A DNA stretch of 64,000 nt from Ilyobacter polytropus DSM 2926 (lineage in GTDB: Bacteria > Fusobacteriota > Fusobacteriia > Fusobacteriales > Fusobacteriaceae). Both the position numbers and the translations under genes were made by a program. This document shows positions 1 through 64,000 of this stretch, one piece after another (the first letter of the stretch is position 1; every line of letters begins with the position of its first letter). The notes beneath the pieces were generated by a model that had not been told where the DNA came from, did not search any database, and worked only from the letters and a program-made list of their open reading frames with translations. The stretch is taken from the NCBI RefSeq assembly GCF_000165505.1, contig NC_014633.1, forward strand, positions 744,001-808,000, in the 5' to 3' direction.

Positions 1-469
1 CTATAATTAAGCCGCCACTCCAATTTTCAAATCCAGGCATATAAAAATATTTTTTTACACCTTTTACATTGATATAAGAGCTTTGAAGATGGTACTCTTT
101 TGCCCACTCTTCTGCTGTTAGATATTCAATATTTATGACTATCTTTAATTCTTCAGAAGAATTTTCAAGATAAACTTCTGGTATGTCACATCCATAGGCC
201 TCTATAGCCACCTCTGAGTTCCCAGCCTTTTTGTAGTCCTCTGAACTCATTATTGTCATATCATAATATGTTATATCTTCTATTATCTGGATTTTTTCCC
301 CTACAATGATGTTTTTATTTATTTTTGAAAAAGTCTCTGCATCATTAAAAAAAACCCTCACCCTGGCATCTTTCTCTTTTCTTTTTATCTCCTTTGCCAG
401 CCTGTAGACAAAGCCTATATCACCGAAATTATCTATTATATCACAGAATATATCTATACTTTTTAACAT
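1..469 (-). CDS. earP: EF-P arginine rhamnosyltransferase EarP, N-terminal part (cut by window edge)
   Basis: About 156 residues run off the left edge. The N-terminus (SIDIFCDIIDNFGDIG, then a YRLAKEI helix) and the later IEAYGCDIPE and KYFYMPGF segments match the EarP family, a GT-B enzyme that moves rhamnose from dTDP-rhamnose to an arginine of elongation factor P to relieve polyproline stalling. The ATG at 467-469 follows an AGAGGG ribosome site. Translation was made directly from the reverse strand. No efp gene is in view, and the C-terminal catalytic half lies outside the window. The family call is from remembered motifs only. Confidence 0.85.
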   Translation of the reverse strand, partial: MLKSIDIFCDIIDNFGDIGFVYRLAKEIKRKEKDARVRVFFNDAETFSKINKNIIVGEKIQIIEDITYYDMTIMSSEDYKKAGNSEVAIEAYGCDIPEVYLENSSEELKIVINIEYLTAEEWAKEYHLQSSYINVKGVKKYFYMPGFENWSGGLII

Positions 470-581
470 TTCATCCCTCTGTCATCTATTTAAATTTTCC
501 AAAGTAAATTCTTCGGACAACTTCATTATATCAGTTTTTCAGTCAGAATATGTAGAATAATCTTAAAATTAAATGGTCGTA

Positions 582-1934
582 CTCGTACTTCCCTAATTAT
601 TTTAGCTATGTTACAATAAGTTATACTTGAGTATAGAAAAAGCGGTGGTTGTACTTCCCTAATTATTTTAGCTATGTTACAATATTCTAAATGTGATACC
701 CTTAGTTTTATTTGTTGTACTTCCCTAATTATTTTAGCTATGTTACAATGACTTGGAAGAGATTTTATCTGCAATAGGAGTTGTACTTCCCTAATTATTT
801 TAGCTATGTTACAATTTTGATTTATTAGAAACCTAAAGTGATTAGGTTGTACTTCCCTAATTATTTTAGCTATGTTACAATAAGAGGGGAAAAACTAACC
901 TCTCTTTTTGTGTTGTACTTCCCTAATTATTTTAGCTATGTTACAATACTAGAAGAAAGTAAAGCTTGGATAGACTTGTTGTACTTCCCTAATTATTTTA
1001 GCTATGTTACAATAAAATCTAAAAACTTAATACAGTTTGCAATGTTGTACTTCCCTAATTATTTTAGCTATGTTACAATAGAGAGGATTACATAGTCAAA
1101 GATATAGGTTGTACTTCCCTAATTATTTTAGCTATGTTACAATAGAAGAGAAAAGGCTTCAGACAGATAAAGCGTTGTACTTCCCTAATTATTTTAGCTA
1201 TGTTACAATGGTGGGGTTGTATATGACAGAGAGTTTATAGTTGTACTTCCCTAATTATTTTAGCTATGTTACAATCCTGCCTGCATTTGGCTTTTGGCCT
1301 GCTTCGTTGTACTTCCCTAATTATTTTAGCTATGTTACAATTCACTTTGTCTCAACTACTCCACATTTTCCGTTGTACTTCCCTAATTATTTTAGCTATG
1401 TTACAATTAAAAATAACGCTACAAAGCTTACAGCCGGTTGTACTTCCCTAATTATTTTAGCTATGTTACAATAAAGTGAATGTTATACACGCTGTCAAAG
1501 AGGTTGTACTTCCCTAATTATTTTAGCTATGTTACAATCTAGAGGAGGTATAAATGTTCGGTGTAGGAGTTGTACTTCCCTAATTATTTTAGCTATGTTA
1601 CAATAAGTACCGCCTTACAGTATTCACAATATAAGTTGTACTTCCCTAATTATTTTAGCTATGTTACAATATTATAATTTTTACTATCTACCTTTGATAA
1701 GTTGTACTTCCCTAATTATTTTAGCTATGTTACAATGTATCAAGCGATATTACATATCAGCAAGGGGTTGTACTTCCCTAATTATTTTAGCTATGTTACA
1801 ATAAAATCGGATGGTTCATGGCATGTAGAAGGGTTGTACTTCCCTAATTATTTTAGCTATGTTACAATTCAAAAGAATTAGATTATACAATGGGTTATGT
1901 TGTACTTCCCTAATTATTTTAGCTATGTTACAAT
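582..1934 (+). CRISPR. Type II-C CRISPR array, 21 repeats and 20 spacers
   Basis: A 36-bp repeat (starts GTTGTACTTCCC, ends GCTATGTTACAAT) occurs 21 times. Spacers are 30 bp except 28 bp at 1080-1107 and 29 bp at 1408-1436. All repeats are identical except the first (582-617), which differs at positions 1 and 3. The orientation given is that of crRNA, because repeat ends GTTGTA and TACAAT match the Neisseria-type II-C consensus and the anti-repeat upstream of cas9 is complementary to this strand. The array sits downstream of cas2 and is read toward it. The AT-rich 470-581 stretch before it holds no gene. No spacer was matched to a target. Confidence 0.98.
609..617 (+). promoter_or_regulatory. 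Extended -10 promoter carried by each CRISPR repeat (first copy)
   Basis: Repeat positions 28-36 read TGTTACAAT, a TGn extended -10 with TACAAT as hexamer. It occurs at the end of all 21 repeats, the last copy at 1926-1934. In Neisseria meningitidis the matching repeat end (TGCTACAAT) starts a crRNA from each spacer. The same use here is inferred from the identical layout. Confidence 0.7.
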
Positions 1935-1944
1935 ACGTGTTTTT

Positions 1945-1969
1945 AAATCCCTATATATTACTAGGGTTT
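1945..1969 (+). other. Hairpin just 3' of the last CRISPR repeat
   Basis: AAATCCCTA and TAGGGTTT can pair over a seven-base loop with one bulged T, in the short AT-rich stretch between array and cas2. It may end or process the pre-crRNA, or be part of the integration-side flank. Function is not shown. Confidence 0.4.
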
Positions 1970-2005
1970 CTAAGGTGTTTTCACTAAAAAAACATCCTTC
2001 CCAAA

Positions 2006-2035
2006 AGAAAAATGGCTGAAACCAGCCATTTTTTT
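2006..2035. terminator. Bidirectional terminator between CRISPR array and cas2
   Basis: AATGGCTG (2011-2018) pairs with CAGCCATT (2023-2030). A-rich sequence on the left and a T run on the right let it stop cas operon transcripts on the minus strand and array transcripts on the plus strand. It overlaps the cas2 stop codon. Confidence 0.85.
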
Positions 2036-2354
2036 ATATTATTATAGTTTTACTAGTACCTATTTTTTCTTCCGGGGACCTCTCTTTTGATACCAGCAAC
2101 TCCATCCCCACATATTGCTTTTCTGTGAGTGTAAGTACCCTTATAGAACCATTTGGGGGTAAATTATTATTTAATTTTTTAATATGCTTTTTAACGCTGT
2201 CGTACCCGTTGCAGATTCTGGAATAAACGGAAAACTGAAGCATATGATAACCATCATTTAGCAAAAACCTTCTGAATATAGCATAGTTTTTTCTGTCTCT
2301 TTTTTTAGCCGTAGGTAAGTCGAAAAACACTATTATCCTCATAAACTTATACAT
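2034..2354 (-). CDS. cas2: CRISPR-associated endoribonuclease Cas2
   Basis: 106 residues, normal for Cas2. The first strand MRIIVFFDLPT, with the Asp of FFDLP, and the following GYHMLQFSVYSRIC segment are the family signature. Cas2 dimers bridge two Cas1 dimers in the spacer integration complex. The gene overlaps the end of cas1 by 8 bp, so the two are probably translationally coupled. Translation could start at the first Met (MYKFMRI) or at MRIIVFFDLPT five codons later. It is the last gene of the cas9-cas1-cas2 operon, and a terminator follows at once. Confidence 0.97.
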   Translation of the reverse strand: MYKFMRIIVFFDLPTAKKRDRKNYAIFRRFLLNDGYHMLQFSVYSRICNGYDSVKKHIKKLNNNLPPNGSIRVLTLTEKQYVGMELLVSKERSPEEKIGTSKTIII

Positions 2355-3249
2355 ACCGATGCTCTTGTATTGGTATTATTGAGGGCAAGATTAAATTTCC
2401 ACCCTTTCCCCTTATACATTTTGTATATCTCTTTATCACCTCATCTATAGAGATATTTACAGAATATTTCTTACCTGTCAGCTTAACATCTGCATTTAAT
2501 ATTTCTACAAGAGACACTTTATTATCAGTAGTCAGTTCATCAGAAAGTTTATCTATATTATTTGCAACCCAAAGGTCTACAACTGACCTGTAGGGCTCTA
2601 TTATATCATCTGCCAGATTAAATGCATTATATTCATTTTTATGCTGTATCCCCAGAGAACATATATACCCATAACTTGTAAGGCTCCTCGCAATTCTCCC
2701 CCTTATTACTGCATAACCATAATTCAGCGCAAAATTTTTTATATCGTGATCCCTTCTTGTAAAATCATCTCCGAATAATTTCTGAAAATAATATTTAGCC
2801 CCCAAGGCTTCAAGGTTTCCGTCATCACCAGATTTTACACGTTTTGAAAGGTCGTATAAATACTTACTTCCTTCACACCTCATCAATTCTAATACTCTAC
2901 CCTGATTTTCCAATTTTTTAGTTACAATCTCCTGCCACAGTCTTTTTTTTCTGGGTACACTCATGTTGATCTGTGCTTTTGCCACGGCAAGTTGTCTCGA
3001 GTGTCTTCCGTAACCCTGAAATATACCGTTTGGCAAGTGTTTTTCATCGCTTGTCAGTAAAACTATATCTCTGCTAGCTATTTCTTCTAAAACCCTAGAT
3101 GTTATTGTAACGGAATTATTATCCAGTATTATACTGGATATATCTTCCAAAGGGATATTTACTTCACCTCCCTCTTTTGTGATCAGCAGTCCGCTGTCCC
3201 TAGTAGAAATTTTAGTAGAGCTCGTTATAAAGATGTTTCTCCATCCCAT
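2347..3249 (-). CDS. cas1: CRISPR-associated integrase Cas1
   Basis: 300 residues, typical of type II Cas1. Visible family features are the N-terminal beta domain (residues 1-75), the ALNYGYAVIRGRIARSL helix, and the SLGIQHKNEYNAFNLADDI segment that supplies the metal-binding His and Asp. It catalyses integration of new spacers together with Cas2. The ATG lies 13 bp after the cas9 stop and follows GAAAGGAGA. Neither csn2 nor cas4 is present, which together with Cas9 size fixes subtype II-C. Confidence 0.98.
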   Translation of the reverse strand: MGWRNIFITSSTKISTRDSGLLITKEGGEVNIPLEDISSIILDNNSVTITSRVLEEIASRDIVLLTSDEKHLPNGIFQGYGRHSRQLAVAKAQINMSVPRKKRLWQEIVTKKLENQGRVLELMRCEGSKYLYDLSKRVKSGDDGNLEALGAKYYFQKLFGDDFTRRDHDIKNFALNYGYAVIRGRIARSLTSYGYICSLGIQHKNEYNAFNLADDIIEPYRSVVDLWVANNIDKLSDELTTDNKVSLVEILNADVKLTGKKYSVNISIDEVIKRYTKCIRGKGGNLILPSIIPIQEHRYV

Positions 3250-3262
3250 AATCTTCTCCTTT

Positions 3263-6200
3263 CTAAAAAGTCTGACGTTTTTCTCTTTTCACCTTGTATA
3301 CATTCCCCAATACATCCACTTGGTATTTTTTTATGTTCTTGACAGTTTTTATCCCGATTCTCATTTGAATTTTCCCATCCTGAGTGTCTATAGTAGCCGC
3401 ACCTGTAGATGTATCCATTCCCCGATAGTACCCCAAAACTTCACTTAAATTAACTTCAGGAATTTCAGTTTTAGTAAGTTTATTATCATTTTTTATAGAT
3501 TTACTTTTACCAAATTCAATTTCAATCAAATCATTTGGATAGAATGAATATAAAAACTCAAAGCTACCGTCTATCAAATCCCAATCTTTATAGGGCTTTC
3601 CATTTATTGCCCTATTGGGAAGTTCTTTAAGCAGGGTTTGGTGAACATAAATTGGAACCGTGTAAAATTTTCCGTTTTTCCTAAAAACGTCTATCCTGAC
3701 CATGCTTCCATTAGATGCTTGTCCTCCGTTAACATAAACTCCGACATTTTGTTTTTCCTCTACTTTTATTCCTCTGACAAGTGGTCCTCTTTTGCCACTG
3801 TTAGTCGGTTTATAAAAAGGTTCCGCAAAGGCTTTTTCAGGTTTGTCATCATATTCTTCCAGTCTATTTTTTAGTGCTTCATAGAGTTTTCTATCCGTAT
3901 CTCTCCCCTGCATTTTTTCCAAGTCTTTCAACTTTATTGAATTTAAGGGTTTCTTTGATACTGCTATCTGATTACTTATTTTTTTGCTGCTTCTTATTGT
4001 TTCTTGGTGGGCCTGGCCCTTTACCCCACGGTTAGGCATCCTAGACACAAACACAGGTCTTAATTTTTCTATAAACCCTTCTTCGTAGTTAAACCATCCC
4101 AAATACCTCTTATCTGAGAGCAGATTATAAAATTCTTCTCTGGGATTTTCACTTTCAAGTCTTTTTTGTAGTTCCAAATCAAAACCACTCCAAGGCATTG
4201 GAAAACGGGTGTCTTTTACTTCTTCAAAATAAACTTCTCCTGTCTCTTCATCTGCGTGGTATTCGATACTTGGAATTACATCTTTACAATTTTTTAATTC
4301 TTTGTACCTTGAAATGTTTGATATATTATTTATTGCCTTTTGATCTGTCACAGCAACCACAGCTGCGTCAAGTGCATGATGTAAATCTCCATTTTCTCTG
4401 ACTTTGTTAAGCCTCCATCTTGCTCTCAGCTGTGCTGTCAATTGTCCTGGTATCATAAACACCCTTTTTTTAGGGGAATCATCCCTGTACTCTAGAGCGT
4501 TTTCTAAATAGTTGGCTACAAATCTGGATATATATCTTGTGTCATTCAAAGCTCTTGATTTCCAATCTTTGTTGTCCTCCCTGGTAAATTTTTCCTTTAA
4601 AAGATTTGATTTCTTTCGAGGGTGGATTTTCATTGCTTTTACATTTAGAACAAAAGTATCCCAGTCTCTTCCTTGACGATCGAAATACTCTTTTGGAAGT
4701 AGATTGCTCTTTTTTCGATTCTCGCCAGAAAGTACCAAAACTTTATTACTATAGGAATCATCCATACTTCTACTGTAAGGTATTATATGGTCAATATCTG
4801 TCATACTTTCGTCTAATATTACTTCACTTAAACTCAACTCTTTTCTGGAATAAGCACATCTTCCCTCTTGTTCTTGATACAGCCTGTATTTAAGTAGTAA
4901 CTTTCCTTTTACATTTTTTATTCCAAATTCTTCAGATATAAATTTTTTAGTTTTCTCATTTTCAAGCTCTCTTTTTTTATTCTCTTTTATAATGGTTTGC
5001 CTGTCGTCATATGATTTTGCAAGGTCTCTTGCCACTTCTACATGGATTGTATGTGGAGTCCCGTATTTTCTTATTATGGCATTTACCACTTTCCTCGTCT
5101 GGGATATTGCTCTTAGTACGACTGGATTTGCTATCAAATCCTTATCTACCACAGGAAGTAACTCCCCTCTTTTAAACTTTATTCCATTATTCTTATAATC
5201 GTAGTCTGCCTTTTCACAAGCCTCATTATAGGACAATCCTTTTTCTAAATAAGGCAGTATTTTTTTTATTGCTTTCAAAGACAGATTTAAGGTTCCAGAA
5301 AACTCCTCCGAAAGAAGGATTTCAATATCTTCTCTACTTAGTTCTAGTTTTTTCAAATTTGACTCAATAGTTTTATCACTCTTGTTGAAAGTTAATATTT
5401 CTATTATTTTATCTAGTTTACTTTTGTCTTCTTCTATTTCACTTTTGAGTTTTTCTGATAAATTAAGTTTTTTAATCGTATAATTTCCAATTAATGATAT
5501 GAATTTGGTTTTTTCAGTTTTTTTATCCTGCTTTTCGTCCTTGCTGTAATTTAAATCCCCAAACCTTTCTTCTTCTTTTAAATACAGTATTTTTCTTAAC
5601 TTTTCATATCTTACCTCTTTTTTTAAATAGACCTCTTTTTCAACAATGTCCCTTTCTTCTTCTGTTAATGGCCTTTTACCTGACAGTCCCACTATCCTAA
5701 AATTATTTAGTTTTTGGAGAAATACAAACCTCTCACCACTCCAAGTGTTTTTTGCAGTTCTTTTTTCAGAGGATTCGAAGGTACAATTACCTATCATTTT
5801 AGCTATCTGCCCTATTTCACTATAATAAGGAGAAGGCTTGCTTGGACCTTCATCAAAATTCCTTTGGCTGTTGAAAACCTCTATATATTTTTCCAAAACA
5901 TCATCAGTAAAGTGAGTATTACCAAGTTCCTTTTGCTTAGCCTGTATTTTTCTAACCTCATCTTCTAATAATTTTCTTGAAAAAGAAAAAAGATAACTTC
6001 CTGCTTTATTTCTTACATGAGTATTAAATTTAGGATCTTTCGCTACCATGTCTCCAATTGTTAAATATCCTTTCTCTTCCATAATCTTTTTATTTTCCTG
6101 TATTCCGCTTAACAGTTTTCCTGTATCATCTGCGTTTCTATCAGTTTTTCTAAAAGATTTGAACCCTCTTCTTTTAGCTATATGAAGGAGTATTTGAGCT

Positions 6201-6541
6201 ATTTCTTTATTCGAAATTTTAGCTTCTAAAGACTTTGCTCTGAGTTCCCATGGTGATTTTAAATACGCATTTTTATATATTTTTTCTATCTCATTTTTCT
6301 TTACAAGTCCGCTTTCACATAAAATATTTTTTATCCTATCCAATCTATGTTTTTTCCTCCTGTTTCTTCTTCTAGAACCTCTTTTTTCTCTTCTAGAAGA
6401 TGCCAAGGAGCTGCCGTCTTTTGGATTTTCAGCCTTTTGAAATATTCTTACACCCATGTCTTCTATACGTTCTTTATCTTTATTTATAACACTCCAACCC
6501 ACTGATGCTATACCTATGTCCAGACCGATACTATATTTCAT
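3263..6541 (-). CDS. cas9: Type II-C CRISPR effector nuclease Cas9
   Basis: 1092 residues, close to the Neisseria (1082) and larger than the Campylobacter (984) II-C enzymes. RuvC-I is at the N-terminus (YSIGLDIGIASVGWSVI, catalytic Asp8). The Arg-rich bridge helix follows at about residues 50-75 (RREKRGSRRRNRRKKHR), then RuvC-II (HVEVARDLAKS, about 500), the HNH domain (DIDHIIPYS, about 585) and RuvC-III (LHHALDAAVVAVTD, about 720). All catalytic motifs look intact, and the C-terminal 250 residues would be the PAM-interacting part. ATG at 6541 follows a GGGGGG site. The tracrRNA terminator ends only about 36 bp upstream, leaving almost no room for a separate promoter. Confidence 0.98.
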   Translation of the reverse strand: MKYSIGLDIGIASVGWSVINKDKERIEDMGVRIFQKAENPKDGSSLASSRREKRGSRRRNRRKKHRLDRIKNILCESGLVKKNEIEKIYKNAYLKSPWELRAKSLEAKISNKEIAQILLHIAKRRGFKSFRKTDRNADDTGKLLSGIQENKKIMEEKGYLTIGDMVAKDPKFNTHVRNKAGSYLFSFSRKLLEDEVRKIQAKQKELGNTHFTDDVLEKYIEVFNSQRNFDEGPSKPSPYYSEIGQIAKMIGNCTFESSEKRTAKNTWSGERFVFLQKLNNFRIVGLSGKRPLTEEERDIVEKEVYLKKEVRYEKLRKILYLKEEERFGDLNYSKDEKQDKKTEKTKFISLIGNYTIKKLNLSEKLKSEIEEDKSKLDKIIEILTFNKSDKTIESNLKKLELSREDIEILLSEEFSGTLNLSLKAIKKILPYLEKGLSYNEACEKADYDYKNNGIKFKRGELLPVVDKDLIANPVVLRAISQTRKVVNAIIRKYGTPHTIHVEVARDLAKSYDDRQTIIKENKKRELENEKTKKFISEEFGIKNVKGKLLLKYRLYQEQEGRCAYSRKELSLSEVILDESMTDIDHIIPYSRSMDDSYSNKVLVLSGENRKKSNLLPKEYFDRQGRDWDTFVLNVKAMKIHPRKKSNLLKEKFTREDNKDWKSRALNDTRYISRFVANYLENALEYRDDSPKKRVFMIPGQLTAQLRARWRLNKVRENGDLHHALDAAVVAVTDQKAINNISNISRYKELKNCKDVIPSIEYHADEETGEVYFEEVKDTRFPMPWSGFDLELQKRLESENPREEFYNLLSDKRYLGWFNYEEGFIEKLRPVFVSRMPNRGVKGQAHQETIRSSKKISNQIAVSKKPLNSIKLKDLEKMQGRDTDRKLYEALKNRLEEYDDKPEKAFAEPFYKPTNSGKRGPLVRGIKVEEKQNVGVYVNGGQASNGSMVRIDVFRKNGKFYTVPIYVHQTLLKELPNRAINGKPYKDWDLIDGSFEFLYSFYPNDLIEIEFGKSKSIKNDNKLTKTEIPEVNLSEVLGYYRGMDTSTGAATIDTQDGKIQMRIGIKTVKNIKKYQVDVLGNVYKVKREKRQTF

Positions 6542-6576
6542 AAATATCCCCCCATGATATAAAATTATCTATCACC

Positions 6577-6615
6577 AAAAAAAGGATAAACCTCTAGTCA
6601 AGAGACTAGAGGTTT
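6577..6615 (-). terminator. Intrinsic terminator of tracrRNA, just upstream of cas9
   Basis: AAACCTCTAGTC (6588-6599) pairs perfectly with GACTAGAGGTTT (6604-6615) around a four-base loop. On the minus strand TATCC and seven T residues follow. In tracrRNAs such a stem also binds Cas9. Confidence 0.93.
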
Positions 6616-6653
6616 AGAGCCTTACAGGATTAATACTAAAAGTATTTACCTTT

Positions 6654-6690
6654 ATTGTACTAACCTATATTATTTTAGCTATGTTGACGA
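6654..6690 (-). repeat. Degenerate CRISPR repeat acting as tracrRNA anti-repeat
   Basis: Read on the plus strand the stretch begins ATTGTACTAACCTA and contains ATTATTTTAGCTATGTT, shared with the 36-bp repeat. It differs at the centre (TAA for TTC, an extra T) and at the end (GACGA for ACAAT), so it lacks the extended -10 element. Confidence 0.93.
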
Positions 6691-6709
6691 CTTCCCTTTC
6701 GTCATATTT

Positions 6710-6738
6710 ATTTTAATACAAAATTTATTCAAAGTCAA
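6710..6738 (-). promoter_or_regulatory. Promoter of tracrRNA (and possibly cas9)
   Basis: On the minus strand TTGACT (6733-6738) and TAAAAT (6710-6715) are 17 bp apart. A start near 6703 would place transcription just before the anti-repeat. Confidence 0.75.
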
Positions 6739-6837
6739 TTTTTTTATATCTTCACAGAAATATTCTTTTGATATATATAGCTTGTCATGGAATAGCCTTT
6801 AAAGATAAACCAATTTAAGTGCTCCTAAAAATAATTT

Positions 6838-8196
6838 CTAAGCATATTGAACCGATAGTTTTTTCAGTTTTTTATTGTTCTTCAGCAAAAAAACCCCTGT
6901 AATCATAAATATTATAACATCACTAACTGGAGCAGCGAACCAAATACCGTTCAGTCCAAAATATTTTGGCAAAATAATAATAAGTGGAATAAACAAACCT
7001 AGCTGTTTGAAGATATTCAAAAACAATGATTTATTCGCCTGACCCACAGCCTGAAAGTAATTGGCACCTACAACATAAATGGCGTTAAATACAACCAAGG
7101 CCATAAAAATTCTTATCCCACTTTTTCCGATCTCCAATAACTCTTCATTTCCGTTATTAAATAGATTTATAAAAAATTCAGGTTTTATCATAATCAAAGC
7201 AGTCAAAACAAGTGAAATAATTACCCCGTATAAAAGAGCCATATTAAGTATCTTTTTTACTCTATCATATTTTTGAGCACCATAGTTATATCCCAATAGC
7301 GGCTGTGCCCCCTGGATTATCCCTGAAAGAGTCATCATAAGAAACATAAATACACTGTTTATAGCTCCCATCGCTCCTACTGCCATATCTCCTCCATAGA
7401 TCAAAAGAGCCCTGTTGGCAAAAACCGCCACCAAACTATTGGCAAGCTGAAGGGTAAATGGAGATATCCCGATCGAGAAGATCTCTTTTATTATTTTAAA
7501 ATCAGGTTTTAGATATTTTAGTTTTAGTTTTATATTACTTCTGTCGCTGTATATAAAATGGTATAAGACCATTATCGATCCCACTATATTTGCAATGGCA
7601 GTTGCCATGGCAGCTCCCTTTATCCCGTAGTCAAGGACAAATATAAATATAAAATCTAAAAACACATTAGTCAAAGCCCCTACAATCATTATTATCATCG
7701 AGAACTTTGGATTCCCTTCTGACCTCAGAAGATTATTTACACCCATGGCTATAAAATCAAATAAAACCAAAAAGTTTATGATATAAAGATAGTCTTTTGC
7801 GTATATAATGGTATTTTCAGTGGCTCCAAATATTATCATAAGTCGGTCCATAAGCAGATAACCCAAAGTCATGAGAATAATACTAAATACCCCGTATAGC
7901 GTAAACACGTTTCCCAGTACACGATCGGCTTCCTCTTTTCTTCCCTGCCCAAGCCTTAGAGAGACTATGCTGCCTCCTCCGTGGCCTACTAGCATTCCCA
8001 CAGCTATATAAATGGTAAATATAGGAAAGGTAATACTGATCCCCGCCATGGCATAGGGTCCCAGACACTTCCCGATAAACATCCTGTCCACTACATTGTA
8101 TAATGCAAAAACAAGACTTGAAATTATTGCCGTCAAAGAAAATTCCACGAGAAGTTTGCTTATCTTTTCTTCACCTAATCTTTTTATTTTTTCCAA
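6838..8196 (-). CDS. MATE family multidrug efflux transporter
   Basis: 452 residues with about twelve hydrophobic helices. The early segments VDRMFIGKCLGPYAMAGIS and LVGHGGGSIVSLRLGQG, with the half-way repeat (FANRALLIYGGDMAVGAMG, then GIIQGAQPLLGYNYGA), are typical of the MepA/DinF side of the MATE family. Such proteins export cationic drugs using Na+ or H+ gradients in the inner membrane. The start codon lies inside the last codons of the upstream MarR gene (13-bp overlap), so expression is coupled to that regulator. The substrate cannot be read from sequence. Confidence 0.93.
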   Translation of the reverse strand: MEKIKRLGEEKISKLLVEFSLTAIISSLVFALYNVVDRMFIGKCLGPYAMAGISITFPIFTIYIAVGMLVGHGGGSIVSLRLGQGRKEEADRVLGNVFTLYGVFSIILMTLGYLLMDRLMIIFGATENTIIYAKDYLYIINFLVLFDFIAMGVNNLLRSEGNPKFSMIIMIVGALTNVFLDFIFIFVLDYGIKGAAMATAIANIVGSIMVLYHFIYSDRSNIKLKLKYLKPDFKIIKEIFSIGISPFTLQLANSLVAVFANRALLIYGGDMAVGAMGAINSVFMFLMMTLSGIIQGAQPLLGYNYGAQKYDRVKKILNMALLYGVIISLVLTALIMIKPEFFINLFNNGNEELLEIGKSGIRIFMALVVFNAIYVVGANYFQAVGQANKSLFLNIFKQLGLFIPLIIILPKYFGLNGIWFAAPVSDVIIFMITGVFLLKNNKKLKKLSVQYA

Positions 8197-8636
8197 TCTG
8201 AACTCCCTCCGCTTTCTAAATATTCCGAAATATTTGATTTCATGCAGTCTACTACTTTTAAAAATATTTTTATCTCCTCCTGAGAGATCCCATGAGTCAA
8301 TACCTGCTTCTCTAAATTAATCAGTTTCTTAATCTTTTTAAAAATAAGATCTGCCTTATGAGTAGTGTAAAGTTTTTTCGATCTCCTATCATTTTCATCT
8401 TCCTCTTTTATGATGTATCCATTTTCCACAAGTTTTTTTACAGTCTTGGCAATGGTTGTCTTGTCCACACCCATCTTTTGAGCCAGAGCATCCTGGTTTA
8501 TTCCTTTGTTTTCACTTACTTCTATAACAATTGCAAACTGACCATTCCCTAGCTGGTACTCGTTGAGATGAAAATCCAAAAATTTTCTTATCTCTATATT
8601 TAAAAATTTTACAGTTCTTCCCAAAGGTTCTTTCAT
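8184..8636 (-). CDS. MarR family transcriptional regulator
   Basis: 150 residues with a winged helix: NQDALAQKMGVDKTTIAKTVKKLVENGYI is the recognition region and EEDENDRRSKKLYTT the wing with the conserved DxRxxK-like motif. The start at 8636 (MKEPLGR) is chosen because AAGGAGG lies 8 bp upstream; an upstream in-frame Met (8669) would sit inside the operator and lacks a ribosome site. MarR repressors usually control the adjacent efflux gene and themselves, and palindromes in the promoter fit this. Confidence 0.92.
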   Translation of the reverse strand: MKEPLGRTVKFLNIEIRKFLDFHLNEYQLGNGQFAIVIEVSENKGINQDALAQKMGVDKTTIAKTVKKLVENGYIIKEEDENDRRSKKLYTTHKADLIFKKIKKLINLEKQVLTHGISQEEIKIFLKVVDCMKSNISEYLESGGSSDWKK

Positions 8637-8656
8637 AATCTTGTCCTCCTTTTTTT

Positions 8657-8718
8657 GTTGGCTACACAACTAATTTCTATTTTAAAAGTTTATCATATTT
8701 TAGATGGGTAGTCAACTA
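8657..8718 (-). promoter_or_regulatory. Promoter and likely MarR operators
   Basis: Minus-strand TTGACT (8710-8715) and TAAACT (8687-8692) are 17 bp apart. The palindrome TAGTCAACTA (8709-8718) covers the -35 box. A second site, GTTGGCTACACAACTA (8657-8672), lies after the start point. Two CAACTAATTT copies mark both, consistent with repression by the downstream MarR protein. Confidence 0.65.
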
Positions 8719-8841
8719 ATTTTCAGTTTTTTTAAAGCTTGTTTTTTTGGTACAAAGTTGATAGAATTGTAGGACGCTTCAAAGAGCCGAAAGGGGAAGG
8801 CTTTTTTAAGCAAGTTCAGATTCATTATAAAGGGGGAAATT

Positions 8842-9354
8842 ATGTCTGAAAAATTAGATACTCACGGAACAGCAGAAATATGTGATATCCATAGAGAAAA
8901 TATCCAGGTGTTCCAGCCTATGTCTTTCAAATCTTACGGGGGAAAAACACGTTGCAGCGGTGAGATTGTGACAGTCTCATTATATGAAGACAATTCTACT
9001 CTGAAAACACTGCTTCAGACTCCAGGAAATAATCGTATTGCAGTGGCGAAGGTCTCAGGGGACTTTTGTGCAGTAGTTGGAGATAATCTTTGTAAATTTG
9101 CCATAGACAATGGATGGGGTGGAATAATTATAGATGGTTTTGTGAGAGATACCAATATGCTAAAAACTATGCCAATGACAGTACTGGCAATGGGAACTTA
9201 TCCTCTCAGAAGCAGCAAAAAATCCCAAGGGAAAATAGGAGATACACTTGAGATCGCCGGAGTCAAAGTTGATCATGGGTCCTATCTTTACCTAGATGAA
9301 GACGGTATCCTAGTTACCAAAGAAAAATTTTCTGATATTAATTTTGTAAAATAG
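8842..9354 (+). CDS. RraA family protein (aldolase/RNase E regulator fold)
   Basis: 170 residues covering the whole RraA fold. The family signature is clear: a glycine-rich start, VVGDNLCKFAIDNGWGGIIIDGFVRDTN with the conserved GD and RD pair, and a late MGTYPLRSSKK. Members are either RNase E regulators or divalent-metal 4-hydroxy-4-methyl-2-oxoglutarate/oxaloacetate aldolases, and sequence alone does not say which. AAAGGGGG precedes the ATG by 5 bp. It stands alone between a divergent MarR gene and a convergent HD gene, closed by a bidirectional terminator. Confidence 0.85.
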   Translation: MSEKLDTHGTAEICDIHRENIQVFQPMSFKSYGGKTRCSGEIVTVSLYEDNSTLKTLLQTPGNNRIAVAKVSGDFCAVVGDNLCKFAIDNGWGGIIIDGFVRDTNMLKTMPMTVLAMGTYPLRSSKKSQGKIGDTLEIAGVKVDHGSYLYLDEDGILVTKEKFSDINFVK

Positions 9355-9374
9355 ATTATATATTTGTTAAATTA

Positions 9375-9423
9375 AAAAATCAGTCTCTGCCGAAAATAGA
9401 TTCGGTATAGACTGATTTTTTTT
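9375..9423. terminator. Bidirectional terminator between RraA and HD genes
   Basis: AAAAAATCAGTCT pairs with AGACTGATTTTTT, with an inner CCGAA/TTCGG stem. T runs on either strand suit both converging genes. Confidence 0.85.
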
Positions 9424-9910
9424 ACACTCCGTAGAGTGAACTGATATATTCTCTTCCTGTCTTTGTCTCAAAATATTTCTTTTTAACAGTAGCAGCAGTT
9501 TCCGAATTCAATTTATCCTCGTATATATTTACAAGAAAGTCAGCCTCTACAAGTATCTGAAAATCAATTCCATCTATCTTGTCATAACTGTGATGATTCC
9601 CTATGAGATAGCATATCCTTTCCTTTATTTTTTCAGATAAGTCTATATCTTTTATGAGTTTTCTGGCTACATCTGGGCCTTCTAACTCCTGGTACTTTCC
9701 CGCTGAGGAATTATATTTTTCTTCACTAATTTTTATACCTATGTCATGGAGAATAGCTGATATCTCCAGAATTTTCTGCTTTTCACTATCTAAATTTTCC
9801 GATTCCCCTATACTTTTGGCAAAGCAGTAGACTTTCAGGGCATGGTTTATCCTTCTTACATCCTTCCCGAAATATGAGATCATAAGTTTTTGAATTTCGT
9901 TTACTTCCAT
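9422..9910 (-). CDS. HD domain phosphohydrolase
   Basis: 162 residues. The HD motif set is present: RRINHALKVYCFA, ISAILHDIGIKISE (HD metal pair), IGNHHSYD, and LVEADFLVN with the last Asp. Small stand-alone HD proteins of this type hydrolyse nucleotides or phosphoesters in the cytosol; the substrate is unknown. The ATG follows AGGGAGG. A HAD phosphatase gene begins 21 bp upstream on the same strand, so the two probably share a transcript. Confidence 0.88.
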   Translation of the reverse strand: MEVNEIQKLMISYFGKDVRRINHALKVYCFAKSIGESENLDSEKQKILEISAILHDIGIKISEEKYNSSAGKYQELEGPDVARKLIKDIDLSEKIKERICYLIGNHHSYDKIDGIDFQILVEADFLVNIYEDKLNSETAATVKKKYFETKTGREYISSLYGV

Positions 9911-9931
9911 AAAAACCTCCCTGAATATTTT

Positions 9932-10582
9932 CTACAATAATATCTTAAAAAGATCTTCTACATTATCTGCCTGAAACTGAGGACAGGCAGCATCTATCTC
10001 TCCTGGGTCTGCAAAACCGTATTTTACCCCTATAGATAATATGCCGTTTTCTCTGGCTCCCTCTATATCAAATTTTCTGTCCCCTACCATAACAGTTTTT
10101 TCCTTTGAAATCCCAGGAAATCTTTTCAAGGTTTCAGCTATTATTTCATTTTTATGGGAAAAGCTGTTGTCTAGACTGCTTCCTATTATCTCGTCAAAAT
10201 ATTGACTCAGAAGAAAATGATCTAGTATTTTTTCAGAAAAATGCTGAGGTTTAGATGTAGCCACTGCAAGTTTCATCCCGGACTTTTTTAAATCGGACAA
10301 AAGAGTATTTATATTATGAAATGGGATATTTTCATAGAGCCCTTTTTCAGAATATCTTTCTCTGAAGAGATTTACCGCCTTTTCTGAATCACATTTGGAA
10401 AATTTATAATGTCCCATAAATGTGTCCATTAGGGGAGGCCCTATAAAATGTTCTAACTCCTTTAAAGAGGTCGGTTTTATACCCATTTTATCAAGGGCGT
10501 AACTAACTGATTTTGTTATCCCCACTCGGGAATCAGTGAGAGTACCGTCAAGGTCAAAAATAACCAGGTCAAATTTTTTCAT
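9932..10582 (-). CDS. HAD family hydrolase, phosphoglycolate-phosphatase-like
   Basis: 216 residues with all HAD motifs: DLDGTLTDS (I, nucleophile Asp), ATSKP (II), KTVMVGDRKFDIEGA (III/IV, preceded by the Lys of SHKNEII). The helical cap after motif I is the C1 type of the Gph/PpaX group, which dephosphorylate 2-phosphoglycolate, pyrophosphate or sugar phosphates. AAAGGAG precedes the ATG. It is first in a two-gene unit with the HD protein. Confidence 0.88.
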   Translation of the reverse strand: MKKFDLVIFDLDGTLTDSRVGITKSVSYALDKMGIKPTSLKELEHFIGPPLMDTFMGHYKFSKCDSEKAVNLFRERYSEKGLYENIPFHNINTLLSDLKKSGMKLAVATSKPQHFSEKILDHFLLSQYFDEIIGSSLDNSFSHKNEIIAETLKRFPGISKEKTVMVGDRKFDIEGARENGILSIGVKYGFADPGEIDAACPQFQADNVEDLFKILL

Positions 10583-10663
10583 GCTGTCTCCTTTTTTGTA
10601 AAATAATTAATTGTAGTTGCTAATTGAAAAAAAGTTCATAAATTGCTGACTATATTTGAACCT

Positions 10664-10728
10664 GTTACTTTTCTCTTGAAAGAAAAGTAACGGAACTTTG
10701 GATAAATCCAACTACTTAGACTAATCAC
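10664..10728 (+). repeat. Dispersed hairpin repeat, copy A
   Basis: GTTACTTTTCT and AGAAAAGTAAC form an 11-bp perfect stem (10664-10691), followed by a tail GGAACTTTGGATAAATCC and ACTTAGACTAAT. The same hairpin-plus-tail recurs at 22395-22471, 56540-56605 and, inverted, near 56070-56115. The copy fills the gene-free 10583-10762 interval. Confidence 0.7.
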
Positions 10729-10762
10729 AGCCGCAACATCTATTAAGGATATTAAAACTAAT

Positions 10763-10790
10763 AAAAAACAGCCCTTTTTTAAGGGACTGT
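10763..10790 (-). terminator. Terminator after the DUF4250 gene
   Basis: On the minus strand ACAGTCCCTT pairs with AGGGCTGT and a six-T run follows. Confidence 0.8.
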
Positions 10791-10793
10791 AAT

Positions 10794-10988
10794 TTAACAT
10801 CCTATAAACTGATTGGTTTCTTCACAATAATGATAGCCGATCTCTTTTATTTTATCAGTGAGATCACTCTCTTTCAAATTATAATACCTAAGCAAATCAT
10901 CAAGACTCTCAAACTCGTCTCGGAGCTTCATATTTACAATACTTAACAAAAGATTTGGATCCATTGATTTCATGTTTTTGATTTCCAT
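10794..10988 (-). CDS. DUF4250 family small protein
   Basis: 64 residues. The LLSIVNMKLRDEFESLDDLLRYYNL and IGYHYCEETNQF segments match the small DUF4250 family found in Firmicutes and Fusobacteria; function is unknown. The start at 10988 (MEIKNMKSMDP) is preferred to an earlier in-frame start because AGAGGAGGG lies 7-8 bp before it. It is a single-gene unit with its own terminator. Confidence 0.8.
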   Translation of the reverse strand: MEIKNMKSMDPNLLLSIVNMKLRDEFESLDDLLRYYNLKESDLTDKIKEIGYHYCEETNQFIGC

Positions 10989-11078
10989 AAATTTCCCTCC
11001 TCTTTGTATCTTGTTATCTATTGTAATTATAACTTGAGATTTGTCCAAACTCAAGAAAGTACAAAAAAGAGAAAATTT

Positions 11079-11963
11079 TTATGACTGTTTTGAAAGTATT
11101 TTTTTGATTTCTTTCATAGCGTCTAATATTTTTATTGTGGGCCTAGAAAGAGCCCCTTCATCTATCATATAAATGCTTCCGGTTTTTACAGCCTTTATAG
11201 AGGAGTAACCAGGTGTTTTCTTTATGTCTTCTTTGGTTCTAGAGTTCATCCTACCCTGCTGTACAAGGTAAGTATCTATTGCTGACCCCTGGGATATTAG
11301 ATACTCCATATTTACAGGGGTGATGGTAGAAGTTCCTTTTCTTAAGGGCTCTTCATTTCCAGTAAGAATATCTCCCCCGGCTTTTTCTATTATAAAATGA
11401 GCTATGGATTCTTTTGATGCAGTATAGAGTCCGTTTTGCATTCTTGCTTCAAAAAATACTTTTTTTCTTTTCCTATCTTGAACCCCTATACTCTCGAGGC
11501 CCTTACGGTACTTATTCACATACTCTTTCCCGGCATTTTCTCTCCCTATGAGACGACCTATATCCATCCAGTACCTCTCTAGGTCGTTATAGCTGACAGG
11601 CTGAAGTGACACCACTGTTATTCCCATAGATTCAAGTCTTTTAAATAAATTTTTGTTCTTATCTCTGTACATAGGCCTTATAATGACAAGGTCAGGTCTT
11701 ACAGAAAGATATTTTTCCAGGGAATCGTTATAGGAGAACCCTTTAATCCCCTGGGTTCTTTCTGATATTCCCTTTTCTTTTACTGTCCCTACAAGTTTGC
11801 TCTTGCCGCCCAGATCCAAAATAACCTCTGTATGAGCAGGATAGATAGATATTATTCTCTGATAACTTTTTTCTAGTTTTCTAGGCTTACTGCCTTCCAT
11901 GACCTCGTATGCAAAAACATTTATAGTAATAAGCATCCAGATCACAGCTATTTTGAATTTCAT
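11079..11963 (-). CDS. Periplasmic substrate-binding protein, cobalamin/iron-siderophore type
   Basis: 294 residues with a signal peptide (MKFKIAVIWMLITINVFA) and no lipobox cysteine. The BtuF/FecB (cluster A-II) fold is shown by RIISIYPAHTEVILDLGG and RPDLVIIRPMYRD in lobe 1, a long linker helix, and the lobe 2 segment FFEARMQNGLYTASKESIAHFIIEKAGG. It would deliver ligand to the permease and ATPase encoded upstream. Proximity to two CbiK chelatases and a cobalamin riboswitch favours a corrinoid or cobalt-tetrapyrrole ligand over ferric siderophore or haem, but this is inference. Confidence 0.85.
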   Translation of the reverse strand: MKFKIAVIWMLITINVFAYEVMEGSKPRKLEKSYQRIISIYPAHTEVILDLGGKSKLVGTVKEKGISERTQGIKGFSYNDSLEKYLSVRPDLVIIRPMYRDKNKNLFKRLESMGITVVSLQPVSYNDLERYWMDIGRLIGRENAGKEYVNKYRKGLESIGVQDRKRKKVFFEARMQNGLYTASKESIAHFIIEKAGGDILTGNEEPLRKGTSTITPVNMEYLISQGSAIDTYLVQQGRMNSRTKEDIKKTPGYSSIKAVKTGSIYMIDEGALSRPTIKILDAMKEIKKILSKQS

Positions 11964-11972
11964 AAAAACCCC

Positions 11973-12737
11973 CTACATATACGGGATAACAAATTTCTTG
12001 TCATCACTTTCCATCATTTTACTGTTAATATTGAAGACATTTTTTATATTCTCCGGTGTGAGAGTATGCTCTGTTTCCCCAATCTTCACCACTTTACCAT
12101 CTTTTAAAAAGATGATCTCGTCACAGTAAAGTGAAGCAAGGGTAAAATCATGAAACACAGATATCACAGTTAGGCTTTTTTCCTCTACCCTGTCCCTTAC
12201 TTTTTTTAGAAGGGAGTGGGCATAATAGGGATCTAGATTGGATGTAGATTCATCTAGGAAAAGTATAGGGGTTTCCTGTATCAGTGCCTTCCCAAAAATC
12301 GCCCTCTGTCTCTCTCCACCACTAAGATCAGTTATTTTCTTGTCTATTATACTACCTAGTTCTAGTTCTTTTACCACTTCGTTTATTATCTCTCTGTCTT
12401 CTTTCCCAAGAAAGCTAAACTTTTTCTTATGTGGATATCTTCCCATCTCAAGGATCTCTTCCACATTAAATGAGAAGGAAGTATTAAAGTTTTGTGGAAC
12501 TAGAGCCAAAACTTTGGCCAAATCTTTTTTATGATACTTTTTCAGGTCTTTACCCATGACCTCTATACTTCCATGGTAATCGGCTATCACTCCGCATATT
12601 ATGTCCATAAGAGTTGTTTTCCCGCTTCCGTTAGGACCTAGTATCCCATAAAATCGCCCTTTTTTTATATGAAGGTCCACACCTTTTATTATATTTTTTC
12701 CAGGTACCGAATAATTTATATTCTCAGCTTTTATCAT
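11973..12737 (-). CDS. FecE/BtuD-type ABC transporter ATP-binding protein
   Basis: 254 residues. Walker A GPNGSGKTT (about residue 36), Q-loop VPQNF, signature LSGGERQRA, Walker B TPILFLDEST and the switch His (SVFHDF) are all present. The FecE/BtuD group couples ATP hydrolysis to import of cobalamin, haem or siderophores. It directly abuts the permease gene (no gap) and is 9 bp from the binding-protein gene, so the three form one importer operon. Confidence 0.93.
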   Translation of the reverse strand: MIKAENINYSVPGKNIIKGVDLHIKKGRFYGILGPNGSGKTTLMDIICGVIADYHGSIEVMGKDLKKYHKKDLAKVLALVPQNFNTSFSFNVEEILEMGRYPHKKKFSFLGKEDREIINEVVKELELGSIIDKKITDLSGGERQRAIFGKALIQETPILFLDESTSNLDPYYAHSLLKKVRDRVEEKSLTVISVFHDFTLASLYCDEIIFLKDGKVVKIGETEHTLTPENIKNVFNINSKMMESDDKKFVIPYM

Positions 12738-13757
12738 CTAGAGTCTACCTCCCGAAAGCCTTTTCCTAAATATAAAGGCAAAGAATGGTGCTCCTAAAAG
12801 TGAGGTCATTATTCCTATGGGAATCTCATTTGGCAGCACAGCTCTTACAAGGTTGTCTGCAGCAGATAATATTATAGCACCCCAGATGGCACATATAAAT
12901 ATAAGTTTCTTATTGTCAGTTCCAACAAGAAATCTCATTAGATGTGGTACTATCAGACCCACGAACCCTATTATCCCGCATACAGATACTGAAACTGCCG
13001 ATATTATAGAAGCAGTTACCAGAAGTATTTTTCTGACTCTAGAGGTTTCAACCCCCATGGAAAGGGCATTTTTTTCACCTAGAGATAATATATTCATCTC
13101 TTCTCCATAATAAATAAACACAAGAAATCCGAGCAAAGTAACTATTCCCATAATAAGAGCCTCGCTCCAGGTCTTAGATGAAAAACTTCCCATGAGCCAG
13201 AAAACTATTGAAGCCACTTCATCACCGGCTATATACTTGGTAAAGGTGAGTCCAGCAGAAAAAAATGCACCTATTATTACCCCAGAAAGTATAAGTGATA
13301 CAGAATTTATTTTCCCTCCGAAAGTAGCCATTTTTAAAACCATACTCAGGCTGATTATTGCAAAAACAAAGGCCATTAGCTGAACTGTAAAGCCACCTAG
13401 AAAACTTAGTTTCAATATTATGGCGAGGGCTGCTCCGAAGGATGCTCCTGCTGATATTCCCAGAGTATAGGGGTCTGCCAGTGGATTTAAGAGTACTCCC
13501 TGAAATACAAGACCACTGAGACTTAGAGCTGCTCCTGCTATCATAGATACTACTATCCGTGGGAGCCTGACCTCTCTTACTATAACCCATTCAGTCATCC
13601 CAACTTTTTCAGGATTTAGATTAAATAATATTTCAAAAACATCTTTTACAGGGATTTTGATATATCCCATCCCGGCATATACTAAAAGAGCTACGGAGAA
13701 TATAGCTATCCCAGAGATAAGCCATATTCTAAACCTTCTTTTTTCCATTTCAAACAT
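12738..13757 (-). CDS. FecCD/BtuC-type ABC transporter permease
   Basis: About 339 residues, ten predicted membrane helices. FecCD signatures are REVRLPRIVVSMIAGAALSLSG, ISAGASFGAALAI and FVGLIVPHLMRFLVG (the coupling-helix region). It forms the inner-membrane channel with the adjacent ATPase. Start choice is uncertain: ATG codons at 13757 and 13748 share one AGGAAG site, with 2 and 11 bp spacing. Confidence 0.92.
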   Translation of the reverse strand: MFEMEKRRFRIWLISGIAIFSVALLVYAGMGYIKIPVKDVFEILFNLNPEKVGMTEWVIVREVRLPRIVVSMIAGAALSLSGLVFQGVLLNPLADPYTLGISAGASFGAALAIILKLSFLGGFTVQLMAFVFAIISLSMVLKMATFGGKINSVSLILSGVIIGAFFSAGLTFTKYIAGDEVASIVFWLMGSFSSKTWSEALIMGIVTLLGFLVFIYYGEEMNILSLGEKNALSMGVETSRVRKILLVTASIISAVSVSVCGIIGFVGLIVPHLMRFLVGTDNKKLIFICAIWGAIILSAADNLVRAVLPNEIPIGIMTSLLGAPFFAFIFRKRLSGGRL

Positions 13758-13836
13758 CACTTCCTATAGAGCTTTTGCATATTATATCACAACACTATGG
13801 CTATTTACAGTAATATCCCCAGCCAAGTTTATAATT

Positions 13837-14694
13837 TTATATGCTTTTAAGTATCGTATCTTTTTTATTTTTCAGATCTTTTTCTTTAGAATTTATAGAT
13901 CTTTTGATATGTCCCGCAAATATCTCATGTATCTCAGGCATCTCTCCCATTCCCCTCATGATAACTTCCACAGAAAATCCTTCTTTTTCGAGAGTCTCCC
14001 GCCATTCTCCGTCTATGTCCTCTTTGACATGATTTCCTGCAACTATCATAAAAGGAACAAGGGTCACCTTTTTCACCCTGTCTTTTTTCAGCTGAGTTAT
14101 CAGATCGTCTAAGGCAGGATATCCTTCTACAGTACTTATATAGAACTCCTCCATCTCTCTTATATTAAAAACTGTCTGAAGCATACCATAGGCAGAGTTA
14201 GAGTGATGTCTTGTTCCGTGACCTGCCAAAACAACTGCTCCCCCTGTATTTTCAAACTTCTTCTTAAAAATATCGGCTATCTGAATATAATCCTCTGGCA
14301 GAGTCAGAAGTGGGTCTCCCATTCTTATTTCCTGAAATTCATCTTTAAAATATTTTATCTCATCCTTTAGATACTCTCCCTCTAGACCGTTTATCACATG
14401 GCTAGCCTGAACTATAACATGGGTAAACCCATCTTGTGCCATCATCCTAAGGGCTTCTTTTGGAGTACTTTTTCTAACTTCATATTTTGTATATATTCTT
14501 TTTATTATCATTCTGGAAGTATAGGCCTCTCTTATCTGAAATTCCTGAAACTTTTCAGCTATGTTTTTATTTAGTAAACCCAAAGTATTTTTTCTGACTT
14601 CTGCTTTTACTGTACCAAAGTGAACCATCAGAATACCCTTTTTCACATTTTCACAAATATTTAAATTATTATCCGAGTAATTTTTATTTGCCAT
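13837..14694 (-). CDS. cbiK: Sirohydrochlorin cobaltochelatase CbiK, cytoplasmic form
   Basis: 285 residues without a signal peptide. CbiK motifs are KKGILMVHFGTVKAEVRKNT, VIVQASHVINGLEGEYL, the catalytic His in AGHGTRHHSNSAYG, EGYPALDDLI, and a second His region in MIVAGNHVKEDIDGEW. It inserts Co2+ into sirohydrochlorin in the early-cobalt route to B12. The ATG follows GGAGGTAGAGG. It is upstream of the ABC importer genes on the same strand with a 77-bp gap. It shares the fold and many residues with the exported paralogue encoded next to it. Confidence 0.9.
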   Translation of the reverse strand: MANKNYSDNNLNICENVKKGILMVHFGTVKAEVRKNTLGLLNKNIAEKFQEFQIREAYTSRMIIKRIYTKYEVRKSTPKEALRMMAQDGFTHVIVQASHVINGLEGEYLKDEIKYFKDEFQEIRMGDPLLTLPEDYIQIADIFKKKFENTGGAVVLAGHGTRHHSNSAYGMLQTVFNIREMEEFYISTVEGYPALDDLITQLKKDRVKKVTLVPFMIVAGNHVKEDIDGEWRETLEKEGFSVEVIMRGMGEMPEIHEIFAGHIKRSINSKEKDLKNKKDTILKSI

Positions 14695-14893
14695 CCAACC
14701 TCTACCTCCTTTTTTATTCTTTTATGAAAATCTTAAGGTGTAAAACCAATATAATATCAACAAAGACTCTTCAATTAATTATCGGCTATTATTTCAAAAA
14801 TATCAAATAGTTTATATTGACCCTACTCGAAATGAAAAAAACTTTGCAGAAATAAGGCTTTTCATTATTTTTTTAAGATCTCCTTAAACGAAC

Positions 14894-14923
14894 AAAAAAT
14901 GCAGGCAGATTTTCTGCCTGCAT
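14894..14923 (-). terminator. Terminator between the two cbiK genes
   Basis: ATGCAGGCAGA and TCTGCCTGCAT form an 11-bp stem followed on the minus strand by TTTTTG. It separates the riboswitch-led exported cbiK from the downstream cbiK and transporter genes. The 14695-14893 gap therefore may hold a second promoter. Confidence 0.8.
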
Positions 14924-14930
14924 AAAATCA

Positions 14931-15851
14931 TTATTCTTTACCTTCAGCGTATTCTTTTTTCTTTTTAGCCATATCTTCTGCTTCATGTTCGGCTGCAAAC
15001 TTAGCGTGCTCCATATAGATATCCTGTATTTCAGCTTGCTGTCCTAGCCCTTCTAAGATAACTTCCACCTTAAATCCTTTTTCCTCTAGCATTTCTTTCC
15101 AGTCTACAGCGATATCATTATTGGCATGATCTCCTGCTACAAACATAAATGGCATAAGCTTTACTTTTTTTATCTTCGCTTGTTTTAGTCTAGAAACAAC
15201 ATTGTCAAATATAGGATAACCCTCTATAGTCCCTACATAAAAATTTTTATATCCTTCAGATTTGAAGACATAGTCCATCATAGGATAGGCAGCAGTTCCA
15301 GGGTCGTGAGTCCCGTGTCCTACAAATACTGCAGCTTCTTTTCTTTTCAGTTTACCGATTTTATCTCCTAAAATATGAGCCACTTCCTTATAGTCCTCTG
15401 GAGTTGTAAGAAGTGATGTTCCCAATCTTATCTCTTTGAAATCGTCCTCAAATTCTTCTATCTCTTTTTTTAGATTTTCAGCCTCTACACCGTCGATTAC
15501 ATGAGTCGCCTGAACTAACACATGTGTATATCCCTCAGCCTTTAAGGTTTCTAAAACCTCTTTAGGGTTATCTTTATCTATTCCTCTTCTTTTGAGTATT
15601 TTCATTATGATTCTAGAAGTAAAGGCATCTCTCACCTCTAAATCTTTAAATTCTTCTTCTGCCTTTTCGTTAATCGCTTCGATTGTTAATTTTCTTGTTT
15701 CAGGATAACTGCTTCCAAAGTGAACCATTACAACTGCCCCTTTGTCCGCTGCCCTCATAGTTTCAAACATAGGCTTCTTTTCATATCCTTCTGATGCAAA
15801 AAGAGTCCCTGCCAATAATAATGCTCCTGCCAAAATACTAAACTTCTTCAT
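14931..15851 (-). CDS. cbiK: Exported CbiK-type cobaltochelatase (CbiKP-like)
   Basis: 306 residues with an N-terminal signal peptide (MKKFSILAGALLLAGTLFA) followed by the chelatase domain: GAVVMVHFGSSYPETRK, VLVQATHVIDGVEAENL, catalytic His in VFVGHGTHDPGTAAYP, EGYPIFDNVV, and FVAGDHANNDIAVDW. Desulfovibrio CbiKP is a known periplasmic CbiK, so an exported chelatase has a precedent. Its job here may be metal or tetrapyrrole handling in the periplasm with the neighbouring importer, rather than B12 synthesis. AAGGAGG precedes the ATG. It is the first gene after the cobalamin riboswitch. Confidence 0.88.
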   Translation of the reverse strand: MKKFSILAGALLLAGTLFASEGYEKKPMFETMRAADKGAVVMVHFGSSYPETRKLTIEAINEKAEEEFKDLEVRDAFTSRIIMKILKRRGIDKDNPKEVLETLKAEGYTHVLVQATHVIDGVEAENLKKEIEEFEDDFKEIRLGTSLLTTPEDYKEVAHILGDKIGKLKRKEAAVFVGHGTHDPGTAAYPMMDYVFKSEGYKNFYVGTIEGYPIFDNVVSRLKQAKIKKVKLMPFMFVAGDHANNDIAVDWKEMLEEKGFKVEVILEGLGQQAEIQDIYMEHAKFAAEHEAEDMAKKKKEYAEGKE

Positions 15852-15891
15852 TTTTTCCTCCTTAAGATTTTTATAATGGTTTTCAGGAAAT

Positions 15892-15916
15892 AAAAAAATC
15901 CTGAGTAATCTCAGGA
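15892..15916 (-). terminator. Riboswitch-linked terminator in the cbiK leader
   Basis: On the minus strand CTCCTGAG-ATTA-CTCAGGA is followed by seven T residues. It lies between the cobalamin aptamer and the exported cbiK start, where a transcription-termination switch is expected. Confidence 0.85.
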
Positions 15917-15989
15917 GAGAAATTTTAAAAGCCTAAAAAAAGCCTCTACATCTCTCGTCCCCGCAAGTGATATTGACAATATTATTTTT

Positions 15990-16140
15990 AAGGCAGGTCT
16001 CCTGGCTCAGCTTCATCCTACTAGCACCCTTCCCAGATTTTAATCCAGTGGGTAATTTGCCTTCGTCTGCATTACAGTGGCGGGACCGCGGGAGTCTTTC
16101 ACTCCTCTTCCCTTTTAATTCCAAAGTTGGAAAACCTTAA
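15990..16140 (-). promoter_or_regulatory. Cobalamin riboswitch
   Basis: Read on the minus strand the leader has the conserved GCCACTGTAA core near 16075 and the B12 box AGCCAGGAGACCTGCC (15993-16008), with peripheral stems such as GAGGAGTG/CACTCC sequences around 16090-16115. It heads the exported cbiK gene, with a terminator hairpin downstream, so corrinoid binding should lower expression. Confidence 0.95.
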
Positions 16141-16163
16141 AAATGTATTCACTTTCAGTAAAA

Positions 16164-16192
16164 AATATACTATTATAAACCTTAAAAGTCAA
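16164..16192 (-). promoter_or_regulatory. Promoter of the cobalamin riboswitch transcript
   Basis: Minus-strand TTGACT (16187-16192) and TATATT (16164-16169) are spaced 17 bp, about 25 bp before the aptamer. Confidence 0.65.
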
Positions 16193-16367
16193 TAATAATT
16201 TAAAATTCCAATTATTATTTTCATATTTATTCTTAATATATGCTAAAATAGTTTGTACAAAAAATATATTATTGATAATTTCAATACTTGCTCATTTATA
16301 AGATAAACTTACAGAAGATAAATTTTTGCGTTATAATTTCAAAAAATAAACAGGCGGTGTAGTTGAT

Positions 16368-18098
16368 ATGAAGGATCTACTTTGTTTTGCAAGATATTAT
16401 AAACCTCATTTTAAATTAGTAATACTGGACTTTATTTGTGCCTTTGCCATGGCAGGTCTTGACCTTTTATTTCCATTACTGGTACAAAGGACCCTAGATG
16501 ATGTTATCCCAAGAGGAGATCTGAAACTACTTTATATATTCGGAGCTGTTCTTGTGGCACTTTATATTCTCAGGTATCTGGCTAGTTATGTTGTATATTA
16601 CTGGGGTAAGATGCTAGGTATCCTTATCGAGTACGATATGAGAAGAGACTTATTTGCCCATGTTCAGAAGCTTTCCTTTACATTTTTTGACAATACAAAA
16701 ACCGGGGCTATCATGTCTAGGATAGTAAATGATCTAAGTTATATATCTGAATTTGCTCATATCGGTCCCGAGGATTTCTTTTTGGCAATACTTAAGTTTA
16801 CAGGGACATTTATCATTATGTTTACAATGAATAAAAAACTCACGCTTATTATATTCTCTTTGGTGCCTTTACTTATTTGGTTTGCAGCAGCCAAGAAGAA
16901 CTTGATGAAAAAATCTTTTGGAAAATCCAGAAAAAAAATATCTGCCATAAACTCTCAGGTTGAAGATTCCATCTCTGGGATAAGGGTTGTACAGGCTTTT
17001 ACAAATGAGAAATTTGAAAATGAAAAATTCCAGAAAAAAAATACTGAATTCAGAGAGGCTAAGAGGGAGAATTTCAAACTCTCTGCAGAATATTTTTCAG
17101 GTCTCAGTTTTATTATGAACATTATTCAGCTTACTACATTATTTTTCGGTGGGATATTTATCTTAAAAGGGGAAATCACAGCTGGTATAGTCATAGGTTT
17201 TCTTTTATATGTATCAAAATTTATGGAGCCTATAAGAAGAATGATGCTTCTTATGCAGAGTTTTCAAAAAGGTATGGCAGGTTTTGTAAGATTCAGAGAA
17301 TTAATGGATAAAGACCCTGATATAAAAGACAAACCCAATGCAGTTGCACTGAAAAAACCAATGGGGACCATCCAGTTTGAAAATGTTTCTTTTAAATACG
17401 CTTCGTCTGAACAGGATATTCTAAAAGACTTTTCCATGTCAATAAAATCAGGAGAAAAAGTGGCTTTGGTAGGAAGCAGCGGAGCAGGTAAGACCACTAT
17501 CTGTAACCTCATCCCTAGATTTTATGAGGTGGAGAGAGGTGCAATAAAAATAGATGATAGAGATATAAAAAACTACACCCTAGAATCTTTGAGAGATAAT
17601 ATTGGAATAATACAGCAGGACGTTTTTCTATTCAGTGGAAGTATAGAGGAGAATATTCTTTATGGAAATCTCACCGCTTCTAGAGAGGACGTTATAGAGG
17701 CTGCCAAAAAAGCCAGAATTTATGAGTTTATTTTATCTCTAGCTGACGGATTTGACACAAATGTAGGAGAGAGAGGAGTAAAGCTTAGTGGCGGTCAGAA
17801 GCAACGGATAGCCATTGCCAGAATATTTTTGAAAAACCCAAAAATACTGATTTTAGACGAAGCCACCAGTGCACTAGACAACAACACCGAAAGACTTATC
17901 CAGGAATCAATCGATGAACTCACCACAGACCGAACAACTATTACAATCGCTCACAGACTTTCTACAATTGAAAATGCAGACAGAATAATAGTCTTAAACA
18001 GCGAAGGAATTGTAGAAGAGGGAACTCATAACGACCTGGTAGAAAAAAAAGGAGAGTATTTCTCACTAGTAGAAAAACATATTCAGGAGACCGCATAG
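16368..18098 (+). CDS. ABC exporter, fused permease and ATPase (MsbA/LmrA type)
   Basis: 576 residues. The first 310 form a six-helix type IV exporter domain; the rest is a nucleotide-binding domain with Walker A GSSGAGKTT (about 366), Q-loop IIQQDVFLFSG, signature LSGGQKQRIAIAR, Walker B ILILDEATSALD and switch AHRLST. Half-transporters of this kind work as homo- or heterodimers exporting lipids, drugs or peptides. No partner half-transporter is adjacent, so a homodimer is more likely. The ribosome site (GGCGGTG) is weak. It stands alone and diverges from the riboswitch. Confidence 0.93.
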   Translation: MKDLLCFARYYKPHFKLVILDFICAFAMAGLDLLFPLLVQRTLDDVIPRGDLKLLYIFGAVLVALYILRYLASYVVYYWGKMLGILIEYDMRRDLFAHVQKLSFTFFDNTKTGAIMSRIVNDLSYISEFAHIGPEDFFLAILKFTGTFIIMFTMNKKLTLIIFSLVPLLIWFAAAKKNLMKKSFGKSRKKISAINSQVEDSISGIRVVQAFTNEKFENEKFQKKNTEFREAKRENFKLSAEYFSGLSFIMNIIQLTTLFFGGIFILKGEITAGIVIGFLLYVSKFMEPIRRMMLLMQSFQKGMAGFVRFRELMDKDPDIKDKPNAVALKKPMGTIQFENVSFKYASSEQDILKDFSMSIKSGEKVALVGSSGAGKTTICNLIPRFYEVERGAIKIDDRDIKNYTLESLRDNIGIIQQDVFLFSGSIEENILYGNLTASREDVIEAAKKARIYEFILSLADGFDTNVGERGVKLSGGQKQRIAIARIFLKNPKILILDEATSALDNNTERLIQESIDELTTDRTTITIAHRLSTIENADRIIVLNSEGIVEEGTHNDLVEKKGEYFSLVEKHIQETA

Positions 18099-18250
18099 GC
18101 TGAGACCTCTCTAAATAAATAAGAACTTTCTTATATTTATTTCCTATTTTTTTGTACTTTACAAATTAAATATAATTTTTTTGTCATCTTCCCTTGAATT
18201 TATGAAATTTACAGGCTAGACTTGTATTAGAGAAGAAGGGAGTGGTGTTT

Positions 18251-18637
18251 ATGGAAATGTTCTTATTGTTGGCTGTGGCTGCGGTTTTAATCTCTTTTTT
18301 TGCCTTTAGAGAAGGGAGGAATACTATCCCTGATGAAAATAAGGAGTACAATACAAAATACTCTGCACTCCATAGATTGAGTCAGGACCAGGATAAAAAT
18401 GAAATGCAACTATCTCAAGAAGCAGAAGAGATCAAAAATAACCCTTCTGAAGAAGATCATGCAGAACCTTTTATAGCCCCTGAGGTAAAAATGGTCTATA
18501 TGTCTCACGGAAGTAAAAAATATCATAAAAAAGGCTGTAAATTTATTCGTGAAGAAGAAAATCCAATTTCAGTTTCTGATGCAGAAGCTATGGGACTTAC
18601 ACCTTGTAAAGTATGCAAACCAAATTTAGAAAATTAA
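18251..18637 (+). CDS. Membrane-anchored small protein with Cys-rich metal-binding tail
   Basis: About 128 residues. One N-terminal membrane helix (MFLLLAVAAVLISFFAF) is followed by an acidic, Gln/Glu-rich linker and a C-terminal motif YHKKGCKFI...AEAMGLTPCKVCKP. This H-x3-C...C-x2-C pattern is the small Ada-like zinc-ribbon often attached to bacterial extracytoplasmic or nuclease proteins. The ATG at 18251 lies 8 bp after AAGGGAG; a GTG at 18242 is the alternative. No enzymatic domain is visible and the role is unknown. Confidence 0.75.
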   Translation: MEMFLLLAVAAVLISFFAFREGRNTIPDENKEYNTKYSALHRLSQDQDKNEMQLSQEAEEIKNNPSEEDHAEPFIAPEVKMVYMSHGSKKYHKKGCKFIREEENPISVSDAEAMGLTPCKVCKPNLEN

Positions 18638-18664
18638 AAAGACTGTTAGTAGGTCTTTTTTTTT
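18637..18664. terminator. Bidirectional terminator
   Basis: AAAAAGAC and GTCTTTTT pair around a nine-base loop with an extended T run, between convergent genes. Confidence 0.75.
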
Positions 18665-19422
18665 TATAAATATCCCCTGATTCCATAGTACACTATCCCT
18701 GCAAATTCCCATATAAGCCTCATAAAATAAGATAAGTTGTCACTTCTTGGAATAAAGTCTAGCATATTATAGTTTTTATAATTCTGTATATAACCGCATG
18801 GTGCAGGTACTACATTAAATCCTTGCTTTTCAAAAGTCATTTTACTTCTTGTCATATGAGATGCTGAGGTAACCAAAACTATGTTTTTAATATTAGATTT
18901 TTTTAGGAGTTCAGATGTATACCTGGCATTTTCCATAGTTGTTCTACTTCTTTCTTCTGTCAGAATATCCGAGTCTGGAATATTTAAACCAATTAAAATT
19001 TTTTTATATACAGAACTTTCACTTACTTGTTGATTTGTTACCTTACCACCGGTTATATATATTGTTTTAGGGTGACTATTGTATAAAATTGCAGTGTTCA
19101 TCAATCTAACTGAAGCAGTTTCACTAGGAATGTTTCCTACTGGAGTTTTTTCTATAATCCCTCCTCCTAAAACTACATAGGCCTCTCCCTTTTCTATCTC
19201 CTCTGCTGCTGCAGGTTGAACTCTGTTTTCCACTAGTTTAGCAGTTAAATCTACTGTGGGTCTTATAGTTATGATGTACAATATTATCCCTAACAGAATA
19301 CTTACTCTTTTTATTTTTTTTAGATTATATCTGTTTGAAAATATTCCTAAAAAAATAAACAAGGCTATAAATATAGCAGGGGATATAACTAGCTGTCCTA
19401 TTATTTTTCCAAGTATAAACAT
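18664..19422 (-). CDS. YdcF/SanA family (DUF218) membrane protein
   Basis: 252 residues. Two N-terminal membrane helices are followed by the DUF218 domain: AYVVLGGGI, the SVRLMNTAILYNSHPKTIYITGG segment, RSRTTMENARYT, and VLVTSASHMTRSKMTFEKQGF. E. coli relatives (ElyC, SanA) act in envelope homeostasis and undecaprenyl-phosphate-linked steps. The biochemical activity of this group is not settled. Single-gene unit. Confidence 0.85.
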   Translation of the reverse strand: MFILGKIIGQLVISPAIFIALFIFLGIFSNRYNLKKIKRVSILLGIILYIITIRPTVDLTAKLVENRVQPAAAEEIEKGEAYVVLGGGIIEKTPVGNIPSETASVRLMNTAILYNSHPKTIYITGGKVTNQQVSESSVYKKILIGLNIPDSDILTEERSRTTMENARYTSELLKKSNIKNIVLVTSASHMTRSKMTFEKQGFNVVPAPCGYIQNYKNYNMLDFIPRSDNLSYFMRLIWEFAGIVYYGIRGYL

Positions 19423-19696
19423 TTTTTTCCTCCTATAAATTTATAAGCACTATTATACATATGTATTTCGTATAAAACAAGAAAATTTCAGTTAAACATC
19501 ATAAAAACATCACATTCATCTCGTACTATAAATCAAGCTATGTGTGAGCTTGTAATTCTTTCCCATGATTAAAAGTTTTGAAAACACCTGAAATGTCAGG
19601 GAGCTTGTCTGTGATTAAGCACGGAAAAGCTTATTTCAAAATTCTAATTTTCGTGTTACCTTTGTTTTATTTTTTCTCAACCCTATTTTCCCTATT
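19423..19696. other. Intergenic, no feature recognised
   Basis: AT-rich gap between two minus-strand genes. It must hold the promoter of the DUF218 gene near its left end. No open frame with a ribosome site, riboswitch core or repeat of this window was seen. Confidence 0.6.
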
Positions 19697-19724
19697 AAAA
19701 AAGCTAGCTAAAGCTAGCTTTTTT
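19697..19724 (-). terminator. Terminator after the lipoprotein gene
   Basis: AAAAAAGCTAGCT and AGCTAGCTTTTTT form a near-perfect palindrome with T runs on both strands. Confidence 0.85.
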
Positions 19725-19730
19725 AATTTA

Positions 19731-20150
19731 TCATATTTTTTTCACAGATATATCTTTTTTCATCCCTGGAATTACCCTTAAAAGTGTCTCTCCACCAAAA
19801 TCCTGAGTATAATCTATATCTTCATCTTCGTTGATATCTAAATCCACTGTTATAAAAAACTCTATATCCTCTTTTTTAGATTGGTTGGAGTTTATGACTT
19901 CATAAGCGTCTTTTGGAAATTCCATTTTAAAATAAAGGGGGTTCTCATTTATATTTATCTTTTTTATAGTAATGAGTGCTGTGGTTTCATCTGGAAGATT
20001 TTTATCATAACCGTAAAGATGTGCTATTGCCTTCCCTTTTTGGGGAAAGTCTCCTTTGACAGTAAGTTCTATAGTATTATCTTCTCTTTCGTTACAGGAT
20101 AAAATTACAACTAAAATAATTGTAATAAATAATATCATCAATTTTTTCAT
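19731..20150 (-). CDS. Predicted lipoprotein, unknown function
   Basis: 139 residues. Signal peptide with lipobox VILSC puts the mature N-terminal Cys at about residue 19. The mature part is short and beta-rich (TIELTVKGDFPQKGKAIAHLYG, IEFFITVDLDINEDEDIDYTQDFGGE), with an acidic DINEDEDIDY stretch that could bind calcium. No family was recognised. AGGGAAGTGAG precedes the ATG. It lies downstream of an EF-G paralogue with a hairpin between, so it is probably transcribed alone. Confidence 0.75.
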   Translation of the reverse strand: MKKLMILFITIILVVILSCNEREDNTIELTVKGDFPQKGKAIAHLYGYDKNLPDETTALITIKKININENPLYFKMEFPKDAYEVINSNQSKKEDIEFFITVDLDINEDEDIDYTQDFGGETLLRVIPGMKKDISVKKI

Positions 20151-20202
20151 AGGCTCACTTCCCTGTATTTACTTCTATTTATAAATGAAAAATACAAACA
20201 TT

Positions 20203-20226
20203 AAGAGCGGGCACTACACCCGCTCC
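20203..20226. terminator. Hairpin after the EF-G-like gene
   Basis: GAGCGGG and CCCGCTC form a GC-rich stem. The following T run is short on the minus strand, so termination strength is uncertain. Confidence 0.55.
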
Positions 20227-20228
20227 TT

Positions 20229-22286
20229 TTATTTTACCTCATTAATTACCCTTTGTGCAAGTTGTGGCGGCATCTCTTCATATCTTTCGAAAGAGAGCTC
20301 AAACTTACCTCTTGCCTGGGTTATAGACCTTAGATCTGTTGCATATTTTATCATTTCACTTTGAGGAACTTCTGCTATGACTTTTTGTTCTCCCTGAGAT
20401 ACAGGGTTCATACCTAGTATTCTTCCTCGGCGTTTATTTATATCTCCCATTATATCTCCCATATAATTTTCAGGTATTACTATCTCAGCCTTCATAATCG
20501 GTTCTAACATTACAGGTTCCGCATCTGGAATCCCTTTTCTAAATGCTAAAATTGCCGCTTGTTTAAAAGAAAGCTCATTGGAATCAACAGAATGATAAGA
20601 CCCGTCATGAAGAGTAGCTTTGAAATTTATCACAGGATATCCTGCTAAAATTCCTTTGTTCTTTGCTTCTAAAAGTCCTTTTTCAACTGCAGGAATATAT
20701 TGCTTTGGAACTACTCCTCCCTTTATCTTGTCTATAAATTCAAACTCCTCTTGGCTAGGTTCAAATTTTATAAAAACATCTCCAAACTGACCTGCTCCTC
20801 CTGATTGTTTTTTATGCCTTCCCTCTATATCTATGGATTTTTTTATAGTTTCTCTATAAGCAATCTTAGGCTCTGATACAATACTGTGAACACCAAATTT
20901 ATTCTCAAGTTTATGAATTATCACCCTGAGATGTTTCTCTCCTAATCCCCCTATAAGAAGTTGTTTTGTTTCATAGTTACGTTCTACCACAAAAGTTGGG
21001 TCCTCTTCAGTAAGTCTTTGTAAAGATAAGCTTATTTTCTCGTCATCACTTTTATTCTGAGGTTCTACAGCCATATATAGACATGGTTTAGGAAAAGCTA
21101 TATTGGGATAGACTATAGGATGACTCTTAGTGCAGAGTGTGTCTCCAGTCTCTGCATACTGAAGTTTTGTTGTAGCCCCTATATCTCCTGACCGTATTTC
21201 ATCTGCCTCTATCTGCTTTATCCCTCTTAGGAAAAATATATTAGATATCTTTTCTTTTTTATGTTTGGTAGCATTTAAAATTTCCATATCTTTTCTAAGA
21301 ACTCCCGAATTCACCTTAAAAAGTGATACCTTTCCAACAAAGGGGTCTACGATAGTCTTAAAAATTATGGCAGAAAATTCTTCAGATTCATCAACTTTTC
21401 TGATCTCCACATCTTCAGTCTCAGGGTTTGTACCCATCCTCTCCCCATCTTTCATCTCTTTAGGAGTAGGCATATAATCATAGAGCATCTCAAACAGTGT
21501 ATGAACCCCTATACCCTTTACTGCAGATCCAACCAGCACAGGTACTATATCTCCGGCAACTATACCTTTGTGCAGTCCTCTGTGTATCTCATCCTGTGTA
21601 AACTCTTCTCCTGCAAAATATTTTTCCATAAGCTCTTCATCAGATTCTGCAACTGCCTCAAAAAGCATATTTCTTATCTCTGATATATCCAGATCTGATG
21701 GAATTTCACTGTCTACACATTTTTTACCGTCAAATTTTCTTCCCTTTAAGTCCACTACATTTACAAAACCCTGAAAATTATCCTTTTCCCCAACGGGAAT
21801 GCAAAATGGAGCCACCTTTTTTCCAAATTTTTCTTTAAGTTCTCCCAATAGTTTTGTGTAGTTTACAAATCCCTTGTCCATTTTATTTATAAAAAATATT
21901 CTGGGGATTCCCCGTTCCTCTAATTTTTTCCAGGATTTTTCTGTCCCTACCTCTACTCCCGAAGTTGCATCTACTACAATTACAGCACCTCCTGAAACTC
22001 TTAGAGAAGATACCACCTCCCCTTCAAAGTCGAAGTAACCGGGAGTATCCAGGATATTATATTTATGGCCTTCATATTCTAGAGGTACCACAGAAGAATT
22101 TACAGAGAAACTTCTGTGAATTTCTTCTTTATCATAGTCTGAAACTGTATTTCCTTCATCTACATTTCCCATCCTGTTTATAGCACCGGATATGTATAAC
22201 AGTGATTCAGCTAGGGTGGTCTTCCCGCTTCCTCCATGGCCTAGAAAAGCTACATTTCTTATTTGATTCATCTCATAGTTTTTCAT
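20229..22286 (-). CDS. Elongation factor G-like GTPase (EF-G paralogue)
   Basis: 685 residues, slightly shorter than housekeeping EF-G. GTPase motifs are GHGGSGKTT (G1), DTPGYFDF (G3) and NKMDKG (G4). Domains II to V follow, with domain IV around YRETIKKSIDIEGRHKKQSGGAGQFGDV. The switch I and G1 sequences differ from classical EF-G (AHIDAGKTT), placing it in the EF-G-like/FusA2 group. Such paralogues may act in ribosome recycling or have other ribosome roles. The gene is not within an rpsL-rpsG-tuf operon. It is probably not the main translocase. Confidence 0.9.
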   Translation of the reverse strand: MKNYEMNQIRNVAFLGHGGSGKTTLAESLLYISGAINRMGNVDEGNTVSDYDKEEIHRSFSVNSSVVPLEYEGHKYNILDTPGYFDFEGEVVSSLRVSGGAVIVVDATSGVEVGTEKSWKKLEERGIPRIFFINKMDKGFVNYTKLLGELKEKFGKKVAPFCIPVGEKDNFQGFVNVVDLKGRKFDGKKCVDSEIPSDLDISEIRNMLFEAVAESDEELMEKYFAGEEFTQDEIHRGLHKGIVAGDIVPVLVGSAVKGIGVHTLFEMLYDYMPTPKEMKDGERMGTNPETEDVEIRKVDESEEFSAIIFKTIVDPFVGKVSLFKVNSGVLRKDMEILNATKHKKEKISNIFFLRGIKQIEADEIRSGDIGATTKLQYAETGDTLCTKSHPIVYPNIAFPKPCLYMAVEPQNKSDDEKISLSLQRLTEEDPTFVVERNYETKQLLIGGLGEKHLRVIIHKLENKFGVHSIVSEPKIAYRETIKKSIDIEGRHKKQSGGAGQFGDVFIKFEPSQEEFEFIDKIKGGVVPKQYIPAVEKGLLEAKNKGILAGYPVINFKATLHDGSYHSVDSNELSFKQAAILAFRKGIPDAEPVMLEPIMKAEIVIPENYMGDIMGDINKRRGRILGMNPVSQGEQKVIAEVPQSEMIKYATDLRSITQARGKFELSFERYEEMPPQLAQRVINEVK

Positions 22287-22609
22287 AATTGCCCCCTATT
22301 TTCTTATTTTGTAAGATTATATATATTACTCTTATGATAGTTATATTTTAAAAAGAACTCCCTTTCCTTTTTATATATTTTAAATTAATCTTAGTTGTGA
22401 GCAATTTAGACTAAGTTACTGAGCCTATCTAAAAGCCTGTGTTACTTTCTTTTCTTGATAAAAAAAGTAACCTACTAAGTTAATACTTTAATTGAAAATA
22501 AAGAAGTAAGCTTAGGGTACTAAATTTTTTTAATTTTTTTAAATGAAAATAACTTTATCTCAGTAGTATATATCTATTAAGCATATATTTTTAGCTGGAG
22601 GTTAGTATA
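22287..22609. other. Intergenic region with dispersed repeat copy B
   Basis: A 323-bp gap between divergent genes. It holds the repeat copy at 22395-22471 and AT-rich promoter sequence for both flanking genes. No further gene is supported. Confidence 0.6.
22395..22471 (-). repeat. Dispersed hairpin repeat, copy B (inverted)
   Basis: GTTACTTTCTTT and AAAAAAAGTAAC (22441-22471) pair with one mismatch. On the minus strand the tail reads ACAGGCTTTTAGATAGGCTC then AGTAACTTAGTCTAA, matching copies at 10664 and 56540. Confidence 0.65.
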
Positions 22610-24271
22610 TTGAAAAATATCGTATCAGTTATAGACATTTTAGAAAAATGGACCACCCCAAAGGGAATCAGAAAAATAATACTGACTCTTTTCATATTAT
22701 CACTTCAGATGATGATTTATAGGGTGGTATATCTGACTGGAGGGGCGAAATTTTCCTATTCTCAGGCTATGTATATTCCTCTTATACTGGGATCTCTTTT
22801 TTTTGGAGTGATTGGTGGAGTTACCTTTGGAGCGAGCGGTGGTCTCCTTTTAGGACCTTTGATGCCTTTAGATACAATCACCATGGAGATGCAGGATTTT
22901 ATAAACTGGAACTATAGACTTGGTTTTTATATCGTCATAGGATTGATAACTGGTATAATAATTGATTTCTTAGTTTCCACAATTAAAAAACTAAACAAAC
23001 TGAGCTTCTATAATCATTTTACAAATCTTCCCAATGCAAGATATTTTGAAAACATGAGGATAAAAGAAAATACTCCGGGATATTTTTTCATAATCGAGAT
23101 GAACAACTATTCCCAGATTCTTTACAATCTAGGCTATGAATTCAGTATGAAGTTTGTAATAGCCTTTGCCAAAGAAGTCTCAGGCATTATAAAAAGTTAT
23201 GAAGATAGTCAGGTTTTTCATCTTCAGGACAACAAATTCGGGGTTCTTATAAAAGATCCAAATGAAAAGGAGATCTCAAAAAAGTTTCTGAAACTAGGCC
23301 AGATGGCTATAAAAGTAGACGGTATAGAGGTTCACCCCTATATCTTTGTAGGGGCTGCTCGGTGTGAAAAAAACAGCTGCGACCTCCTGAAAAAAGCTGA
23401 GTATGCCAGATTATTTGCTAAAAAAAATCTAAGAGACTATCATATGTATATACCTGAGACATCTTCAAAGATTGACAGAAATTTCAAACTTTTTGAAGAA
23501 TTCCCAAGGGCAATAAGTAATGATGAGTTTTTTCTCTGCTACCATCCAAAATTTGAGGTTTCTACCGGACTGGTAAAAGAGGCCGAAGTCCTTATAAGAT
23601 GGATGCACCCTAAAAAAGGGACTGTAGGCCCCAATGAATTTATCCCTTATCTAGAGACTACCACCTTTATAACAAAAATTACAAAATGGATTTTAAGACA
23701 GTCTCTGAAATCTCTCAACATAATGGAAAAAGCAGGGGTTGATATCAAACTCTCAATAAATGTACCTCTGAAGATTTTAGAAGATCCTGAATTTATTGCC
23801 TATTTAAAAGAATTGAGACAGATGGGGTATCCGTTAAAGAAAATAGAATTTGAAATCTTAGAAAGGGACTGTGTTGAAGACTTTAAAAAAATATCTCACA
23901 TAATGAATTCCATAAAAAAAATGGGGATCAGCTTTTCTCTAGATGATTTTGGGACCGGTTATTCGGCTCTTTCCTATGTAAAAAAACTTCCTTTCGACAA
24001 GATAAAATTGGATATGATGTTTATAAAAGATCTCGAACAAAGTAGAGAGAATATGGGAATTGTAAAATCTGCCATAGATATGGCTCACAATATGGGAATA
24101 ACTGTTGTGGCTGAGGGAGTGGAGTCTGAAGATACCCTTGAAATGCTGAAAAAGTTAAAATGTGATCATGCACAGGGGTTTTATTTTAACCACCCTCTAA
24201 GGCGTGTAGAGTTTATCAAATGGTATCACAGTGATGAAAATAAAAAATTTTTCCAAGAGATGACATCTTGA
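22610..24271 (+). CDS. Membrane-bound EAL domain c-di-GMP phosphodiesterase with degenerate GGDEF
   Basis: 553 residues. Residues 1-130 hold about three or four membrane segments. A GGDEF-like domain follows (LSFYNHFTNLPNARYF onward), whose active site reads QDNKFG instead of GGDEF, so it should not make c-di-GMP. The C-terminal EAL domain keeps the catalytic set: EAEVLIRW, SINVP, EILERD, DDFGTGYSAL, KLDMMFIK, VVAEGVES, QGFYF. It likely degrades c-di-GMP at the membrane. TTG at 22610 is the start, with GGAGG 8 bp upstream. Confidence 0.88.
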   Translation: MKNIVSVIDILEKWTTPKGIRKIILTLFILSLQMMIYRVVYLTGGAKFSYSQAMYIPLILGSLFFGVIGGVTFGASGGLLLGPLMPLDTITMEMQDFINWNYRLGFYIVIGLITGIIIDFLVSTIKKLNKLSFYNHFTNLPNARYFENMRIKENTPGYFFIIEMNNYSQILYNLGYEFSMKFVIAFAKEVSGIIKSYEDSQVFHLQDNKFGVLIKDPNEKEISKKFLKLGQMAIKVDGIEVHPYIFVGAARCEKNSCDLLKKAEYARLFAKKNLRDYHMYIPETSSKIDRNFKLFEEFPRAISNDEFFLCYHPKFEVSTGLVKEAEVLIRWMHPKKGTVGPNEFIPYLETTTFITKITKWILRQSLKSLNIMEKAGVDIKLSINVPLKILEDPEFIAYLKELRQMGYPLKKIEFEILERDCVEDFKKISHIMNSIKKMGISFSLDDFGTGYSALSYVKKLPFDKIKLDMMFIKDLEQSRENMGIVKSAIDMAHNMGITVVAEGVESEDTLEMLKKLKCDHAQGFYFNHPLRRVEFIKWYHSDENKKFFQEMTS

Positions 24272-24320
24272 AAATGATTTTAAATTTCTAAGAATTTTAA
24301 ATAAAATCTTTTTTACCTTT

Positions 24321-24354
24321 AGAAACCTTAATAAATTAAGGTTTCTATTTTTTT
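24321..24354 (+). terminator. Terminator after the EAL gene
   Basis: AGAAACCTTAAT pairs with ATTAAGGTTTCT and seven or more T residues follow. Confidence 0.85.
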
Positions 24355-24439
24355 ATTCAAAATAAAATTCACATGTTTTAGGTCATTTTCATGAATCTAA
24401 GTTATAAAAATTTTCTGAGTTTTTATGTGAAAGTTTTTC

Positions 24440-25063
24440 TCATGAATTCATTAGACTATTTTTGATGGCTCTTCCACAGGCCAAGAGATATTTTAGATCC
24501 TCTTCAGTTTCTTTCCCTGTAACCAGAGGGTTGGTATTAAGAAGGGCTTTTCCCCTTCCAAGGCTAACTGTGATGTTTTTTTTGTTAGTTTGATTTTGGA
24601 TTATATGCTTAATTTTTTTTAAATACTCATCTTTTTCAATCTCTTTATCTTTTGGATACAAGTTGATTACCTTAGAATTTTTATCCATTATAAAAAACAG
24701 ATCTATCTCTTCAGGAACATCAAATGATATGTATATATGGTTTTGATGAGTTGTTTCAGGGTTCCCATAGGGATTTAGATCTCGAAGCTCTATGCCCCTA
24801 AAAAGAAAAAACTCCCCGTCCCCTATAATATCTTTGATTTTCATAAATGTTCTCAAGAATCCATTTTCTTTGATAGCAAGTTTTTTATTCAACTGAATTT
24901 CCAAATCGTTGTTATCCTGATAAATATGTTTTAGATTATTCTTTTGAGCAAACTTTTTCAGCATTTTCCTTCTTTTACTTGAATAAATCATAAGGTGAAC
25001 TCCAATAGCCAAAAACAAAATAATTAATATGGGCCATATCATGGGATTTCCTTGAGCTTTCAT
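24440..25063 (-). CDS. Hypothetical membrane-anchored protein
   Basis: 207 residues with one N-terminal membrane helix (PMIWPILIILFLAIGVHLMIY), then a basic stretch and a soluble domain of mixed strands and helices (ISFDVPEEIDLFFIMDKNSKVINLYP). The start at 25063 (MKAQGNP) follows AGGAGGTCAA; the earlier in-frame Met at 25096 has no such site. No family was recognised. It is the last of three small minus-strand envelope-type genes. Confidence 0.7.
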   Translation of the reverse strand: MKAQGNPMIWPILIILFLAIGVHLMIYSSKRRKMLKKFAQKNNLKHIYQDNNDLEIQLNKKLAIKENGFLRTFMKIKDIIGDGEFFLFRGIELRDLNPYGNPETTHQNHIYISFDVPEEIDLFFIMDKNSKVINLYPKDKEIEKDEYLKKIKHIIQNQTNKKNITVSLGRGKALLNTNPLVTGKETEEDLKYLLACGRAIKNSLMNS

Positions 25064-25147
25064 TTGACCTCCTGTTTTTAGCGTCTTTAGATTCATTATA
25101 ATTTAATTTTAAAAGCAACACAATTTAGAATATAAGCTATATTTATA

Positions 25148-25579
25148 TCAAAATGGATTAAAATTATGCCAGACTATTTTGCTAAGGGTTATATTAGAAT
25201 TTGAACTTAAATTAATGGAAATAATACTAGCTTCCTTTGGTATCTGTGGGTCAAACCTAAGGTTGAGAGCTTTATCTGCTCTTCCAAAAATTAAAGGACT
25301 ATAGGATCTACCATTGCTATCTATCAAGGTGACGTCGAGATCTACAACAGTCCCATCAGCAAGTTTTATCTGTTTCCAAGGAAAGAAAGTCGACCATTTT
25401 TCCTCAATAAAAACTAAAATAGAACCTTCATTTCTAATTCGTTTCAAAGGGGGATCACATTTGATTTCTGTCGTTATCTCACTTAGGATAATCTTATCCT
25501 TTTCAATTACCACGTCAACAGGCTCTAAAAAGCCACACGATGCTATAAATATTAAGATAAACAAAGCTAATATTTTCAT
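25148..25579 (-). CDS. Predicted lipoprotein, unknown function
   Basis: 143 residues. Signal peptide MKILALFILIFIASC with lipobox IASC gives a lipidated Cys at residue 15. The mature part looks like one beta-sandwich domain (IILSEITTEIKCDPPLKRIR, GSILVFIEEKWSTFFPWKQIKLADGTVVDLDVTLIDSNGR). No family assigned. GAGG precedes the ATG. Confidence 0.7.
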   Translation of the reverse strand: MKILALFILIFIASCGFLEPVDVVIEKDKIILSEITTEIKCDPPLKRIRNEGSILVFIEEKWSTFFPWKQIKLADGTVVDLDVTLIDSNGRSYSPLIFGRADKALNLRFDPQIPKEASIISINLSSNSNITLSKIVWHNFNPF

Positions 25580-25639
25580 TTTATTACCTCGATCAGATAT
25601 TATTGAAAAATATATTAAAAAGATACCTATTATATTGAA

Positions 25640-25996
25640 TTAACACTTTATTTTTACTGGCAACTTGAATTTTTCTATAGCTTTTTTTATTACTCCTGGA
25701 ATGATAAGTCCATCTATGGTCAGATCCTTTGGAACATCGAGATTATGGTGATAAATTATTACCTGAAGGGATTTTATTTCAATATAGTCAATTTCTGTGT
25801 AAGATAAATTATATTTTTCTACCAAGGCATTTAAAAATATACTATCTTTAAATAAAACTACTTTTCCCAAGGGCCATTTTGCTGTTACTAGTTTTGGAAA
25901 ATCTCCTGCTGATATACTGGTCCTCTTCTCTAATAATTTCACCTTATCACTACTATGGCTATTATTATCCGATGAATATTTATCTTTTTCATGCAT
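25640..25996 (-). CDS. Hypothetical cytosolic protein
   Basis: 118 residues with a Ser/His-rich, probably disordered N-terminus and a beta-rich core (GKVVLFKDSIFLNALVEKYN, YTEIDYIEIKSLQVIIYHH), a pattern seen in PH-like domains. No signal peptide. GGGAG lies 6 bp before the ATG. It is first of three same-strand small genes that may be co-transcribed. Function unknown. Confidence 0.65.
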   Translation of the reverse strand: MHEKDKYSSDNNSHSSDKVKLLEKRTSISAGDFPKLVTAKWPLGKVVLFKDSIFLNALVEKYNLSYTEIDYIEIKSLQVIIYHHNLDVPKDLTIDGLIIPGVIKKAIEKFKLPVKIKC

Positions 25997-26168
25997 AGCT
26001 ATCTCCCTTTTTTATCTCTGTCATTCCATCAATAAAAAATCTAAGTCTTTACAAACTTTGAATAAGAATAAGTCATATTCTTATTTTTCGAGTATAGAAA
26101 TATTATTTTTCTATGATCTAAATATTCTCTCACTTAGTAATTATACCAAATTTATATATATTTCATAA

Positions 26169-26197
26169 TAAAAAAAGGGTCCTAGGACCCTTTTTTT
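26169..26197. terminator. Terminator after the HU gene
   Basis: AAAAAAAGGGTCCT and AGGACCCTTTTTTT form a perfect palindrome next to the HU stop codon. Confidence 0.9.
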
Positions 26198-26200
26198 ATT

Positions 26201-26476
26201 TTAGTTAACTTTGTCGTTTAATTTTTTACCAGCTTTGAATTTAACAACTTTCTTAGCTTCGATTTTGATTTCTTCTCCAGTCTTAGGGTTTCTACCAAGT
26301 CTAGCAGCTCTTTCAGCTACTTCAAATTTTCCCCATCCGATGAAGTTTACGTCATCTCCGTCGTTTAATACATCTTCTACAGTTGTTAAAAAAGCGTCTA
26401 GCTTTCTTTCTGCATCTGCCTTAGATTCAAATTCACCTTTTTCAAAAAATAATTTAACAAATTCTTTTTTAGTCAT
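26201..26476 (-). CDS. hup: HU family DNA-binding protein
   Basis: 91 residues, the standard HU/IHF length. Signature GWGKFEVAERAARLGRNPKTGEEI holds the beta-arm with the Pro-containing RNPKTG tip that inserts into the DNA minor groove. The N-terminal helices start MTKKEFVKLFFEKGEF. As a nucleoid protein it bends and compacts DNA. Type IIB integration does not need it generally, so no link to the CRISPR locus is implied. AGGAGGAAA precedes the ATG and a strong terminator follows. Confidence 0.96.
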   Translation of the reverse strand: MTKKEFVKLFFEKGEFESKADAERKLDAFLTTVEDVLNDGDDVNFIGWGKFEVAERAARLGRNPKTGEEIKIEAKKVVKFKAGKKLNDKVN

Positions 26477-26698
26477 TCGATTTCCTCCTGCTCTCTGTTT
26501 ATCCCTTAAAAATCAAGGTCTTTTGCCTAATCTTTTATACCATAGAATTTTTATAATTTCAATGATTTTTTCAAAAAACCTTTAGTTTTTAAGGGTTTAA
26601 ACTGTTTTTTCACCTTTTTTCGAAGTTTTATGTACAATAATACTAAAAATCAATACAATCCCTTTAAATATGGTAGTTTATAAAAATCCTTGAGATAT

Positions 26699-28336
26699 CT
26701 ACTTGCTCAATTGTGTGTATATCTTAAAATTCTTATAACCTCCCGAAAGATTATAACAGTCAAATCCCATATTCAGCATTATATTTTGAGCTGCATTTCC
26801 CGAGACACCTTTGTTGCAGTGGACTACATACTTTTCACTATTTGGCAAAGCTTTTGCCTTATTTCTCAATTTTTCAAGGGGAATATTTACAGCTCCCGGG
26901 ATATGACCTATTCCGTATTGTTTTGGAGACCTCACATCTATAACTATATAATCGTCTCTTTCTTTTATAAGTTCTTCGGGAGTTATTATCTTATTCTTTC
27001 CATTTATGGCATTGCTGAGTATCATACCGGTATACATAACCGGGTCTTTTGTGGTAGAGAAAGGAGGAGCATAGGCAAGGTCCAAATGAAATAATTGATC
27101 TACTGTTGCCCCCATGGATATTAATGAAACAAAAACATCTATTCTTTTATCTACACCTCGGGCACCTACTATCTGTACACCCAGAATTTTAGCGCTCTTT
27201 CTATCAGCTATGGCTTTTATTACCATCTCTCTGCTTTCTTCAAAGTATTCTGTCTGATTTGGTTTTAGGTTGTGGATTACCTCTATATCATAGCCCTTAT
27301 TCTTTGCCTGAGCCTCTGTCATCCCTGTCTGAGCTACTGCCATATCAAATACCTGAAATATCCCTGTCCCAAGTATCCCTTTGAACCTCAGAGCGCCTCC
27401 TGTGAGAACATCCCCGCATATTCTACCCATCTTGTTGGCAGTTGAACCTAGGGGTACGTACATGGGAGCTCCATCTATAATAGACCAAGACATGGCAACA
27501 TCACCTACTGCATATATATCTTCCATACTTGTTTCTAACTTATGATTAATTTTTATTGCACCGTTATCAAAGGTTTCTATACCTATCTCCTTTGCCAGTT
27601 TGGAGTTTGGACGAACTCCTGTGCAAGAAACCACAAAATCAGCCTCTATAGACTTGCCTGATTTTGTAATTACTTTTTTCTCAGTAATCTCAGATACTTC
27701 CTCACCTAATAAAAACTTTACTTTTTTATCCTTTAGATACTCCTCTAAGTATATTGATATATCTCTGTCTAATTTTCCCGCTAGACTTTTTTCTCTTTCT
27801 ATTAAGACTACATCTATACCAAGTTTTACAAGGTTTTCTAGGAGTTCTAAACCGATGTATCCCCCTCCTATTATCACAGCCTTTTTGGGAAAAGTTTTAG
27901 CTATATATCCTATTATTTTGTCGGCACTCTCTATATTTCTCACAGTAAAAACATTATTATTGTCTACCCCTGTTATATCTGGATTTATAGGTTTTGCTCC
28001 AGTTGCTATAACGAGCTTGTCATAAAAATCTTCAAATATCTCTCCTGTGTGATGATCTTTTACCTCTATACTTTTTTTTGAAGGATCAATTGTAAGTACC
28101 TCATATCCTGTTCTCACATCCATATTGAACCTTTTTTTAAACCAGCATGCATCTCTAGGAGTAAGATCAGATCTCTCTATCCCCTTTTGTCCTATATAAT
28201 ACGGAAGTCCGCATGCAGAGTAACTTATATCTCTATCTCTCTCATATATTACTATTTCACATTCTTCAGAATTTCTTCTGGCCTTTGCAGCAACCGACGT
28301 TCCTGCGGCAACTGATCCGATTATGATAATCCTCAT
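26699..28336 (-). CDS. CoA-disulfide reductase with C-terminal rhodanese domain
   Basis: 545 residues. FAD-binding start MRIIIIGSVAAGTSVAAKARR, active Cys43 in SYSACGLPYYIG, NAD-binding VIIGGGYIGLELLE, and FAD-contacting AVGDVAMS define the CoADR/Nox group. A rhodanese domain covers about residues 455-545, with catalytic Cys in YVVHCNKGVSGNAAQ. CoADR-Rhd fusions reduce CoA disulfides, persulfides or polysulfide with NAD(P)H in the cytosol. A larger relative is encoded at 38066. GGAGGGA precedes the ATG. Single-gene unit. Confidence 0.93.
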   Translation of the reverse strand: MRIIIIGSVAAGTSVAAKARRNSEECEIVIYERDRDISYSACGLPYYIGQKGIERSDLTPRDACWFKKRFNMDVRTGYEVLTIDPSKKSIEVKDHHTGEIFEDFYDKLVIATGAKPINPDITGVDNNNVFTVRNIESADKIIGYIAKTFPKKAVIIGGGYIGLELLENLVKLGIDVVLIEREKSLAGKLDRDISIYLEEYLKDKKVKFLLGEEVSEITEKKVITKSGKSIEADFVVSCTGVRPNSKLAKEIGIETFDNGAIKINHKLETSMEDIYAVGDVAMSWSIIDGAPMYVPLGSTANKMGRICGDVLTGGALRFKGILGTGIFQVFDMAVAQTGMTEAQAKNKGYDIEVIHNLKPNQTEYFEESREMVIKAIADRKSAKILGVQIVGARGVDKRIDVFVSLISMGATVDQLFHLDLAYAPPFSTTKDPVMYTGMILSNAINGKNKIITPEELIKERDDYIVIDVRSPKQYGIGHIPGAVNIPLEKLRNKAKALPNSEKYVVHCNKGVSGNAAQNIMLNMGFDCYNLSGGYKNFKIYTQLSK

Positions 28337-28606
28337 ATTATCCCTCCAAAACTTTATTCAATACTCAAAATAAGTGAATAAAAAACCGGTAATATACTTC
28401 TTGGTACAATATCAATAATTTATGTAAAAATACATTTTAATTAGCTTTACATTTATTATTTTTAACTTAATTTCTGATTATCCTCTTTTAAATCTTTTTA
28501 CAGGAATTTCATATAAGCACTTTAGAGCATATATCCTTTATTCATATTATCACAAAAGTTTATTTTATAAAAATGTAATCTTTTCAATTTGATATATCTA
28601 TAAAAA
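28337..28606. other. AT-rich divergent intergenic region
   Basis: Part of a 361-bp gap between divergent genes. It holds an inverted repeat, AAAATGTAAT (about 28570) and ATTACATTTT (about 28606), that reaches the -35 box of the rightward promoter and may be an operator. No gene is supported. Confidence 0.5.
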
Positions 28607-28636
28607 TTACATTTTTTCTATTTACTGAGGTATAAT
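28607..28636 (+). promoter_or_regulatory. Promoter of the HEPN-like gene
   Basis: TTACAT (28607-28612) and TATAAT (28631-28636) are 18 bp apart. An arm of an AAAATGTAAT/ATTACATTTT inverted repeat covers the -35 box. Confidence 0.55.
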
Positions 28637-28697
28637 AGTTGAAAGTTAAATTTAAAAATAAATTTATGACATAAGACAAAAAAAGAGGTGAACTTAC

Positions 28698-29810
28698 TTG
28701 AAAATGATAGAAACAAAACTAGATAAAATTGCAGAAATATGGAATGATTTTATTTTAAATGAAAAATTCTTTCAAAGAAAGATAAATTTTGATTCAGAGG
28801 TAGAAACAAATTATTTTGGGGATATACTTCATTATTTTTATGATTCTCTCATACTTATCAAAGAAAACATCCCGGAAGATGATAAAGACAATTTTTCAGC
28901 TTCTGTTTTTTATGCTATCGGCTTACTTCAGATTATCTTTATACAGCATGATCTCATGAGAGAGTTCTTTTATATTTTCAATATAGACAAGGCTGAAAAA
29001 AAAGAGTTTGAAAAAGAGATAAAAAGAATAAGAGATCTCAGAAATGAGTTAATAGGACACCCTATAAACAGAAATTCAAAAACGGGAGAACTCAGATCCA
29101 CCGTCTTTTGGGGAAATAGAATGAGTAAAAATCAAATCCATTACCTAAAATACACAAGGAAAGATAACTTTAAAAGAGGGATACAAAAAGAATTCTCAAT
29201 AACACATTTGATCGGTAATCAAGAAGTTGTGTTTAAAAAATATCTGAATTTGATTCTTTTAGACCTAAAAGAAGATCTTAGGGAATACCTTGATAATATC
29301 AGTCAAATTGAAGTTAGCCTAAATAAAGGTCATGATTTTTTTTATCTGATAGATAATATAGAAAATAACTGTTCTCTTCTCTGGAACAAGCATATAATTT
29401 TTGACAAAGACATCCTTTTAGAATGTTATACAAAAGAAAGTGAGCACCCAAGATATGAAAATACCCTGGAAATTTTCAGAAACAAACTAAACTACAACAT
29501 AGTAAATTTAAGAAACAGAGTTTATGAAAAATTAGATGAAGAGAACAAAACCACTTCATATCAAAATAAAAACCGAGAAACCTTTAAATACAGCGAAGAA
29601 CTTACTCATTTTCTTGTAAGGCTTTTTGAGAAAAGACAGGTAAAAGAGAGAATAACCTCACTTAGGGATACTTTTTCTGACTTTCCCTGTATAATAGAGG
29701 AGTTGGAAAACATGGAATCCAACACAGAAAATAATACAGAATATTACTCCTCATATTTTTATTTGACAGGGGTTCTTTTAAAAAAAGCTGTTTCTCATGT
29801 GAAATTTTAG
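28698..29810 (+). CDS. Hypothetical HEPN-like protein
   Basis: 370 residues, all-helical in appearance, no signal peptide or membrane segment. IKRIRDLRNELIGHPIN carries an R-x5-H motif like that of HEPN domains, many of which are RNases in toxin-antitoxin or phage-defence systems. The rest, including a Lys/Glu-rich second half, was not recognised. TTG at 28698, 8 bp after AGAGGTG, is preferred to an ATG two codons later. The gene stands alone: no antitoxin, nucleotidyltransferase or ATPase partner is adjacent. Confidence 0.6.
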   Translation: MKMIETKLDKIAEIWNDFILNEKFFQRKINFDSEVETNYFGDILHYFYDSLILIKENIPEDDKDNFSASVFYAIGLLQIIFIQHDLMREFFYIFNIDKAEKKEFEKEIKRIRDLRNELIGHPINRNSKTGELRSTVFWGNRMSKNQIHYLKYTRKDNFKRGIQKEFSITHLIGNQEVVFKKYLNLILLDLKEDLREYLDNISQIEVSLNKGHDFFYLIDNIENNCSLLWNKHIIFDKDILLECYTKESEHPRYENTLEIFRNKLNYNIVNLRNRVYEKLDEENKTTSYQNKNRETFKYSEELTHFLVRLFEKRQVKERITSLRDTFSDFPCIIEELENMESNTENNTEYYSSYFYLTGVLLKKAVSHVKF

Positions 29811-29828
29811 TAGATTATATAAACGAAA

Positions 29829-29865
29829 AGAAGACCCCAGTTTAGATTGAACTGAGGTCTTCTTT
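29829..29865. terminator. Bidirectional terminator
   Basis: AAGAAGACC...CAGTT pairs with AACTGAGGTCTTCTT between convergent genes. Confidence 0.85.
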
Positions 29866-29880
29866 CTTATAACCGATATA

Positions 29881-30114
29881 CTATTCTTTAATAAGTTTCT
29901 TTACTTCGTCTACAGATAAGACCCTTCCTGTTGACACAACTTTACCATCAATTACAACGGCAGGAGTGGACATTACACCATAACCCATAATATCTTTCAT
30001 GTCCTCTACTTTTTCTATAGAGGCTTCTACTGTAGTTTCAGATATAGCCTCCTTTACGTTGTTTGTAAGAGTGTTGCATTTTTTACATCCTGTCCCTAAA
30101 ATTTTAATATCCAT
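29881..30114 (-). CDS. Small thioredoxin/glutaredoxin-like protein
   Basis: 77 residues. MDIKILGTGCKKCNTL carries the CxxC redox pair and GYGVMSTPAVVIDGKVVSTGR the cis-Pro loop, as in the archaeal-type small redox proteins (MTH895/TM0996 family, called redox-active disulfide protein 2). In many genomes this gene follows a DUF318 permease and an ArsR regulator, as here. It probably reduces a substrate or metal-thiol partner of the permease. AAGGAGG precedes the ATG; 10 bp gap to the permease gene. Confidence 0.9.
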   Translation of the reverse strand: MDIKILGTGCKKCNTLTNNVKEAISETTVEASIEKVEDMKDIMGYGVMSTPAVVIDGKVVSTGRVLSVDEVKKLIKE

Positions 30115-30124
30115 AATTCCTCCT

Positions 30125-31099
30125 TTATATTATTATATTGAAAAGATATCCTACACCTATAATACTTACTCCTGTTATTCCTGTAAAAATACCTATAAGT
30201 TTTGGTTTAACAACTTTTCTCAAGAGTATCATCTCAGGAAGTGATAAGGCTGTGGTGGCCATCATGAAGGCCATGGCTGTACCCATTCCAACCCCTTTGT
30301 TTATGAGGGCTTCTGCTATTGGTATAGTTCCCATTGCATTAGAATATAGTGGTATTGCTATTACCGTAGAAACAATCACTGAAAGAGGATTGTCAGGACC
30401 TGCATATTTTGATAAAATCTCCTCTGGAGCCCATCCGTGAATCAAGGCCCCTATACCTATTCCCACAAGAAGATATTTCCATATCTTACTTACGATATCT
30501 TTTACATTTTCCTTGGCAAAACTTATTCTCTCTTTACGGTTTAACTCTACTATTTCCTGGTTTCCCATTTTCATCTGATACACATACTCTTCTACATATT
30601 TTTCCAATTTTAAGACGTGTATTAAGTAGCCTCCTAAAACTCCTATTACCACTCCAGAGATCACATATAAAAGAGCCACCTTAAAACCAAATGTCCCCAA
30701 TAAAATTACTAGTGCAGCTTCATTTACAATTGGTGAGGTTATGAGAAAGGAAAAGGTTACTCCTAGTGGAATCCCACCCTCTACAAAACCTATGAAAAGC
30801 GGCACACTTGAGCAAGAACAAAAAGGAGTCACTATCCCAAATAAACTAGCCGCAATATGTGCTTTGAGACCTCCGATTTTTTCTAAAGCCTGCTTGGTTT
30901 TTTCCACAGAAAAATAACTTCTTATATAAGATATCCCAAATATCATTATAGACAATAGTATTAGTATCTTGATACTGTCAAAGATAAAGAAGTGTACACT
31001 TCCACCTAGGTGGGTGTCCATGGATATTTTAAAAATATTTTCCACAAGCATTCTGACTAGGTCATCTAGCCAACCAAAATTAAATATATAACCTAACAT
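30125..31099 (-). CDS. DUF318/ArsP-type permease
   Basis: 324 residues with eight or so membrane helices. The signature TPFCSCSSVPLFIGFVEGGIPLGVTFSFLITSPIVNEAA contains the paired Cys of the ArsP/DUF318 group, and a second hairpin reads GTIPIAEALINKGVGMGTAMAFMM. Known ArsP members export trivalent organoarsenicals; others remain unassigned. The ArsR gene upstream and the redox protein downstream indicate a thiophilic metal(loid) or sulfur-linked substrate. The substrate is inference. Confidence 0.88.
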   Translation of the reverse strand: MLGYIFNFGWLDDLVRMLVENIFKISMDTHLGGSVHFFIFDSIKILILLSIMIFGISYIRSYFSVEKTKQALEKIGGLKAHIAASLFGIVTPFCSCSSVPLFIGFVEGGIPLGVTFSFLITSPIVNEAALVILLGTFGFKVALLYVISGVVIGVLGGYLIHVLKLEKYVEEYVYQMKMGNQEIVELNRKERISFAKENVKDIVSKIWKYLLVGIGIGALIHGWAPEEILSKYAGPDNPLSVIVSTVIAIPLYSNAMGTIPIAEALINKGVGMGTAMAFMMATTALSLPEMILLRKVVKPKLIGIFTGITGVSIIGVGYLFNIII

Positions 31100-31132
31100 C
31101 TTAAACCATCTCCTGTTTAAATTTTTTTATTC

Positions 31133-31438
31133 TTATTTCATCCCTTCTGCCATCTCAAGGATATCTTTTTTCACAAAACTTTCAACTAACCTTATTACCT
31201 CTATAATCTCATCCCTTTTTATTTTATAATGTACATTGAGTCCTTTTTTTTCTGAGGAAAGGACTCCGGAGTTTTTCAGTATCTTTAGATGCTGAGAAAG
31301 ATTGGACTGAGAAAAGTCAACGTCTTCTTGAAGTTGACACACACATCTTTCCCCTTCTAGAAGTTTTTTTACTATTGCAAATCTCACAGGGTGACCCAGA
31401 GCCTTAAATACTTTTATCTGAAAATCGTCAATGATCAT
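31133..31438 (-). CDS. ArsR family metal(loid)-responsive repressor
   Basis: 101 residues. Winged helix with SQSNLSQHLKILKNSGVLSSEKKG as recognition region. The ERCVCQLQ motif in the preceding helix is the classical CxC metal-sensing site of ArsR/SmtB proteins that bind As(III) or similar. It heads the permease-thioredoxin operon, and a palindrome overlaps its own -10 box. Derepression by a thiophilic ligand is expected. Confidence 0.93.
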   Translation of the reverse strand: MIIDDFQIKVFKALGHPVRFAIVKKLLEGERCVCQLQEDVDFSQSNLSQHLKILKNSGVLSSEKKGLNVHYKIKRDEIIEVIRLVESFVKKDILEMAEGMK

Positions 31439-31460
31439 ATTCCACCGTCCTTTATAACTA

Positions 31461-31508
31461 TATAATTATTTTCTAATATAATTATACTCATATACAGACT
31501 TTTGTCAA
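31461..31508 (-). promoter_or_regulatory. Promoter and ArsR operator
   Basis: Minus-strand TTGACA (31503-31508) and TATAAT (31481-31486) are 16 bp apart. The inverted repeat TATAATTA/TAATTATA (31461-31486) covers the -10 box, where a repressor dimer would block initiation. Confidence 0.7.
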
Positions 31509-31554
31509 TATTTTTTTAAAATTTTGAGAATTTCTATAGACGAATATAAAATTT

Positions 31555-31581
31555 AAAAGGGCTCCGGATATCCGGAACCCT
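31555..31581 (-). terminator. Terminator after hsp20
   Basis: AGGGTTCCGGATATCCGGAGCCCT forms a GC-rich stem followed by TTTT on the minus strand. Confidence 0.75.
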
Positions 31582-31605
31582 AAAAAGTATATCTATTTTG
31601 TTTTT

Positions 31606-32034
31606 TTAATGTATCTCGATATTTACCATGTCTTCTCTCTTAGCATTTTCTAATTTTGGAAGATGTATTGTTAAAACTCCGTCATGATGCATACTGTCTA
31701 TTTTTGAAAAGTCCACATCTGGAGGCAGATTAAAACTTCTGGTGAAAGAACTGCATTGGAACTCTCGTTTGTGATAGTTTTTATCTCTGTACTCATCTGA
31801 AGTCTTTTGTTCATAAGAGACAGTAAGCATATCTTTATCCCTGGTAATATTGATATTTTCTTTTTCTATTCCAGGAACAGACAACTCAATCTGATATTTT
31901 TCATTGTCTTCAGAAACATTTACAGGCGGCATTCCTCTTCTGTGGAAGAACCTGTCGTTAAATATATCATCTTCAAAAAAATCTTTGAAAATACTAGGGC
32001 TGAAAAAGTCATTTTTTTTAATTAAGTTTCCCAT
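31606..32034 (-). CDS. hsp20: Small heat-shock protein, Hsp20/alpha-crystallin family
   Basis: 142 residues. The alpha-crystallin domain covers PPVNVSEDNEKYQIELSVPGIEKENINI to DGVLTIHLPKLE, with the conserved A/GVLT-like DGVLTIHLPK strand and a C-terminal VNIEI (I-x-I-type) motif used for oligomer formation. It binds unfolding proteins without ATP. The start at 32034 (MGNLIKK) follows AGGAGGACAAC; the long upstream in-frame extension is hydrophobic, lacks a ribosome site and is not believed. Confidence 0.95.
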   Translation of the reverse strand: MGNLIKKNDFFSPSIFKDFFEDDIFNDRFFHRRGMPPVNVSEDNEKYQIELSVPGIEKENINITRDKDMLTVSYEQKTSDEYRDKNYHKREFQCSSFTRSFNLPPDVDFSKIDSMHHDGVLTIHLPKLENAKREDMVNIEIH

Positions 32035-32302
32035 TGTTGTCCTCCTTTCATATAAATAAAAGCAGTAAAAAAAGAATAAATATTTTGAAATACAATTTTT
32101 TGTTTTGAGCAAATCAATACGTACATGCTTCTAATATAATATTCTACTTATCAATAATTATTCCTACATAACTTTTTAATTATTTTAAAATTTTTTTAAA
32201 ATAAATTTTAGTTAGACTTCCAACTAATTTGGCAAGGTCTATCTATAAAAAATAGTTATGATTTTGACTCTCTCTTTACATAAAATTCTCTCAAATCCGA
32301 AA

Positions 32303-32340
32303 ACTCCCCCTATTATCTGGTGATAATAGGGGGAACTTTT
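32303..32340 (-). terminator. Terminator after gerW-like gene
   Basis: CCCCCTATTATC pairs with GATAATAGGGGG (12 bp) with GTTTT following on the minus strand. Confidence 0.85.
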
Positions 32341-32704
32341 ATTCTTCTTTTTCTTTCTTAAAGCTTTCAGGAGAGATTTCTTTAATTTTATCCATTAAGT
32401 CTGGTACCATATCTATAAGTTTATCAAGTCCTGTATTTCTATTGATCGGAAGAACACTGATCTCCCCATTCTTAATGACAATCATTGCTATGGGCATCAC
32501 ACGTCCTCCCATACCAGCGCCATCTCCAAAGCTTTTTTTAGAGGATGTTTTTTCTTCGCTTCCAGACCCCAAGCCAAAAGAGATGGAAAGGGTGGGAATC
32601 AAGGTAATATCTCCAATCTGAAATGGTTCTCCGATGACAGTTTTGTTTTTTATGAAATTCTCGAATTTCTCAAACAGTTGATCAATACTTTCTTTTGTGG
32701 CCAT
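32339..32704 (-). CDS. GerW/YtfJ family protein
   Basis: 121 residues. The family pattern is evident: an N-terminal helix, IGEPFQIGDITLIPTLSISFGLGSG, a Gly/Ser linker, then GAGMGGRVMPIAMIVIKNGEISVLPI. Bacillus YtfJ (GerW) is a spore-associated germination protein, but related genes occur in non-sporulating bacteria. The start at 32704 (MATKES) follows GGAGGTTGTAG. The preceding DUF2953 gene is the same neighbour as in Bacillus (ytfI-ytfJ). Function in a fusobacterium is unknown. Confidence 0.88.
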   Translation of the reverse strand: MATKESIDQLFEKFENFIKNKTVIGEPFQIGDITLIPTLSISFGLGSGSEEKTSSKKSFGDGAGMGGRVMPIAMIVIKNGEISVLPINRNTGLDKLIDMVPDLMDKIKEISPESFKKEKEE

Positions 32705-32726
32705 AACTACAACCTCCATTAAATTT

Positions 32727-33332
32727 TTATCTAAGTAAATTTCTTGTGGGTTTGTATAAAATCAGCTTTAAAAAAATAAAAAACAGATAATATCCAGTAA
32801 TTTTACCACTTGTATGAAGTTTCCAATTATATATCTCTTTGTCGTATATTAATTTGAGATCTTCTATATCTACGGGAAGTTCAAAAGTGCTGGCTAAACC
32901 CTGTATAAAACCTGTAATACTTGGGTCTTCAAAGCCTATTTCCCCTATGAGAACAAGCTTTTTCGGCCTATATTTTTTTACTAATTTAGTAAAACACTCT
33001 ACAAAGTATTTTACCCCTTTTTTAGTTAATTTCCTTCCTTTATGCTTTTTCCCGGACTTTTCATAGTTTTCATTCTTATTTTTTATTTTAACTTTTTTAT
33101 ACTTCTTGGGCTTTATTTTGATCAATATACCGAAGAGCCTCACATAAAGCAAATTTTCCCTGTTGTACGCCAACTGAAATAAGCCAAATATCCAGCAGAT
33201 ATGAGCTCTATAAAAAAACCCTTTTTCATCATTACTTAATTTGATTCCATAACAGAAAGGTACAAAGAGCAACAGCATCAAGAGTACCAAAACAAGTGTT
33301 AAAGTAATTATAAAAATATCAATAATGACCAT
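32727..33332 (-). CDS. DUF2953 family membrane protein (YtfI-like)
   Basis: 201 residues. A strong N-terminal membrane helix (MVIIDIFIITLTLVLVLLMLLLFVPF) is followed by a beta-rich domain, a very basic Lys-rich segment (KIKPKKYKKVKIKNKNENYEKS), and FVECFTKLVKKYRPKKLVLIGEIGFEDPSITGF, typical of DUF2953. Start at 33332 follows AGAGGTATATT. It is 22 bp from the gerW-like gene, so they form an operon. Confidence 0.82.
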   Translation of the reverse strand: MVIIDIFIITLTLVLVLLMLLLFVPFCYGIKLSNDEKGFFYRAHICWIFGLFQLAYNRENLLYVRLFGILIKIKPKKYKKVKIKNKNENYEKSGKKHKGRKLTKKGVKYFVECFTKLVKKYRPKKLVLIGEIGFEDPSITGFIQGLASTFELPVDIEDLKLIYDKEIYNWKLHTSGKITGYYLFFIFLKLILYKPTRNLLR

Positions 33333-33452
33333 AATATACCTCTTTTCCAATTCTAAACTCAAAAGATTGTATATGCATTTAACTTTCCTTATTCTAATTA
33401 AATTATACAATTCAAAGGCTAAAATCCCTGCCCATGCCTAAATCGACAAAAG

Positions 33453-33480
33453 AAAAACCCCTATACCAAAAGGGGTTTTT
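33453..33480. terminator. Hairpin terminator
   Basis: AAAAACCCCT pairs with AGGGGTTTTT around an eight-base loop, in the gap upstream of the DUF2953 gene. Confidence 0.7.
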
Positions 33481-33722
33481 AATCGGATAATACCTATTAT
33501 ATTTAGACAGTTTTATTATCTAAAATTTTTAGTTTGAGATTATTTTTTAGCATCAAAATTATCGAAACAAACTTCTAAAGAGTTGATTGAGGTTTTATCT
33601 AATTTCTTTAATTCCTATTTCTCTTAATGAGAAGTCTCCTTATTATAGTAGTTTTTATATAGATACAGTTTATGAATGTTCAGCAAGAGCGTGGTGTGAA
33701 TAGTTTGAGTCTGCTGTAAATA
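33481..33722. other. Intergenic, nothing recognised
   Basis: Together with 33333-33452 this is a gap of almost 400 bp broken only by the terminator at 33453-33480. It is AT-rich with no open frame of note, no riboswitch core and no copy of the dispersed repeat. Confidence 0.55.
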
Positions 33723-35540
33723 TTAAGCCCAATCTCTAATTGATTTGAACCAAGTTTTTATTTCTTCAAAAGCTCCTAATTCAATTAAATGTTCTTTTGT
33801 AATATTTTTAGTAATTTTCCCATTTAATATTTGCTTAAAATCAGATGATTTAATTTTAGTTTTTGAATAAACTCTTTCTATAAAATCACATTCATTCCAT
33901 TTTTCACACGAAAGGCATTCTCCCTCTTTGCAAGAGCAAATAATTTTCTCGAAATGATCATTTATTAGTTCTGGATGAATATAATTTTCCATCTCATATT
34001 TTTCCGTAATAAAACCTTTTCTAAATTTTTTTTCTGCATTTATTTTTTCAACTTTTATTTTATAATCTTCTCTGTCATTATCATAAATATGTATCTCTTT
34101 AATATTCGAACCTTCGAGATAATTTTTATCAACCCAATTCTTTAAATTAGATCCCTGTAAGGGCATAATTGTAACTTTATTTAAATCAATAATCCCCTTA
34201 AATTCCTCAATATTTTGATTAATATTTATTAAAAAATTTACATCATTTGGACCTTCAACACAAACAATAGTTTTTGAAGTAACTTCCGGAAGAATACCAA
34301 GTGTTTCAACAATTTTTTCAATTTTATTTTTTTTGACAACAAATGGATTATTATTAATTTTATCTAAGAATATTAATTCATTTGGTTTTGCGAATTTTGC
34401 AATATTAGGAGTATGAGTTGTTACTAAAATTTGATAATTCTCTGTACTTGATAAATTAATAAATGATTCAACTAGCATTTTTTGATAATTTGGATGTTGG
34501 GAATTTTCAGGTTCTTCAAAAGCATAAATTACATCATTATTATTTTGATTTTTTGTTGCCCTTTCTGCTTCTGCCATAAAATAACTAAGTAAAATAAGTC
34601 TTCTAACTCCACTTCCTCTTTTATTCAAAGGGATTTCATTATTGTCAATCAAATTAAAATTGAATAATGAATCCCAGGCTTTTAAGTTAAGAATAGTTTT
34701 TAAATCACTAGCAATTTCCTTATCAAATTCCTTTAAATAATTAATAGTTTCATTACTAATGGTTTCAACTCTTTCTTTAACTTCTTTTTTTATTTCATTT
34801 AGCTTTTCTTCAATTTCAGACAATACTTTTTTTGTTTCTATTTTTAAAGGATTTTGAACTTCGTTATCACTATCTTTATTTTGCCTATCTGATTGAAATA
34901 AAAAATACAACGGCAAATTTTGACTAATACTTTCCCATAACTTTTTACCATCTTCCTTATTCAAATCAATCAACTTATTATCAAGTTCAGTTTCTTTATC
35001 TAAGCAATTTTCATAATAAGCTTTTCTTAATTCTGCATTCTTTGTTTTATTTATTGTATCTATATTAGGAATTGAAGATTTGGAATTTTCTATAAGTTTT
35101 TTTAGTTCGGAATTTTTTAAATTAATAAGTGGTAACTCGATTGAATTAGGATAAAATACTTTTAAATATATTTTTAAAGATGAAGCAGTCAATTTAGATT
35201 TAGAGCAATCCCAAATTTTATGAATTTCGAGTAGCCCTTTATTATTTAATAGAAATTCTTTATCTAAAGTTGTAGGATTTGTTGTATCAATAATAATTTT
35301 ATCGGATGATTTAACTTCAAAGCAACATCCAATTGTCATCGATTTTTCAGATGCAAGAACATTATAATCTCCTAAATCAGCTTTAATTGAATTCGAATTA
35401 AAAAAAATTTCCATTGCTTCCATAATTGTAGATTTTCCGACATCATTTTTTCCAACGATGACATTAAAATTTTTTTCAATTGGTATTTCAATATCTTTAT
35501 ATCCTCTAAAATTTTTTAAGATTATTTTTTTTAATTTCAT
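33723..35540 (-). CDS. OLD family ATP-dependent nuclease (AAA ATPase plus TOPRIM)
   Basis: 605 residues. N-terminal SMC-like ATPase: Walker A VGKNDVGKST (about residue 30), signature region LNKRGSGVRRLILLSYFMAEA, Walker B NDVIYAFEEPE, followed by LVTTHTPNIAKF. C-terminal TOPRIM: TIVCVEGPNDVNF (Glu) and IHIYDNDRED (DxD). A Cys cluster (CSCKEGECLSCEKWNEC) near the end could bind zinc. OLD nucleases include phage-defence effectors such as P2 Old and GajA. No gajB-like helicase or reverse transcriptase gene is adjacent, so it would be a stand-alone class 1 OLD. It sits beside an insertion sequence and is more AT-rich than neighbours, suggesting acquisition. Confidence 0.87.
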   Translation of the reverse strand: MKLKKIILKNFRGYKDIEIPIEKNFNVIVGKNDVGKSTIMEAMEIFFNSNSIKADLGDYNVLASEKSMTIGCCFEVKSSDKIIIDTTNPTTLDKEFLLNNKGLLEIHKIWDCSKSKLTASSLKIYLKVFYPNSIELPLINLKNSELKKLIENSKSSIPNIDTINKTKNAELRKAYYENCLDKETELDNKLIDLNKEDGKKLWESISQNLPLYFLFQSDRQNKDSDNEVQNPLKIETKKVLSEIEEKLNEIKKEVKERVETISNETINYLKEFDKEIASDLKTILNLKAWDSLFNFNLIDNNEIPLNKRGSGVRRLILLSYFMAEAERATKNQNNNDVIYAFEEPENSQHPNYQKMLVESFINLSSTENYQILVTTHTPNIAKFAKPNELIFLDKINNNPFVVKKNKIEKIVETLGILPEVTSKTIVCVEGPNDVNFLININQNIEEFKGIIDLNKVTIMPLQGSNLKNWVDKNYLEGSNIKEIHIYDNDREDYKIKVEKINAEKKFRKGFITEKYEMENYIHPELINDHFEKIICSCKEGECLSCEKWNECDFIERVYSKTKIKSSDFKQILNGKITKNITKEHLIELGAFEEIKTWFKSIRDWA

Positions 35541-35626
35541 GTCTATTTAATCCTCTCCCTTAAATTAATTTAATTGATTTTTTATTACTGATAAAAGGCT
35601 CTAATGGTCTTCTGTCAATATAGTAG

Positions 35627-36522
35627 TCAACCTAACACCAATTTTTTCTGTATTTTTTCAAACTCAACAGGGGAGACATTTCCTAAGAAACTGTGTCTCC
35701 TCTCTTTATTATAAAATTCTATGTAATCAAATACCATTGCCTTCATATACCTTTTAGTTACTAAACCTTCTACATAAATCATCTCTTTCTTCAAAGAAGC
35801 ATGAAAGGATTCTATTACTGCATTATCATAACAGTTCCCACGTCTACTCATAGATTGGATTAATCCTAGCTTCTTTACAAGGTTAGAGTACTCCCTACTC
35901 GAATATTGCGATCCTTGATCACTATGAATTATCAGTTCTTCCTCTGGTTCCTCCAGTAAAAATGACCTTGTTAAAGTATCTATTACTAACTCACTAGTCA
36001 TGCGCTTACCTATATCGTAGGCGATAATCCTTCTAGAAAAAAGATCCATAATTGTGCTTAAATATAGCCAACCTTCGCTTGTCCAAATATATGTGATATC
36101 TGTAACCCAGACCTCATTTTTTCTACCTACTTTGAATTTTCTTTTTACAATATTTCCTGTGATATTTTCTCTTTTACTCTTTTCATTTCCTGTTTTAAAC
36201 TTCTTGGTAGAATTAACTGATATATCATTTTCTTTCATTATTCTATTTATTCGTCTTTCGCTTGTTATTATGCCATATTCATCTTTGAGCTCAACCTTTA
36301 GTCTAGGGGCTCCATAGCTCCTCTTATGTCTGTTCTTTCTGACCTCTAGAATACTATCTAGAATCCCTTGATCCTTTTTCTTTCTCTCAGTAGTTTTGTT
36401 ATTCTGAAACTTATTAAAACCACTTCGAGAGACTTCTAGGGCTCTACATATCTGAGATATAGAATGAACATTTCTGTGTATTTCAACGAAGATAAAGAGT
36501 TCCCTCTTAGTTATCTTTTTTT
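35627..36522 (-). CDS. IS3-family transposase OrfB (DDE integrase)
   Basis: About 298 residues, expressed as an OrfAB fusion. The frame is open from the A7 run at 36516-36522. It carries an HTH_21-like region (EIHRNVHSISQICRALEVSRSGF, SYGAPRL) and the catalytic core VWVTDITYI (D), LIIHSDQGSQYSS (D), CYDNAVIESFHASLKKE (E). It lacks its own start with a ribosome site, which fits -1 frameshifting from OrfA. An ATG at 36238 is internal. The DDE triad is complete, so the element may be active. Confidence 0.88.
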
Positions 36523-36810
36523 CCTTGAGAATATGGCTGTAGCCTTTTTTAAGATCTCTATATCCTCTTCTTTTTCCTTAAGTAGATTTTTCAACCTGAT
36601 AATTTCTTTGTCTTGAGCGCTTAACTCCATGTCCTTCTTAGGACCTCCAAAGTATTTCTTTTCCCAGGCAGCAACAGTATTAGTGGTAATACCGTATTCA
36701 TTTGATAGCTCTACCTTTGTTTTTATTTTAAGGAAAGAAAGCTCAGCGATTTGCTTCTGTTTCTCCTCTGAAAATCTTGCATATCTTCTTTTTTCTTCCA
36801 TCATAGCCAC
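36511..36810 (-). CDS. IS3-family transposase OrfA
   Basis: 99 residues: helix-turn-helix (QIAELSFLKIKTKVELSNEYGITTNTVAAWEKKYFGG) followed by a leucine-zipper-like helix (EIIRLKNLLKEKEEDIEILKKATAIF), the usual OrfA plan for end binding and multimer formation. It ends RKKR-stop just after a run of seven A residues, AGG AAA AAA AGA TAA. A -1 slip there joins the OrfB frame. Confidence 0.9.
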   Translation of the reverse strand: MAMMEEKRRYARFSEEKQKQIAELSFLKIKTKVELSNEYGITTNTVAAWEKKYFGGPKKDMELSAQDKEIIRLKNLLKEKEEDIEILKKATAIFSRKKR

Positions 36811-36989
36811 TCCTAAATATGTTTATTTTTTATTATATATTTTTGAGTGCTAAACTGTCTACTAAACCATCATAACACCACTAATTTTTATATATAAATT
36901 TCTTTAAGTGCTATTTTTTAAGTAAGTAGCAACTTGGGTTAATATATAAAAAATATTCTAAAAGAATAATTGCTAAAAATAAAACAGAA

Positions 36990-37445
36990 TTACTCTTGGC
37001 TACTCCACCATCCCCTATAATAATCTACATCTACATGAAAATAATATACAGAACATAACTTGGGCGGATACTGACCCACAATATATCCCTCGACCATAAA
37101 CATAGCCTCGTTTCCAACTGTGGACTGCTTATTGAAAGGATAATATGAACTTAAAATACTAACAACAGGTGACGCAGGTTCATCTGACTCAATCTGTGCC
37201 ATTAATTTTGCAAGGTCTTCTTCTTTGATCCATGTTTTTGAATCAACCGGTTCTACCACAACTGGATTATCCGGGTTGATAGCTAAACTTTTCAAATAAT
37301 CAATCGGATCAATATCTGTAATTTTTTCAGAAAGTAAAACAGAATTTTCACTGCTTTCTTTTGATTTAATTGCTCTGTCATTTTTTACTGTCATACACGA
37401 AACTAAGAATGAAGAGATGATGACAGATAATAAAAATTTTTTCAT
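36990..37445 (-). CDS. Predicted lipoprotein, unknown function
   Basis: 151 residues. Signal peptide MKKFLLSVIISSFLVSC with lipobox LVSC gives a lipidated Cys at residue 17. The mature protein has a Ser/Glu-rich linker and a compact C-terminal half (SILSSYYPFNKQSTVGNEAMFMVEGYIVGQYPPKLCSVYYFHVDVDYYRGWW). No family recognised. AGGAGAT precedes the ATG. It lies alone between the insertion sequence and the AbrB region. Confidence 0.7.
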   Translation of the reverse strand: MKKFLLSVIISSFLVSCMTVKNDRAIKSKESSENSVLLSEKITDIDPIDYLKSLAINPDNPVVVEPVDSKTWIKEEDLAKLMAQIESDEPASPVVSILSSYYPFNKQSTVGNEAMFMVEGYIVGQYPPKLCSVYYFHVDVDYYRGWWSSQE

Positions 37446-37758
37446 AACTGATCTCCTAGGGAATTCAAAAGATATTAAATATTGAAAATTTAAATATGGC
37501 TGTGCGAACGCTTTTTTCTGTGCAATTTTAATTTTTCTCTGTGCGCCTCATCTTTTAAAACTCTGTGACCTCTGTGGCCAAGGGTTTTTTATCGTTTTTC
37601 TGTTTATAACAATATTTTTTTCTTTCATTAGTGTCAATTCGTGACGAAATCTTCTAATCATTTTTTTCATAAATTTTAACCCCTACCCTAAAACAAATAT
37701 ATCTCATACAACATAATTTTGCAAAAGATAAAAGATTTTACTATTTTTCACAAAAGCA
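37446..37758. other. Intergenic region with CACAGAG-type repeats
   Basis: A 313-bp gene-free stretch between divergent genes. Between about 37500 and 37590 short repeats of CTGTG occur (CTGTGCAATTTTAATTTTT, CTCTGTGCGCC, CTCTGTGACCTCTGTGGCC). These look like simple dispersed repeats. No coding frame is supported. Confidence 0.5.
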
Positions 37759-37787
37759 TTGACGAAAACATATTAGGAATGTATAAT
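37759..37787 (+). promoter_or_regulatory. Strong promoter of abrB-like and CoADR fusion genes
   Basis: TTGACG (37759-37764) and TATAAT (37782-37787) are exactly 17 bp apart. Downstream, TATGAAAAG occurs twice in 37790-37818 and could be a binding site for the AbrB-type protein encoded next. Confidence 0.85.
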
Positions 37788-37825
37788 TTGTATGAAAAGT
37801 ATGAATTATATGAAAAGGAGGAGTT

Positions 37826-38044
37826 ATGCTGGAATTCAAAGATGGAAAATGTATCTGTGGGACAGTAACTGTAGGAGAAAGAGGTCAGATAGTTATCCCA
37901 AAGAAGGCCAGAGACTATTTTGATATACAGCCTGGAGACCAGTTGGTGGTTTTAGGGGACAAGAGTAAGGGAATTACCGTTTTTAAGGCCGGGGATTTAA
38001 AGGAATTTGCAAATTTTATATTAAATAACGCCAATGATGAATAG
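37826..38044 (+). CDS. AbrB/MazE/SpoVT-type DNA-binding protein
   Basis: 72 residues. The swapped-hairpin domain is clear: GTVTVGERGQIVIPKKARDYFDIQPGDQLVVLGD. Such dimers are regulators or antitoxins; no toxin gene is next to it, so a regulator of the following oxidoreductase, and of itself, is more likely. Two Cys in FKDGKCICGT at the N-terminus are unusual for the fold and could give redox or metal sensing. AAGGAGG precedes the ATG. The next gene starts 22 bp downstream. Confidence 0.9.
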   Translation: MLEFKDGKCICGTVTVGERGQIVIPKKARDYFDIQPGDQLVVLGDKSKGITVFKAGDLKEFANFILNNANDE

Positions 38045-38065
38045 ACCGACAAAGGGGGAAAAAAA

Positions 38066-40540
38066 ATGAAAATATTAATAGTAGGTGGTGTCGCAGGGGG
38101 GGCTTCTGCTGCTGCGAGGCTTAGAAGAATAAATGAAGATGCAGAGATTGTAATGTTTGAAAGAGGGGAATATATCTCCTTTGCAAACTGTGGACTGCCT
38201 TATCATATCGGTGGGGTTATAAAAGAAAGAGATAACCTCCTTGTTCAGACAATCGAGGGAATGAAAACTAGATTCAACATCGATGTAAAAATAAAGACAG
38301 AAATAACAAAAATAGACAAAGAAAATAAAAAAGTCTACGCCAAGAATTTAAAAACAGGAGAAACCTTTGAAGAGAGCTATGACAGACTTCTTTTGTCACC
38401 AGGGGCAGCGCCATTTATACCTCCTATTCCAGGGGTAAACTCTCCAAATATTTTCTCTCTGAGAAACATGAACGATATGGACAGTATCATTAGTCATATC
38501 GAAAAAAATAGTGTGAAAAGAGCTGTTGTGGTAGGTGCCGGATTTATCGGTATAGAGGTTGCGGAAAATCTCCTTGAAAGGGATATAGAGGTCTCTATAT
38601 TAGAAAAAGCTCCCCAGGTTCTCACCATGGTAGATGAAGAAATAGCTGCTCAGGTGCATCAAAACATAAAGGATAAAGAGGTTGAACTTTATCTAGAGGA
38701 CGGCGTTACCCAGTTTGAGGATATAGAGGGTAAGACAGTTGTAAAATTAGAAAGCGGAAAAAAAATCACCGCAGACATGGTGGTAATGGCTATAGGGGTA
38801 AAACCAGAAAATGACCTGGCAAAAGAAGCTGGCCTTGAAACAGGAAAAAAAGGCGGAGTCACAGTAAATAAGTATCTTCAAACTTCTGATGAAAATATCT
38901 ATGCTGTGGGAGATGCTATAGAGGTAAAACACTATCTAAGCGGTGAAGAATCCATTATTCCTCTGGCATGGCCTGCTAACAGACAGGGTCGTATAGTGGC
39001 TGACAATATGCTAGGAATAAACTTAAAGGCATATAACGGATCACTGGGAACGTCTATAATTAAGGCTTTTGATACCACTGTTGCTGCTACAGGTCTGAAT
39101 GAAAGATATCTCAAAAATGCCGGTACAGAGTATATGGTGGCAACTGTAAACAGAAACAGTCATGCCAGTTATTACCCAGGAGGGGTTCCAATCACCCTAA
39201 AACTGATATTTACAAAGGATGGAGATATCTTAGGGGCACAAGGGTTAGGATGTAAAGGAGTAGACAAGAGAATAGATGTCATAGCCACTGCAATCAAAGG
39301 TAAAATGAAAGTCTGGGATCTTCAGGACCTGGAATTGGCCTATGCACCTCCTTACAACTCTGCAAAAGATCCGGTAAATATTCTAGGCTACGTGGCTGAA
39401 AATATGATAAATGGTGAAGTGGAAACAATAAGCTATTTCCAGATAGAAGATTATCTAAAAAACAACAACGCCCAGCTTCTTGATATAAGAACAAAAGATG
39501 AAAATGAGTTGGGATCTATCCCAAATTCTACGCATATCGACCTTGCAGAACTACGTGATAACTTGTCTAAGCTGGATAAAGATAAAGAGTATCTTGTCTA
39601 CTGTCAGGTTGGCCTTCGAGGTTATATAGCGTACAGGATGCTCGTACAGCACGGGTTCAAGGCAAAGAACCTCGACGGTGGTTATAAACTCTGGCAATAT
39701 ACTGTAATGGATCAAAGCAACAGAGATGTATTCGAAAAAATAAATGACTTTAAGCATAAGGAGGCTTCCTGCTGCGGAACAGTCTCAGAACTTATAGATG
39801 AGGAGAGAGAGATGAATAAGATTATAGAGGTTGATGCCTGTGGACTCCAGTGTCCAGGACCTATTCTAAAAACAAAAAAAACCATGGAAACCATCAAAGA
39901 TGGAGAAGTCCTATCGATAAAATCAACAGATACCGGATTTAAAAAGGATATAGCTACCTGGGCAGAAAAGACTGGAAACAAGCTTCTAGACGTCCAGTTG
40001 GAAAATGGTATAGTTACTGCCCATGTAAAAAAAGGAAGTGAATCAAAAAATCTAACCCCTATAGCAGAAAAAGATACCCAGACTATGGTAGTCTTCAGCG
40101 GAGATCTAGACAAAATCCTGGCAAGTTTTATTATCGCAAACGGTGCCTTGGCAATGGGTAAAAAAGTAAGCATGTTTTTTACTTTCTGGGGATTAAATGC
40201 TTTAAGAAAGGAAAATTATACAAATAAAAACAAGGGTGTTATAGACAAGATGTTTGGAATGATGATGCCAAAGGGTGTCAATAAACTAAAACTTTCTAAA
40301 ATGAACATGGGTGGAATGGGAACAGCCATGATGAAATATGTCATGAAAGAAAAAAATGTAGATTCATTAGAAAAACTAATGAAAACCTACCTTGAAAATG
40401 GTGGAAAGATTACTGCCTGTACTATGTCTATGGATGTCATGGGAATAGCCAAAGAGGAGCTCATAGATGAAATAGATTATGGAGGAGTAGCCTCATATCT
40501 CGGAGATTCTCAAGAATCATATTCAAATCTCTTTATATAA
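38066..40540 (+). CDS. CoADR-like flavoprotein fused to rhodanese, TusA and DsrE domains
   Basis: 824 residues in four parts. Residues 1-450 are a CoA-disulfide reductase-type FAD/NAD oxidoreductase (MKILIVGGVAGGASAAARLRR, active Cys in SFANCGLPYHIGG, VVVGAGFIGIEVAE). About 455-550 is rhodanese with Cys in YLVYCQVGLRGYIAY. About 595-665 is TusA with VDACGLQCPGPILKTK. About 670-824 is a DsrE/DsrF-like domain (MVVFSGDLDKILASFIIANGALAMGKKVSMFFTFWG). All are sulfane-sulfur handling modules, so the protein may take persulfide sulfur from transferase sites to reduction with NAD(P)H. The precise substrate is not known. GGGGG precedes the ATG. Confidence 0.93.
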   Translation: MKILIVGGVAGGASAAARLRRINEDAEIVMFERGEYISFANCGLPYHIGGVIKERDNLLVQTIEGMKTRFNIDVKIKTEITKIDKENKKVYAKNLKTGETFEESYDRLLLSPGAAPFIPPIPGVNSPNIFSLRNMNDMDSIISHIEKNSVKRAVVVGAGFIGIEVAENLLERDIEVSILEKAPQVLTMVDEEIAAQVHQNIKDKEVELYLEDGVTQFEDIEGKTVVKLESGKKITADMVVMAIGVKPENDLAKEAGLETGKKGGVTVNKYLQTSDENIYAVGDAIEVKHYLSGEESIIPLAWPANRQGRIVADNMLGINLKAYNGSLGTSIIKAFDTTVAATGLNERYLKNAGTEYMVATVNRNSHASYYPGGVPITLKLIFTKDGDILGAQGLGCKGVDKRIDVIATAIKGKMKVWDLQDLELAYAPPYNSAKDPVNILGYVAENMINGEVETISYFQIEDYLKNNNAQLLDIRTKDENELGSIPNSTHIDLAELRDNLSKLDKDKEYLVYCQVGLRGYIAYRMLVQHGFKAKNLDGGYKLWQYTVMDQSNRDVFEKINDFKHKEASCCGTVSELIDEEREMNKIIEVDACGLQCPGPILKTKKTMETIKDGEVLSIKSTDTGFKKDIATWAEKTGNKLLDVQLENGIVTAHVKKGSESKNLTPIAEKDTQTMVVFSGDLDKILASFIIANGALAMGKKVSMFFTFWGLNALRKENYTNKNKGVIDKMFGMMMPKGVNKLKLSKMNMGGMGTAMMKYVMKEKNVDSLEKLMKTYLENGGKITACTMSMDVMGIAKEELIDEIDYGGVASYLGDSQESYSNLFI

Positions 40541-40691
40541 CAAAAATAATAGTGGTCTTATTACAAATCAAAATATAATAACTCCAAGACAGTAAACTCT
40601 CTCTATATAGTTTATTGTCCTTTTAATTTTCATATAGACTCATGACTTTATTTTAAGCTTTTTATTTTCAGTTATTTTTTTGCTAAAAAAT

Positions 40692-40753
40692 AATTTCCAC
40701 AAAAAAACCTTTTAAAAATGATTATATTTTTAGAAGGTTTTTTTGTGGAAATT
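40692..40753. repeat. Long 28-bp inverted repeat with six-base loop
   Basis: AATTTCCACAAAAAAACC... and its complement GGTTTTTTTGTGGAAATT form 28 paired positions with only one G-T wobble around GATTAT. It lies after the CoADR fusion gene and can act as terminator in both directions, but the arm length is unusual for that. Confidence 0.85.
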
Positions 40754-40815
40754 CAGAATAGCTGAATAACCAATCTGCTTTAATGCAAATGAAAACTCAT
40801 GGGGGAGGAGCAAAC

Positions 40816-42189
40816 ATGTATAAAAAATTTATAATCTTAACAGTATTTTTATTAATAAGTCTTGGTATAGAGGCTGCCTGGACTGAGACAATATTAAATA
40901 AAAAAACAGGCGAAACCGTCATTCTTTCTGTAACAGAAGGTATAGATATGACAACCACATCTTCATCGGGCTCTGACAGCAGCTCTACCAATTCTAATGA
41001 TTCTAATTCATCATCAGATGATTCCAGTAGTTCATCTGGTTCTGATAGTAGCTCTAATACTTCTAATGATTCTAATTCATCATCAGATGATTCCAGTAGT
41101 TCCTCTAGTTCTGATAGCAGCTCTAATACTTCTAATGATTCTAATTCATCATCAGATGATTCCAGTAGTTCCTCTAGTTCTGATAGCAGCTCTAATACTT
41201 CTAATGATTCTAATTCATCATCAGATGATTCCAGTAGTTCCTCTAGTTCTGATAGCAGCTCTAATACTTCTAATGATTCTAATTCATCATCAGATGATTC
41301 CAGTAGTTCCTCTAGTTCTGATAGCAGCTCTAATACTTCTAATGATTCTAATTCATCATCAGATGATTCCAGTAGTTCCTCTAGTTCTGATAGCAGCTCT
41401 AATACTTCTAATAATTCTATTTCATCATCAAGCAATAGTATTAGTTCTACTTTCAGTGATATCTCCACAAGTGAAGCACAAAATAGAACTTCCCTAAATG
41501 CTTCAAACAGCTCTATTACTAATTTGGATGGTATCGAACTCTTTGTTGATTTAGAGGTATTAAATTTAGAAAACAATGAGATACAGTCTCTGGATGGTAT
41601 CGAAAACCTCACAAATTTAAAAAGACTTTATCTAAGAGGAAATCCTCTTACAGCATCTGATTTAGAAATACTTTTAAAATTAAAAAATCTCCAATTTTTG
41701 AGTTTTTCCAATGTCCCAGGAAACTATCTAGATGTTCTCTATGTATTTATCCCAGATAAAAACCTTAAGTCATCAGTCTGGGAAAATATCCAAACTTTTT
41801 CTGAATATACTTCTACTGCAGATAAAATAACCTTTGAAGATGCAGAAAAAATTACAGAACTTTATTGCAAAGGAAAAGATATAAAAAACTTGAGAGGAAT
41901 CGAGAATTTTATAAATCTTGAAATATTAGACTTAGAGGAAAACATGATCAGAACCCTCTATAAAATAGATTTTTCCAAGTTACATAAATTGGAGTACTTA
42001 AATATAGCCGGTAACGAAATATATTCTCTTGAAAAGTTTGAGGAATTTCTTCCAGTCCCAGATAAAGAGCTTGATATTTATTTTCAGAAAGATGATTATA
42101 CTAACCCTGTAATATCTTCTTCTAGTTTTCCTAATGTTATCAAAAAAATTAAAAGAAAATTCAATAACAAAATTCAACTCATAATATAA
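40816..42189 (+). CDS. Secreted leucine-rich-repeat protein with Ser/Asp repeat tract
   Basis: 457 residues from ATG 40816 (MYKKFIILTVFLLISLGIEAA, a signal peptide), chosen because GGGGGAGG precedes it. After a 40-residue N-terminus comes a tract of about 145 residues rich in Ser, Asp and Asn, coded by a 69-bp tandem repeat. Then come two SDS22-like LRR blocks (ITNLDGIELFVDLEVLNLENNEIQSLDGIENLTNLKRLYL and ITELYCKGKDIKNLRGIENFINLEILDLEEN). There is no membrane anchor or sortase motif. It is probably a surface or periplasmic binding protein. The tract length is likely variable. Confidence 0.85.
   Translation: MYKKFIILTVFLLISLGIEAAWTETILNKKTGETVILSVTEGIDMTTTSSSGSDSSSTNSNDSNSSSDDSSSSSGSDSSSNTSNDSNSSSDDSSSSSSSDSSSNTSNDSNSSSDDSSSSSSSDSSSNTSNDSNSSSDDSSSSSSSDSSSNTSNDSNSSSDDSSSSSSSDSSSNTSNDSNSSSDDSSSSSSSDSSSNTSNNSISSSSNSISSTFSDISTSEAQNRTSLNASNSSITNLDGIELFVDLEVLNLENNEIQSLDGIENLTNLKRLYLRGNPLTASDLEILLKLKNLQFLSFSNVPGNYLDVLYVFIPDKNLKSSVWENIQTFSEYTSTADKITFEDAEKITELYCKGKDIKNLRGIENFINLEILDLEENMIRTLYKIDFSKLHKLEYLNIAGNEIYSLEKFEEFLPVPDKELDIYFQKDDYTNPVISSSSFPNVIKKIKRKFNNKIQLII
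40999..41412 (+). repeat. 69-bp tandem repeat, six copies plus a decayed seventh
   Basis: Units start at 40999, 41068, 41137, 41206, 41275 and 41344, with a degenerate unit at 41413. Each codes for 23 residues of Ser/Asp/Asn. The units from 41068 on are nearly identical at DNA level, which points to recent duplication. Confidence 0.95.
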
Positions 42190-42262
42190 GTTGAAATGCT
42201 TTTGTACATCCTAAATATAATATCCTTATAATTTCTAAAATTTAATCATAATTCTCTAAAAT

Positions 42263-42312
42263 AAAAAAATGCACCTATGTACGGAGAGATTTCTCCATCA
42301 AGGTGCATTTTA
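42263..42312. terminator. Bidirectional terminator
   Basis: AAAATGCACCT pairs with AGGTGCATTTT, enclosing an inner GGAGA/TCTCC stem, between convergent genes. Confidence 0.85.
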
Positions 42313-42321
42313 TATCTATAT

Positions 42322-43605
42322 TTAGAATATTAACTCTACAACAGATAATATTCCTATAAACCACATTGTAGGTTTTATTTTTTTCAGATCCCCTGAGAAA
42401 ATAGAAACAGCCACATAAGATATAAATCCAAAAGCTATTCCAGTGGATATACTATAAGTCAATGGCATAAGTATAATTGTAAGGAAGCTTGGTATGGCAA
42501 CTTCTATATCATGAAAATCTATATCTAGAAGGTTCTTGAACATATATATTCCTACAAGTATAAGTGCCGGTGCAGTTGCAAAAGCCGGTACAATCCCTAT
42601 AAGAGGAGCAAAGAATAAGGCCACAATGAATAAAACTGCAGTAGTTATAGCAGTAAGTCCCGTTCTTCCTCCCTCGGCAATTCCAGATGCAGACTCTACA
42701 TAGGTTGTGGTTGTAGATGTCCCTAAAAGAGAACCTATAACTGTGGCCATGGCATCTGCTTCAAGTAATTTACTTACATTTTGGATTTTACCTTTTTCAT
42801 CTATCATCTCAGCTTCATGTGCACATGCCATTATCGTTCCTACAGAATCAAATAAATCTACGAACATGAAAGAGAAAATAGTACCAAATAATGATATCTT
42901 AAGTGCTCCTAGTATATTTAACTTAAATGCTATCGGTGCTATACTCGGTGGCATTGCTATCACGCTACTAGGTAATGCTACTTCTTTGAAGACAATTCCC
43001 AATACCGTAGTTACAATTATTCCTACCAGTATCCCACCTTTTACTCTTTTCATCTCAAGATAACCCATTACAGCCAAACCTATAAGACCAAGAAGTACAG
43101 GTAGATTAAGCTCTCCAAGTCCAACTAAAGTAGCAGGATTACTAACAATAAGCCCCATATTCTGCATACCTATAAAGGCTATGAAAAGACCTATCCCCGC
43201 TCCTACAGCAAGTCTTAACTGTGACGGTATTGCATCAATTATTTTTTCTCTGAAACCGGTAAATGTCAAAATAAGAAATATTATTCCAGAAATAAATACT
43301 ACTCCCAAGGCCTCTTGCCAAGTGGCCCCGTGTCCCATAACAAGTGTATAGGTAAAAAATGCATTGAGCCCCATTCCTGGTGCCATAGCAAAGGGTACAT
43401 TTACCCATAGTCCAGCAAAAGCCGTACCGATAAAGGCCGCTAAACAAGTCACAGTGATAAGGGCGCCCTTATCCATCCCAGCAGCACTTAATATTGCCGG
43501 ATTAACAAAAATAATATAGGCCATAGTAAGAAAAGTAGTTATTCCTGCTACTACCTCCTGTCTCACATTTGTTCCGTGTTCTTTCAACTTAAAAAATTTC
43601 TCCAT
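42322..43605 (-). CDS. AzgA/NCS2-type guanine-hypoxanthine permease
   Basis: 427 residues, about 12-14 membrane helices. AzgA signatures: REVVAGITTFLTMAYIIFVNPAILS, NVPFAMAPGMGLNAFFTYTLV, FMFVDLFDSVGTI and GSLLGTSTTTTYVESASGIAEGGRTGLTA. It is a proton-coupled purine importer in the inner membrane. A guanine-type riboswitch with a terminator lies in its leader, supporting guanine or hypoxanthine as substrate. AGGAGG precedes the ATG. Confidence 0.95.
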   Translation of the reverse strand: MEKFFKLKEHGTNVRQEVVAGITTFLTMAYIIFVNPAILSAAGMDKGALITVTCLAAFIGTAFAGLWVNVPFAMAPGMGLNAFFTYTLVMGHGATWQEALGVVFISGIIFLILTFTGFREKIIDAIPSQLRLAVGAGIGLFIAFIGMQNMGLIVSNPATLVGLGELNLPVLLGLIGLAVMGYLEMKRVKGGILVGIIVTTVLGIVFKEVALPSSVIAMPPSIAPIAFKLNILGALKISLFGTIFSFMFVDLFDSVGTIMACAHEAEMIDEKGKIQNVSKLLEADAMATVIGSLLGTSTTTTYVESASGIAEGGRTGLTAITTAVLFIVALFFAPLIGIVPAFATAPALILVGIYMFKNLLDIDFHDIEVAIPSFLTIILMPLTYSISTGIAFGFISYVAVSIFSGDLKKIKPTMWFIGILSVVELIF

Positions 43606-43633
43606 TTTACCAAAACCCTCCTAAAGTTAAAAA

Positions 43634-43660
43634 ATAAAAAAAGCCCTTTGTTAAAGGGCC
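43634..43660 (-). terminator. Riboswitch terminator ahead of the purine permease
   Basis: GCCCTTTAACAAAGGGC on the minus strand is followed by a run of seven T residues, 30 bp after the purine aptamer. Confidence 0.85.
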
Positions 43661-43691
43661 ACCTGGAATGGTTAAAAAACCAAAAGTATAT

Positions 43692-43756
43692 GGCCATAGT
43701 AAGTCGTTTACGGCGACTTGTAGAGACTCTTCACCTTATTAGAAGATTATATGGAG
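43692..43756 (-). promoter_or_regulatory. Purine riboswitch, guanine type
   Basis: On the minus strand: CCATATAATC, loop AATAAGG, AGTCTCTAC, L3 CCGTAAA within AAGTCG/CGACTT, then TTACTATGG closing P1. The ligand-pairing base (position 74 in xpt numbering) is C, as in guanine binders. The J2/3 base 48 is C instead of the usual U. A TTGACA box lies upstream (43802-43807). Confidence 0.92.
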
Positions 43757-43907
43757 ATTTCACAATTTTTTCACTTTATATTATTATAAGATTAGTTATA
43801 TTGTCAAGTTATATTTGATAGAATTTGCTGTTCAGATAATTTACATAGCTTTGCGTTATGGTAAAAATATATATATGGAAATTTATAAAGACCTGTATTT
43901 TCTAGTT

Positions 43908-45302
43908 CTAGAAGGTGGACCATCCACTGAATTCCTGAAATCTATAGAGAAAATATTTCACATAGGACTCATCTGCTTTTTCCTCGTAGGGAAGAGTATA
44001 TTCACCCCCTATATTTCCCCACATATTATCAAAATAAACATTCACCGCCAATGAGAGTTCATTTTTTTTAGAGGCCTCTAACATCAGGTCTGTCTCTAAA
44101 TTGTATCCCTGTATGTTTCTCTTGGTGAAGTTAGCCGATCCCCCTATAATAGCCACTTCATCTTTTTTGTTACTGATTATGAATTTGGAATGAAATTGCT
44201 CTCCCGATGTTTTATACCACCTGACCTCTATATTTTCACCACCTTTTTTAGTGAGCTCCCAGGCCACCAACCTGTTGGGTATTCCATTTTTATGCCTTCC
44301 AAAAGCCTCTATATTCGCATCTAATATTATTTTTATCTTTACTCCTCGTTCTCCTGCATTTATTAGCTCCCTTATTATCCTCCTGTCACCTAGATAGAAT
44401 ATACCTATTTTTATCTCGTCTCCCGATTCAGACGCTTTTATCAGATTCTCTATATTTTCACCTATCATTTTCTCTGTCAGGAGAGCTACCTTTATCTCAC
44501 CGCCTTTCACTTCTGGATTTTGTATCTCAAGAGAGATATCTTCACCTGAAAAACTCGCCACATCTATCTCGCTGGTGAGAATCTCCTTTATAACAGGCCC
44601 CTCCACACCAAAGCCTATATTTGAGTGATATCCGCTGGCATCGTGGAAATTCATAGAGGCCACCAGGGCTTTTTTTTCACTTACTACTACCTTCCTGTGA
44701 TTTGCCTTTAGATTGAGAAGCTTTAAATACCCCCTCACTGTGACTTTGGGAGCATCTTCAGAAAATGGATTTTTCACCCAGCCTATCCCTCCTGTTCCAA
44801 ACCATTTAAAAACTGTCCTCCAGAGTATTGAGTAAGTTATGTTAGAGTCTCTCACCTTGGTCATGTCTGTTTCTATTATTTTTATCCCAGCTTTTCTAAG
44901 TACCTGAAATTCCCATATATCATATACCTTGTAAAAGGTGTTTATTTCATCTGTTATGAGGTAGACCTCAAGCCCCTCTTTCTTTTTTTCTATTAGTTTC
45001 TCTGTTACTTTCTTTGTTATCTCTGGAAATTCTTTATCTTTGTCATATATACTGTTGTAAAGAAACATATCTACAACTATAAAGTCTTCTGCACTGTCAA
45101 TAATGTCCAAAGCATAGTCTAGTATCTCCTGCTCTACATGCCTTTCTCCGTCTTTCATATAGGTCATATCTTTAAGAAAATCAACTTTCTCTGTGTAATA
45201 GGGAGTGCCTTTTATTGATGTCCCCTTTGGAACCCTCGTGCATCCCATAATCATTATAAGTAATATAATATAAATTATATTTGATTTTTTCATAATTTCC
45301 AT
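43908..45302 (-). CDS. Phospholipase D-family lipoprotein
   Basis: 464 residues. Signal peptide with lipobox IMGC gives a lipidated Cys at about residue 21. Two HKD-type sites: NHRKVVVSEKKALVASMNFHDASG and HSKFIISNKKDEVAIIGGSANFTKRN. The spacing and NF/GSAN context match PLD-superfamily phospholipases or cardiolipin-synthase-like proteins. Location would be periplasmic or outer membrane. Start at 45302 follows GGGGGAATTTTT; the next Met lacks a ribosome site. The gene stands alone. Confidence 0.87.
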   Translation of the reverse strand: MEIMKKSNIIYIILLIMIMGCTRVPKGTSIKGTPYYTEKVDFLKDMTYMKDGERHVEQEILDYALDIIDSAEDFIVVDMFLYNSIYDKDKEFPEITKKVTEKLIEKKKEGLEVYLITDEINTFYKVYDIWEFQVLRKAGIKIIETDMTKVRDSNITYSILWRTVFKWFGTGGIGWVKNPFSEDAPKVTVRGYLKLLNLKANHRKVVVSEKKALVASMNFHDASGYHSNIGFGVEGPVIKEILTSEIDVASFSGEDISLEIQNPEVKGGEIKVALLTEKMIGENIENLIKASESGDEIKIGIFYLGDRRIIRELINAGERGVKIKIILDANIEAFGRHKNGIPNRLVAWELTKKGGENIEVRWYKTSGEQFHSKFIISNKKDEVAIIGGSANFTKRNIQGYNLETDLMLEASKKNELSLAVNVYFDNMWGNIGGEYTLPYEEKADESYVKYFLYRFQEFSGWSTF

Positions 45303-45489
45303 AAAAATTCCCCCTGAAAAGCTATTCAAAATCCATCTTTCTATCCTTTTTTATTCCCTGTGTCAAGTTTTCCAAAATCTTTTCTGCATCTTTTAATTAA
45401 TACTTTTTTCAGAACTCAGTTGACTTTTATTCTGCTTTAGGCTACACTAATAAAAAATGACTAAAAAACTAAAACAGTCAGGAGGTTTG

Positions 45490-46077
45490 ATGGACGATAA
45501 GAAAACTAAAATTTTAGAGAAGGCCAAGGAATTGTTTTTAATATATGGAGTTAAAAAGACAACCGTTGATGAAATAGCAAAAGCTGCCGGCGTCGGAAAA
45601 GGTACTGTATATCTTTATTTTACATCAAAAGGAGATATAGTTTCAGATTTAGCTGTTCAAGAGGCAAATAGTATCGCATCTCAACTTAACGATGTTATCG
45701 AAAAAGAAAATAGTGCAGAGGAAAAACTGAGAGTATTTATAAAATCATTCATATTAAACTGTCATGACTTTGTCAATTCAAATAGACATGCAGCTGATAT
45801 ATTTGATGTTATAAGACAGCACAGAAGTAAGTGTGAAATTAATGATCAGAGTTATGAAGGGGAGATGGCAGAAATTACAAAGATTTCGTCGGAAATCTTA
45901 TTAGCAGGAAAAGAGAAAGATGCCTTTATATTTGATGATCTTTTAGAGCTAATTGGTAATATGTCTTTTGCTCTTCAAAGTTATTTCCCCCCTTTTTCAA
46001 ACTCTCTTTCAAGAGAGGAATTAGATAAAAAAAGTGATTATATAATAGATATAATTATAAAAGGCCTAAAGCAGTAA
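45490..46077 (+). CDS. TetR family transcriptional regulator
   Basis: 195 residues. The N-terminal helix-turn-helix is standard: ILEKAKELFLIYGVKKTTVDEIAKAAGVGKGTVYLYFTSKGD. The C-terminal ligand domain is not diagnostic. The ATG at 45490 follows AGGAGG by 4 bp; an upstream ATG at 45457 would put the ribosome site inside the gene. It probably controls the EFR1 gene that starts 122 bp downstream, perhaps with the SDR gene. Confidence 0.9.
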   Translation: MDDKKTKILEKAKELFLIYGVKKTTVDEIAKAAGVGKGTVYLYFTSKGDIVSDLAVQEANSIASQLNDVIEKENSAEEKLRVFIKSFILNCHDFVNSNRHAADIFDVIRQHRSKCEINDQSYEGEMAEITKISSEILLAGKEKDAFIFDDLLELIGNMSFALQSYFPPFSNSLSREELDKKSDYIIDIIIKGLKQ

Positions 46078-46199
46078 TCAATAAATCCGACTTATTAATA
46101 ATTTTAATAAAGTCGGAAATTTTTCACATCTTTCTGACCAAAAAACCAAAACAGTTCTGAGGTATTAGATTAAAATAAATTAAAGGAGTTTATTTAAAA

Positions 46200-46991
46200 A
46201 TGAAAATATTATATTTTACAGCAACTGGTAATAGCCTCTATATTTCAAAAGCATTGGGGGGAGAATTATTATCTATACCTCAAATGGTTAAAGAGGAAAA
46301 ATTTGAATTTACTGACGAAAAAATTGGAATTGTATTTCCAGTTTACGGGTGGGGAGTTCCATCGTATATCGTAGATTTTTTAAGAAAAGCAAAATTTGAT
46401 ACTGACTACCTTTTTGCCGTTCCCACTTATGGTGTTTATTCTGGTGCAGTAGCTAATCACTTAACAGACATCAGCAAAAATACAGGGTATGAATTTTCTT
46501 ATATTAATCCGATAAAAATGGTGGATAACTATCTCCCTGGATTCGATATGAAAAAGGAAGCTGCAAATAAAGGAAAAAAAGGAACTGAAGAAAACTTGAT
46601 AACTATCAAAGCTGATGTTGCAAGCTCTAAAAAATGGATAAAAGCTGAAAACTTCTTACAAAAAGGAGCCTTCAATATTATGCACAAGAGAAAAAAACCC
46701 TTTAGTAAAAAACAGTTAAAAATTCATACTTATGGTGAAGGGATTGAAAACTACGTTTATACAGATGAAAATTGTACGGGATGTGGACTTTGTGCAAAAG
46801 TATGTCCAGTTGATAATATCATAGTAGATAAGGAGAATAAAAAGATAGCATTGCAAGACAAGTGCTTTGGGTGCTTCGCTTGCATACAAAACTGTCCCTC
46901 AAGAGCTATTCATATCAGAGGTGAAGTAAACGGAAATAGATATCGTCATCACCATATCAGAGTAAGTGAAATTATAGAGGCCAATAGCTAA
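46200..46991 (+). CDS. EFR1 family ferredoxin-flavodoxin fusion
   Basis: 263 residues. The N-terminal half is flavodoxin-like (MKILYFTATGNSLYISKAL, VFPVYGWGVPSYIVDFL, AVPTYGVYSGAV). The C-terminal part has two 4Fe-4S motifs: CTGCGLCAKVCPVDNI and CFGCFACIQNCPSRAI. This is the EFR1 layout found in strict anaerobes; it carries electrons in the cytosol, with partner unknown. Preceded by a TetR gene and followed 36 bp later by a broken SDR gene, so all three could form one unit. Confidence 0.93.
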   Translation: MKILYFTATGNSLYISKALGGELLSIPQMVKEEKFEFTDEKIGIVFPVYGWGVPSYIVDFLRKAKFDTDYLFAVPTYGVYSGAVANHLTDISKNTGYEFSYINPIKMVDNYLPGFDMKKEAANKGKKGTEENLITIKADVASSKKWIKAENFLQKGAFNIMHKRKKPFSKKQLKIHTYGEGIENYVYTDENCTGCGLCAKVCPVDNIIVDKENKKIALQDKCFGCFACIQNCPSRAIHIRGEVNGNRYRHHHIRVSEIIEANS

Positions 46992-47027
46992 AAATAAAAA
47001 ATATTTAGAAAGCAAGGTGATTAAACA

Positions 47028-47975
47028 ATGAATATCCAAAACAAATACGGGGCAAAGGGATGGACGCCGGAGCAAATCGGATCCCTCTCAGGTAAGACAT
47101 ATGTTATAACTGGTGCCACCTCTGGAGCAGGATTTGAAGCAACTAAAATATTACTGTCTAAGGGTGCAAAAGTTGTGATGATGAACCGTAACGTTAATAA
47201 ATCAAATGCGGCTATCGCCACTATAAAACAGGAATTTGGAAATAATACTGATGTGAGCTTTGTGCAAATGGATTTAGAAATGCTGGATTCTGTACGTGAA
47301 GCAGCGGCTGAGATACTAGAGAAAGTTCCTCATATCAGCTCACTTATCTGCAACGCAGCTATTGCACAGGTAGCTAAACAGAAGTTCACCGCCGACGGAT
47401 TTGAAAGCCAGCTAGGAGTAAATCACTACGGACATTTTCTTCTGTGTGGATTGCTTTTCGACAGAGTAGAAGAGTCTAATGGGCGTATCGTGGTCGTTGG
47501 CAGTAATGCCTATAAAATGGGACTGAAGAGAATTAAGTTCGAAGATCTTAATTTCGATAAAAATTACACTGCTTGGAACTCTTATGCTCAGAGTAAACTT
47601 GCACAGATGATGTTTGCCTACGAATTACAGCGTCGGATCAAAGCATCGAATAAGAGCGTCCAGGTTCAAGTTTGCCATCCAGGGGCGTCACGAACCAATT
47701 TACTCAATGACACAGCTAGTTCTTTCAATAAGATTTTGTGGTTTGTACTTTCTCGTATTATCGCACAATCAGCTGAAAGAGGCTCATGACCAGAAGTTAT
47801 GTGTGCAACGGAAGAGGGGTTGGAACCGGAAAGGCTGTATGGCCCTACAAAGCGATCTGAAATGGTGGGCCCTGTCGCCGAGTGTCTTTTGGACGAGATA
47901 GCTCTAGATCGAGAAATGGCTGCTAAATTGTGGACGATTTCCGAGGAAAATACGTCTCTTAACTGGCCGCTGTAG
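47028..47975 (+). pseudogene. Short-chain dehydrogenase gene with in-frame TGA stop
   Basis: The frame codes for an SDR of the retinol-dehydrogenase-like group: TGATSGAGFEAT (cofactor), ICNAAIAQ, NHYGHFLL, catalytic S/Y/K around VVGSNAY and YAQSKLA. A TGA at 47787-47789 (after AERGS) ends it at 253 residues. The same frame then continues for 61 codons (PEVMCATEEGLEP...YGPTKRSEMVGP...) to TAG at 47973-47975, giving 315 residues, the usual family length. A TGG-to-TGA change would explain it. The active site lies before the stop, so a truncated product may fold. Confidence 0.85.
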
Positions 47976-48023
47976 TTAATAAAAATCCTAGTTGACCAAC
48001 TAAAAGTATTTTTAGGATAATTT

Positions 48024-48061
48024 AGGCTATTGCAAAAGTTTTAATGCTGCAATAGCCTTTT
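48024..48061 (+). terminator. Terminator after the SDR gene
   Basis: GGCTATTGCA pairs with TGCAATAGCC, followed by TTTT. Confidence 0.85.
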
Positions 48062-48082
48062 ATGTCTCTAACAACAATATTT

Positions 48083-48826
48083 TTAACATTTATTCTTTAT
48101 ACTGATTCTCCCTGAAGACCTTTCCAGATGATAGATCCATCGGATATTAAAAGGCCTTTCCCTGTTTTCTTCTGAAAATAAATACCACTCTCTAATCCAG
48201 CCTCTATACAAAAGTTTTCTTTCTGCTGAAATCTTAAAGGGATGTATTTCCACACCTTCCCTTGTAAACAAAATTTCCTCCTGGTTTAAATAAACAAATT
48301 TTATTTTCTCTTTTTTATCTATACTCTCCCTCAAAAAATCCAGTTTGTATGAAAGCAGATTTTTTTCTACCTCCTTTATCCTTTTGGAAGAATAGTAAAG
48401 ATGACTTTTTACTCCGAGATTTTCTAGCCTTATAAGTTCATACTTTTTGTAATACTCATCTGGAAGAGTGTCTCCCTTCTTTCTATTGCACTTTTCACAC
48501 AAAACCACTGCATTTAAACCTGCTTCCTTATCCTTTAAGGGATAACCCTTAGAAATTGGAATGTGATGGTCTATTGATAAATGCTCTGTACTACTGCATT
48601 TAAAACACTTATTTTCAAAGATACCGTAAAGTTTAAGCTTTTCAGAATCTGTCAGCTTGTCGTCAAAAAATACTTTTATCTCTTTTCTCTTTATGTTATC
48701 GAAATTTATTTTCTCAGAACCTAGAATCCCTCCATCTTTTTTATCTCCATAAGGAGATTTAGACTTTCTTGTAAAAATAAAAATTATTATAAAAACTGCC
48801 ATCCAGAAAAAAATAACATTTATCAT
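48083..48826 (-). CDS. Membrane-anchored HNH endonuclease-like protein
   Basis: 247 residues. One N-terminal membrane helix (MINVIFFWMAVFIIIFIFT) is followed by a basic linker and an HNH domain at about 70-120: CFKCSSTEHLSIDHHIPISKGYPLKDKEAGLNAVVLCEKCNRKKGD, with both CxxC zinc pairs and DHH. The C-terminal 100 residues (IKFVYLNQEEILFTREGVEIHPFKI...LYRGWIREWYLF) resemble WYL-type strands but were not assigned. A nuclease tied to the membrane could act in DNA uptake or defence, but no partner genes are near. GGGGAGG precedes the ATG. Confidence 0.78.
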   Translation of the reverse strand: MINVIFFWMAVFIIIFIFTRKSKSPYGDKKDGGILGSEKINFDNIKRKEIKVFFDDKLTDSEKLKLYGIFENKCFKCSSTEHLSIDHHIPISKGYPLKDKEAGLNAVVLCEKCNRKKGDTLPDEYYKKYELIRLENLGVKSHLYYSSKRIKEVEKNLLSYKLDFLRESIDKKEKIKFVYLNQEEILFTREGVEIHPFKISAERKLLYRGWIREWYLFSEENRERPFNIRWIYHLERSSGRISIKNKC

Positions 48827-48965
48827 AAAACCTCCCCTGAAATATACCTCAATATTGCCAAGGCAATTAATAAAATATTCAAAAGTGCTTTAGTTTATCC
48901 TTTTAATATTCTTGTCCAAAAAATTAGGACTAAAGTACCAAACTTAATATTTTTTCAAATTTTCT

Positions 48966-48994
48966 TTGACAATTAGAATAAAATACTATAGAAT
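48966..48994 (+). promoter_or_regulatory. Promoter of the glycine riboswitch transcript
   Basis: TTGACA (48966-48971) and TAGAAT (48989-48994) with 17 bp between. Transcription would start about 25 bp before the first aptamer. Confidence 0.85.
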
Positions 48995-49025
48995 GACTTC
49001 GATAAATAAAATTTAATAAAGTCGG

Positions 49026-49170
49026 ACGAAGGTATAGGGAGAGAGCTGATTAATCAGCCACCGAAGGAGTAAAACTCTCAGGTAAAAGGACCTATTCTGG
49101 ACGAGCCTCTGGAGAGAACTGTTTAGTCAGTCGCCGAAGGAGTAATACTCTCAGGTACAATGGACAGAGG
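49026..49170 (+). promoter_or_regulatory. Tandem glycine riboswitch
   Basis: Two aptamers lie in line. The first has GGGAGAG...GCCACCGAAGGAGTAAAACTCTCAGG, the second GGAGAG...GTCGCCGAAGGAGTAATACTCTCAGG followed by GGACAGAGG. These are the conserved glycine-aptamer cores. A terminator follows at 49193, as expected for a transcriptional switch that turns on with glycine. Confidence 0.96.
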
Positions 49171-49192
49171 AAAACAATCACTTGTTTTCTAG

Positions 49193-49219
49193 AGGCTGCA
49201 TTTTTTGTAGCCTTTTTTT
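49193..49219 (+). terminator. Terminator of the glycine riboswitch
   Basis: AGGCTGCA-TTTTT-TGTAGCCT followed by a run of T residues, between the second aptamer and the aldolase gene. Confidence 0.88.
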
Positions 49220-49285
49220 ATATCTCATCCGGATTTTTTGTTGGTCGTAAAATATTTATTATAGATAATTTTAGGGGGGATAAAG

Positions 49286-50347
49286 ATGGAAAGAACATTT
49301 GCGAGTGATAATTTTAGTGGGGTAGACCCAAAGATTATGGAAAAACTTATGGAGGCAAACCAAGGACATGCTTTTGCCTATGGTATGGATCCTCTAACTA
49401 TAAAAGCAAAAGAAAAATTTAAAGAGATTTTTGGAGATGTAGAGGTATTTTTCGTATTCAATGGAACCGGGTGTAACGTACTGGCACTAGAGGCTATGAA
49501 AGGAAGAGCTACCTGTGTTCTATGCCCTGATACAGCTCATATATTTCAGGACGAAGCTGGTGCACCTTCGAAAATAACTGGGATGCAACTTCTGCCTGTT
49601 CCATCTGAAGATGGAAAATTCAGTATAAAAGCTGCTGAAAAATTCCTGTCTTTTAAGGGCGCCATTCATAAACCTGAGGCTCATATAATATCTATAACTC
49701 AGGCTACAGAGCTTGGAACTGTATACACTCCTGCAGAGATAAAAAATATTTCTGCCTTTGCAAAAAGAAACAACATGCTTCTGCACATGGACGGAACTAG
49801 ACTTTCTAATGCTGCTGCAGCCTTAGGATGCTCTTTAAAAGAGATGACTGCCGACTGTGGTGTAGACGTGCTGTCTTTTGGAGGTACAAAAAACGGTCTT
49901 ATGTTTGGAGAGGCTATCGTATTTTTCAACAAAGAGTTAGCAAAGGACTTCTTTAGACTTCGTAAACAAAATCTTCAGCTTCACTCAAAAATGAGATTTA
50001 TATCTGCCCAGTATCTTGGACTTTTAGAGGATAATTTATGGCATACAAATGCATCTAAAGCCAACAGTATGGCAAAGTACCTCAAGAAAAAACTTGTAAA
50101 TCTAGGTGTGGAAGTGACAAATGATGTCATGGCAAATATTGTCTTTGCTAAGATCCCTATGGATGCAGTTGAAGAGATGCAGGAATTTTCATACTTTTAC
50201 CTATGGAATGAATACAAAAAAGAATCAAGATTTGTAATGTCATTTGATATAACAGAAGAGGATATCGATATTTTTGTGGATAAATTAGAGGATGTGTTAA
50301 AAAAACAAAGTATATATTTGTCTGAAGGGACGTGCTGTGCTTCGTAA
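49286..50347 (+). CDS. L-threonine aldolase, low-specificity type
   Basis: 353 residues. PLP-dependent beta-eliminating lyase/threonine aldolase fold: start MERTFASDNFSGVDP, GHAFAYGMDPLT, VFNGTGCNVLAL, LHMDGTRLSNAAAALG, and PLP Lys in SFGGTKNGLMFGEA. It cleaves threonine to glycine and acetaldehyde, or runs in reverse. Its leader carries a glycine riboswitch, which ties its level to glycine. GGGGGGA precedes the ATG. The next gene starts 53 bp downstream on the same strand. Confidence 0.93.
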   Translation: MERTFASDNFSGVDPKIMEKLMEANQGHAFAYGMDPLTIKAKEKFKEIFGDVEVFFVFNGTGCNVLALEAMKGRATCVLCPDTAHIFQDEAGAPSKITGMQLLPVPSEDGKFSIKAAEKFLSFKGAIHKPEAHIISITQATELGTVYTPAEIKNISAFAKRNNMLLHMDGTRLSNAAAALGCSLKEMTADCGVDVLSFGGTKNGLMFGEAIVFFNKELAKDFFRLRKQNLQLHSKMRFISAQYLGLLEDNLWHTNASKANSMAKYLKKKLVNLGVEVTNDVMANIVFAKIPMDAVEEMQEFSYFYLWNEYKKESRFVMSFDITEEDIDIFVDKLEDVLKKQSIYLSEGTCCAS

Positions 50348-50400
50348 AACAAAAAGGCATCGACCTTCCCTGAAAAACTAATTTTTACGGAGGGATAAAA

Positions 50401-51795
50401 ATGACTTTTGACTTTGACCTCATTGTTATAGGAGCAGGGGCAGCAGGACTAACATGCGCTATCACTGCAAAGGGTTTTGGCAAATCAGTACTTCTCATAG
50501 AAAAAAACAGAACTGGTGGGGAATGTACCTGGTCAGGCTGTGTTCCTAGTAAAGCCCTTATAAATATTTCAAAAGAGATAAATTCAGCCAGAAAGTACTG
50601 TGACTTTGTACCTGATACAAGAAAAATAATGAAAGATGTAAAAAAAGTAATTGAGGATGTCTATTCTCATGAGACTCCCGAAGTCCTTGAAAAAACTGGA
50701 ATTAATTTTCTAGAGGGAGAGGCTGAATTTACAGAAAATAAAACTATAAAAATAGGGGAGAATACCTTTAGCGGTAAGAGTATTATTATTGCAACAGGGT
50801 CTTCTCCCTTTGTGCCCCCTATACCTGGTATAAATACTGTGGAATATCTTACAAATGAATCTTTATTCCTCCTTGAAGAAATTCCGAAATCCATGATCAT
50901 CCTAGGCGGTGGGGCTATTGGAGTGGAAATGGCCCAGGCTTTAAACCGTATCGGAGTTGAAGTTCATCTAGTGGAGATGTTAGATAATATTCTCTTTAGG
51001 GAGGACCAGGAGTTTGCACACATCTTAAGGGAAAAACTAATAGACGAAGGAGTCAATATACACATTAAAACAAAGGCTGTGGAAGTTAAAAAAAACAATA
51101 ACACTATAATCCTCACTGTGGAAAAAGATGGACAAAAAAGTGAACTATCTGCAGAATCTATGCTAGTGGCTGTAGGGAGAAAACCTTCGACAGCATCTCT
51201 AAAGCTTGAAAATGCAGGTATAGAATATAACAAAAAGGGTATAGAGGTGGATAAACATCTAGAGACAAACATCCACAACATATATGCTGTAGGAGACGTT
51301 GTAGGCCCATATCAGTTTTCGCATATGGCCAATTATCAAGGTATAATTGCGGTGCAAAACGCCCTTACACCTCTTAAAAAGTCCATAGACTACTCTAATG
51401 TAGCCTGGACAACATTCACCCAGCCTGAGCTTGCCAGTGCAGGTATGAGTGAGAAAGAAGCCCGTGAAAAACATGACAATATTCATATCTATTCTTTGAA
51501 AAGAGATGAATTGGACAGGGCAAAGACAAAAAAAGATGATATTTTTAATGTTAAAATTATCTGTGATCACAAGAAAAAGATTTTGGGAGCTCAGATTTTG
51601 GCTGACAGGGCAGGAGAACTGATATGCGAGATACAGGCCATGAAATCAAACGGTCTCTCTCTAGATAAACTTGCCGGGGTAATTCATCCATATCCCACAT
51701 ATGCAGAGGCTTTTAGTAAACTGGGCAAAAAAGCTTATGTAGATAAATTGATGGATAATCCAGTTGTAAGCCTTATAAAGTCCATAAAACATTAG
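50401..51795 (+). CDS. Flavoprotein disulfide reductase (dihydrolipoyl dehydrogenase/MerA-like)
   Basis: 464 residues. FAD site IVIGAGAAGLTCAITAKGFG, redox-active Cys pair in GGECTWSGCVPSKAL, NAD site IILGGGAIGVEMAQAL, second FAD site IYAVGDVVGP, and the C-terminal HPYPTYAEAF with the His-Glu pair. The Cys motif differs from true Lpd (GGTCLNxGCIPSK) and resembles the broader MerA-like group. Placement after threonine aldolase under a glycine riboswitch suggests a link to glycine metabolism, but no glycine-cleavage genes are in view. ACGGAGGG precedes the ATG. Confidence 0.9.
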   Translation: MTFDFDLIVIGAGAAGLTCAITAKGFGKSVLLIEKNRTGGECTWSGCVPSKALINISKEINSARKYCDFVPDTRKIMKDVKKVIEDVYSHETPEVLEKTGINFLEGEAEFTENKTIKIGENTFSGKSIIIATGSSPFVPPIPGINTVEYLTNESLFLLEEIPKSMIILGGGAIGVEMAQALNRIGVEVHLVEMLDNILFREDQEFAHILREKLIDEGVNIHIKTKAVEVKKNNNTIILTVEKDGQKSELSAESMLVAVGRKPSTASLKLENAGIEYNKKGIEVDKHLETNIHNIYAVGDVVGPYQFSHMANYQGIIAVQNALTPLKKSIDYSNVAWTTFTQPELASAGMSEKEAREKHDNIHIYSLKRDELDRAKTKKDDIFNVKIICDHKKKILGAQILADRAGELICEIQAMKSNGLSLDKLAGVIHPYPTYAEAFSKLGKKAYVDKLMDNPVVSLIKSIKH

Positions 51796-51801
51796 ACAAA
51801 T

Positions 51802-51832
51802 AAAAACCCCTCCTAACTAGGAGGGGTTTTTA
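51802..51832. terminator. Bidirectional terminator
   Basis: AAAAACCCCTCCT pairs with AGGAGGGGTTTTT between convergent genes. Confidence 0.92.
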
Positions 51833-51836
51833 TTTA

Positions 51837-53174
51837 TTAATATTTTTCTTCATTTAACTTTTCAGGTTCACCCTTTAAAATTTCATTCTCTGTTTCTGGA
51901 TTTTCTGACCATTCTTTCCATCCGCCTTCATAAAGAGATACTTTATCTAATCCCATAGCATCTGCATAAAAAAGAACTTCACTGGCTCTCCAGCCTGTAC
52001 CGCAGTAAAATGCGATATTTTTATCAGTATTTATTTTCAGATCTTCCCACATCTCTAAGATTTCATTGTATGGTCTCATATAAGTCCCATACTCTGCACG
52101 GTAATCTTCTAGATGCCAAGGGTCAGATCCACCCATACCCCATTTGTCCCCTCTTATTCTTCCTCTCGGTTTTATATAATCGTAACCACTGGTTTTTCCT
52201 ATATATTCCTTCCAGCTTCTGATACTTACAAGGTCGCTTTGATCGCTTTTCAAATAATTTTCAGCTTCAGGTAAATCTATTATAATATCTGGATTTCCTG
52301 GAACTTCTGTACCAAAATCATCTACAGGTTGAGGATATTCTATACCCTCTTCTGTAGAGTATCCGGCTTCCTGCCAGGCTTTCCATCCTCCATTTACAAC
52401 TCTCACATCTTCAACACCGGCATACTTGCATATTATAGCAAATCTCGCCGCCGGCATAGGGTCCTCACCATAAACAATTACCAGAGTTTCCTTTGTTATT
52501 CCTAATTTTTCAAGCTCGGCTTTTATATTTTCGTCACTTACTCTATTCCATAGAGGCCCAACTTCAAACCAACCTGTATGAACATAATAAGAACCTGGAA
52601 TATGTCCATTTTTATGAAATTTACCCTTTTTTCCCCATCCTGCATTAATGACCTTTACAGGTCTTCCGTCATATTCAGGAACTTCTTTACCTTCTAGGAG
52701 TTTTTTTACCCAACTCACAGGCACAAGAGATTCATATTTTGGAAGTTTTTCGATGGAATTTTTTTTCTCAGTCCATTCTTTTATTCCTTTTTCATATACA
52801 TATACATTGTATCCCTTATCAGAAAGTACCTCTGACATACTTATATCGTCACCGTATAAGATTATCTCATTATCTTTTGTTATTCCCTTTCTATCAAGAA
52901 AATCCTCTATATCTCCGTGCTCTAGAGAACTAGCAGGAAGATTGTAGGCCCCGGAAATATGACCCTGTATCCCTGTTTCTTTGATGTCCCAGCCATTATA
53001 TTCATCATAACTTCTGGTGTCGATAAGCACTGTGTTTTGGTTTTTTAAGCTTTTCTTCACCTTTCTTGTGGATAAAACCTCAATTTTTTTTGAGACTTCT
53101 CCTGGATTTTCAGACTTATTGCTACATCCTATAACAAAAAGCATTACTGAAAGTACTAGTAGTATTTTTTTCAA
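51837..53174 (-). CDS. Lipoprotein with three rhodanese domains
   Basis: 445 residues. Signal peptide with lipobox VIGC (lipidated Cys about residue 17). Rhodanese domain 1 (about 35-135, VLIDTRSYDEYNG) has no Cys in its active loop (IILYGDDISMSE). Domain 2 (about 150-275, VKVINAGWGKKGKFHKNGHIPGS) reads LVIVYGEDPMPAAR, also without Cys. Domain 3 (about 300-430) has FYCGTGWRASEV with the catalytic Cys. It is thus a periplasmic sulfurtransferase with one working and two degenerate domains. No operon partner. Confidence 0.9.
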   Translation of the reverse strand: MKKILLVLSVMLFVIGCSNKSENPGEVSKKIEVLSTRKVKKSLKNQNTVLIDTRSYDEYNGWDIKETGIQGHISGAYNLPASSLEHGDIEDFLDRKGITKDNEIILYGDDISMSEVLSDKGYNVYVYEKGIKEWTEKKNSIEKLPKYESLVPVSWVKKLLEGKEVPEYDGRPVKVINAGWGKKGKFHKNGHIPGSYYVHTGWFEVGPLWNRVSDENIKAELEKLGITKETLVIVYGEDPMPAARFAIICKYAGVEDVRVVNGGWKAWQEAGYSTEEGIEYPQPVDDFGTEVPGNPDIIIDLPEAENYLKSDQSDLVSIRSWKEYIGKTSGYDYIKPRGRIRGDKWGMGGSDPWHLEDYRAEYGTYMRPYNEILEMWEDLKINTDKNIAFYCGTGWRASEVLFYADAMGLDKVSLYEGGWKEWSENPETENEILKGEPEKLNEEKY

Positions 53175-53442
53175 TGTTATTCCTCCCTTAAAGATTAATT
53201 ATATTAATATTTTTATTACTCTGTTAATTTTTATCAAACTTAAAAAAAAATATTGTCTATTCAATTTGATTAAATAAGGCTGCACTGATCATTGTATCAT
53301 TTTTTTGTGTTTTGTCAATTAACATAGGGGCGTATCTCTTTTGTTCCAAGTACTAAGTTCAAAAGTATTTTTTATTTTCAGGAGGAATTTTTTATATGAA
53401 ACTGTAAAATATAACAGGAAAGGCTACGGAGGTGAAAAGGAC

Positions 53443-53724
53443 ATGAAAATGTCTCAAGTTTTGGATTGTGATGCTGTCAACTGTATTTATAACAAGGATA
53501 AGAAATGTCATACTCTGGCTGTAAATATAGGGGATAAAGAGCCTCTATGCGATACTTTTATGACTGGAGCGTCAAAAGGTGGTTTTGACGATGTTATCGG
53601 TGGAGTAGGTTCTTGTAAAGTTTCAGAATGTTCTTTTAACAAGTCCTACGAATGTATGTCTACAGGTGTTCATATGTCTATTGTCGGTGACCATGTAGAT
53701 TGTAAAACTTATCACAAAAAATAA
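53443..53724 (+). CDS. DUF1540-type Cys-rich protein (two copies)
   Basis: 93 residues from ATG 53443 (MKMSQV), chosen for ACGGAGGTG upstream. Two similar halves each carry four Cys: VLDCDAVNCIYNKDKKCHTLAV...PLCDTF and SCKVSECSFNKSYECMSTGV...DCKTY. This is the DUF1540 metal-binding pattern common in clostridia. It may bind zinc or an Fe-S centre. Function is unknown, and it stands alone. Confidence 0.85.
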   Translation: MKMSQVLDCDAVNCIYNKDKKCHTLAVNIGDKEPLCDTFMTGASKGGFDDVIGGVGSCKVSECSFNKSYECMSTGVHMSIVGDHVDCKTYHKK

Positions 53725-53745
53725 TCTTTGCCTTTCCTAAGCTAA

Positions 53746-53780
53746 AAAATGCTGTCTGATATTATTCAGACAGCATTTTG
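53746..53780. terminator. Bidirectional terminator
   Basis: AAAATGCTGTCTGA pairs with TCAGACAGCATTTT, overlapping the end of the ABC ATPase gene. Confidence 0.88.
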
Positions 53781-54481
53781 CTTTTTTCACCCAAAAGTTT
53801 TTGATAAATTTCTTTCTCAAGATCTAAAAGCTCTCCGGATTTTAAAATTCTGTTTTTTCTAGGTGTATTTATATCATAACTCTCAACTATATTCATAGGA
53901 TCTTTATCTAAAATAAATATTCTGTCACCTATAAGCAGAGCTTCCTGTATATCATGGCTTATTATTACCATGGTTTTTGACTCATGGCTTATATTGTCAG
54001 ATATTTCTTCTATAATTTTTAGTTTTAAAAGCATATCTAAAGACCTCAAGGCCTCGTCCATAAGAATAATTTCTCCACCGTGGTAAAAAGCCCTGGCTAT
54101 AGATACCCTCTGTTTTTCCCCCCCGCTCAGATTCCTTGCAAGGGTTTTTGCCTTAGACTCCACATGAAATTTCTCCAAAACACCGTTTATATCTTTTTCC
54201 TGTGAGGATATCAGACTGAGGTTTTCCTCGACTGTAAGCCATGGAATGAGCCTGTCCTCCTGAAAAATATAACTGACCTTGCCGTCTATAAGAATCTTGC
54301 CCCTATACTCCTTGTCCAGTGAAGACAACATATTGAAAAGAGTGCTTTTCCCACATCCTGAAGACCCCAACAAAACAGAAACCTTATTTTTTTCAAAATT
54401 TATATTAAAATCTTTCATGATTACTTTAGAGTCATAATTTTTATAAATATTTTCTACTTTTATCATAGATATCTTCCCCAC
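53762..54481 (-). CDS. ABC importer ATPase, SsuB/TauB/ThiZ type
   Basis: 239 residues. Walker A GSSGCGKST, Q-loop YIFQEDRLIPWLTVEEN, signature LSGGEKQRVSIARAF, Walker B IILMDEALRSLD and switch His (VIISHDIQEA) are present. The EDRLLPW-like Q-loop is typical of the nitrate/sulfonate/taurine/thiamine-precursor group. It overlaps the permease gene by 19 bp. Confidence 0.92.
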   Translation of the reverse strand: MGKISMIKVENIYKNYDSKVIMKDFNINFEKNKVSVLLGSSGCGKSTLFNMLSSLDKEYRGKILIDGKVSYIFQEDRLIPWLTVEENLSLISSQEKDINGVLEKFHVESKAKTLARNLSGGEKQRVSIARAFYHGGEIILMDEALRSLDMLLKLKIIEEISDNISHESKTMVIISHDIQEALLIGDRIFILDKDPMNIVESYDINTPRKNRILKSGELLDLEKEIYQKLLGEKSKMLSE

Positions 54482-55203
54482 TTTATTTTTATAGCTTTAC
54501 TAATGAGTTTTTCCAGTAAACCTGTGAGAATTATAAGATATATTGTCCATGCCAGCAGGGAGTCTGTCTCTATATTTATCCAGGCTGTATTCATTTCCCC
54601 CCCTATACCTCTTGGCAGACGACCTATAATCTCTGCTGTTGCCAAGACTTTCAAAGAAGAATTAGCAGTTATCTTTATCCCCCCCATGAGAGAAGAAAGC
54701 ATAGAGGGCAGCATTATTTTTGAAAACACCTGTTTTTCCTCTATCCCGTAGGCCGAGGCCATTTCCAGCAGTTTTTCATCGGTGCTCATAAGACCGTTAA
54801 ATGTATTTATTATTATCACTGGAAGTGTAAAGATACCCAGGATAAAATAAGGGATAATTTCAGAGGGAAACCAAAGTAAGGCCAAGAGAACCCATGATAT
54901 AACAGGAGTAGACTGAAGTATGGTTATAAATGGCCATAAAAAACTTTTTACTGTGCTGTTTTTAAAAATAAGCATTCCACAGAGAATTCCCAACGATACT
55001 GAAACTGAATAAGCCATAAAAAATCTGTATAAGGTGATGCATGTTTCTGCAATACCTTTTCCAGTCAGTATATTATTTCTAAAAACATTTAGAATACTTA
55101 TTGGAGAGGGCAAAATAAGAGGATCTAACTTCATAGAGATCCCCTGCCATACTATCAAAAGGAAAATTATTCCTTTAAAATTTTTACCAGGCATAAAATT
55201 CAT
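54463..55203 (-). CDS. ABC importer permease, SsuC type
   Basis: 246 residues with six predicted membrane helices; the coupling motif EMASAYGIEEKQVFSKIMLPSMLSSLMGGIKI is the BPD_transp_1 EAA loop. Overlaps both neighbours (20 bp with the binding-protein gene, 19 bp with the ATPase gene), a tightly coupled operon. The substrate class is sulfonate, nitrate or pyrimidine precursor by family; not resolvable. Confidence 0.92.
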   Translation of the reverse strand: MNFMPGKNFKGIIFLLIVWQGISMKLDPLILPSPISILNVFRNNILTGKGIAETCITLYRFFMAYSVSVSLGILCGMLIFKNSTVKSFLWPFITILQSTPVISWVLLALLWFPSEIIPYFILGIFTLPVIIINTFNGLMSTDEKLLEMASAYGIEEKQVFSKIMLPSMLSSLMGGIKITANSSLKVLATAEIIGRLPRGIGGEMNTAWINIETDSLLAWTIYLIILTGLLEKLISKAIKIKWGRYL

Positions 55204-56023
55204 CTCCAGGAAGTTTTATCCCCAAAGCATCTAGATAGTGCTCTACAGACTTTTTACATCCTGTATCTAAGGTGAGATTCATATATCTAACAGATTCTTC
55301 TAGGTCCCCTATACTTAGTTTCAAAGAAAATTCTTCGATTGCTCTTTCCAGAAGTTTTACTTCGTTTTTTCTTTCAAGAGCCTTTTTGTACTTCTCTATA
55401 ATTTTGTCTACCTCTATAGGGTTTTCATCATATACTTTACCCATAACAAATATCCCTACCTGGGGAATCTCTTTTCCCTTCCATAGATCCTTTAGCTCTG
55501 TCACTCTTTTAAAATTTTTATTTTTAGAAAGAACCATTGTAGCCAGTGGTTCCGGAAGAACCAGGTTATCTATTTTTCCTGCCATGGCAAGTTTTGCAAT
55601 CTCCCCTGAAGATCTATAACTTATATCAAGGGAAATGTTTTTCTTTTCCAGAATATTTTTCATAACTACATCTGGAGAAGATCCCTGTCCTCCTATATAA
55701 AGTTTCTTTCCCTCTAGATCCACTATTTTTTCTATATCCTTTGATAAAAAAGATAAAAGTCCCCTGCTTGTAATTCCTAAAAGTCTGATGTCTACCCCTT
55801 TATTATACAGTGTCGCCGCGACATTTACAGGAATTATATAAAGTTCACCTTTTTTTCTTATTATCTTTGGAACAACCTCTGTGGAGACATTTTGATAAAA
55901 GTTTATATTTATATCCTCTATAGCCAGCAACGGTATGCTAGGTGGTGCTTTAGGAGCATCTATTTCTAAACCCCATACAGCAAGTGACACAATCATAAAA
56001 ACAGATGCAATTATTTTCTTCAT
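55184..56023 (-). CDS. ABC importer substrate-binding protein, NMT1/SsuA type
   Basis: 279 residues with a signal peptide (MKKIIASVFMIVSLAVWG). The mature fold has the NMT1/THI5-like look: KAPPSIPLLAIED, NVAATLYNKGVDIRLLGITSRGLL, GKKLYIGGQGSSPDVVMKNILEKKN, and KIDNLVLPEPLATMVL (the LPEP hinge motif). Relatives bind aromatic precursors, sulfonates or thiamine pyrimidine. No lipobox Cys. It is first in the three-gene importer operon. Confidence 0.88.
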   Translation of the reverse strand: MKKIIASVFMIVSLAVWGLEIDAPKAPPSIPLLAIEDININFYQNVSTEVVPKIIRKKGELYIIPVNVAATLYNKGVDIRLLGITSRGLLSFLSKDIEKIVDLEGKKLYIGGQGSSPDVVMKNILEKKNISLDISYRSSGEIAKLAMAGKIDNLVLPEPLATMVLSKNKNFKRVTELKDLWKGKEIPQVGIFVMGKVYDENPIEVDKIIEKYKKALERKNEVKLLERAIEEFSLKLSIGDLEESVRYMNLTLDTGCKKSVEHYLDALGIKLPGDEFYAW

Positions 56024-56064
56024 GTTCTTCCCCCTGTTACAGTTATCTATTATTTTTGATTTAA

Positions 56065-56605
56065 GTTAAATTATTGAATTTACACAAACTTCCGTTACTT
56101 TTTCTTAATGAAAAGCACCCCAAGAGTGTTTCCTCCCTTCGGTCAGGGCATAACCAAAAATCAAGGCCTGTGAAAAATAAGCTAAATGCCTTCGGAAATC
56201 TAATAAGAATAATGAAACTCAGAAATTAAGTTTCTGAGAACCATAAAATATACTCGTATAACTCGTTATTTTATGGTCACTCGCTTCGCTCAGATAGTTG
56301 ATTTTTTCTAGAGATTTCTCTCAGTCATTCTTAACGCTTATTTTGTCAATGCCAAAAGAATTTCAAAAGATTAAAAAAAAGTCATTTGAAAATTTTGAAT
56401 TCCCCCTTTAAAAAATACCGTTAAGAAATCATCTTGTGAAATCCACTTTCATTGAAATAAGGAGGTTTACCGACTATATTTCAATAGAAAGTTAGTTCAG
56501 AAGGGATTTTAGGTATTTTTTAGGGGTGCCTTTTCTTTGGTTACTTTCTTTGGGCAAGCAAAGAAAGTAACACAGGTTTTGGATAAAGTCAGTAGTTTAT
56601 AAAAA
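56065..56605. repeat. About 540-bp noncoding structured element bounded by inverted repeat copies
   Basis: The left end carries an inverted copy of the dispersed repeat (GTTACTTTTTCTT, GAAAAGCACCCC at 56094-56121) and the right end a direct copy (AGGGGTGCCTTTTC at 56522-56535 then the hairpin at 56540-56571 and tail ACAGGTTTTGGATAAAG). Inside are stems CTCAGAAA/TTTCTGAG (56218-56238), CCATAAAATA/TATTTTATGG (56241-56276) and ATTGAAATA/TATTTCAAT (56451-56485). No open frame is supported. It fills the whole gap between the ABC operon and the PhnA-like gene. Confidence 0.65.
56540..56571 (+). repeat. Dispersed hairpin repeat, copy C
   Basis: GTTACTTTCTTTG and CAAAGAAAGTAAC form a perfect 13-bp stem around GGCAAG. 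It is the best-preserved of the copies in this window and is preceded by GGTGCCTTTTCTTTG. Confidence 0.9.
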
Positions 56606-56607
56606 CA

Positions 56608-57009
56608 TCAAATCTCTATTTTTTCAAGTAAAGACTCTACTTCTTCCTCTATATAAACTGTCTCTAGAGTTTCTTCTGCCCAGGTATACTTGTCTTTTAT
56701 CTTTCTCAAGGCATAAATCGCCACAGCTTTTACAATAGGTACCTCACTCCATACGGCAGAATTTAAAAATCTCAGATCATTTTCTCCAGCCTTGTTAAGA
56801 TTATCAAGTATTTTACTGCACTGCTCACATATAAACATACACTGCTCAAACTGAGGCTCTTCATTTATCGGCGGTACCTCGTAAATTTTCAGACTTTCAT
56901 TTTTAGCTTCACAAAGTTCGCAGCTTGATTTTGATCGTCTTGCCAGGTCTTTTCCAAAAAATAGTACCTTGCTTTTTCTTTCCCTGTCTCTATCTAAACC
57001 CTTTGCCAT
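56608..57009 (-). CDS. PhnA-like zinc-ribbon protein
   Basis: 133 residues. SSCELCEAKNESLKIYEVPP and MFICEQCSKIL give two CxxC pairs as in the N-terminal zinc ribbon of the PhnA/YjdM-like group. The C-terminal part (FLNSAVWSEVPIVKAVAIYALRKI) includes the VWSEVPIVKA stretch often seen in that group. The start at 57009 follows AAGGAGGCAAAAC; an upstream TTG (57027) would overlap that ribosome site and is rejected. Function is not known. Confidence 0.8.
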   Translation of the reverse strand: MAKGLDRDRERKSKVLFFGKDLARRSKSSCELCEAKNESLKIYEVPPINEEPQFEQCMFICEQCSKILDNLNKAGENDLRFLNSAVWSEVPIVKAVAIYALRKIKDKYTWAEETLETVYIEEEVESLLEKIEI

Positions 57010-57181
57010 GTTTTGCCTCCTTGACAACTATATTTTTATTCTGTTGATAATATTTAAAATCAAAAATTTCTGAGTTTAAAATTCTAAAATTATTTATAAA
57101 TTCATTATAACTTAAATTTTAAATTTTTGTGTTAAATTTATCTATAATTTTGATTCAATATATTGTTAAACTAAAAAAAAC

Positions 57182-57210
57182 TTGAAAAAAAACAGATTCA
57201 ACCTTATAAT
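57182..57210 (+). promoter_or_regulatory. Promoter of psuK-psuG
   Basis: TTGAAA (57182-57187) and TATAAT (57205-57210) are 17 bp apart, 44 bp before the psuK start. Confidence 0.75.
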
Positions 57211-57254
57211 AAACATATGTTTATGTTGTAAACTTTATTGTTAGAGGAGGGCAT

Positions 57255-58367
57255 ATGACCGATCGTGAAAAAGATGTATTTGATCTCATAAATTCTAATC
57301 CTCTGGTATCTCAGGAAGAGATATCAGAAAGACTGAAAATTGCAAGATCCTCAGTAGCTGTACATATAAGTAATCTAATGAAAAAAGGATATATTTTGGG
57401 GAAGGGATATGTGTTAAAAGATGCACCCTATACTGCTGTTCTCGGAGGTGCAAATATAGATATAGAGGGAACTCCCATAGGAAGCCTTAAAATGAGAGAT
57501 TCCAATCCGGGAATCGTAAATAAATCCTTTGGAGGAGTGGCAAGGAATATAGCAGAGAACATCTCCAAAATAGGAATAGACACCAAGCTTCTGACCCTTG
57601 TAGGAGATGACTCTCACGGAAATGATCTTTTAGATTACTGTCGTAAAAAGGGTATAGATACTTCTTATTCTCTCTCTCTTCAGGGAAAATCCACATCTAC
57701 GTATATCTCTATACTAGATAAGAATAAAGATATGGCCGTAGCTATCTCCCATATGGATATAATGACTAAAATGGATATCTCTTTTATAACTAAAAGGGCT
57801 TCTGTGATTCAGGGTTCCTCTCTATGTGTTGTCGACACAAATATACCTTTTGAAACACTGGAATACATATTAAAAAACTTTATAAAAACAAAATTCATAG
57901 TAGACACAGTTTCATTGGAAAAATCCAAAAAAATAAAAAATCTACTACCATATATTGATACATTAAAGCCAAATAAAATAGAGGCCGAAGAACTGAGCGG
58001 AATAAACATAAACACAAAACAGGATGTAGAAAAAGCAGCAGAAATAATTGTTGAAAAAGGCGTCAAAAATATATTTATCTCCCTTGGAAAAGAGGGCGTT
58101 TATTATTTCAACGGTGGTGATAAAGGATTTATAAAACCTCCTGAAATCGAAGTCACAACAGCTACCGGAGCCGGAGATGCATTTATAGCCGGTGTGATTT
58201 ACGGCAAATCCGAAAGAGAGAATATAAAAAAACAGGCAATTTACGGTGTCTCTGCTAGTATAGCAGTCCTCACCAATGGAAAAGACAGAGAAAACAATCT
58301 TAACATAGACAAGATTAATAAAATTTTTAAGGAGGTCAAAAGATGCAATTCTATGAAAAATATTTAG
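57255..58367 (+). CDS. psuK: PfkB-family kinase with N-terminal HTH, probable pseudouridine kinase
   Basis: 370 residues. Residues 1-55 form a winged helix (VSQEEISERLKIARSSVAVHISNLMKKGYILGKGYVL). The rest is a PfkB kinase: AVLGGANIDIEG, NKSFGGVARNIAENISKIG, and TTATGAGDAFIAGVIYG with the catalytic Asp. PsuK phosphorylates pseudouridine to pseudouridine 5'-phosphate, which PsuG then cleaves; the overlap with psuG supports this. The HTH could let the kinase regulate its own operon. AGAGGAGGG precedes the ATG. Confidence 0.9.
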   Translation: MTDREKDVFDLINSNPLVSQEEISERLKIARSSVAVHISNLMKKGYILGKGYVLKDAPYTAVLGGANIDIEGTPIGSLKMRDSNPGIVNKSFGGVARNIAENISKIGIDTKLLTLVGDDSHGNDLLDYCRKKGIDTSYSLSLQGKSTSTYISILDKNKDMAVAISHMDIMTKMDISFITKRASVIQGSSLCVVDTNIPFETLEYILKNFIKTKFIVDTVSLEKSKKIKNLLPYIDTLKPNKIEAEELSGININTKQDVEKAAEIIVEKGVKNIFISLGKEGVYYFNGGDKGFIKPPEIEVTTATGAGDAFIAGVIYGKSERENIKKQAIYGVSASIAVLTNGKDRENNLNIDKINKIFKEVKRCNSMKNI

Positions 58368-59281
58368 ACATATCCCCGGAAATAGAAAAAGCTTTAGAAA
58401 AAGGTACGCCTGTGGTGGCGTTAGAATCCACAATCATATCACACGGAATGCCTTATCCGGAAAATGTAGAAACTGCTTTAAATGTTGAAAAGATAATAAG
58501 AGAAAACGGTGCTATTCCCGCTACCATAGCCATCTTAAACGGTAGACTCAAAGTAGGACTTTCCAAAGATGAGATTGATTTCCTTGGGAAAACAGGCTTA
58601 GATGCAGTAAAAACAAGCCGAAGGGATCTGCCTTTTATTATATCTAAGAAACTTACAGGAGCTACTACTGTGGCATCTACCATGATTATAGCATCTTTTG
58701 CAGGGATAAGAATCTTTGCAACTGGAGGTATAGGGGGGGTTCACAGGGGAGCTGAGACTACCTTTGACATATCGGCAGACCTTCAGGAACTTGCAAATAC
58801 CAATGTGGCAGTCGTATGTGCCGGAGCCAAATCCATCCTTGATATTGGTCTTACTTTAGAATATCTTGAAACAAACGGTGTTCCTGTAGTAGGATATCAG
58901 ACAGATGAACTCCCTGCTTTTTACACAAGAAAAAGTGGATTTAAAGTGGACTACAAGGTGGATAATCCAAAAGAGATCGCCCTGGCACTAAAAGCCAAAT
59001 GGGAACTAGGACTAAATGGGGGGATGGTCATAGCAAACCCTATTCCAGAAGAGTACTCAATGGATAATAAGCTTATCACCCATGTAATAGAAAATGCCCT
59101 TATAGAAGCAGAAAAAAAGAATATAAAAGGTAAAGAATCTACTCCTTTCCTTCTTGCGAAAGTAAAAGAACTTACTGAAGGTAAATCTCTCGAATCAAAT
59201 ATACAACTTGTATACAACAACGCTAAATTAGCAGCTGAAATCTCAAAAGAATTAGCAGCTCTAAATCATGTTAAATACTAA
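58343..59281 (+). CDS. psuG: Pseudouridine-5'-phosphate glycosidase
   Basis: 312 residues. IndA/PsuG signatures: TPVVALESTIISHGMPYPENVE, GATTVASTMIIASFAGIRIFATGGIGGVHRGAE, CAGAKSILDIGLTLEYLETNGVPVVGY and NPIPEEYSM. It cleaves the C-glycosidic bond of pseudouridine 5'-phosphate to uracil and ribose 5-phosphate, using Mn2+. The ATG lies inside the end of psuK (25-bp overlap) after AAGGAGG. A terminator follows. Confidence 0.97.
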   Translation: MQFYEKYLDISPEIEKALEKGTPVVALESTIISHGMPYPENVETALNVEKIIRENGAIPATIAILNGRLKVGLSKDEIDFLGKTGLDAVKTSRRDLPFIISKKLTGATTVASTMIIASFAGIRIFATGGIGGVHRGAETTFDISADLQELANTNVAVVCAGAKSILDIGLTLEYLETNGVPVVGYQTDELPAFYTRKSGFKVDYKVDNPKEIALALKAKWELGLNGGMVIANPIPEEYSMDNKLITHVIENALIEAEKKNIKGKESTPFLLAKVKELTEGKSLESNIQLVYNNAKLAAEISKELAALNHVKY

Positions 59282-59289
59282 AACACTCA

Positions 59290-59319
59290 AAAAGGCTGTC
59301 TCTAATGAGACAGCCTTTT
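59290..59319. terminator. Bidirectional terminator
   Basis: AAAAGGCTGTCTC pairs with GAGACAGCCTTTT between psuG and the convergent aminotransferase gene. Confidence 0.92.
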
Positions 59320-59376
59320 CTATATTTAAATTCCCCCGAATTTTTTAACCCTTTTTTCTCTGTTTACAAATTTTTA

Positions 59377-60525
59377 CTAAAGGTTTATTTCTTTTATATA
59401 GCTTTCCATTCTATCCATTGCTTTTTTTAGAAGTTCTTTTTCTTTAGTACAGGCTATTCTGATATATCCTTCAGTTGAAAAAGCCTTCCCTGGAACTAAA
59501 GCTACCCCAGTCTTTTCAAGAATTTCTAGTGCAAAATCCAAAGAATCCTTGCTGCTTATTTTGCTGTAACCTGCATAAACATAAAAAGCACCCTTTGGCA
59601 TAACCACATCAAATCCCATAGCATCTAGTCTAGAGCATATGAGTTTTGCCCTCTCTTCGTATTCAGCTGCTATACTACTCACATCTGAGGCATCTCTTAA
59701 GGCAATCATACCTCCAATTTGAGATAAGGTTGAAGGTGAGGTTACAGTGTACTGGCTAACCTTTATAAGTTCTTTTCTAAATTTTGCATGGGTCATCAGA
59801 TATCCTACTCTCCACCCTGTCATAGAGTGGGATTTTGAAAATCCATTGATCACAATTACCTGGTCTTTTACATTTTTACATCTGGCGATAGAATAAAATT
59901 CTTCTCCTGAAAAAACCAGCTCACTATATATTTCATCAGAAATTATAAATAATTTCTTTTTCTCCAATACTGCAGCTATTTTTTCCGTCTCCTCTTTAGA
60001 GAGTATAACTCCCGTTGGATTTGTTGGATAATTTAATATTACAGCCTTGGTCTTGTCAGTTATTGCCTCTTCTAACATCTCTGGAGTCAGCTTAAAATTA
60101 TTTTTGCTGGTATCTATAAATACAGCCTTAGCCCCGTACATCTTCAGAAGAGCTTCATAAAGAGAAAAAGCAGGAAGTACAACTACCACTTCATCTCCTT
60201 CAGTTAGAATTCCTTTGAGAGTGGTAGAAAGAGCTTCTGTAGAACCTACAGTTACCAATACTTCGTCTGCACTGTAGTCTATATTATATTTTTTCTTATA
60301 AAAAGAAGCTATCTCCTGTCTTAATTCAGGAACCCCTCCCAAAGGAGCATAAGAGAGCTGATTTTCCATCATGTATTTTGCTGTTTTTTGAGTTATTATT
60401 TCTGGAGTTTTTATATCAGGTTCTCCGATAGTGAGGTTAATACTATCAGGTATTTTTGCACACTTCTGAGCAATCTGACGTATTATCGATACCTCCATCT
60501 CTCTTACTCTCTGATTGACTTCCAT
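59377..60525 (-). CDS. Class I aminotransferase, probable N-acetyl-diaminopimelate aminotransferase
   Basis: 382 residues. PLP fold [51 protein letters not shown] Lys in [16 protein letters not shown], and carboxylate Arg in YIRIACTKE. Directly downstream of dapH with a 22-bp overlap, so it probably performs the transamination of the acetyl branch of diaminopimelate synthesis (PatA/DapL-like role). Other class I aminotransferase activity cannot be excluded. AGGAGGAAGC precedes the ATG. Confidence 0.87.
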
Positions 60526-61250
60526 TGCTTCCTCCTATTACTTTTTAAATTTCTAAGATCTTCCATTATCTGTGTTTTTCCTTCTGTTTTTTCATCTACA
60601 TTTTTAATGATCTTCGCAGGACTTCCAGCCACTACGACCCCTGCAGGTACGTCTGCAGTTACTATTGCTCCTGCAGCTACTACAGAACCTTTTCCTATTC
60701 TTACTCCTTCTAGAACTACTGCATTGGCACCAACCATTACGTTGTCCTCTACTACTACAGGATCTGCTGAAGGAGGCTCTATAACTCCTGCAAGTATAGC
60801 TCCTGCTCCTATATGACAATTATTCCCAACTGTAGCTCTTCCTCCTAAGACAGCATTAAAGTCGATCATAGTTCCGTCTCCGACTACAGCCCCTATATTG
60901 ATTGAAGCTCCCATCATGATTATTGCATTGTTTCCTATTGAAACCTTGTCCCTGATTACTGATCCTGGTTCAATTCTCGCATTGATATCCTTTAGATCTA
61001 ACATTGGTATTGCTGAGTTTCTTCTATCATTTTCAAGGTAATAGTCCTCTATTTTGTCTTTGTTCTCGTCTAGGATTTTCTTTACTTCATCCCAGTCTCC
61101 CATTATTATTCTTGTATTCCCTTCGCAGAATACCTTACAAGAATAAAAGTTTATACCTTCCATCTCACCTTTAAGATATGCCTTTACAGGTGTTGATTTT
61201 TTAGAATCCTTGATAAATTTGATTATTTCTTGTGCTGTGTTTAAACTCAC
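60504..61250 (-). CDS. dapH: Tetrahydrodipicolinate N-acetyltransferase
   Basis: 248 residues. An N-terminal mixed domain leads into a left-handed beta-helix of hexapeptide repeats ([64 protein letters not shown]). Length and the APPSADPV-like insertion ([14 protein letters not shown]) fit DapH, the acetyl-CoA-dependent enzyme of the acetylase pathway, rather than the succinyl-dependent DapD. GTG start at 61250 follows AAGGAGG. Confidence 0.93.
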
Positions 61251-61263
61251 TATTTATTCCTCC

Positions 61264-62028
61264 TTATTTTATGTCTAAAACTTCTTTCATTGTATAAAAT
61301 CCTGGTGCTTTACCTGCCAAGAATTTTGCCGCCTTAACAGAACCTTGAGAGAAAATTCTTTTAGAAAGAGCCTCATGTTTCAGCTCAATAATTTCATCTT
61401 GCCCTGCAAAAATAATGCTGTGCTCTCCGACTATACTTCCACCTCTGATAGCGTGAATTCCAACTTCCTTTTTAGTTCTTTTACCCACAATTCCTTCTCT
61501 GCCATAAACAGCTTCTTTTTCACCGTTTAATGACTCATTTATTGAATCATAAAACAATTTTGCTGTTCCAGATGGTGAGTCCACCTTTTGATTGTGATGT
61601 TTTTCGATAATCTCAATGTCAAAGGCATCGGCCAAAATTGGAGTGATCTGTTTTAATACTTCTGATATAACATTAACTCCCAAGGACATATTTCTCGAGA
61701 AAAGTATCGCTGTCTTTTCACTGGCCTGCTTGATCTTAGTTAGCTGTTCAGCAGTAAATCCAGTTGAACAAATTACCGCCCCGATTTGATTTTCAATTGC
61801 ATATTCCAAAATCTCATCAAGATTGGCAGGATTTGAAAAATCAATTATTACATCGACTTTTTCCTTTATATCATTTAAAGATTTATAAAGAATATCCTCT
61901 GTCACAGGTGACATTGCCTGAGCACCATCTCTTTTTTCGATAACTCCGGCTATTTGAAGACCTGCAGAAGCCACATCTTCACAGACAAATTTACCCATCA
62001 TACCGTATCCGAAAACTGCTATATTCAT
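61264..62028 (-). CDS. dapB: Dihydrodipicolinate reductase
   Basis: 254 residues. NAD(P)-binding start MNIAVFGYGMMGKFV, VIDFSNPANLDEIL, STGFTAEQL, SRNMSLGVNVISEVLKQ, EKHHNQKVDSPSGTAKLF with the catalytic H-H-x2-K and SGTA motif, and a late substrate-site HAIRGGSIVGEHSIIFAG. Reduces the dihydrodipicolinate product with NAD(P)H. ATG at 62028 follows AAGGGGTAGG, which overlaps the end of dapA. Confidence 0.97.
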   Translation of the reverse strand: MNIAVFGYGMMGKFVCEDVASAGLQIAGVIEKRDGAQAMSPVTEDILYKSLNDIKEKVDVIIDFSNPANLDEILEYAIENQIGAVICSTGFTAEQLTKIKQASEKTAILFSRNMSLGVNVISEVLKQITPILADAFDIEIIEKHHNQKVDSPSGTAKLFYDSINESLNGEKEAVYGREGIVGKRTKKEVGIHAIRGGSIVGEHSIIFAGQDEIIELKHEALSKRIFSQGSVKAAKFLAGKAPGFYTMKEVLDIK

Positions 62029-62034
62029 AATCAC

Positions 62035-62916
62035 CTACCCCTTTAGTAAATTAATTTTTTCCATCTCTTTTGTTAATTTTGCAGTGGCATCTTCACTCAT
62101 CTCATATAGAGGAAGTCTTAGTCCTCCTACCTCATGTCCTGTTAAATTCATGGCTTTTTTTATTGGAATAGGGTTTGTCTCAATAAATAAAGAATCTATA
62201 AACGGCTTTAAATAAAGCTGAAGTTCTCTTGATTTTTCAACTTCTCCATTTAAAAACAGATCTACCATGTCATGAGTTTCTTTTGGTAAGATATTTGCCA
62301 CAACAGATATTACACCCTTACCACCTATAGAAAGTATCGGAACTATTATATCATCATTTCCTGAGTACATTGCAAAATTATCATTACAAAGTCTTGCAAC
62401 CTCAACAGCATAAGAGATATTTCCACTTGCCTCTTTTATTCCCACTATTTTATCATTTTTACTAAGGTGTTCCACTACATCTACAGGAATATTCATTCCT
62501 GTTCTTCCTGGAACATTATAAAGAATAATCGGAATATTTACTGATTCAGCTATCTTTTCAAAATGTTTGATAAGGCCCTCTTTATTAGTTTTATTATAAT
62601 AAGGAGTCACCTGAAGAAGTCCGTCTACACTTAGCTTCTCCGACTCTACGCTAAGCTCTATACCGTGTCTCGTATCGTTACTTCCTGTCCCTGCAATTAC
62701 AGGTATTCTACCATTTACCGTATCCACTGCACATTTTATTACAGCAAGGTGCTCATCGTCAGAAAGTGTCGAAGCCTCTCCTGTAGTTCCTGTTATTATT
62801 ATAGAATCTGTTTTATTCTCAATGTGAAACTCTATTAATTCCGCAAGTTTTTCAAAGTTAACTTCACCAGTTTTTTTAAACGGGGTAATTATAGCTACTC
62901 CTGATCCTGTAAACAT
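62035..62916 (-). CDS. dapA: 4-hydroxy-tetrahydrodipicolinate synthase
   Basis: 293 residues. TIM-barrel lyase signatures: GSGVAIITPF, GTTGEASTLSDDEH, VTPYYNKTNKEGL, ILYNVPGRTGMNI (catalytic Tyr), and Schiff-base Lys in GIKEASGN. Condenses pyruvate and aspartate semialdehyde. GAAGGAGG precedes the ATG. Confidence 0.98.
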   Translation of the reverse strand: MFTGSGVAIITPFKKTGEVNFEKLAELIEFHIENKTDSIIITGTTGEASTLSDDEHLAVIKCAVDTVNGRIPVIAGTGSNDTRHGIELSVESEKLSVDGLLQVTPYYNKTNKEGLIKHFEKIAESVNIPIILYNVPGRTGMNIPVDVVEHLSKNDKIVGIKEASGNISYAVEVARLCNDNFAMYSGNDDIIVPILSIGGKGVISVVANILPKETHDMVDLFLNGEVEKSRELQLYLKPFIDSLFIETNPIPIKKAMNLTGHEVGGLRLPLYEMSEDATAKLTKEMEKINLLKG

Positions 62917-62938
62917 TATATTTCCTCCTTCATTGAGT

Positions 62939-63937
62939 TTAGATTAGACCCTTTTTAATTAAGAGTTCTGCAATCTGGACTGTATTTGTTGCAGCCCCTT
63001 TTCTGATATTGTCAGCCACACACCATATATTTACACTGTTTTCCCTGCTGAAGTCCCTTCTTATTCTTCCTACAAAGACTTCATCCTTTCCAGTAGCATG
63101 TATTGGCATAGGATAGACATTCTTTGATGTGTCATCCTCCACTATTATACCATCAAATCCCGTTAGTGCCTCAAATATTTCTGTCATCTCAAAGGATTTT
63201 TCAAGTTCAATATTTATAGATATACTGTGGCTGTTTTCCACAGGTACCCTGACACATGTAGCAGTTATTGCCATGTCTGGAGTTCCTAGTATTTTTCTTG
63301 TCTCATCTATCATCTTACGTTCTTCTTTTGTATATCCGTCCTCTAGAAACACATCTATATGAGGAAGGCAGTTGTTTGCTATAGGGTGAGGATAATTTTT
63401 AGGTTCTTTTCCCTCTAGACCTCTTTTTAAGTCCTCTATACCGTCAACTCCAGACCCTGAAACTGCCTGGTATGTAGAGTAAACTACTCTTTTTATTCCA
63501 AATTTTTCAGCCAAAGCCTTTAGTGGAAGCACCGACTGTATTGTAGAGCAGTTGGGATTTGCTATGATTCCATTGTGTTTTTCTACATCTTCAGGGTTTA
63601 CCTCTGGTACCACAAGTGGTATCTCAGGATACATTCTAAAAGCACTGCTGTTGTCTACCACTATTACTCCCTTATCTCTTGCAACTGGTGAAAATCTTTC
63701 ACTTGTTGCCCCACCTGCTGAGAATAATGCAATATCAATATCTCTGTCAAAAACTTCATCAGTTAGTTCTTCTACTGTGTAACTTTTTCCCTTGTATTCC
63801 ATCTTTTTTCCTGCAGATCTTTTAGATGCAAAAAGATATAGGTTTTCAATTGGAAAATCTCTTTCTGCAAGGACTTCTAAGAATTTTCTTCCTACCATTC
63901 CAGTTGCACCGGCAACTGCTATATTATATTTTTTCAT
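62939..63937 (-). CDS. asd: Aspartate-semialdehyde dehydrogenase
   Basis: 332 residues. AVAGATGMVGRKFLEVL cofactor loop, IANPNCSTIQSVLPLKAL with catalytic Cys, TYQAVSGSGVDG, RVPVENSHSISINIE. It reduces aspartyl phosphate to aspartate semialdehyde. It is first in the run asd-dapA-dapB-dapH-aminotransferase. Starts at 63946 and 63937 share GGGAG at 2 and 11 bp; the second is favoured. Any leader or riboswitch lies beyond the window edge. Confidence 0.97.
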   Translation of the reverse strand: MKKYNIAVAGATGMVGRKFLEVLAERDFPIENLYLFASKRSAGKKMEYKGKSYTVEELTDEVFDRDIDIALFSAGGATSERFSPVARDKGVIVVDNSSAFRMYPEIPLVVPEVNPEDVEKHNGIIANPNCSTIQSVLPLKALAEKFGIKRVVYSTYQAVSGSGVDGIEDLKRGLEGKEPKNYPHPIANNCLPHIDVFLEDGYTKEERKMIDETRKILGTPDMAITATCVRVPVENSHSISINIELEKSFEMTEIFEALTGFDGIIVEDDTSKNVYPMPIHATGKDEVFVGRIRRDFSRENSVNIWCVADNIRKGAATNTVQIAELLIKKGLI

Positions 63938-64000
63938 ATTTATCATATCTCCCAGTCAATTAATATTTTTAACACCTTTTGGAAAATCAAAATTTATTAT

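Follow-up and report, generated by a model that had tools for sequence, protein, structure and literature searches.

Interspersed repeats of bacteria are usually treated as relics, the content of which is fixed. The described systems closest to the element analyzed here include MITEs and Tn3-derived TIMEs (PMC10969869, PMC4133298), with which it shares small size, lack of genes, terminal inverted repeats, and mosaic forms, being, like MITEs, a multi-copy, non-coding family. BOX elements of Streptococcus pneumoniae (PMC3049150), which consist of fixed end modules and a middle module of variable copy number, boxA-boxB(n)-boxC, are likewise dispersed, modular, folded, and non-coding, vary in size at fixed sites, and appear to be dormant. 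Inverted palindromes present in multiple phyla are found also among REP/BIME sequences and GTAG/CGTC-tagged palindromes (PMC3733652, PMC2817692). The stem-loop repeat families of 40 bacterial genomes (PMC2267715), a survey in which the main text does not mention Fusobacterium, are, judging by their description, of the same general class of intergenic folded repeats. In the literature search, no paper containing the motif strings concerned this element, and no Fusobacteria repeat paper described it.

The element is a variant of the interspersed-repeat or MITE kind and is MITE-like in its terminal inverted repeats, hairpin ends, and lack of genes. Its unusual parts are the exchange of content at fixed sites and an end hairpin that crosses phyla. 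Position and content evolve separately here: the sites are shared by congeners, whereas the interiors are swapped and flipped. The family offers a tractable system for asking what recognizes such hairpins, how short dispersed repeats recombine without wrecking the bacterial chromosome, and whether it is RNA or DNA folding that is selected.

The window, a stretch of 64,000 nucleotides, corresponds to positions 744001-808000 of chromosome II (C2) of Ilyobacter polytropus, the chromosomes I and II of which comprise 2,046,464 and 961,624 bp, respectively (PMC3035301), with a genome total here of 3,132,314 bp. The element copy occupies positions 56066-56603 of the window, between two minus-strand genes: on the left, an ABC-transporter binding-protein-like gene (ORF 55184-56023), the start of which faces the element, and on the right, a gene for a 139-aa protein (ORF 56608-57027), the stop of which faces it. 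The ORF list contains no ORF of at least 60 aa within this gap, in agreement with the original prediction that the gap holds no credible gene. The window also contains cobalamin (15975-16154) and purine (43677-43774) riboswitches and a tandem glycine aptamer pair (49026-49170).

The original observation is real and goes beyond what was described. The sequences taken for inverted copies at its ends, AAAAGCACCCC (56111-56121) and GGGGTGCCTTT (56523-56533), do match in inverted orientation (91% over 11 nt) but are internal arms; the actual boundaries of the repeat unit, 56066 and 56603, lie outside them, in TAAATTATTGAATTTA-type inverted repeats. The hairpin arm reported alongside holds up, GTTACTTTCTTTG/CAAAGAAAGTAAC (56540-56571) forming a hairpin of 13 perfectly matched base pairs; its left-hand copy, AAACTTCCGTTACTTT, pairs with AAAGTAACACAGGTTT over 16 nt (81%). 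At least three perfect interior stems had been claimed, and five are present, of 8-11 bp: ACCATAAAATA/TATTTTATGGT and TAAAAAATACC/GGTATTTTTTA (11 bp each), CTCAGAAA/TTTCTGAG (8 bp), and AAAATAAGC/GCTTATTTT and AAAAATCAA/TTGATTTTT (9 bp each). The folding energy of the segment is 6 s.d. under that of shuffled sequence (z -5.99; none of 100 shuffles folded as well); because of this value and the recurrence of the segment at some 40 further genomic places, the structure is not a matter of chance.

The window copy starts with the left inner terminal inverted repeat, the E arm TTAAATTATTGAATTTAC (56066-56083, plus strand), which is common to nearly all copies, in both orientations. It is followed by the left hairpin H1 (GTTACTTTTTCTTAATGAAAAG ... 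TAACCAAAAATCAAGG; 56094-56166, plus strand), which is interrupted by a 35-bp insert, X (CACCCC...CAGGGCA; 56116-56150, plus strand), the origin of the previously noted GAAAAGCACCCC arm; in copies without X (e.g., L066 and L021), H1 is unbroken. The half-module AS (56165-56353, plus strand; closing stem 56174-56182/56336-56344) holds insert Y, which is about 75 bp long and includes two perfect hairpins (56204-56278, plus strand). The half-module B (56402-56526, minus strand) is a single large compound hairpin closed by the TAAAAAATACC/GGTATTTTTTA stem. The copy ends with the right hairpin H2 and its conserved inner flank, GGGGTGCCTTTTCTTTGGTTACTTTCTTTGGGCAAGCAAAGAAAGTAAC (56523-56571, minus strand), which is the cross-phylum motif, and the right inner E arm GGATAAAGTCAGTAGTTTATAAA (56581-56603, minus strand).

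With the segment as the query, the genome of I. polytropus (G000) yielded 100 matching pieces at about 40 places; many copies are present also in two congeners (G001 and the sister species G002), and other Fusobacteriota showed mostly short matches. Alignment of the copies with their flanks revealed terminal inverted repeats with a better kept inner arm, TAAATTAYTGAATTTATCC, and a decayed outer arm, TTAACYTAAGTTGCTAC, seen in the better preserved copies. Inward, the shell thus runs from the outer arm through the inner arm ending in TAAATTAYTGAATTTATCC to the hairpin GTTACTTT...AAAGTAACCAAA; an exact pattern search for the shell palindrome without an interior gave no match. Between the shared end arms, every element consists of two different half-modules arranged tail to tail. 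We denoted the four types of halves AS (multi-stem module with hairpin variant a or b), B (compound hairpin with a GGGCAAGC-loop hairpin), C (CACGAAT...CACAGAG module), and D (CAGCCGTCCTACAG... module). The C module is tandemly amplified in G001 with a 120-bp period (C2:1191223-1191617 and C2:465401-465795), where it has 205 matches, compared with 29 and 51 in the other two genomes.

Halves were located by pattern searches with one anchor per type (reversed-pattern controls were all zero), four interrupted B hairpins were added by hand, and halves were paired by orientation and distance. The anchors allowed up to three mismatches and missed decayed halves, so that the recognized pairs, 59 in G000 (AS-B 17, AS-D 17, AS-C 12, C-D 7, and B-C 6) and 59 in G002 (AS-C 23, AS-B 15, B-C 14, AS-D 4, and C-D 3), are lower bounds. 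Pairs of like halves are absent from both genomes, against 16.3 and 18.0 expected under random pairing (0 of 20,000 shuffles). A pair of identical halves would amount to a long perfect palindrome that cells are likely to tolerate poorly, in which case only unlike pairs would persist. Palindrome avoidance is, however, not the full pairing rule because B and D, though unlike, never pair among the 59 + 59 recognized pairs; the rule may concern, in addition, compatible joints.

Orthologous sites were compared by searching the flanks of ten G000 copies in G001 and G002 and reading the matching intervals, and by searching the flanks of 33 G000 copies (one of these in the ten-copy set) in G002, where 30 could be placed and were checked against the anchor lists. 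The latter comparison automatically gave 16 sites as different and 4 as the same, and the ten unclear intervals were read, with less certainty, by eye. Both flank sets together with the orthologue of the window copy, L066, make up 40 sites in G002. Element sequence is still present at 39 of these, but the pair of halves is the same and in the same orientation at only 8; at 27 sites the pair is different, at 2 it is the same but inverted (L021/L114 and L055/L167), 2 sites retain a fragment only, and 1 is empty (L003/L108). Comparison of the empty site L108 with L003 permits a target duplication of 2-8 bp, a range that reflects the AT-palindromic target. Both the window copy and L066 have the AS-B pair, at 95% identity in the element versus 82-84% in the flanks, and L066 lacks X and Y; L118 and L119, which represent one site in two congeners, also differ in the presence of X and Y. 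The sites are by now virtually constant, and it is the interiors that are swapped, inverted, and newly combined in place. A gene-bearing version of the element at a lost site was considered and rejected: a 6.1-kb interval in G002 contains signaling-type genes and no end arms. At the L021 site in G001, the element (L113; G001:C4:590780-591733) lies some tens of bases off, in locally different sequence, and may have been inserted independently instead of arising by exchange.

The original prediction of a non-autonomous mobile element, which proposed a search for other copies and for empty sites in relatives, is supported by the dispersed multi-copy family in the genome itself and in congeners, the terminal inverted repeats, the lack of a gene, and the one empty site in G002. 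Of the findings named as refuting it, two, a lack of further copies and a lack of empty sites, are thereby contradicted. The two interchangeable halves, the fixed sites with swapped interiors, and the cross-phylum end hairpin go beyond it. They also set the family apart from the systems described above: unlike in MITEs and TIMEs, interiors differ at orthologous sites, and in place of the boxA/boxB/boxC order of BOX elements, which is not encountered here, the family has unlike halves that are re-assorted and inverted between inverted ends common to the copies, with an end hairpin shared across phyla.

The inserts are a further layer of variation. X is present in one and absent from the other of two orthologous copies in both L119/L118 and window/L066. 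Of the AS halves, 19 carry both X and Y, 3 X only, 4 Y only, and 38 neither (Fisher p 1e-9, a value that overstates independence, given the relatedness of the copies). B halves have X only in combination with another insert, W, which is about 75% like Y in reverse complement (both, 6; W only, 4; neither, 20), and X is found also inside D hairpins in G002 (L164 and L167). In the hairpins of these different halves, X lies immediately after AAAG. The D half of L167 (G002:C3:731330-732450) contains, besides X, another insert, about 55 bp long (TCATCCACTGGATAAGG...CTCCCTTA), possibly a third partner for X in addition to Y and W.

The AS halves combine subtypes a and b in fine-scale mosaics (e.g., aabba, abbbb, and aaaab), which, along with the exchange at constant sites, argues for recombination in place. 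The best explanation as a whole, which we hold to be reasonably probable, is an old non-autonomous MITE-like family the interiors of which are now shuffled in place by recombination. The family probably first spread by transposition via some transposase; a search covering the Y1 family found no transposase with these ends and, in contrast to MITEs and TIMEs, neither a parental transposase nor a clear target duplication was identified. Judging from the mosaics, the interiors were most likely swapped by homologous recombination or gene conversion among dispersed copies, for which the end arms, hairpins, and shared modules would provide the homology. Against this explanation, the 20-45 bp of homology that the end arms alone offer are few for ordinary recombination, and plain homologous recombination poorly explains X-type inserts at equivalent places in the dissimilar AS, B, and D halves. 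Concerted evolution within each genome was rejected: identity among B halves is 0.970-0.987 within and 0.973-0.980 between genomes, and halves equally alike within and between genomes are therefore held together by a common pool or by sequence constraint.

The position of X after AAAG in different halves, the replacement and inversion of interiors between fixed ends, and an end hairpin conserved across phyla to the letter, as for a protein-binding site, would all be compatible with an element that remains active, its modules being replaced or inserted at the end arms and hairpins by a dedicated recombinase or transposase through targeted transposition or cassette exchange. We consider this unlikely: no candidate enzyme emerged, the Y1 family being represented in the I. 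polytropus genome by IS200-type copies only, with no member detected in either Xanthocytophaga or the Selenomonadaceae MAG, and the mosaic junctions within modules resemble general recombination.

Covariation was assessed in the 38 AS halves without X or Y, against 500 shuffles and slid structures. In these halves, 99.2% of the cells are paired and five pairs changed on both sides; such double-sided changes exceed those in all of the 500 shuffles and far exceed those in the slid structures, although they represent few events rather than many because much of the signal comes from the two subtypes. Base pairing is kept within the halves, and therefore, folding, as DNA or RNA, probably matters. 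The covarying AS stems, the folding z of -6, the better conservation of the interior than of the flanks, and the intergenic position (all 38 sampled copies) would also suit a primarily structured RNA or a transcript-level regulatory element under selection, such as a UTR stabilizer or terminator, but we find this improbable given that interiors are found in opposite orientations next to the same genes (L021/L114), copies are not enriched between convergent genes (6 of 38), and no Rfam family matches the locus at the gathering score. The best Rfam hit, BTnc231 (20.1 bits versus 80.4 required; E 0.12), was rejected because it looked like chance on inspection, and a terminator role was rejected for the lack of convergent-gene bias. 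The large structured RNA of the original prediction may or may not apply: stems covary in one half, AS, but no Rfam family reaches the threshold.

A search of 84,980 species genomes detected the exact 33-bp end hairpin in 12 stretches from Xanthocytophaga, Selenomonadaceae MAGs, and Rudaea, which belong to Bacteroidota, Bacillota, and Gammaproteobacteria, respectively. In these groups, the 40-bp end hairpin is present in several identical copies. The match runs on inward into a TGC(C/A)TTT(T)CTTTG-type flank, which frequently has GGGG or GAGG before it. A 40-mer with up to three mismatches has 21, 21, and 30 copies in three Ilyobacter-group genomes and 3, 9, and 6 in Xanthocytophaga, Selenomonadaceae, and Rudaea genomes (reversed control, 0). 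Close variants of the hairpin occur at 18 and 6 places in replicons of Caballeronia sp. NK8 (best identity 87-90%), and a weaker variant is found in Pseudoalteromonas. In Rudaea, two copies have terminal inverted repeats of 75-87 nt, 432-460 bp apart, and inverted hairpins with CACCCC/GGGGTG inner flanks; in Caballeronia, hairpins lie 473 bp apart within a 27-bp inverted repeat; the Selenomonadaceae copies have only one such hairpin. The two-hairpin architecture bounded by terminal inverted repeats is common to unrelated hosts, including Rudaea and Caballeronia, and may reflect common descent, horizontal spread, or convergence on one binding protein. We can only tentatively entertain a cross-phylum class of bipartite hairpin-ended elements that share a single recognition hairpin (TTTCTTTGGTTACTTTCTTTG-loop-CAAAGAAAGTAAC); genomic sites would then be fixed sockets, and their cassettes would be exchanged by a conserved putative enzyme.

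Two inverted palindromes with a spacer, and hairpins that cross phyla, are reminiscent of REP/REPIN elements moved by a RAYT transposase, but such a mechanism is very unlikely here. Neither a GTAG nor a CGTC tag adjoins the hairpin, which has the inner flank CTTTTCTTTG (CTTTG) and the outer flank ACA; the palindromes stand at either end of elements of 500 bp that carry additional terminal repeats, a composite much longer than REP/BIME; and no associated RAYT was found, searches detecting no Y1 gene in two hairpin-bearing genomes and Rudaea having one 263-aa Y1 protein. A RAYT/REPIN origin was rejected because the Y1 genes of the I. polytropus genome encode 155-aa IS200-type proteins only. A phage or E. 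coli origin was rejected as well, neither phages nor E. coli genomes yielding a match. The C module had no match in plasmids, and 41 bp of the D end hairpin have an exact match in a Parabacteroides distasonis plasmid. Among 2.9 million viral contigs, a single one contains a degenerate hairpin (L174; IMGVR_UViG_3300021400_000027, 3334-3373). In Selenomonadaceae (L095-L097, L100, L102, and L103), the hairpin is preceded by a shared noncoding block with perfect stems and an AGGAT loop, e.g., TGAAACAGGATGTTTCA; the blocks in Rudaea have the same AGGAT loop (GGACAGGATGTCC and GCGCGCAGGATGCGCGC).
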